Position numbers and translations under genes: made by a program. From IMG/VR virus record IMGVR_UViG_3300035701_000346, positions 1 to 21,184 of that record: a stretch of DNA of 21,184 nt. The stretch is one strand, 5' to 3'. This document shows positions 1-21,184 of this stretch, piece after piece (within the stretch, counting starts at the first letter, position 1; the number at the start of each line of letters is the position of its first letter). This DNA comes from a virus. Below the pieces are notes generated by a model. The model saw nothing but the letters and a program-made list of their open reading frames with translations. It was not told the DNA's origin and made no database searches.

Positions 1-370
1 CTGCCCATATTTGATAGTATCCAAAATCAGCTATGGTAAATCTTTGGTTTATACTAGCTTTCGTAAAGACAGATGTCAAACTATAATCACTATTTACCTT
101 ACTAATTGTAAGGGTTCCAGCTGCATATCTTGAGAAATATAGACCTGTATCGGTAAGTGCCAGATCATGAATTTTGATAAGTTGTGGGAGTGGCCAGCTA
201 ACTGCTGGTGCACCGCTAATAGGATATACTATAAGAGGCGGCACCTCCAGGCCAGCCACTCCACACCTTGAATTATACAGTTCAGTTGCATATCCAGAGT
301 TGCGAGGTGTATTTGTATCTGGACGAAGACCCTTGGTGAAATCAGATAATGTCTGTGCAAACTCTCTCAT
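1..370 (-). CDS. Unknown phage structural or tail protein, 3' end cut by window
   Basis: The reading frame starts at ATG 370-368 and stays open to the left edge, giving 123 codons with no stop, so the C-terminus is missing. The start follows the stop of the upstream gene by one base (TAA-G-ATG), which implies translational coupling; there is no separate strong SD. The protein begins MREFAQTLSDFTKGLRP and is rich in Tyr, Thr, Pro and Ile without charged blocks, as is usual for beta-rich virion proteins. It follows capsid and adaptor genes, so a tail or head-tail role is likely from position alone. I do not recognise the family. Confidence 0.75.
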   Translation of the reverse strand, partial: MREFAQTLSDFTKGLRPDTNTPRNSGYATELYNSRCGVAGLEVPPLIVYPISGAPAVSWPLPQLIKIHDLALTDTGLYFSRYAAGTLTISKVNSDYSLTSVFTKASINQRFTIADFGYYQIWA

Positions 371-371
371 C

Positions 372-887
372 TTATTCCTCAATCATCTCTCGCTCAACAG
401 GTGATAAAAGCTCAATGTCAGAAACATCAACTTTTCTCTTGATAGGCATCTCAGGTTCTAAAACAAGGCCCCAATATATTCCAGAAGCTTTTGTGTTAAT
501 AGAGACAGTTATCCGACTATCAACAGCGATCTTGAAGTTGCTAAAGGTAGTAATATCTAGTTTCTTCGACATGAACTTTTTGCTTATAACAGTTCCATCT
601 ATTTGCCGAGACTCTATATAAAATTCTAGAGTATTCTTTTTGAGAAACTCCTCATCTTCCAACTTCTCAATAAACAAAGAGACCTTTGTAACAAAGCCTG
701 ACACTGGAAGCATACTGCGAATAATAACTCCATTATCATCCTTATCACAGTACCCCACAATCACTATAGGAGTCAGTGGAGCCACAATACTTCTGGCAGC
801 AATCCTACGTTCGAGCTGCTTTAACGCCTGATTTGCACTTGCAAACTTCTCTTCGTTAGTATTACCTCTTATGATATCTGTCCCCAT
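372..887 (-). CDS. Unknown virion-associated protein, 171 aa
   Basis: The ATG overlaps the end of the upstream adaptor gene by 19 bases and has a GGAG about nine bases upstream inside that gene. The N-terminus (to about residue 35) is charged and probably helical. The rest alternates short hydrophobic and polar stretches as in beta-sandwich proteins, and the tail is acidic (SPVEREMIEE). There is no signal peptide or membrane segment. Its place directly after the adaptor candidate and before another structural gene suggests a tail or connector component, but the family is not recognised. The stop codon is part of a TAAGATGAG junction shared with two other gene pairs in this operon. Confidence 0.75.
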   Translation of the reverse strand: MGTDIIRGNTNEEKFASANQALKQLERRIAARSIVAPLTPIVIVGYCDKDDNGVIIRSMLPVSGFVTKVSLFIEKLEDEEFLKKNTLEFYIESRQIDGTVISKKFMSKKLDITTFSNFKIAVDSRITVSINTKASGIYWGLVLEPEMPIKRKVDVSDIELLSPVEREMIEE

Positions 888-1615
888 GTTTTCAGCTCCA
901 TACTGGTAATCCCAGTTATTTCTTCCTCGACAATATCCTTATCAAGGCCATCAGTTATTTCTGTAATAGATGCCTTCCAATCCTTTGCCCCCTCACTATT
1001 CCTATATGAAAGCTCCATCATGAAGGCAGCTGCAAAAATTAAAAGAAGTTCATTAGTTTCAGTCCAGTATGACTTATCGGCATCAGCAGATAAAGCATCA
1101 GTATAGAATAGTCCATGTACTTCAAGTGTATACTTTCCAGAGGCATCAATAGGGGGCCTCAGTAAAATAGCATTGTAAGTTTCGTGACTGGTCAGCTTCA
1201 TATCTTCAACTGCCCATGCCTGATTCAACCCAGATGCAGATAGATCTTTAGGGTATGGCCTAATTACAATAGGTGCATAGTACTCAGGCGGCCCCGCTGT
1301 TAGACTCGCAGTTGGCCTATCATAAGCTGCTCTTAAATCGGCAGCGGTCTCAGTATTCAACTTATAACGGTAGTTAGCATCATAAAGCCAGACTTCCTTA
1401 AATGCTCTAACATTCGCCAGTGGGACGATAACTTGTCCCGCAGTTAGATTCACGAAATGCCTAGCTTCACCCTTCCCTTTACTAAATAATCTATCTAAAT
1501 ATTTCTGTCCTTCATTGATGAAAAAGCCAGCATCAAACGCCGCTGCAGGATCAGCTAAGTCAGCCCTACCAGTGATTTCAATGAATTTAGCTTTTACTAG
1601 TGAAAACTGAGACAT
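869..1615 (-). CDS. Probable head-tail adaptor (connector) protein, 248 aa
   Basis: I place the start at ATG 1615-1613 (MSQFSLVKAKF). The longer frame begins with two GTG codons that lie inside the SD (GGTGGTGA), which is correctly spaced only for the ATG. The protein has an N-terminal helical part with FINEGQKYLDRLF, a beta-rich middle, and a helical C-terminus with NELLLIFAAAFMMELSYRN. That layout resembles adaptor proteins that bind the portal in podovirus-like phages, and the gene sits just after the major capsid gene. The family assignment is by general resemblance and position, so moderate. A copy of the 24-bp palindrome abuts its SD, and a strong hairpin lies further upstream after the capsid stop. 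Confidence 0.7.
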   Translation of the reverse strand: MSQFSLVKAKFIEITGRADLADPAAAFDAGFFINEGQKYLDRLFSKGKGEARHFVNLTAGQVIVPLANVRAFKEVWLYDANYRYKLNTETAADLRAAYDRPTASLTAGPPEYYAPIVIRPYPKDLSASGLNQAWAVEDMKLTSHETYNAILLRPPIDASGKYTLEVHGLFYTDALSADADKSYWTETNELLLIFAAAFMMELSYRNSEGAKDWKASITEITDGLDKDIVEEEITGITSMELKTWGQIS

Positions 1616-1628
1616 TTCATTCACCACC

Positions 1629-1652
1629 CTTTGTTCAAATATTTAATCATAG
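1629..1652. repeat. 24-bp palindromic element, copy 1 (before adaptor gene)
   Basis: On the top strand the arms read CTTTGTTCAAA and TAATCATAG, a degenerate member of the family. In the leftward mRNA it ends in CAAAG, which runs directly into the SD of the gene starting at 1615. The left arm matches the family consensus closely and the right arm has diverged. Confidence 0.7.
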
Positions 1653-1658
1653 ACACAA

Positions 1659-1686
1659 GGCTGGCAGTCTTCTTAGACCGCCAGCC
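1659..1686 (-). terminator. Strong hairpin after the major capsid gene
   Basis: In the leftward transcript GGCTGGC pairs with GCCAGCC and GTCT with AGAC, separated by a single G-T position, with a four-base loop. Only a weak broken U stretch (TTGTGTCT) follows, so full termination is doubtful. Partial attenuation, or a block to 3' decay that keeps capsid mRNA abundant relative to the next gene, fits better. It begins 27 bases beyond the capsid stop. Confidence 0.55.
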
Positions 1687-1689
1687 ATC

Positions 1690-1721
1690 TTACGACAATT
1701 TACGACAACAGCTTACGACAA
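1690..1721. repeat. Triple direct repeat TTACGACAA at the capsid stop codon
   Basis: The 9-mer TTACGACAA occurs at 1690-1698, 1700-1708 and 1713-1721. On the coding strand it reads TTGTCGTAA. The first copy in the direction of transcription supplies the last two sense codons (Leu-Ser) and the stop of the capsid gene; the other two lie just after it. Confidence 0.7.
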
Positions 1722-3086
1722 GTCGTTGTCTTTGCCAACACCATCCAGTACCATGAAGGTATCAGGATGCCACAATTCAAGACCGCACTCAGTCAAGAAC
1801 TCTTCATTAGTCGCGTCAACTCTTGAGGAGTTGGTTCCAGGGCCTGCCTGCTTCGCCTCACCTTCACCATAGAAAGTGGTGTCAGTAATGAACCTATAAA
1901 CTAGGTTCTTGGGTTCACAGAGAACTACCGCATTACGAGTGGTTACTTCCTGGCTCATCAGAGGATGGGTCTTCAGATAAATGCTACCAAAGGGCGTGAC
2001 CCACTCAGTAACTTTAATTCCATAGACCGTCTCACGAGGTTGCAGGTTAATATGACCACCACTCCGTGCCAGTTGATTAAGGCCCAACAGAGCACCAGAG
2101 CCGCAGAGAGCCAGTTTTTCAGCAGAGCCGTACCTGAAAACTAACTCTAAGAAGGCGTCCAACCAAACTTCGCCACCGCCAGCTTCATCCCAGTCCTTAC
2201 CAGTGTAGGTGGTATTTAGGCGATAGTCGTTGTAGTTGGCGACTACGTTATCCCTAACGAAGCTGATTAAGCCCTGAGTCGTTCGTGAAGGCTTTCCAGT
2301 ACCGATATCAGTTCCAAGAGCTTCACTTGAAACACCAAACAGGAACGCTTTCTCCATCTCAATACCGTGCAGCTCAAGGGCTTCACGTTTCATCTCTTTG
2401 TAAGCGTCACCAGTTCTTAACCGAGTTTCACGAGCAGTACGCGTGATGCTTAGAGGCGTTCTGAAGATCTGAGTGAAGTTGGTATACTTCACTGGGTCAT
2501 AATTCAAAGCGGTAGGCATAGCCGCGCCTTCCGCATTGACATTGCCAGCGACCATGATGCGGTCACAACTTGATAAGTTGTGGCTGGAAGTGGTACGAAT
2601 ATCAAAACTATTATCATCGTCTTCCAACAGTTTGACAGTTAGATATGAAAGTGAACCATTCACAGTTCGAGCTGTAACCTGCGCATTCACAGTCATGTAG
2701 GAATCAGTAGAGCATCGTAGAAGAACCTGATGCCCAATCCTAAACTCAGCGATCGTCGCAGCAGCCATCTTAACATAGAGTGCCGTACCCTGAACTACAG
2801 TAGCACCAACTGCAGGCTCTACATAGGTATCTTCATATTCATGAGTCCCACCTAAATCGGAGTTTGTGTATACTTTAGTAACTGCCCCAGCCTGTTCCGG
2901 TAACTTCTTCGTCCACCAGTAGAACTGAGGATCGTTTACTTTCTCATTTTTCATTTTAGACAGCAATGCTGTCAAGGGCACCATCCCATTAGGATACAGG
3001 AAAAGGATCAGTTCTCTCCATGATTTAGGTCTCTGATCGGTTGCCCAGGAACCAGTTCCCCTAGTTCCCAAAAAAGAATCAGCCAT
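1713..3086 (-). CDS. Major capsid protein
   Basis: This 457-aa protein has the length and position of a major capsid protein, downstream of portal and scaffold. The N-terminal region has an FYWWTKKLP motif at about residues 55-63 followed by an acidic beta-rich segment, which recalls the SU10-type capsid family (DUF5309) with its HK97-like fold. That family name is from memory of the pattern, not from a search. The ATG has a good SD (GAGGGAG, seven bases upstream). There is no obvious prohead-protease site or delta domain, consistent with use of a separate scaffold. The gene has a roughly 90-base leader with a 30-bp palindrome and a second hairpin, and a hairpin after its stop, suggesting special control of message level. 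Confidence 0.8.
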   Translation of the reverse strand: MADSFLGTRGTGSWATDQRPKSWRELILFLYPNGMVPLTALLSKMKNEKVNDPQFYWWTKKLPEQAGAVTKVYTNSDLGGTHEYEDTYVEPAVGATVVQGTALYVKMAAATIAEFRIGHQVLLRCSTDSYMTVNAQVTARTVNGSLSYLTVKLLEDDDNSFDIRTTSSHNLSSCDRIMVAGNVNAEGAAMPTALNYDPVKYTNFTQIFRTPLSITRTARETRLRTGDAYKEMKREALELHGIEMEKAFLFGVSSEALGTDIGTGKPSRTTQGLISFVRDNVVANYNDYRLNTTYTGKDWDEAGGGEVWLDAFLELVFRYGSAEKLALCGSGALLGLNQLARSGGHINLQPRETVYGIKVTEWVTPFGSIYLKTHPLMSQEVTTRNAVVLCEPKNLVYRFITDTTFYGEGEAKQAGPGTNSSRVDATNEEFLTECGLELWHPDTFMVLDGVGKDNDLS

Positions 3087-3111
3087 TTTAAATCTCCCTC
3101 TTTTTGATATG

Positions 3112-3130
3112 CCCCTGAATAGCCCAGAGG
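3112..3130 (-). promoter_or_regulatory. Small hairpin in the capsid gene leader
   Basis: In the leftward transcript CCTCTG pairs with CAGGGG (one U-G pair) around a seven-base loop, about 25 bases before the capsid start codon. It does not cover the SD. Together with the palindrome at 3151-3180 it makes the capsid leader the most structured leader in the late operon. Confidence 0.35.
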
Positions 3131-3150
3131 CGAGGCACTCTCTTATGAAT

Positions 3151-3180
3151 TAGCTTTGTTTAAAATTTTAAACAAAGCTA
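3151..3180. repeat. Perfect 30-bp palindrome, copy 2 of the 24-bp family
   Basis: The sequence from 3151 to 3180 is exactly its own reverse complement (TAGCTTTGTTTAAAA and its mirror). The inner 24 bases (3154-3177) align with the recurring element, with both outer arms changed to CTTTG/CAAAG. The first TAG on the coding strand is the stop codon of the 62-aa gene. No U tract follows, so it is not a standard terminator. It lies 65 bases upstream of the capsid start instead of against an SD. Confidence 0.8.
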
Positions 3181-3366
3181 CGCAGTAGGTTCTTCTACTA
3201 CACTGATGATATAGGGCTTACTTGGGTCTAGAGGCCCAAAAATAATGATAGCTCCAGCTATAGCATCATCATATGCTGCCTTTGCATTAGACTTATCTAC
3301 AAAGACAGTCACTACATTTGAAGCCCCATCAATCTGTTTTCTCATAGTCACTCTATATTTTGGCAT
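3178..3366 (-). CDS. Small unknown protein, 62 aa
   Basis: The frame begins ATG (MPKYRVTMRKQIDG) with an SD-like AGAGGTG about seven bases upstream and starts 11 bases after the stop of the 450-aa gene. The protein alternates beta-type strands, has a basic N-terminus and an acidic end (VVEEPTA), and has no membrane segment. Its position between a large structural gene and the capsid gene suggests a minor head protein or decoration protein, but nothing in the sequence proves this. The stop codon lies in the 30-bp palindrome. Confidence 0.7.
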   Translation of the reverse strand: MPKYRVTMRKQIDGASNVVTVFVDKSNAKAAYDDAIAGAIIIFGPLDPSKPYIISVVEEPTA

Positions 3367-3377
3367 AGCTACACCTC

Positions 3378-4730
3378 TTAAGTGATAGCAATTAGTGGAA
3401 TACCATACTGTTGAGTACCAATTAGCACTTTCAGATATGGTACATTTGCTACTGTTACACTGCAGCCACTTGATACAAAAGGCTCAAGTGCAGCCATTGT
3501 AGAATCAAAATATATCAGCTGACTCCATCCACTAGATGTCGTTCTAAAGCCAGCCCAGGCCTTCGGCTTGCTCCCACCAGTCGTGCTATAAATGGTATAC
3601 TCAAGAGCGCCAGTTGCATTAACACCATATAACTGGTTATCCAACCATATAGGAGCAACAGTTGCACTTGCATTGATAGTACTACCATCAATAGCAGTGA
3701 CTTTAAACCAGCCCCCAAACATTAGACCACTGGCCGGTATATGTGATCCAGTATTAAATAACTGAGCAATGAACTCACAGCCCTTGACATTTGCAGGTCC
3801 AGTTGCATCTGCATGAACCTCGGCAAGGCCAGCAATAGGAATTATTCCCTTTGTACCAGTCGTCTTTAGGCAGGCAAAAACTGCTCGATCATAGCTCGAT
3901 CCATCCGCTGAGGTTTCCATATACAGTCTAATTAGGCCAGACTGTGCCTCAACTGCATGTGCTAAAGGCACGTCATAAGTTCCACACCTAATAAGGCATG
4001 GTCCAGCAGACCCTGTCGGTACGTAGGTAATACCTGAGAAGTCAATCACGTTACCCACAAAAGCGCCGCTAAAGCCAATACCAGTCGTCAGTGTACCAGT
4101 ATTTTCTATCCTGATACCATAGTCTACAGTTGCCGCACCCCACTGTGTCAAAAGCAGAAGTGCAGATAGTCCACTAGAAAGTGCAACTCCTCTCACTGAG
4201 TTTCCCCAAAGTGAAGCTATATACTTAGCAGCTGTCAGTGTGCCCCCAACACAGGAGCCAACTTCACCATATGCACCGACTACACAAACGCCAGTTCCAC
4301 TCAATATGCCAGCTACATTTGCAGAGAACGCTCCACCAACAAGCCAACTTGAAGTTGCTAAAGCTCCAGATAGCGTCTTTGCTGAATCCAGATAAGCAAC
4401 ACCAAGGATAGCTCTCAACACACCAGTTCCACTTGCAGCCATATGAAAGTGAGATGCAATCCCGTCCATACTTCCAATAGTATCCTTGAACTCACCTTTG
4501 AACTCATTGGCTACAACCTGGTCAGTTGCAAGTGTACTTGACGCTGCCAGCTGATGACAGTGGGCTTTAATAGTCGGCCCAGTATTTGCAGCTTTATTAA
4601 TATATAAAGCTGTACCTGTGACTGAGGTATACGCAATCCTCAAGTTTCCATCGAACTGTAGTGCCCCATCATACACACCTTTCTTAAAAAAGCTATAAAG
4701 CTTTCTATCCAAACTAGCTCCGACTCCCAT
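3378..4730 (-). CDS. Large beta-rich putative structural protein, 450 aa
   Basis: I choose ATG 4730 (MGVGASLDRKLYSF) because GAGGAGGAG lies just upstream; the longer frame would put the SD inside the gene. The protein is rich in Gly, Ala, Ser and Thr with few charged residues and no membrane segment, typical of virion surface proteins. It starts with a short helical, charged part and then repeats Gly/Ser-rich beta stretches. It lies between scaffold and capsid genes, so a capsid decoration protein, head fibre or minor head protein is plausible. I do not recognise a named family. The C-terminal third has several GxF and Trp-rich turns that could be a carbohydrate-binding fold, but this is speculative. 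Confidence 0.75.
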   Translation of the reverse strand: MGVGASLDRKLYSFFKKGVYDGALQFDGNLRIAYTSVTGTALYINKAANTGPTIKAHCHQLAASSTLATDQVVANEFKGEFKDTIGSMDGIASHFHMAASGTGVLRAILGVAYLDSAKTLSGALATSSWLVGGAFSANVAGILSGTGVCVVGAYGEVGSCVGGTLTAAKYIASLWGNSVRGVALSSGLSALLLLTQWGAATVDYGIRIENTGTLTTGIGFSGAFVGNVIDFSGITYVPTGSAGPCLIRCGTYDVPLAHAVEAQSGLIRLYMETSADGSSYDRAVFACLKTTGTKGIIPIAGLAEVHADATGPANVKGCEFIAQLFNTGSHIPASGLMFGGWFKVTAIDGSTINASATVAPIWLDNQLYGVNATGALEYTIYSTTGGSKPKAWAGFRTTSSGWSQLIYFDSTMAALEPFVSSGCSVTVANVPYLKVLIGTQQYGIPLIAIT

Positions 4731-4749
4731 TTTACTCCTCCTCAAGATA

Positions 4750-4774
4750 GCCGAACCGCCTTAACAGCGTCGGC
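4750..4774 (-). promoter_or_regulatory. Short GC hairpin between scaffold and 450-aa gene
   Basis: GCCGA and TCGGC form the ends of a 25-base stem-loop, with partial GC pairs inside, in the 48-base gap after the scaffold stop. No U tract follows it in the leftward direction, so it is probably an mRNA processing or stability structure if it has any role. Confidence 0.25.
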
Positions 4775-4778
4775 AAAA

Positions 4779-5567
4779 CTAAATTAAATCCGCGATTTCT
4801 TTCTCCAACGCAGTTTCAACAGGCGCTGGTTCTTGTGGAGTTCGCGCTCCACCTTTTTTAGGCGGCTGTGCAGGTCCCTTAACAGGTTGCACTACTGCCT
4901 CTTTCAACCCAATCCTCTTCCTCACTTCTTTTGGAAGTTCTTCAAACAACTTTGCCAACGTCCAGTCAGGATTCTTTCCACTCAGATCATTAGATACATA
5001 GCCAACAAACTCTTTATTGTCTTTCAGATCATCATTGTCTTTATAAAAGGCACTGGCTAGTGTCTGAACTTCCATCTGCGCTTTTATAGTGTTATTGATA
5101 ACCTGCGGCAGCGTCTTTAAAATTGTCTGTACTGCATGTGTACTTACGCGCCCCATTACTTCTGCCATAACCTCAGGCTTCTCAAAAGCAGCTTCATACT
5201 CTGCCCTGTCTTTAAAAAAGCCTAAACTAAAAGCTGTATCAGCAGGTTTTGCAGGCTCTGCAGGCTTCACTGGTTCAGCAGGTTTCGCTGCTGATAATGC
5301 CTTCACCTGATCAATGAGAGTCTTAACCTGATCTGTCAAAGTTGCAATCGCTACATCTTTCTCATCTTTAACAGGCTCTACCACTGCAGGTTCAACTGGC
5401 TTAACTGGCTCTGCTGGTTTAGCTGGCTCAGCAGGCTTAACAGGGTCAGCTACAACAGGTTCTACTTTCGCTGGTTCCGCTGCCACAGGAGCATAATCAC
5501 TGAAGATTTCCCCAATCTGATCAACCTGACTAACAACTACACTATCACTTCCATCTTTATCTGCCAT
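4779..5567 (-). CDS. Probable scaffolding protein, 262 aa
   Basis: The protein has the usual features of a phage internal scaffold. It is acidic, with long Pro/Ala/Lys/Glu/Val low-complexity repeats (residues about 30-65 and 95-110) around a heptad-like stretch (ATLTDQVKTLIDQVKALSAA, about 74-93). A helical C-terminal half ends in a Lys-rich PPKKGG segment and a final helix (VETALEKEIADLI). It lies between portal and capsid, the standard place. ATG 5567 overlaps the stop of the upstream 91-aa gene (ATGGCAGATAA), with GGAAGAG upstream as part of that gene. No protease motif is visible. Confidence 0.75.
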   Translation of the reverse strand: MADKDGSDSVVVSQVDQIGEIFSDYAPVAAEPAKVEPVVADPVKPAEPAKPAEPVKPVEPAVVEPVKDEKDVAIATLTDQVKTLIDQVKALSAAKPAEPVKPAEPAKPADTAFSLGFFKDRAEYEAAFEKPEVMAEVMGRVSTHAVQTILKTLPQVINNTIKAQMEVQTLASAFYKDNDDLKDNKEFVGYVSNDLSGKNPDWTLAKLFEELPKEVRKRIGLKEAVVQPVKGPAQPPKKGGARTPQEPAPVETALEKEIADLI

Positions 5568-5832
5568 CTTCCTCTCCCTCTTCTATCGTAGATAATTCTT
5601 CATAGCGGTCTAAAAGAAACTTTGGAAGCTCTTTTAAGTACCGTAATTCCCCTAGTTTGGCCCTTGTAGAAGCCACACGCCTTATATCAATCCAGACGTC
5701 TTCATTTGGACTCTCATACTCTAACTCTTCTGTATTCAGAGCAATCCTCTCACTAATGATGTCTTTGAGATCAGCCCATACACTTGATCTTAAAAATTCT
5801 TCTAGCCCAGCCTTACTCGACTTGAGTGCCAC
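5557..5832 (-). CDS. Unknown head-module protein, 91 aa
   Basis: I place the start at GTG 5832 (VALKSSKAGLEEF). GGGAGGA, inside the portal gene, is correctly spaced for it, while the longer frame starts at a TTG with no SD. The gene overlaps the portal 3' end by 20 bases. The protein is helical and highly charged, with an acidic C-terminus (STIEEGEEDGR), and has no membrane segment. Small charged proteins between portal and scaffold occur in many phages and are often assembly cofactors, but I cannot assign a family. Confidence 0.65.
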   Translation of the reverse strand: MALKSSKAGLEEFLRSSVWADLKDIISERIALNTEELEYESPNEDVWIDIRRVASTRAKLGELRYLKELPKFLLDRYEELSTIEEGEEDGR

Positions 5833-7786
5833 CCTGTCCTCCCATCCCTTGCCCAACTGGAACAAGGTTCCCCTGTTTTACTTGATTTAAAACTTGCTGA
5901 GTCTGCATCATTTGAACATTAGCGCCTCCGCCTTTTCTGACGAAGTCATTAACATTCTTAGCACCCATCATTCTCGCTAAATGCTTAAAAACTCTAACCA
6001 TATCAAATCCAGCTCCTACAGCTGGCTGAGTCGCTAAAATCTGAAATAGAGTAGTCCATGATTCTGTTCTCTCACCTACATCAACACTTCCATCATGGAT
6101 GACAGTATCATAATTGATATCTATCATTGTAGGATCGACTTTCATACCCCTATCTGTCTGCCCATATTCTTCTGCCAACTCCTGTTGATACCTACCCATT
6201 GTACTGACATAAGTGGGCATAGTCATCAACTGCTGTGTATGACTGGCAAACATATATGCTAGATCATACATATTCATCATACTGCAAATTCTCGCAGTCT
6301 TTGCCAGTCGTGACAATGCAGACATCCTCGAATCCCTTGCTTCAGTTGCACTTCGCCGCTCACCACTTGACCGCATAATTCCCATCAAACTATCAACTGC
6401 AGCCGAAGTTCGCTGCATCAAATCTATTACATGTGGAGCGTCCTGGCTGATATGACTCCTTGTTATATCGTTTACATTCAACTGTGCAACTGCATCTTTC
6501 ACACCTCGACCCCAGGCAGCACGTCTCATTCTAATAAGTTTGCCAGGCTCTGGGTCTTTCAAATCTTCCATATTAATGAGGAAGGGATCAACTATCAACA
6601 TATCATTGATAGCCTTACGAATGTTAGTCACGTGACTTGAAAATAGGAAGTCAAGAACATTCTGCATCCCATAAATCAACTCCATCCGACCAATAGGTGC
6701 AACTGAATATCCATCGAAATCAGGGGCAAAGATACAAGTTGGAAATAGATCATGGTCTAATCCAAGTTGCTTGGCATAAATAACAATCTGATCAGCGCCA
6801 ACTCCAAATAGCCACTTTTCAGGAATCTCTGAATCCCCTAACTGCCAGTCAGGATCATTAGGAACAAGTTTCATATACATCCAGACAACATCAACTGGAT
6901 TCGTAGACGAATGAATATCCAAAGTTCTTGTGCTGATATTCTGTTTCTTATCTCTCGCAGATTGCTCAGTCCCAAACCAGGAACTAGTTCCATCAACTCC
7001 CTTTAGATATCGTACATTAAAAAAGTCGTTGGAGTTTTGAGCTTCCAATTCGAGGAGGGACATATAATTAGTGCGATCAATATAGCCAACAAACTCACCC
7101 TCCTGCACCTTATGAATTGGTACAGTTACATCTGGTAGATAAAGATAGGGATCAATATTCTCAAGACGATTACCTTCAAATAATCTCTTCCTTGTCCTTG
7201 CCTTAGTTCCATCTGGCAATCGCTCAGTTTTATACCCCCACTGCTCACCCCAAATAGGACAGACTGCCCCAAATCCATATGCTAATCCATCTCTAAACTG
7301 TGTATGCAACGCTAGTCCAACTTTATTCTTGATAGTCTGCAGCTCAATAACTTTTTCGAGCATAATTGCCCCAATAGTGTCATCACTCGTTACACCTTCA
7401 TACCTAAACATAGGGAGATCCAAGAAAGCCGTTACGAGGTAGGTGAGGAGTGTCTCCATCGTGGCGTAAGTGTAGGGGACTACGATAGAAACGGGCTTTC
7501 TCGGATCTCTTGCCTTTAAAGCTTTCTCTTTTTCATCAAGTGGAATATATGCCGTAAGTGTCTGATCAACCAAGTTCCAATCAGCATGTTTGCGCTTCAT
7601 GATATTATAACTATCCTGCGCACGCCTGATCACTGCATTTTTAATCCTTTCATGCAATTCAGAACCAGGGCGCAGATCAAGTTCAACACCCTTATCAATC
7701 TTTGGATAAGTATATGCAATACTTCCAGATCGTGCATCAATAGCTGCATAATCTGTTTGAGAAGGAACTGGTAAATTAACTGGCAT
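5813..7786 (-). CDS. Portal protein (podovirus-like)
   Basis: This 657-aa protein has the long length of podovirus-type portals and their general pattern. It has an N-terminal helical region (to about 100) with VSIVVPYTYATMETLLTYLVTAF, a central wing-like region with YLYLPDVTV and DIHSSTNPVDVVWMYMKL, and a stem-crown region around MELIYGMQNVLDFLFSSHV and DSLMGIMRSSGERRSATEARD. The SATEA motif is typical of portals, which form the dodecameric channel for DNA packaging. The C-terminus is Gly/Gln-rich. ATG 7786 has AGGTAGGA upstream, and a 24-bp palindrome abuts that SD. The gene sits unusually far from terminase, separated by ten or more small and fibre genes. Confidence 0.88.
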   Translation of the reverse strand: MPVNLPVPSQTDYAAIDARSGSIAYTYPKIDKGVELDLRPGSELHERIKNAVIRRAQDSYNIMKRKHADWNLVDQTLTAYIPLDEKEKALKARDPRKPVSIVVPYTYATMETLLTYLVTAFLDLPMFRYEGVTSDDTIGAIMLEKVIELQTIKNKVGLALHTQFRDGLAYGFGAVCPIWGEQWGYKTERLPDGTKARTRKRLFEGNRLENIDPYLYLPDVTVPIHKVQEGEFVGYIDRTNYMSLLELEAQNSNDFFNVRYLKGVDGTSSWFGTEQSARDKKQNISTRTLDIHSSTNPVDVVWMYMKLVPNDPDWQLGDSEIPEKWLFGVGADQIVIYAKQLGLDHDLFPTCIFAPDFDGYSVAPIGRMELIYGMQNVLDFLFSSHVTNIRKAINDMLIVDPFLINMEDLKDPEPGKLIRMRRAAWGRGVKDAVAQLNVNDITRSHISQDAPHVIDLMQRTSAAVDSLMGIMRSSGERRSATEARDSRMSALSRLAKTARICSMMNMYDLAYMFASHTQQLMTMPTYVSTMGRYQQELAEEYGQTDRGMKVDPTMIDINYDTVIHDGSVDVGERTESWTTLFQILATQPAVGAGFDMVRVFKHLARMMGAKNVNDFVRKGGGANVQMMQTQQVLNQVKQGNLVPVGQGMGGQGGTQVE

Positions 7787-7798
7787 TTTAAATCCTAC

Positions 7799-7822
7799 CT
7801 TTGTTCAAATTGTTAAACATAG
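7799..7822. repeat. 24-bp palindromic element, copy 3 (before portal)
   Basis: On the top strand the arms read CTTTGTTCAAA and TTAAACATAG. In the leftward mRNA it ends in CAAAG, which merges with the portal SD (AGGTAGGA). It lies in an 84-base gap, one of the few real gaps in this operon. Confidence 0.8.
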
Positions 7823-7870
7823 TTAATAATATTAGTCCGTTGTTTTCGTCCGTGGCTCAATTCCTTATTT

Positions 7871-8023
7871 CTATTTCGGTGGTTCTTCTTTCGGTTGGGC
7901 GATGGTGCCCATCAAAACTTCTTGTTTAAATTTATAGAGTTCGTCCAGAGCCTTCCCTGGAATCGTCATGGAATCCAGGAGTTCTAAAATTATTTTCTTT
8001 TGTTTTTCAGTATCAAAGATCAT
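7871..8023 (-). CDS. Small charged protein, 50 aa, downstream of tail fibre
   Basis: ATG 8023 overlaps the fibre gene stop (ATGA) with GAGGGGG just upstream, so both start and coupling are well supported. The protein is MIFDTEKQKKIILELLDSM followed by a second helix and a Lys/Glu/Pro tail ending in EEPPK. It looks like the small two-helix proteins found beside tail-fibre genes in many phages, whose role is unknown; trimerisation or assembly help is a guess. It is too short for most gene finders, but the ribosome site and overlap argue it is real. Confidence 0.7.
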   Translation of the reverse strand: MIFDTEKQKKIILELLDSMTIPGKALDELYKFKQEVLMGTIAQPKEEPPK

Positions 8024-9603
8024 AAATCCCCCTCTTTGTTTTTATGCTGAAGTTCCTCAATCTGCATCATACACTTTTGGAGTGCACCGTACATTGCAGC
8101 AAATATTTGATCTACATCAAGAGTCAAGCAATCCTTAATCACTTCTCCCGTTGGAAGAATAAAAGGAACTACCGGAGTAGCTTTTGCGAAAAACGGCCTT
8201 ACATCTTCTGCTACCCAGCCCAGTTTATTCCTGTCATTTGCCTGTTCAGGACTGAAAACATCGTCTCTCAACGTATACCGTTTGAGAGGAATATTTTTGA
8301 CTATCTCCCAACATCGATCAAGGTCAGCAAGTTTTATGTCCTTCTTGAGCCGACTGTCGGATGGGTTTGACCACGTACTTCCAGAGGCTTTCTGCCCAAC
8401 ACTACCCGACAACTCAAATTGAACCGTTGGAGCCATTCCGATGCCGACGTTGCCGTTTCCTTTTATTCTGACCCTTTCCTCTGTGGTCTCACCAGCACCG
8501 CCAAAATCAATCTTGAAAATTAAATCATCTGTTGCGGGGTCCCGCCCTATGATGTTACTGTGGCTAACCTTGCCTACAAAGCTTATGCCCGACCCGTCAC
8601 TGGCAGTGTTCGCTTGTATCTTAATTCCAGGAAACTGATTCACATCGGTATCATAACTTGCGCCAGTAGTTATAATATGCAACTTTGCCTCAGGCGCCGT
8701 CGTCCCGATGCCCACGTTGCCACTGCTTAAAATTGACATTAACTCAGATATACCCGCAGTTGAACCCGCAGTTCTCCCAAAAAATCCAAAAAGAGACGAC
8801 CCTGCTCTTGTCTCAACCCTAAATAACCCACCCTGAACAGCTGATGTATAGGCCCCACCAAAACGATTAACTGAGTCTTCATTAATACCAAAATTAACTA
8901 TTTTGCTATCGACCTCTGACACAATACCACCATAACAAGTCTTTGTTGCTTCTCTTGGGCTGATGACTCCTTGAACATCAAGCGTAACGGTCGGTGTCGC
9001 CGTCCCGATGCCAACTTTGCAATTACTAAAACTAATAAAATCCGTAGTCTCATCATCAAATTGAATCAATCCCTTGCCAGATCCAAGACCGATTGTGCCT
9101 GCGTCTGGGACGATGGTAGATGCTGGCAGGGTGACGGTATTATCGAAAACTACTGTATGCGCTCCAACATGTTCTCCGATGTGATTCGCGAGAATAGTGG
9201 TGGTGTGGAGAGTTGTGAAGTTGCCCTGATCGAATGTTGGACTAAGACTCGTTCCTAAGTCCGCTGCAACCATTGCCCTAAAGGTCGGAGCCAAAACCGC
9301 ACCGGAAACTGGGCCAGCAAAGAGAAGGTTGGGTGATTGGGTGTCCAGACTCAATGCCTGAGTCGAAAGTCCAAGAAGCACGTCGGCAGAAACAGCCAAA
9401 GTTACAGCATCATGTCCCCCCGCTGCTACCCAACTCGGATTAGCTTCATGTCCACCAGATTGCAGAACCTGTCCAGCATTGCCATGTGCTAATGCAGCAG
9501 GAGTAGCTACACCACTCGCATATATAATATCTCCCTGCTCAGTCAGTAATGACTTTACTATAACTGAGGTTTCATATGCAATCTTCTTCCAAGTAACTGC
9601 CAT
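8020..9603 (-). CDS. Tail fibre or tailspike with C-terminal S74 intramolecular chaperone
   Basis: The 527-aa protein has a C-terminal peptidase S74 (endosialidase-type) chaperone domain. The site SDSRLKKDI begins at Ser415, followed by LGWVAEDV, a conserved LDVDQIFAAMYGALQ helix and a final coiled coil. This domain trimerises the fibre and then cuts itself off at the Ser. Upstream are three copies of a VGIGT-type repeat (for example KVGIGTATPTVTLDV) typical of phage fibres. The first 35 residues match the N-terminus of the 124-aa gene, suggesting a shared virion-attachment segment. ATG 9603 has a GGTAGTGA-type SD. Repeats around 8430-9010 look more GC-rich than the neighbours, consistent with exchange of fibre modules. 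Confidence 0.9.
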   Translation of the reverse strand: MAVTWKKIAYETSVIVKSLLTEQGDIIYASGVATPAALAHGNAGQVLQSGGHEANPSWVAAGGHDAVTLAVSADVLLGLSTQALSLDTQSPNLLFAGPVSGAVLAPTFRAMVAADLGTSLSPTFDQGNFTTLHTTTILANHIGEHVGAHTVVFDNTVTLPASTIVPDAGTIGLGSGKGLIQFDDETTDFISFSNCKVGIGTATPTVTLDVQGVISPREATKTCYGGIVSEVDSKIVNFGINEDSVNRFGGAYTSAVQGGLFRVETRAGSSLFGFFGRTAGSTAGISELMSILSSGNVGIGTTAPEAKLHIITTGASYDTDVNQFPGIKIQANTASDGSGISFVGKVSHSNIIGRDPATDDLIFKIDFGGAGETTEERVRIKGNGNVGIGMAPTVQFELSGSVGQKASGSTWSNPSDSRLKKDIKLADLDRCWEIVKNIPLKRYTLRDDVFSPEQANDRNKLGWVAEDVRPFFAKATPVVPFILPTGEVIKDCLTLDVDQIFAAMYGALQKCMMQIEELQHKNKEGDL

Positions 9604-9609
9604 TATTCA

Positions 9610-9777
9610 CTACCTCTCTGCCTTCTTCGCTTCCAAAAGTTGTTTCAGCCTTGCTGAAATCATCTCCAGCACAGTGATAATTTCTGGCGGAGTCAGTTCT
9701 ACCTGATCGATTAGTTCAGTAATGGTATTACTAAACTCCGCCATGATTTCCCAAGTCTGCTGCGGTATATCTCTCAT
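9610..9777 (-). CDS. Small helical protein, 55 aa, between the two fibre genes
   Basis: Translation from ATG 9777 gives 55 residues starting MRDIPQQTWEIMAEFSN and including TPPEIITVLEMISARLKQLL, two amphipathic helices with a leucine-rich heptad pattern. The start follows the upstream stop by one base (TAA-G-ATG), so translation is probably coupled. It resembles the small LTPxEVIxVLE-type phage proteins of unknown role seen near fibre genes. It is supported by the tight junctions on both sides (the fibre start follows six bases after its stop) and by the clean coding pattern, not by any functional motif. Confidence 0.7.
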   Translation of the reverse strand: MRDIPQQTWEIMAEFSNTITELIDQVELTPPEIITVLEMISARLKQLLEAKKAER

Positions 9778-9778
9778 C

Positions 9779-10153
9779 TTATGCAGCCACTGAACAAACG
9801 TGAAGAGTCAACTCACCAGTTGCCCAACAAAGTTGACCCAATGCAACGCCACTACTAGGTAATGCAGCTTGATTAGTAACAGTCATAACTACTAAATCCG
9901 TTGCCTGCTGGAGATCAAAGTCAACTGCGCCACTTGGCACACTGTGACTATTCAGTGTATGAGCTACAGGTGCTGGAATATTTATCCAGGCCGGAACATC
10001 TGTAGCTACATTAAGGAGTTGAGTATTCGTCCCAATACCCAACCTTGCAGGCGTACTTGCGCTACTTGCATAAATAATATCACCCTTTGTAGTTAGAAGA
10101 GCCTTCGTAATTACGTCAGTTTCATATGCCAGTTTTTTCCAAGTTACAGCCAT
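9779..10153 (-). CDS. Short fibre-related protein sharing the fibre N-terminus, 124 aa
   Basis: Residues 1-35 (MAVTWKKLAYETDVITKALL...) are nearly identical to the N-terminus of the 527-aa fibre, including the GDIIYAS motif. After this the two proteins differ: this one continues with a short beta-type domain and lacks the chaperone. It may be a short adaptor fibre, a second receptor-binding protein or a truncated fibre copy that kept the attachment segment. ATG 10153 is preceded by an AAGGGGGG-type SD. Its stop is joined to the 55-aa gene by TAAGATGAG. Confidence 0.75.
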   Translation of the reverse strand: MAVTWKKLAYETDVITKALLTTKGDIIYASSASTPARLGIGTNTQLLNVATDVPAWINIPAPVAHTLNSHSVPSGAVDFDLQQATDLVVMTVTNQAALPSSGVALGQLCWATGELTLHVCSVAA

Positions 10154-10166
10154 CTCAATCCCCCCT

Positions 10167-10325
10167 TTAATTAGTTTCTTTAATAATTACAGTATATTTA
10201 TCAGGCTCAATGAGGAACTGAGGATCTTTTAACTCAGCAGTTACAACTGGAGCCTGCCCCTTTTCAATATCTCCACCAATATAAAGTGTAGTCTTTTCTC
10301 CCTTTAACCAGATTGTCAACTTCAT
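10167..10325 (-). CDS. Small unknown protein, 52 aa
   Basis: Translation from ATG 10325 gives MKLTIWLKGEKTTLYIGG and continues to a TAA at 10169-10167. A clear SD (AAGGAGAG) lies five bases upstream, and the start follows nine bases after the previous stop. The protein is predicted mostly beta, with alternating hydrophobic residues (LYIGGDIEKGQAPVVTAEL), and no membrane segment. Location among fibre genes suggests a minor virion protein. The family is unknown. Confidence 0.7.
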   Translation of the reverse strand: MKLTIWLKGEKTTLYIGGDIEKGQAPVVTAELKDPQFLIEPDKYTVIIKETN

Positions 10326-10334
10326 AATCTCTCC

Positions 10335-10817
10335 TTATTCTGTTGCTACATAAACATGATCGTCATCTGAGGCATAAAACATAGTCCCTTCAGGGCCAGT
10401 TGAGGCTGCCTTTGGAACTAGTTGAATCTCACCTACATGTGCCTCTAACCACGCTAATAAAGCTGTCCCAAGAGTTTTACTTTGTGTTACACTTGGAATA
10501 ATATTTCTCTCAGCTACAACAACATTAGTTCCATTCTCCACAATAGCAGAATCAACAGGCAACTTAGTAGTGGCATCCGCCTTCAATACTGTATTGGCAG
10601 TACCATCTACATCCATTCGCCTAATAAGTTCAATATCATCTACTGGAACATCTGTGCAGTATGCTTGTGAAAATAAGGCTGCCCTAAGTGGATAAGTAGT
10701 ATAAGGTGCAGGATACCAGTATATCCACTTTCCCTCAGCGATAGAGTACTCACCTGCGTATGCATCATCATATAGTATAGGTCCAAGTTGCCCATACCAC
10801 AGTTCGCGCTCAGCCAC
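10335..10817 (-). CDS. Unknown virion-associated protein, 160 aa
   Basis: The start is GTG 10817 (MAERELWYGQLGPIL), with only a weak upstream SD (AAGGA about 13 bases away), so the exact start is uncertain; no better ATG is available for the first 65 residues. The N-terminal half is Tyr/Trp-rich (WIYWYPAPYTTYP). The C-terminal half contains EGTMFYASDDDHVYVATE, a motif like those in fibre C-termini and beta-helix proteins that present a FYxSxxxxxYV strand pair. A fibre or virion surface role is likely from this and from the neighbours, though no family is assigned. Confidence 0.7.
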   Translation of the reverse strand: MAERELWYGQLGPILYDDAYAGEYSIAEGKWIYWYPAPYTTYPLRAALFSQAYCTDVPVDDIELIRRMDVDGTANTVLKADATTKLPVDSAIVENGTNVVVAERNIIPSVTQSKTLGTALLAWLEAHVGEIQLVPKAASTGPEGTMFYASDDDHVYVATE

Positions 10818-10822
10818 TTCTT

Positions 10823-11014
10823 TTATTGTCCTTTAAGTGCCTTACCAGCATTTTCAAGAGCTTTACGCCAGCCAGCTTTGGGTGCACCAGCATCTGCTTC
10901 TGGATTAGGAGCAGGTTCATTCACTTTACCAGTGTTTGTACCTTTTGAAAAAGTGCTAAACCGCTCCCGTCTTTTTATTTCCGCCTCAATTAATTTCTCT
11001 TCGTCAGTAGGCAT
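10823..11014 (-). CDS. Small charged Pro/Ala-rich protein, 63 aa
   Basis: The ATG lies one base after the TAA of the upstream gene. The first 25 residues are a charged helix (EEKLIEAEIKRRERF), the middle is Pro/Ala/Asn-rich and disordered, and the end is a basic amphipathic helix (WRKALENAGKALKGQ). No membrane segment or motif is present. It may be a linker or nucleic-acid-binding minor virion protein, but this is a guess. Confidence 0.65.
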   Translation of the reverse strand: MPTDEEKLIEAEIKRRERFSTFSKGTNTGKVNEPAPNPEADAGAPKAGWRKALENAGKALKGQ

Positions 11015-11015
11015 T

Positions 11016-11366
11016 TTAACTTATCTCTATTGTTACTATATTAGCTGCATTTGGATCACCATTGGTAGCAACTCCAGACGTACAGGCAATCACTAATCCT
11101 AAGGTAAACTTCATATTACAGAGCCCGCGGACGGTCTGAGTAACTGTCTGTTGTCCACCGCCTCTAGGAATTCCTATTGCAGCTTTATGAACTGTAGTTC
11201 CGACATTTACATCACTTGCAGCTGCTGCATCAAAAAACTGAATATAAGCTGCTGCATTTCCAGGATTATAGATATGATACCCTTTTATCTTAGTTTTCCC
11301 AGTCTTCACCAAAACTGCCGTTGCAGCTAGTGCATCATTTTGATATGTCTCACCAATAAGAGCCAT
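11016..11366 (-). CDS. Unknown beta-rich protein, possible minor structural, 116 aa
   Basis: ATG 11366 has a good SD (GAGGTG) six bases upstream. The protein starts MALIGETYQND and alternates short beta strands with Gly/Ala-rich turns (for example IKGYHIYNPGNAAAYIQFFDA), ending in IVTIEIS. This is typical of small jelly-roll-like or decoration proteins of virions. It lies among fibre and small genes in the late operon, so it is probably a virion component. I do not recognise a named family. Confidence 0.7.
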   Translation of the reverse strand: MALIGETYQNDALAATAVLVKTGKTKIKGYHIYNPGNAAAYIQFFDAAAASDVNVGTTVHKAAIGIPRGGGQQTVTQTVRGLCNMKFTLGLVIACTSGVATNGDPNAANIVTIEIS

Positions 11367-11375
11367 TTGTCACCT

Positions 11376-11747
11376 CTAATATTTCTGCCAGATATTATTA
11401 CAGCCTTCACATAATACTTTCAACCATATACCTCTTGTTCTCATTTCTCCTGCATCTCCACACTTCTCGCAGATGCAAGCTGACTCTGCCTCAGCTGTAT
11501 CAACTATATCAAACGCTGTATCAGAGCCTACTCCTATATAAAATCGAAGCGTTCCATACTTTTCCTTTACTTGCACAGCAACAACATGCTCTTCACTAAG
11601 ATTTTTAGAGAGTCTCCATAAGAGATCAAACCAGCCATCGTCGCACTCAAAGCCGAAACACATTAGTGTCTGAGTCGGCGGCAAACTATAGCCAGCATAC
11701 AAGCCAGGAAATGATTTAAATAACGCTTCTGTTTTTTCAGGACTCAT
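11376..11747 (-). CDS. Conserved phage protein with C-terminal zinc ribbon, 123 aa
   Basis: I choose ATG 11747 (MSPEKTEALFKSFPGLY), one base after the previous stop (TAAGATG), over a longer frame that would overlap the upstream gene by 83 bases. The protein has a CGDGWF-like segment (FECDDGWFDLLWRLS), the VKEKYGTLRFY motif, and a CxxC...CxxC zinc ribbon (CEKC and CEGC) near the end. This arrangement is known from many phages as a conserved protein of unknown function. The four cysteines almost certainly bind zinc. Its role may be regulatory or nucleic-acid related; the location in a late operon does not settle it. Confidence 0.75.
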   Translation of the reverse strand: MSPEKTEALFKSFPGLYAGYSLPPTQTLMCFGFECDDGWFDLLWRLSKNLSEEHVVAVQVKEKYGTLRFYIGVGSDTAFDIVDTAEAESACICEKCGDAGEMRTRGIWLKVLCEGCNNIWQKY

Positions 11748-11748
11748 C

Positions 11749-11952
11749 TTAGTATTTGTCAGGATTATCGAATTTTGGATTAGTTGGAGGAGAATGATGC
11801 TTCGCCGGCTTTCCAGTAGGCTTCCATCCATGTTCTACCGCATTTAGTAGATTCATCTGAGCCTGAGCATTTGCCTTCGTTCCGTGCTTCATATGCACTC
11901 CACGAGGCCCCTTCACTTTATATCCATCTACTTTAGTCATTACTTCTGGCAT
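11749..11952 (-). CDS. Small basic conserved phage protein, 67 aa
   Basis: I choose ATG 11952 (MPEVMTKVDGYKVKG). The SD AAGGTGA is six bases upstream of it, whereas the ATG at 11958 would touch that SD. The motif GYKVKGPRG followed by AQMNLLNAVEHGWKPTG is shared by small phage proteins of unknown function that I have seen in other phage genomes. It is Lys/His-rich with a Pro-rich tail and could bind nucleic acid. A 24-bp palindrome abuts its SD. Confidence 0.7.
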   Translation of the reverse strand: MPEVMTKVDGYKVKGPRGVHMKHGTKANAQAQMNLLNAVEHGWKPTGKPAKHHSPPTNPKFDNPDKY

Positions 11953-11962
11953 TTTCATTCAC

Positions 11963-11986
11963 CTTTGTTCAAAACATTAAACATAG
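11963..11986. repeat. 24-bp palindromic element, copy 4 (after terminase)
   Basis: On the top strand the arms read CTTTGTTCAAAA and TTAAACATAG. In the leftward mRNA its CAAAG end forms part of the SD (AAAGGTGA) of the 67-aa gene. It begins four bases after the terminase stop. The GGTGAATGAAA that follows is also found after copy 1. Confidence 0.8.
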
Positions 11987-11989
11987 TTA

Positions 11990-13483
11990 TTAAGCATTGC
12001 GCCAGCCTTCAAAAGGCTCATCATCAGGCGGAACTTCATAATCTTCTTCCTTATTCTCTATTGAGGCAAATTCCTTCTCAGTTGCCTTTTCATCCTTTGC
12101 AAAAAAATATCTCTCACCCTTCTCCAGTAGTGGAACAATATACGCAAGAGCATCCATACAGTCCCATCTCTTACTTCTCGGATAAGACATCAACTGCGCT
12201 TCTAGTCCACCACAGGCAGTTGCATTATGATAAATCTCACCTTGCCGATAAAAAGGAAGTAAACCCGAAACACGCTCTTCCTTACTTGCCCTCGCAGACA
12301 GTGGAACCAACTCCAAATTTAATCCCCTCTTCTTCATTGCATTCTCAAGAGGATAACTAATAAATTCATGCAGTGATGTTTCTTCGTATCCGAGAACTCT
12401 TGCCTTCAACTTCACGCACATATTTAGAGAGTGTGTAATAAACTCGTCTGGGTGGTAATTGCCAGCATCTATATCCAGGACGAGGATTTTATTTCCTGCC
12501 AAATCTAATCCAACTCCTACCGCCGCACTTTCATCACTTGTTGACTTAGTAGTTTTTGCAGGATCCATTATAACTACCGTCTCCTGAACATTCTTCAAAT
12601 CATCTTGACTATAATACTTAAAGTATTCCGCTTTGAACTTTGCATCTTCTTTAGCAACCGGCAAATTCCTATATTCTCTAAAGAGAGTACCAAGCATCTT
12701 CTGCTTTCTATAGGTCTCTACCAACTTTCGAATAGAGTCATCATCCATAAACTCTGGCCAGTTTGATTTATAGTTATCATCAAATAGTTCAAGAAGGACT
12801 GGATGCCAGTTTGGGTCTTCTAACAAATTCGCGAGTAGCGAATCTTCATGTAGTAGAGTTCCTACAACAACGATCTTCCAATCCTTCTTCGACCTATCAA
12901 CACTATTCATGACATCGGCAAAGAACCACTCTTTTAACTTCGTCCTTTGCTCTTCACTCTTCACACTCTCACTATCTTCAATGTCATCTCCAAAAATTAA
13001 ATCAGGTCTAAAATCACCAAAGAGAAGACCACGAATCTGTTGTCCACTGCCTCTCGGCATAACCATAGTGCCAGTCTCAGTGATCCACTGATCCTGACTA
13101 AATGAGGAACTTTTCATAGGGCCGAACAATCTAGCTATAGTCGTATTTGACAGTAGCTCCCGCTTTAAATTCTCACCTTGTAAGACGGCCTGCGATGCCG
13201 TGCAGCTGACCGGGACAATAAACTTTTTCTCGCGGAATACAATCTTGCCAGCCTCATAAGCCATGCCAAGACTGGTTTTGCCGTATCCACGAGGGGCAGC
13301 AATTACTACCTGCTGCAAACTTGGATCATCCAGCACTTTGAAGATCTTTTCATGATCCTTACTAAATGTACGAGTGAAGCGATTTGGAAACATTACTCTC
13401 GCAGTTACCCTTGTACTACCAATGCAGTCAAGGAGGATCTTCTGAATCTCAGGTGATCTGATATCAGTCTTATCGTCCACCAT
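11990..13483 (-). CDS. terL: Terminase large subunit
   Basis: The 497-aa protein has the ATPase and nuclease signatures of the large terminase, the motor that packages DNA and cuts it into genome lengths. A Walker A-like loop (APRGYGKTS) lies at residues 63-71 and a Walker B (DLIFGDDIED) near residue 160. A C-terminal RNase H-like nuclease domain begins with VVIMDPAKTTKSTSDESAAVG, with a second acidic site LVLDIDAG. The length is normal. ATG 13483 overlaps the holin gene by 14 bases with AGCAGGTT upstream. It lies downstream of the lysis genes, an uncommon order. Confidence 0.93.
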   Translation of the reverse strand: MVDDKTDIRSPEIQKILLDCIGSTRVTARVMFPNRFTRTFSKDHEKIFKVLDDPSLQQVVIAAPRGYGKTSLGMAYEAGKIVFREKKFIVPVSCTASQAVLQGENLKRELLSNTTIARLFGPMKSSSFSQDQWITETGTMVMPRGSGQQIRGLLFGDFRPDLIFGDDIEDSESVKSEEQRTKLKEWFFADVMNSVDRSKKDWKIVVVGTLLHEDSLLANLLEDPNWHPVLLELFDDNYKSNWPEFMDDDSIRKLVETYRKQKMLGTLFREYRNLPVAKEDAKFKAEYFKYYSQDDLKNVQETVVIMDPAKTTKSTSDESAAVGVGLDLAGNKILVLDIDAGNYHPDEFITHSLNMCVKLKARVLGYEETSLHEFISYPLENAMKKRGLNLELVPLSARASKEERVSGLLPFYRQGEIYHNATACGGLEAQLMSYPRSKRWDCMDALAYIVPLLEKGERYFFAKDEKATEKEFASIENKEEDYEVPPDDEPFEGWRNA

Positions 13484-13889
13484 TAACCTGCTTTTTGTCG
13501 TAGCTTCTCATCCCTGCCAGACCTAGCATCCCAAGTAATAAAGTCATAAGTTCGCCCATATCTAAGGCAGGTAAAATAACAGTCACATGAAATGTGCCTA
13601 AAATAAATGCTAGGAAGGGTTGAAGCATATAATGATAACCCAACGCTGATCCACAGATCCAACCGATATAAGGACGCCAACCTGCAACCCACCAGGATGC
13701 ACTCTTGGATTCCTCGAGATTGATAGCCTGTTGCCCTTTTAAAAGGTCGATCACCTGCTGATCGCCATTTGTAGCTAACTCTGCTAATCGTATCTTGGCC
13801 TTCTCAGCTTCATCCTTATCTGGCCATATCTTATCGATAACTCCGCCGAGAAGATTCATCCCAGCAGTAATTGGATCTAGTCCTGCCAT
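13470..13889 (-). CDS. Holin, 3TM (GTA-type) family
   Basis: The 139-aa protein has the pattern of the three-transmembrane holin family known from gene-transfer-agent release (PF11351). It has an N-terminal PITAGMNLLGGVIDKIWPDKDEAEKAK, a long amphipathic helix with LKGQQAINLEESKSAS, the hallmark WWVAGWRPYIGWICGSALGY, then two further hydrophobic stretches ending GMLGLAGMRSYDKK. It should oligomerise in the inner membrane and let the endolysin reach the wall. The ATG overlaps the endolysin stop (TAATGG), so the two are translated together. It lies directly after the M15 endolysin gene and before terminase. Confidence 0.85.
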   Translation of the reverse strand: MAGLDPITAGMNLLGGVIDKIWPDKDEAEKAKIRLAELATNGDQQVIDLLKGQQAINLEESKSASWWVAGWRPYIGWICGSALGYHYMLQPFLAFILGTFHVTVILPALDMGELMTLLLGMLGLAGMRSYDKKQVNGGR

Positions 13890-14293
13890 TATATCTCCCT
13901 TACCTCTAAGATAATAACTTCCTGTAGCAGATCACGTCTATTATCAACATGAATCCACAGATTCCCCTTACTTGTTTTTCCCAACTCAATCCGCCTAAAT
14001 CGACGAATTAAGTCAATCACCATGATGAACATCTCATGTGAATTACTACACTCTAAATCTGCAGCATGACACAAATAGTCGTCAGCGAAGGGAAGGTGTG
14101 CAGAATTAACCTTCCCTCCGACCGACTTATTATGTGCTTCACAACGACAACCACAGTTGATAGGAAGTGGAATTCCTATTGCCTGCCTTGCCTGCTGCAG
14201 ATTATCAACCAGATCTCGATCAATCCTATCCAACCCACAACCACACTTACAAGCAAATTCAGATCTTGAAAAATTGTAACTTAAGTCGCCCAC
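13889..14293 (-). CDS. M15-type peptidase endolysin
   Basis: The 134-aa protein has the layout of the peptidase M15_3 family, zinc D-Ala-D-Ala or L-Ala-D-Glu endopeptidases that cut peptidoglycan cross-links. FSRSEFACKCGCGLD is at 8-22, INCGCRCEAHNKSVGG at 45-60, SAH at 64-66, H-A-A-D at 76-79, and IHVDNR with the last ligand His near residue 117. Normally His and Asp of the SxHxxxxAxD motif are closer together, so there is a short insertion (LPFADDYLC) between them. There is no signal peptide, as expected for a holin-dependent endolysin. It abuts the holin gene and a one-span membrane protein. Confidence 0.85.
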   Translation of the reverse strand: MGDLSYNFSRSEFACKCGCGLDRIDRDLVDNLQQARQAIGIPLPINCGCRCEAHNKSVGGKVNSAHLPFADDYLCHAADLECSNSHEMFIMVIDLIRRFRRIELGKTSKGNLWIHVDNRRDLLQEVIILEVREI

Positions 14294-14556
14294 TATCGTA
14301 GACCTTTCTCACTCTTATCATGTGGAGCATGAGGGACATGGATACCATAGTTCTGGATATGAGTATCTATCTTCTTCTCGATAGTATCTAACTGAACACA
14401 TACCCTACCAACTATCCCATCCAACTTTGCAGATCCACTATATAGAGTCACTGCGCCCACAATAGCTGCGACTATCAAAAGCTCCCCAACTCGTAAAAGA
14501 GCATCACTAATTTTACCACCGTAATGCTCGTGGAGAGCCTTTCCAAAATTAGACAC
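14293..14556 (-). CDS. One-span membrane protein of the lysis cassette, 87 aa
   Basis: The start is GTG 14556, with GGAGG six to seven bases upstream inside the previous gene, which it overlaps by eight bases. A single hydrophobic segment (LLIVAAIVGAVTLYSG, about residues 26-41) is followed by a coiled-coil-like stretch (VCVQLDTIEKKIDTHIQ) and a charged tail. This architecture suits a second holin, a holin antagonist or a spanin-like protein, and it sits next to the endolysin and 3TM holin. I cannot choose among these. It may help control lysis timing. Confidence 0.7.
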   Translation of the reverse strand: MSNFGKALHEHYGGKISDALLRVGELLIVAAIVGAVTLYSGSAKLDGIVGRVCVQLDTIEKKIDTHIQNYGIHVPHAPHDKSEKGLR

Positions 14557-14971
14557 CTAAGGCCTCCATCTCTTCTTCGATTAGAAAGCCGATTGCAACA
14601 ATCTCTTCAACTGTGCTTTCAACCTTCTCAAACCATTCCAACTTCAGTGGATAGATTTCGACCTCAACATCTTTCTCTGCCAGCTCTTTATATTCCTTCC
14701 AGAAGGTTTCCATCGTCTCTTCAACCAACTTAACACTCATTCCATCTGGAGCCATCACAATATTGCCAGCTTCATCATGCTCTGCATAAGTCTTAAAAAG
14801 ACCTTGTTTTGCTTCGACGAATGGCTGATAGACTTTGCCGACTGTGTCAATATCTCTCCGCAGCCAATATGAAGCTTTAAAAGGGAGCTTCTCCCCAACC
14901 AGTTGTCTTAGAATAACAAATGCCCTATCCAGCTGACCCAACTTAACTAAAACTTTCTTTCCGCCTTGCAT
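14549..14971 (-). CDS. Unknown phage protein, 140 aa (possibly DUF1617-like)
   Basis: ATG 14971 has an overlapping GGAGGTAGGT SD. The protein shows the pattern LPFKASYWLRRDIDTVGKVY, FKTYAEHDEAGNI and ETFWKEYKELAEKDVEVEIY, then an acidic helical end. Proteins of this shape occur as small, tail-module or packaging-module phage proteins, and the pattern recalls DUF1617, but that is a memory-based match. The protein is soluble and acidic with a probable coiled-coil N-terminus. It lies between the small terminase candidate and the lysis genes. Confidence 0.7.
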   Translation of the reverse strand: MQGGKKVLVKLGQLDRAFVILRQLVGEKLPFKASYWLRRDIDTVGKVYQPFVEAKQGLFKTYAEHDEAGNIVMAPDGMSVKLVEETMETFWKEYKELAEKDVEVEIYPLKLEWFEKVESTVEEIVAIGFLIEEEMEALGV

Positions 14972-14973
14972 AC

Positions 14974-15141
14974 CTACCTCCGTTCTTCTTTATGCAGTGA
15001 AATATCTGCAGTTTTCTCTATAAGATTAGTGCCCCCACCATGAATCTTATAGTTGTTATTTTTAAGTATATCTTCAATCTGATGTCTAACTCTTGGCTCT
15101 ATTGACCAACTAAACTTTACCCACAAAGTCTTCTCACTCAT
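14974..15141 (-). CDS. Small unknown protein, 55 aa
   Basis: Translation from ATG 15141 gives MSEKTLWVKFSWSIEPRVRH through to LHKEERR and a TAG. It has an SD GGAGGTAGGT identical in sequence to that of the next gene, and the GGAGG of its last codons is the SD of the 140-aa gene, which begins three bases after its stop. The protein has a beta-strand N-terminus, a helical RHQIEDILKN segment and a basic end. This pattern resembles a small ferredoxin-like fold, but no function can be assigned. Confidence 0.7.
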   Translation of the reverse strand: MSEKTLWVKFSWSIEPRVRHQIEDILKNNNYKIHGGGTNLIEKTADISLHKEERR

Positions 15142-15153
15142 ACCTACCTCCGT

Positions 15154-15633
15154 TTATAAACTAGATTCTGCCAGTTCCCCTTCAACTACTTGACCAGATT
15201 CCCTTGCTCTCTTCTTCATATCTTCAATTTCTTCAGTAGTGAAATGCGCGTGCAGGAATCTGCCCTCAATAACCTTAGGCGGCGCATACCCAGCACGATC
15301 CATAGCATCCATTGCTATTACTATCTGATTCTTCTCAGAGTCAGATTCTCTCATGATCTTCTGAAGCATTTGAAAAGCTTCAGGTGCGAAGCGTTTGATC
15401 TCCACTGCTAAATCAAGGGCTTCTGCATCCCTTGCCCCTCTCATCACTTCCAGCCTGCGCTTGACAAGTTCAGAGTTGGCAGTGTAAGAAACCATCACAG
15501 GAGTAACACCTAATGTCTCTGCAATCTTAACTGGCTGCCATCCTAGCAAAAGGAGACGAAGGATCTCATGATGAATATCCCACAACTTCTGAATCTGATA
15601 TTTCCTGCCCTCGATATTGAACCGCTTATCCAC
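15154..15633 (-). CDS. Probable terminase small subunit, 159 aa
   Basis: The start is GTG 15633, with GGAAG seven bases upstream, overlapping the previous gene. Residues about 25-55 contain a helix-turn-helix (LLLLGWQPVKIAETLGVTPV and VSYTANS) of the kind that small terminases use to bind the packaging site. It is followed by a long helix (AEALDLAVEIKRFAPEAFQML) and an AMDAMDRAGYAPPK segment, both common in this family. It is the second gene in the late operon, and terminase large lies five genes downstream. A generic DNA-binding regulator is the main alternative. Confidence 0.7.
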   Translation of the reverse strand: MDKRFNIEGRKYQIQKLWDIHHEILRLLLLGWQPVKIAETLGVTPVMVSYTANSELVKRRLEVMRGARDAEALDLAVEIKRFAPEAFQMLQKIMRESDSEKNQIVIAMDAMDRAGYAPPKVIEGRFLHAHFTTEEIEDMKKRARESGQVVEGELAESSL

Positions 15634-15880
15634 GTTTAATCTTCCGTATTTTAAGAATACAACCTACTGGGATTCCTGTCAAAGTACAAAACCGTTCACC
15701 CTCAGCATGCACCGACTGTGCTAAAACAATCTGCCTTTTGCTTTCATGTACTACATACCCCACAGTCTTGTTAATTGCAGAAGTTGCACACAAATCTGCT
15801 AGGGCACAATCCTCCCAGCCTTCATCATTACTCCAAGCGTCCTGCCAGGTTATTTCAATAAGTGTTCCTTCAGTTTTCAT
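15626..15880 (-). CDS. First gene of the late operon, unknown, 84 aa
   Basis: I choose ATG 15880 (MKTEGTLIEITWQDAW), the only in-frame methionine with good coding character. The pattern ITWxDAW...W, a central VGYVVHESKRQIVLAQS and a C-terminal IPVGCILKIRKIKRG occurs in a widespread small phage protein of unknown function. The promoter at 15888-15916 would start transcription at or one base before this ATG, so the mRNA would be nearly leaderless, and no SD is visible. It overlaps the small terminase gene by eight bases. Confidence 0.7.
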   Translation of the reverse strand: MKTEGTLIEITWQDAWSNDEGWEDCALADLCATSAINKTVGYVVHESKRQIVLAQSVHAEGERFCTLTGIPVGCILKIRKIKRG

Positions 15881-15916
15881 TATACATATCATACCATATT
15901 TTTGCAATCTTTGCAA
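15879..15916 (-). promoter_or_regulatory. Leftward late-operon promoter, possibly two overlapping
   Basis: Reading leftward, TTGCAA (15916-15911) and TATGAT (15893-15888) are 17 bases apart, with a TGG extended -10. A second pair, TTGCAA (15907-15902) and TATAAT (15884-15879), is also exactly 17 apart and shifted by nine bases. The upstream pair would start RNA at the ATG of the 84-aa gene. The second has its -10 over that ATG and would make an RNA that lacks the start codon. This is the only good leftward promoter seen for the late genes. Confidence 0.6.
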
Positions 15917-15924
15917 CGAAATAA

Positions 15925-15954
15925 TTGACACATCCTATAACTTAACCCTATGAT
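15925..15954 (+). promoter_or_regulatory. Rightward promoter P0, back-to-back with the late promoter
   Basis: TTGACA (15925-15930) and TATGAT (15949-15954) are 18 bases apart. The -35 lies eight bases from the -35 of the leftward promoter. RNA from here would run through both palindromes and the hairpin before P1, giving a leader of about 260 bases that may not encode a protein. Confidence 0.5.
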
Positions 15955-16040
15955 TTCTGAAGGTGGAATGCACAATTTGTTTGTGGGCATATCTATATTT
16001 TCTACCAGTATTAGTAGTATCTTACAGTTTAAGGCAGTAC

Positions 16041-16064
16041 CTATGTTTGGGATTTTGAACATAG
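16041..16064. repeat. 24-bp palindromic element, copy 5 (control region)
   Basis: The arms read CTATGTTTGGG and TTTTGAACATAG on the top strand, so the conserved GTTCAAA arm is on the right, opposite to most copies. Flanking bases extend the pairing to 28 (16039-16066). It is not next to an SD. Confidence 0.8.
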
Positions 16065-16071
16065 GTATTAT

Positions 16072-16088
16072 TAGCGCGTTTCGCGCTA
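16072..16088. repeat. GC-rich perfect hairpin with three-base loop
   Basis: TAGCGCG and CGCGCTA form a perfect seven-base-pair stem around TTT. It lies exactly between palindrome copies 5 and 6, and its last bases overlap the start of copy 6. No U tract follows on either strand, so it is not a terminator. The shape resembles the short three-base-loop hairpins that N4-type virion RNA polymerases use as promoters, but no such polymerase is seen here. Confidence 0.6.
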
Positions 16089-16109
16089 TGGGTAGGATTT
16101 TGAACATAG
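16086..16109. repeat. 24-bp palindromic element, copy 6 (control region)
   Basis: The arms read CTATGGGTAGG and TTTTGAACATAG. The right arm is exactly the conserved arm; the left arm is degenerate. Its start is 45 bases from that of copy 5, and both share the direct repeat GGATTTTGAACATAG. Confidence 0.7.
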
Positions 16110-16218
16110 CTATATGTACGAAAATGGTCAATTATAGATACTTGCAAATTTGGGAGAAGAGCCTGCGCCGCTAGGCGCCCTACGTAGACCACCCAAGCCG
16201 GGGGCCAAACCCAAGGAC

Positions 16219-16247
16219 TTGACATTGCCCTCGAGTTGTGGTATAAT
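16219..16247 (+). promoter_or_regulatory. Rightward promoter P1 (perfect consensus)
   Basis: TTGACA (16219-16224) and TATAAT (16242-16247) are both perfect, 17 bases apart, with a TG extended -10. The segments GGACTTGACA and TTGTGGTATAATGAGT are repeated in P2, with unrelated bases between them. Confidence 0.85.
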
Positions 16248-16280
16248 GAGTTTGAAATAAAGGACAAATGAAACGAGGAC

Positions 16281-16309
16281 TTGACAAACCACCACTTTTG
16301 TGGTATAAT
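16281..16309 (+). promoter_or_regulatory. Rightward promoter P2 (perfect consensus, tandem with P1)
   Basis: TTGACA (16281-16286) and TATAAT (16304-16309) are 17 bases apart with a TG extended -10. It lies 62 bases after P1 and shares its flanks. RNA would start near 16316 and reach the 44-aa and 123-aa genes. Confidence 0.85.
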
Positions 16310-16341
16310 GAGTGAAAAATAGGGAGTAGGTAAGCAGCCGA

Positions 16342-16476
16342 ATGACCTCAGCCGTATGGGGGATGATGAAATGGACGCGCTGCCACTGGGCGAAACCTAA
16401 AAATACTGAATGTCGACTTTGTGGGTTAGACACCTACATCAACCAAATTAAGTGGAGGTGTCAATCATGGACTTAA
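16342..16476 (+). CDS. Putative zinc-ribbon microprotein, 44 aa
   Basis: The frame from ATG 16342 reads MTSAVWGMMKWTRCHWAK and contains C14, C24, C27 and C40, a spacing (C-x9-C-x2-C-x12-C) that could bind one zinc. An AGGGAGTAGG lies about 11 bases upstream; a shorter form starting at the internal Met-Met after GGGGG is possible. It ends inside the next gene, overlapping by 10 bases. The first arm of the 30-base inverted repeat lies in its codons. It follows promoter P2 directly, but the ribosome site is not ideal, so it could be non-coding leader. Confidence 0.45.
   Translation: MTSAVWGMMKWTRCHWAKPKNTECRLCGLDTYINQIKWRCQSWT
16407..16436 (+). repeat. Left arm of a 30-base long-range inverted repeat
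   Basis: Pairs with 16847-16876 across the 123-aa gene. With G-U pairs allowed in the rightward transcript all 30 positions pair: 25 Watson-Crick and five G-U. It lies upstream of the SD of the 123-aa gene and does not cover it. Confidence 0.75.
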
Positions 16477-16838
16477 ATGAGAAACTCACAGGCGTAGTCA
16501 GAAGTATTTCTGCCAGCATCGCCCCTGGACTCGATGCTGAGGCAAAGTCCCAATCCAAAACGTTCGACCTTGAATTTGACCTCTCGAATTGCAGCATTGA
16601 GGATGTAATTGATCTCGCATTACGCCCCAGAAGGATAACATGGCAGAATGCAAACCGATACAATAAAAAACTGGCCGAACTCGGCTCAATAGTGCGGATT
16701 GTAGTGAAACCCATTGGAATAAGGGAAACTAAGGAAGTTTCAGTAGACGATATGATTAAAAGGGCGAACAGACTATCGCCCGAAAAACGAGCGGAATTCG
16801 CCGCTAAACTGGCCGGTCTAATGGCCGAAAACGAGTAA
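16467..16838 (+). CDS. First large right-arm gene, unknown, 123 aa
   Basis: I choose ATG 16467 (MDLNEKLTGVVRSISAS), six bases after a strong SD (GGAGGTG); the longer frame starts inside that SD. The middle (FDLEFDLSNCSIEDVIDLAL...ITWQNANRY) recalls a small phage protein family of unknown function, and the C-terminus is a charged helical segment, LSPEKRAEFAAKLAGLMAE. That C-terminal pattern is repeated in the 120-aa gene at 19934. The protein is soluble with no signal or membrane segment. Two tandem strong promoters drive it, and 30-base complementary arms flank it, so high and specially controlled expression is likely. Confidence 0.8.
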   Translation: MDLNEKLTGVVRSISASIAPGLDAEAKSQSKTFDLEFDLSNCSIEDVIDLALRPRRITWQNANRYNKKLAELGSIVRIVVKPIGIRETKEVSVDDMIKRANRLSPEKRAEFAAKLAGLMAENE

Positions 16839-16846
16839 CAAAATAC

Positions 16847-16876
16847 TGGGTGTCTGATCCATAAAGTCGATATTCA
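16847..16876 (+). repeat. Right arm of the 30-base long-range inverted repeat
   Basis: Begins nine bases after the stop of the 123-aa gene and pairs with 16407-16436 over its full length. All five differences between the arms are transitions that become G-U pairs only in the rightward RNA. Confidence 0.75.
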
Positions 16877-16909
16877 AACAACTTCTGTATCGTTGTATCG
16901 TTATATACG

Positions 16910-17082
16910 TGTATCCTCCCCCCCATTTGTGCATGGTATGTGAGCATAGGGCGCACATGGCGTGGTGTAGGTGTCTTTCTTAAAAAAAAAAAATAAAAAA
17001 AGAAACACCTACACAACCACAACTACACACCATATGTGTAACTGTGCTCACGGGTTTGTGGGATGGGGCGGGGGAGGATACA
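16910..17082. repeat. Nested inverted repeats around an A tract
   Basis: TGTATCCTCCCC (16910-16921) is complementary to 17071-17082 (12 bp), GTGAGCA (16940-16946) to 17045-17051 (7 bp), and GTGTAGGTG (16965-16973) to 17006-17014, followed by TTTCTT/AAGAAA. The A tract is the loop. A rightward terminator is unlikely because the loop, not the 3' side, holds the homopolymer; it would be U-rich only in a leftward RNA. Confidence 0.7.
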
Positions 17083-17115
17083 ACGATAAAGCGATAAATA
17101 GATACTTGTATCTAA

Positions 17116-17139
17116 CTATGTTCAAAATAATGAACATAC
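17116..17139. repeat. 24-bp palindromic element, copy 7
   Basis: The arms read CTATGTTCAAAA and TGAACATAC, so both half-sites carry GTTCA. It ends ten bases before a GGAGGTGA SD. Confidence 0.8.
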
Positions 17140-17163
17140 TTAAATTGAAAGGAGGTGACACCA

Positions 17164-17382
17164 ATGACAGTGGTCAGGGCGATTCACCATGAATCTATGC
17201 AGCAGTTGGCATATCTAATTGTCAACACTGCACCTGTCAAAGCAAAAGGATTCAAAATAGGCAAGCGCTTGTCAACCCAGTGCATTTTGGTTGCCTACGA
17301 AAAATTCCACAATATGCTGGGATTCAAAAGCCTAAATGAATTGGCACAACTACTTGACAACTACTCCCAATTTGTGATATAA
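17164..17382 (+). CDS. Unknown small protein, 72 aa
   Basis: I choose ATG 17164 (MTVVRAIHHESMQQLAYLI), with AAAGGAGGTGA at the right distance; the upstream GTG at 17155 lies inside this SD. The protein has a basic middle (KAKGFKIGKRL) and two helical parts, the last being LGFKSLNELAQLLDNY. It is soluble and of unknown family. The 3' end of the gene contains promoter P3, and its TAA lies in the -10 hexamer of that promoter. It follows the candidate origin block. Confidence 0.7.
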   Translation: MTVVRAIHHESMQQLAYLIVNTAPVKAKGFKIGKRLSTQCILVAYEKFHNMLGFKSLNELAQLLDNYSQFVI

Positions 17383-17383
17383 T
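17354..17383 (+). promoter_or_regulatory. Rightward promoter P3, inside the end of the 72-aa gene
   Basis: TTGACA (17354-17359) and TATAAT (17378-17383) are both perfect, 18 bases apart, with TGA before the -10. The core CTACTTGACAACT is shared with P4. RNA would start near 17390 and run through a structured leader to the gene at 17540. Confidence 0.8.
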
Positions 17384-17389
17384 GATCGT

Positions 17390-17539
17390 GAAAATAAGGA
17401 ATAATGATGGCAAACCTGAGGTGTCAGCAATAAAGCACACACTCATAATATCGTCTTTGCCTATGGCTGACGACAAATGGCTTCTACGCTGCGCCTCAGT
17501 TACCTGTGTTCAAAATATTAAACATAGAGGAGGTAAAAG
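17390..17539 (+). ncRNA. Structured leader RNA between P3 and the 75-aa gene
   Basis: CTGAGGTG (17416-17423) can pair with CGCCTCAG (17492-17499) with one G-U pair. Inside it GTCAGC (17423-17428) can pair with GCTGAC (17466-17471), so the two stems compete for one base. A 24-bp palindrome follows, directly before the SD. No good gene fits here. It may be a leader with a regulatory fold, or a small RNA; the case rests on pairing alone. Confidence 0.4.
17504..17527. repeat. 24-bp palindromic element, copy 8 (before 75-aa gene)
   Basis: The arms read CTGTGTTCAAAA and TTAAACATAG. The SD (AGGAGG) begins at the very next base. Confidence 0.85.
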
Positions 17540-17767
17540 ATGGCAAGGATAGGGAATGAAGCACGCCTGATCCTGAAACTAGTCAGGGAGCGAGTGCATT
17601 CTGATTTAGGGCGCAATCTTCAGGCAGAAATAACTTGGAGAATGCAAGTAGGTAACCGCTTTGAGACTATTACTCCACAGGCTGCCCTCGAAATTGGCTA
17701 TTACAAAGCGATCAGTGACTATGACGAAGTCATTCAGAAGTTGCTCACTGAATTGGAGGCAAAATGA
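17540..17767 (+). CDS. Unknown small protein, 75 aa
   Basis: ATG 17540 follows AGGAGG at the standard distance. The protein starts MARIGNEARLILKLVRERV, has a short beta-type middle (AEITWRMQVGNRFETITPQ) and a C-terminal helix (YDEVIQKLLTELEAK). It is charged, soluble and not recognised. The stop overlaps an 11-codon frame (17764-17799) that in turn overlaps the next gene start (ATGA on both sides), so the genes may be coupled through this short peptide. Confidence 0.75.
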   Translation: MARIGNEARLILKLVRERVHSDLGRNLQAEITWRMQVGNRFETITPQAALEIGYYKAISDYDEVIQKLLTELEAK

Positions 17768-17795
17768 AAAATGCTACAAAGGTGGAGGTAGTAAA

Positions 17796-17972
17796 ATGAA
17801 AGATGGCTGTTATGGCTATCCATCTGCACAGAAGAAGATTCATTGGAGACACTGCCCAATCTGTCTCAGGACGTGGGGACTGTTGCCTTATAAAGGCTGC
17901 CCAATCTGTGGTACATCTTTAAAAGAGGGTGAAGTGCCTAAACCGGTCTTTAAGCCGTATAAAGGAGAATAA
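17796..17972 (+). CDS. Zinc-ribbon small protein, 58 aa
   Basis: I choose ATG 17796 (MKDGCYGYPSAQKKIHW), with GGTGGAGGT seven bases upstream. Two CPIC motifs (CPICLRTW and CPICGTS) 13 residues apart form a rubredoxin-like zinc ribbon. Such proteins in phages often bind nucleic acid or host RNA polymerase, but no specific target can be named. The C-terminus is basic and Pro-rich (VPKPVFKPYKGE). The next start follows by one base. Confidence 0.75.
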   Translation: MKDGCYGYPSAQKKIHWRHCPICLRTWGLLPYKGCPICGTSLKEGEVPKPVFKPYKGE

Positions 17973-17973
17973 A

Positions 17974-18111
17974 GTGCAGAGAGTGGAGATAGCAGTAAGA
18001 ATAATCCTCGAAGAACTCAAGTATGGGCGCTTCAGTAGGCATGAACTTGAGCTCATCAGAATATTTGCAGAGAAGATAATAAATGAAGCTGATTGTTGTA
18101 GATGCTTCTGA
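17974..18111 (+). CDS. Small helical protein, 45 aa
   Basis: I choose GTG 17974 (VQRVEIAVRIILEELKYG) because AAAGGAG lies nine bases upstream and the start follows the previous stop by one base. The frame is almost entirely amphipathic helix, in two segments separated by a RFSRHE turn, and ends with Cys-Cys-x-Cys. It may act as a small dimeric regulator or inhibitor of a host protein, but this is only a guess from the size and location. Confidence 0.55.
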   Translation: MQRVEIAVRIILEELKYGRFSRHELELIRIFAEKIINEADCCRCF

Positions 18112-18169
18112 CAAGCGCAACATCAGGATGTTTGAAGAAGCAAGCAAACTTCTGAAGAAAAGAGGGTAA
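18083..18169 (+). CDS. Possible microprotein, 28 aa
   Basis: The frame from ATG 18083 reads MKLIVVDASDKRNIRMFEEA and ends KKRG. It overlaps the 45-aa gene by 29 bases, and only a distant GAGAAG could serve as SD. The composition is plausible for a beta-alpha peptide and it fills a 98-base gap, but the evidence is weak. Confidence 0.3.
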   Translation: MKLIVVDASDKRNIRMFEEASKLLKKRG

Positions 18170-18176
18170 CTTATAA

Positions 18177-18200
18177 CTACGTTCAAATATATAAACAAAG
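18177..18200. repeat. 24-bp palindromic element, copy 9 (before 85-aa gene)
   Basis: The arms read CTACGTTCAAA and ATAAACAAAG. The SD (GGAGG) begins at the next base. Confidence 0.8.
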
Positions 18201-18209
18201 GGAGGCAAA

Positions 18210-18467
18210 GTGGACAAGAGAGTAAATGCAGTAATCAGAAGGATTAAAGCTGAACGACTGAATAGATATGCAGTTAACCACTTCCATTGTGGCTGCCATA
18301 TTATAGAATCAGCGCCCGGACTTGTAGATATCACCCACTCTCATTTCTGTGAAGAGTCTGGTAACACCTGCAAATATGCAGGTGTTTATCGTTCTTATCT
18401 TTTAGAAGAAACCTTCACACTTGAAGAGCGACAGTCAGACTATGGAAGGCTCCGGCATGAAGTATAA
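18210..18467 (+). CDS. Unknown Cys/His-rich small protein, 85 aa
   Basis: The start is GTG 18210 (MDKRVNAVIRRIKAERL) with a GGGAGG SD. The N-terminus is a basic helix. The centre has HFHCGCH and, further on, HSHFCEESGNTC, a Cys/His cluster that could bind a metal ion. The C-terminus is an acidic helix (EETFTLEERQSDY). The basic helix with a likely metal site suits a nucleic-acid-binding protein, but no family is recognised. It overlaps the next gene by 11 bases. Confidence 0.65.
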   Translation: MDKRVNAVIRRIKAERLNRYAVNHFHCGCHIIESAPGLVDITHSHFCEESGNTCKYAGVYRSYLLEETFTLEERQSDYGRLRHEV

Positions 18468-18681
18468 GTATATTGACATTGTAGTTGGCCCGTCAGGTAC
18501 TTGCTATGTCGATCTTGTAAGGATGAGCTTGGCAGAGTTTAAAAAGGCACTCCCTGAATACAAAAGCCTCAGGCGAAAATTCAGAGTATTTCCGCAGTGC
18601 AGCTATGTGACTCAGGATCAGCTGGACGCCTACAAAAATTTAGTAGGCAAAGGAGTAAAAGATGATCCACTCATTTTTTAA
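18457..18681 (+). CDS. Unknown small protein, 74 aa
   Basis: I choose ATG 18457 (MKYKYIDIVVGPSGTCYVD), with GGAAGG about seven bases upstream; it overlaps the stop of the previous gene. The protein has a beta-strand start, an SLAEFKKALPEYKSLRRKF helix and a basic surface, with a VTQDQLDAYKNLVG segment near the end. It overlaps the next gene by 20 bases. No family is recognised. Confidence 0.7.
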   Translation: MKYKYIDIVVGPSGTCYVDLVRMSLAEFKKALPEYKSLRRKFRVFPQCSYVTQDQLDAYKNLVGKGVKDDPLIF

Positions 18682-18796
18682 AGGATGGCTATTTGGAGCA
18701 GGCCTCACCATCGCAGTCCTAACAATTTTAGGCTGGGTTTACATGATACTACAGTGGTGCAGACCTCTCACGACTTTGCGAGGTATGCCAACATGA
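18662..18796 (+). CDS. Small one-span membrane protein, 44 aa
   Basis: Translation from ATG 18662 gives MIHSFFKGWLFGAGLTIAVL and a single hydrophobic segment (about residues 9-33) followed by a short basic tail. The SD AAAGGAG is well placed, and the stop overlaps the next ATG (ATGA), which argues it is a real gene. The longer frame in another phase that covers this stretch lacks such support. It may be an early membrane protein, such as a superinfection or host-modifying factor, but the role is unknown. Confidence 0.65.
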   Translation: MIHSFFKGWLFGAGLTIAVLTILGWVYMILQWCRPLTTLRGMPT

Positions 18797-19146
18797 ACTA
18801 CAAAGGTATCTTAACAGAGGAAGCAGTTGTTCAATTCAGAAAAGAAGGTGCCACATTTGTCCTCCTTTCTGTTTTCAACGATAGAGATTTGATTAGAGAG
18901 CTAGAGGTTCGACTAGTAGATGAAGGAAGAATCTTCTGCATTGCAGGAAAGAATAGTCGGGCAGAAGCTGGTCTCGCGAAGGAATTTGTTGCAGACACGT
19001 TAGGCGGCAAGAAGTGGTATCCATTCCACACAGTCTACCTGATGAGCGGGCATAAGGCAGAAACTGTTGTGAAGGATATTGCAGACTTCCTTGAAATCAA
19101 GCCTATAGAGCTCGAGTGGGCTTTCATAATTGATAAGCCTACTTGA
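18793..19146 (+). CDS. Unknown protein, 117 aa
   Basis: I choose ATG 18793 (MNYKGILTEEAVVQFRKEG), which overlaps the previous stop (ATGA) and has GAGGT eight bases upstream; the longer frame starts in the middle of the membrane-protein gene. The protein shows an alternating beta-alpha pattern (ATFVLLSVFNDRDLI, then EVRLVDEGRIFCIAG, LAKEFVADTLGG and KAETVVKDIADFLEI), as in a small Rossmann-like or ACT-like fold. No catalytic motif is visible. Its stop codon is part of the -35 region of promoter P4. Confidence 0.7.
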   Translation: MNYKGILTEEAVVQFRKEGATFVLLSVFNDRDLIRELEVRLVDEGRIFCIAGKNSRAEAGLAKEFVADTLGGKKWYPFHTVYLMSGHKAETVVKDIADFLEIKPIELEWAFIIDKPT

Positions 19147-19171
19147 CAACTCAGCATTTTTATGGTACAAT
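19143..19171 (+). promoter_or_regulatory. Rightward promoter P4, at the end of the 117-aa gene
   Basis: TTGACA (19143-19148) and TACAAT (19166-19171) are 17 bases apart, with TGG before the -10. It overlaps the stop codon of the upstream gene and shares CTACTTGACAACT with P3. Confidence 0.75.
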
Positions 19172-19194
19172 GTGGTTCAACAATCAAGGGGACT

Positions 19195-19599
19195 ATGAAG
19201 AAAATCCATATACAATGTAGAACATCACTATTGAAACTTGCAACAGTTGCTCGAGGTATGCATAAAGCAGGTTTGCATATCAGCCGGCCTTCTGATATAC
19301 TCGACATTGCTCTTGATGCAGCTCAAAAGCTCTTTAGCGCAGAGTCTTTTGATAGAGAAGAAGAGGCCGAAGATTATCTTTACACTGCAGGCTTCCACTC
19401 TCTAGCAGATAAAGAAAGACGGACAATGCTACTAGATCTTCTCGGCAAGAAGAAGAATTCACGTGATAAACTAGAAGACCTCATTGAGCAGACAAGGCGA
19501 GGCCTAAGCATAACTAATGAGATAAAGGAGATGTTCAATGAAACACCTATGTCAGAAGTGCGGGAGGTGGGTTCCGAAGAAGTACCAAAAGTCTCATAA
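19195..19599 (+). CDS. Unknown charged helical protein, 134 aa
   Basis: I choose ATG 19195 (MKKIHIQCRTSLLKLATVA), seven bases after AAGGGGAC and about 17 bases after the predicted P4 start. The longer frame starts at an ATG upstream of that RNA start. The protein is mostly helix, very rich in Lys, Arg and Glu, with one central acidic stretch (FDREEEAEDYLYTAG) and a KKKNSRDKLEDLIEQTRRG coiled-coil-like segment. No motif is recognised. A short frame in another phase overlaps its 3' end. Confidence 0.7.
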   Translation: MKKIHIQCRTSLLKLATVARGMHKAGLHISRPSDILDIALDAAQKLFSAESFDREEEAEDYLYTAGFHSLADKERRTMLLDLLGKKKNSRDKLEDLIEQTRRGLSITNEIKEMFNETPMSEVREVGSEEVPKVS

Positions 19600-19621
19600 G
19601 AAACTATGTTCAAAATCATAA
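19538..19621 (+). CDS. Possible Cys-rich microprotein overlapping the 134-aa gene, 27 aa
   Basis: The frame from ATG 19538 reads MKHLCQKCGRWVPKK and ends KKLCSKS, with the stop inside palindrome copy 10. AAAGGAG lies seven bases upstream, a good SD that the in-frame gene does not need. CxxC plus a third Cys could form half a zinc ribbon. It overlaps the larger gene in a different phase for 62 bases. The ribosome site is the main evidence. Confidence 0.4.
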   Translation: MKHLCQKCGRWVPKKYQKSHKKLCSKS

Positions 19622-19627
19622 ACATAG
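19604..19627. repeat. 24-bp palindromic element, copy 10 (before 90-aa gene)
   Basis: The arms read CTATGTTCAAAA and TAAACATAG, the closest copy to the consensus. The SD (TGGAGT) begins directly after it. Confidence 0.85.
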
Positions 19628-19638
19628 TGGAGTAAAGT

Positions 19639-19911
19639 ATGCGATATGCAAGATTACAGTGGATTGCAAATGCTATTGAGTATGATCGTCTGACCACCGC
19701 TGAAGCGAAGGCCTTTTATAACTTTGTTGAGAAGTTCATGCAGGACAGAGCCACAAAAGGCGCAGAAGAAAAACTGGAACATCTGTTTGCAGAAGTCCAG
19801 TGGAGAGAAGATAAGGAGGCGGTGCTGAATCCAAGTATCCCAACTCGTGAAGAATTGGCCTTTTGGGACAGAAAACTTGAAGCATCGTCAGACCAAGCGT
19901 GTACACGCTAA
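19639..19911 (+). CDS. Unknown charged protein, 90 aa
   Basis: ATG 19639 follows TGGAGT at a normal distance. The protein is helical and acidic (for example LTTAEAKAFYNFVEKFMQD and EEKLEHLFAEVQWREDKEA), with no membrane segment, motif or known family. It may form a helical bundle. The gene is followed after 22 bases by the 120-aa gene. Confidence 0.7.
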   Translation: MRYARLQWIANAIEYDRLTTAEAKAFYNFVEKFMQDRATKGAEEKLEHLFAEVQWREDKEAVLNPSIPTREELAFWDRKLEASSDQACTR

Positions 19912-19933
19912 TCATAATAGGAGGTAGGATTTT

Positions 19934-20296
19934 ATGGAAGTAACAGCGACCGTTCCCAAGCTGGACAATCTAGAAGTGGTAGCAGACGTGACTCTCGGTG
20001 CAGACCTTGATGAAGCTGTTGCCCTCACCAGCAAAGAGATCGTCTATAGCATTTATTTAGCTGAGGCGATTATCAAAGCACAGGCTATAATGCGAGCATT
20101 AGCCTTGAAAGGTAAGACTGCGGAAGAGATTAAGGAAGTTATGGGTGACTGGAAACCAGGCGCGAGTCGTATTACTGGTGAAGCTAGTCTCGGCTCCCTC
20201 TTGAAGAAATTCGAGAAGCTGTCTCCTGACAAGCAGAAAGAGTTGATCGCCAAGTTGCTGGCATCCTCAAGTGATGAAAACGAGGCAGTGGAATAA
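19934..20296 (+). CDS. Unknown protein, 120 aa, C-terminus like the 123-aa gene
   Basis: ATG 19934 has a clear SD (AGGAGGTAGG). The N-terminus is beta-type (MEVTATVPKLDNLEVVADV), then helical (IYLAEAIIKAQAIMRALAL). The C-terminus, LKKFEKLSPDKQKELIAKLL, matches the end of the 123-aa gene (RLSPEKRAEFAAKL) in spacing and in most positions. Either they share an ancestor or both carry the same small interaction segment. The family is unknown. Two hairpins follow the stop, the second an intrinsic terminator. Confidence 0.75.
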   Translation: MEVTATVPKLDNLEVVADVTLGADLDEAVALTSKEIVYSIYLAEAIIKAQAIMRALALKGKTAEEIKEVMGDWKPGASRITGEASLGSLLKKFEKLSPDKQKELIAKLLASSSDENEAVE

Positions 20297-20340
20297 CCTA
20301 GCCCCTTACTAAGCTTGTAAAACATACAAACTGGGTTAGG
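20297..20340 (+). ncRNA. Long hairpin between the 120-aa gene and the terminator
   Basis: CCTAGCCC (20297-20304) pairs with GGGTTAGG (20333-20340), eight pairs with one G-U. Inside, AG-C-TTGTA can pair with TACAA-A-CT. It begins at the base after the stop codon. With the next hairpin it looks like a two-stem attenuator or a small stable RNA ended by the terminator; no known riboswitch is recognised. Confidence 0.45.
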
Positions 20341-20343
20341 CAC

Positions 20344-20389
20344 GGTAGCCCCTGCAGACTAAAAAAGTCTTGCAGGGAGCTACCTTTTT
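20344..20389 (+). terminator. Rho-independent terminator before the transglycosylase gene
   Basis: GGTAGC-CCCTGCA-GACT (20344-20360) pairs with AGTC-TGCAGGG-GCTACC (20366-20384) with two single-base bulges and an A5 loop, 17 pairs in all. Five Ts follow (20385-20389). This is the strongest terminator in the window. The SD of the next gene begins only three bases later and no promoter lies between, so the next gene depends on readthrough or antitermination. Confidence 0.85.
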
Positions 20390-20405
20390 AAGGGGAGGAG
20401 GTCAT

Positions 20406-21008
20406 ATGTTGATGTTCCACGAGATGAAGTATTTGACAACAGGTACCCTAGTTGCTGCAGTAATCTTACTCTCAACAGCGTTTACTATGTCAATGATTGA
20501 TCTTAAATACTCAAAGGCAAAGATTAAAGAATTGCAGACTCAGGCAGCGAAACCTCAGCCCCAGCCTAAAGATAAAAGAATGGAGATTTCGGCTGCTTGG
20601 GTTGCTCGACACTCTGAAAGGATAAGTGAGGTTGCTGCTAAACACGTTGCAGATGAAGTCTTTAAGTATCCTAACCCAATTCTCATACTTTCTCTGATTG
20701 AGGCCGAGTCCGAATTTACCCCCACTGCTATATCTAATGCTGGAGCGATAGGTCTTGGGCAGATCATGTACTATATCCACAAGAAAGACTTAGCCGACCT
20801 TGGTATTGCAAAACGGAAAGATTTGTTTGACATAGAGAAGAATATCAAGGCAACCTCTTTCATTTTGCAGATGATGCTGATCAGAAATAACAGTGATGTA
20901 ACAAAGGCTCTCCATTCATACCTCGGCGGGAAAGATGGCAAGTATGTCAGCAGAATCTTTTCAAATTATGTTCAGTTGTCGATGGAGATCGAAGGTGGAA
21001 AGTCATGA
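20406..21008 (+). CDS. Membrane-anchored soluble lytic transglycosylase-like enzyme
   Basis: I choose ATG 20406 (MLMFHEMKYLTTGTLVAAV), with GGGGAGG about seven bases upstream; the alternative ATG 20412 shares the same SD. A hydrophobic signal-anchor (about 10-30) is followed by a helical linker with PQPQPKDKR. The SLT domain begins near residue 63. Its catalytic Glu is E101 in the AESEFTP motif, followed by the hallmark NAGAIGLGQIM and a C-terminal ATSFILQMM and KALHSYLGG. The enzyme cleaves glycan strands of peptidoglycan. It could be virion-linked, for DNA entry, or anchored in the host envelope. Its position in the early arm, far from the holin-endolysin cassette, is odd. Confidence 0.85.
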   Translation: MLMFHEMKYLTTGTLVAAVILLSTAFTMSMIDLKYSKAKIKELQTQAAKPQPQPKDKRMEISAAWVARHSERISEVAAKHVADEVFKYPNPILILSLIEAESEFTPTAISNAGAIGLGQIMYYIHKKDLADLGIAKRKDLFDIEKNIKATSFILQMMLIRNNSDVTKALHSYLGGKDGKYVSRIFSNYVQLSMEIEGGKS

Positions 21009-21184
21009 GAGACTTAGGAACAGTGAATCTGTACTACGAAAAGGTGAAGGTGACGGCGTACCTAAAAGACTTCAATGGTACACCGCACTTAGCAAAGGTT
21101 AACTTTATTAGATTGTTTGACGCTGCCCGTAGTCTCTACATTGGGGGCTACACCTTTATTGATGCCTATCCATGGGACGGGGGG
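21005..21184 (+). CDS. Unknown protein, 3' end cut by window
   Basis: The frame from ATG 21005 overlaps the transglycosylase stop (ATGA), has AAGGTGG upstream and stays open to the right edge (60 codons). It starts MRDLGTVNLYYEKVKVTAYL and is rich in aromatic residues. No family can be assigned from this fragment; beta-rich and perhaps DNA-related. Confidence 0.65.
   Translation, partial: MRDLGTVNLYYEKVKVTAYLKDFNGTPHLAKVNFIRLFDAARSLYIGGYTFIDAYPWDGG

Follow-up and report, generated by a model that had tools for sequence, protein, structure and literature searches.

A leader-trailer helix enclosing the first early gene of an uncultured phage lineage is a candidate long-range translation switch

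We describe a long leader-trailer helix that encloses the first early gene in a lineage of uncultured phages, and we favor, on balance, the view that it serves as a cis-acting long-range translation switch for this gene. The whole analysis is computational and starts from a 21 kb IMG/VR virus fragment (21,184 nt, hereafter the window). In the window, a left (5′) arm (16407-16436, + strand, TGAATGTCGACTTTGTGGGTTAGACACCTA) and a right (3′) arm (16847-16876, +, TGGGTGTCTGATCCATAAAGTCGATATTCA), located 8 nt past the stop codon, flank the first early gene, which encodes a protein of 123 aa (16467-16838, +). In the + RNA, the arms pair at all 30 positions through 25 Watson-Crick and five G-U pairs, with an abrupt loss of pairing at either end; the arm coordinates, pair counts and gene reported in a first-pass annotation of this DNA were all exact on re-checking. 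Just 5′ of the stem, the sequence displays two perfect sigma-70-type promoters, P1 (16219-16247, +) and P2 (16281-16309, +), each reading TTGACA-17-TATAAT with 12 of 12 consensus matches, and the P2 transcript is expected to start near 16316. The minimum free energy (MFE) fold of this transcript, a check that had been suggested along with the stem, contains the arm-arm helix (z=-3.1).

The stem stands apart from the rest of the window. It is the sole G-U-tolerant stem of at least 18 bp within 2 kb on the + strand, while the minus strand of the window holds two 19-bp G-U-tolerant stems with merely 13 and 11 Watson-Crick pairs. The predicted energy of the arm duplex is -47.5 kcal/mol for the + RNA vs. 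-29.4 for the minus RNA, and the best flanking stem score reaches 64 for the enclosed gene vs. 13.6-19.8 for the other genes of the window. Scanning the window and the locus against Rfam returned nothing relevant. A direct repeat, AAAATACTGnnTGTC, is found just 5′ of both arms (16400-16414 and 16840-16854; 13/15 identical).

To look for relatives, we searched with the 123-aa protein alone, which retrieved two contigs, a 99% twin of the window (L003) and one at 67% identity (L019/L086); a search of genome contigs with the same protein gave no match. L003 is the nearest relative, and its arms are identical to those of the window and in the same orientation, so that it adds no information. The L019/L086 contig has a 31-position stem of wholly different arm sequence around the same gene, which is the first sign of covariation. 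A terminase search gave many more relatives, together with eight contigs filed under bacterial or archaeal genomes that are probably phage contigs in metagenome bins. We scanned 6287 ORF-stops for a stem between the upstream and downstream flanks of every ORF, scoring G-U and A-C alike, and found 28 stems around the first early gene or genes, read away from the terminase, in 25 phages. These stems span about 12-37 bp and their arms are unrelated in sequence between relatives; the median length is 25 bp (39 loci). The other high scan scores correspond to the same stems on the opposite strand, to operator-like palindromes and to a few isolated cases (L148 at 9173, L201). Several phages carry tandem stem-enclosed genes, each with its own stem, namely three in L167 (minus strand, 4128-5362) and two in L144, as well as in L100 and L148.

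Some contigs are closely related to one another. Since the first set was gathered by looking for stems, its count is biased; an unbiased test was provided by a held-out set of 76 further loci from a different terminase alignment, in which homologues were chosen with a profile of the enclosed protein before their flanks were examined. The results show a stem in 12 of the 13 homologues, with scores of 29-62 vs. a 99th percentile of 25 among 221 control genes, one of which reached a score of 50. The 13 include L294, already present in the first set as L103; L249 is a near-twin of L096. The remaining homologue, L296, has no stem, a point against the proposed switch. More homologues with stems are present in the first loci, including that of Desulfofustis phage LS06-2018-MD01 (15 bp, one G-U), the nearest of the named phages, none of which gave a DNA match or a close protein match to the window. 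The enclosed gene of this phage (OP947158.1, 42356-42817, +) is unannotated, short CDSs on the opposite strand having been called instead. Pairing is thus kept around a homologous gene by arms of entirely different sequence, and the comparisons identify the stem as a conserved feature of this uncultured phage lineage.

The enclosed proteins belong to one highly diverged family of ~100-160 aa, as indicated by pairwise BLAST links and a profile, for which comparison with Pfam and PHROG gave no convincing match. The 123-aa protein of the window was modelled as an alpha/beta fold (mean pLDDT 77, pTM 0.45), and the structure model gave no fold match. A few tandem stem-enclosed ORFs (57-69 aa) fall into other families or are unassigned. 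The argument developed below is independent of what the enclosed protein does. A 120-aa protein encoded elsewhere in the window (19934-20296), at a gene without an enclosing stem, is weakly related to the C-terminal part of the enclosed protein (43% over 35 residues; E=8e-7 in a two-sequence profile search).

The differences between paired arms are themselves informative. Read on the coding strand, those of the 28 stems comprise 72 G-U, 20 A-C and 18 transversions (p=5e-8), with 23 loci having more G-U than A-C and two the reverse, and those of the held-out stems comprise 18 G-U and two A-C; L102 shows two A-C differences and zero G-U. The first-pass annotation had reasoned that chance transitions would preserve pairing in the window about once in 32, an argument that is right for a single locus and that extends across the lineage. 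Its proposal of selection on the transcript is now strongly supported, both by the retention of the stem while the arms turn over and by the 72:20 bias on the coding strand. As an alternative, it had raised a DNA-level inverted repeat, either a segment that can invert or the terminal repeats of a small element, and the arms are indeed 83% identical when aligned in this way. Repeats acting as DNA predict equal numbers of G-U and A-C differences, so that the observed 72 vs. 20, a strand-specific bias seen throughout the lineage, leads us to reject this explanation, to which we leave hardly any chance; moreover, the arms keep one orientation in the window and L003, their sequences vary among relatives, and what they enclose is the lineage-wide first early gene, of one protein family, and no insert. 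The suggestion of a circularised RNA found no support. The earlier interpretation is partly supported, and it had overlooked two elements described below, the Shine-Dalgarno partner of the left arm and the boxA of relatives.

The Shine-Dalgarno of the enclosed gene, GGAGGTG (16454-16460, +), is overlapped by AGGTGTC (16456-16462), which is complementary to GACACCT (16429-16435, +) at the inner end of the left arm. This putative anti-Shine-Dalgarno can pair with 16456-16462 or with the right arm, so that the left arm has two mutually exclusive partners. Matches between left arm and Shine-Dalgarno are also found in L119 (ACACACCT/AGGTGTGT), L161 (TGCACCT/AGGTGCA), L102 (GCACCT/AGGTGC) and L148 (TCTCCTG/CAGGAGA), and none was found in L012 and L162. 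Pairing of the inner 16 nt of the left arm with its own start region scores -10.6 kcal/mol, compared with -7.3±0.45 kcal/mol for other loci's, none of 20,000 permutations being as good (P<5e-5), and the outer end of the arm gives little signal (-7.2 vs. -6.5). The result for the inner end and its own Shine-Dalgarno was replicated in the held-out loci (-9.2 vs. -5.95±0.68); over all 39 loci, pairing of left arm and Shine-Dalgarno scores -10.2 vs. -6.1±0.3 for shuffled arms, and 246 ordinary genes from these phages show hardly any such signal (-4.4 vs. -4.05).

We then computed the cost of opening the Shine-Dalgarno in the equilibrium folding ensemble, which ignores ribosomes and is a rough guide to nascent RNA in the cell: the median falls from 7.1 kcal/mol in the absence of the right arm to 2.95 in its presence, and is 7.25 when the right arm is shuffled. 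In the window, adding the right arm lowers the cost from 8.6 to 4.1. The drop exceeds 0.5 in 20 of the 28 loci (p=4e-5); the right arm gives no clear drop in the other eight, and it raises the cost in L013 and L100. In the held-out loci, the cost falls from 5.4 to 2.8 when the right arm is present (p=0.02). The median distances, 10 nt from the stop codon to the right arm and 25 nt from the end of the left arm to the start codon, are such that the helix can persist while the gene is translated, except at termination. There, the ribosome should unwind the inner end of the right arm, possibly creating an opposite, “off,” phase.

Part of the lineage carries, in addition, a boxA. The motif TTGANAANNGAATA, frequently in the form GTTCTTTGANAANTGAATA, lies within 45 nt 5′ of the left arm in 11 of the 28 stems, and only two further matches to it occur in 760 kb of these loci (13 in total). 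In L148, the second copy comes with a boxA of its own and, 3′ of the right arm, a terminator-like hairpin. In Clostridia-phylum genomes, the exact boxA pattern gave one match with no rRNA found beside it, and the rrn leaders were therefore examined directly; a boxA-type motif, e.g., GATCTTTGAAAACTGAACAACG or GTTCCTTGAAAACTGAACAGC, is located 94-184 nt before 16S, with a clear match in most, not all, of the 18 leaders examined. A strict boxA is absent from 17 of the 28 stems, including that of the window, where no canonical boxA was found and TACTGAAT is the sole resemblance, and L165 is likewise. The place occupied by boxA in many relatives, such as L008 (90% terminase identity), corresponds in the window to a 5′ leader (16318-16406, +; 3′ end ...GGGCGAAACCTAAAAATAC), which is common to the window and L165 (minus strand): GGGAGTAGG.AAGCAGCCGAATGA...GCTGCC.CTG.GCGAAACCTAAAAATA. 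This shared leader is perhaps another antitermination element. Its local fold in the window is no better than that of shuffles, and we accordingly do not claim it as a structured RNA; a pattern search with it matched the window's near-twin alone. Nus factors may thus well be involved in the part of the lineage that has boxA, and their role is uncertain at the window, whose leader, shared with L165, has no canonical boxA.

The model that we infer, and which covers the folding order, the effect on translation, Nus binding, protection from Rho and RNase III cutting, is as follows. During transcription, the inner end of the left arm would pair with the Shine-Dalgarno, which would thereby be masked. 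Once the polymerase has passed the stop codon, the right arm would emerge and the stronger arm-arm helix would take the left arm, freeing the Shine-Dalgarno, such that translation would be restricted to complete messages with an intact 3′ flank; the direction of the switch in vivo is likewise inferred. Rho attacks untranslated nascent message, and Nus factors guard against it. The presence of boxA makes sense in this model because a nascent message left untranslated would otherwise be exposed to Rho. In relatives with boxA, NusB/NusE would be recruited just 5′ of the left arm, where they would shield the untranslated RNA from Rho and retain the left arm at the RNA exit for as long as the right arm is still to come, as proposed for rRNA operons. 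Such a completeness switch is the simplest account of the helix, the anti-Shine-Dalgarno and the boxA. More tentatively, and at a confidence that falls somewhat short of even, we suggest that a lineage-wide class of phage mRNAs copies the plan of rRNA operons (boxA, leader strand, trailer strand), with an end-to-end completeness check that delays translation, thereby uncoupling it from transcription, and Nus factors that counter Rho.

The same helix might instead be mainly an RNase III processing site, at which cleavage would free the message of the first gene from the remainder of the early transcript and define its ends and its lifetime, with the Shine-Dalgarno complementarity being secondary. 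It is a long, nearly perfect double-stranded RNA, a boxA followed by an enclosing helix copies the layout of rRNA operons (PMC10250234), and RNase III cleaves the base-paired 5′ and 3′ UTRs of icaR (PMC3868564). Processing alone leaves unexplained why the inner end of the left arm matches its own Shine-Dalgarno, and in L012, L016, L096 and the second copy in L148, a terminator-like hairpin directly follows the stem, leaving little to separate. We consider this reading unlikely as the main role of the stem; cutting of such helices by RNase III, one of the options named in the first-pass annotation, is itself plausible, and could coexist with an unchanged switch.

Terminator-like hairpins, which often lie directly after the stem, would fit with a stability element, in which the helix, which closes both ends of the unit in all loci, would mainly shield the message against exonucleases. 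However, transcription seems to continue into downstream genes in the window and in many relatives, making the right arm internal, and a need for stability does not predict the Shine-Dalgarno complementarity, which makes this role improbable. We attach as little weight to the idea that the enclosed protein binds the stem or the leader and represses or antiterminates its own operon, as an N-like or autogenous regulator. In lambda, N lies next to nutL, and here too a first early gene, nearly always of one protein family, adjoins boxA; yet the arms of homologues differ completely in sequence, and no RNA-binding fold or family was found for the protein.

In the hok mRNA of plasmid R1, pairing between fbi and tac gives a full-length fold that is translationally inert, and 3′ trimming activates it. 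As in the phage element, pairing of the 3′ end with the 5′ leader determines the structure of the Shine-Dalgarno; the sign predicted for the phage is the opposite, the predicted opening cost falling when the 3′ arm is present. Systems of the hok/sok type comprise a small membrane toxin and an antisense RNA, neither of which was seen here; the phage protein is modelled as a 123-aa alpha/beta fold. In E. coli rrn operons, boxC, which contributes to the 5′ strand of the 16S leader-trailer helix, follows boxA after 18-19 nt. Tethering by NusB has been proposed to retain this strand at the RNA exit while the trailer has yet to appear, and to aid helix formation (PMC10250234). In 11 of the 28 phage stems, a boxA-like motif likewise precedes the strand that pairs with the trailer, and the phage element has a helix of more than 17 bp formed from both sides of the enclosed RNA, its length in the window (30 bp) being similar to that of the E. 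coli helices (about 30 bp for 16S and 27 bp for 23S; PMC10250234). In contrast to rRNA leaders, it encloses a protein-coding gene, has no Rfam match in the window, uses its 5′ strand also as a predicted anti-Shine-Dalgarno, and lacks a strict boxA in the 17 cases mentioned above. In the icaR mRNA of Staphylococcus aureus, pairing between the 5′ and 3′ UTRs blocks translation and creates an RNase III substrate (PMC3868564). There too, long-range pairing between both UTRs of one mRNA affects access to the Shine-Dalgarno, but the anti-Shine-Dalgarno of icaR is in the 3′ UTR, whereas that of the phage is in the left arm, 5′ of the gene, and the phage 3′ pairing is predicted to open the Shine-Dalgarno rather than to block translation. 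The E. coli suhB leader is similar in that a boxA in the leader of a protein-coding mRNA affects translation, boxA-bound NusB/E being thought to block the ribosome itself (PMC5725501), and differs by having no leader-trailer helix. The phage element is thus a member of none of the rRNA leader, icaR and hok systems.

Bacterial mRNAs are normally translated while they are being synthesized. If the model is true, a conserved element that conceals the start site as long as the 3′ flank has not been made would be a clear exception to this coupling, the rRNA-type design of boxA and leader-trailer helix would gain a protein-coding use, and the tethering model for rRNA could be tested on a small reporter. 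The stem element occurs commonly across a large lineage of uncultured phages. Its arms change entirely in sequence without loss of pairing, and for this reason searches for RNA families based on sequence miss it.

Directly 3′ of the stem, the window contains a large imperfect hairpin with an A-rich loop (16887-17105, +), which is very strong (z=-8); its arms are of the C-run/G-run type, its loop contains A12TA7 and its base carries TATCGTTG-like repeats. It is possibly a replication origin or a structured RNA. L019, L091 and L012 have similar large hairpins 3′ of the stem, and A-rich loops follow C-runs in L119 and L161; in a pattern scan for the downstream hairpin, one of 46 matches was real, on the contig of L003. 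Within this hairpin, TGGTGTAGGTGTCT (16963-16976) shows complementarity at 13 of 14 positions with the inner end of the left arm and could be a third partner of this arm; the complementarity is lost in L019. The window also contains intergenic operator- or stoperator-like palindromes, CTATGTTCAAAATcATAAACATAG, at 16041, 16086, 17113, 17501, 18178 and 19602, and G003 carries its own version of this palindrome, CCTTTGCTCAAAATTTTAAACAAAGG.
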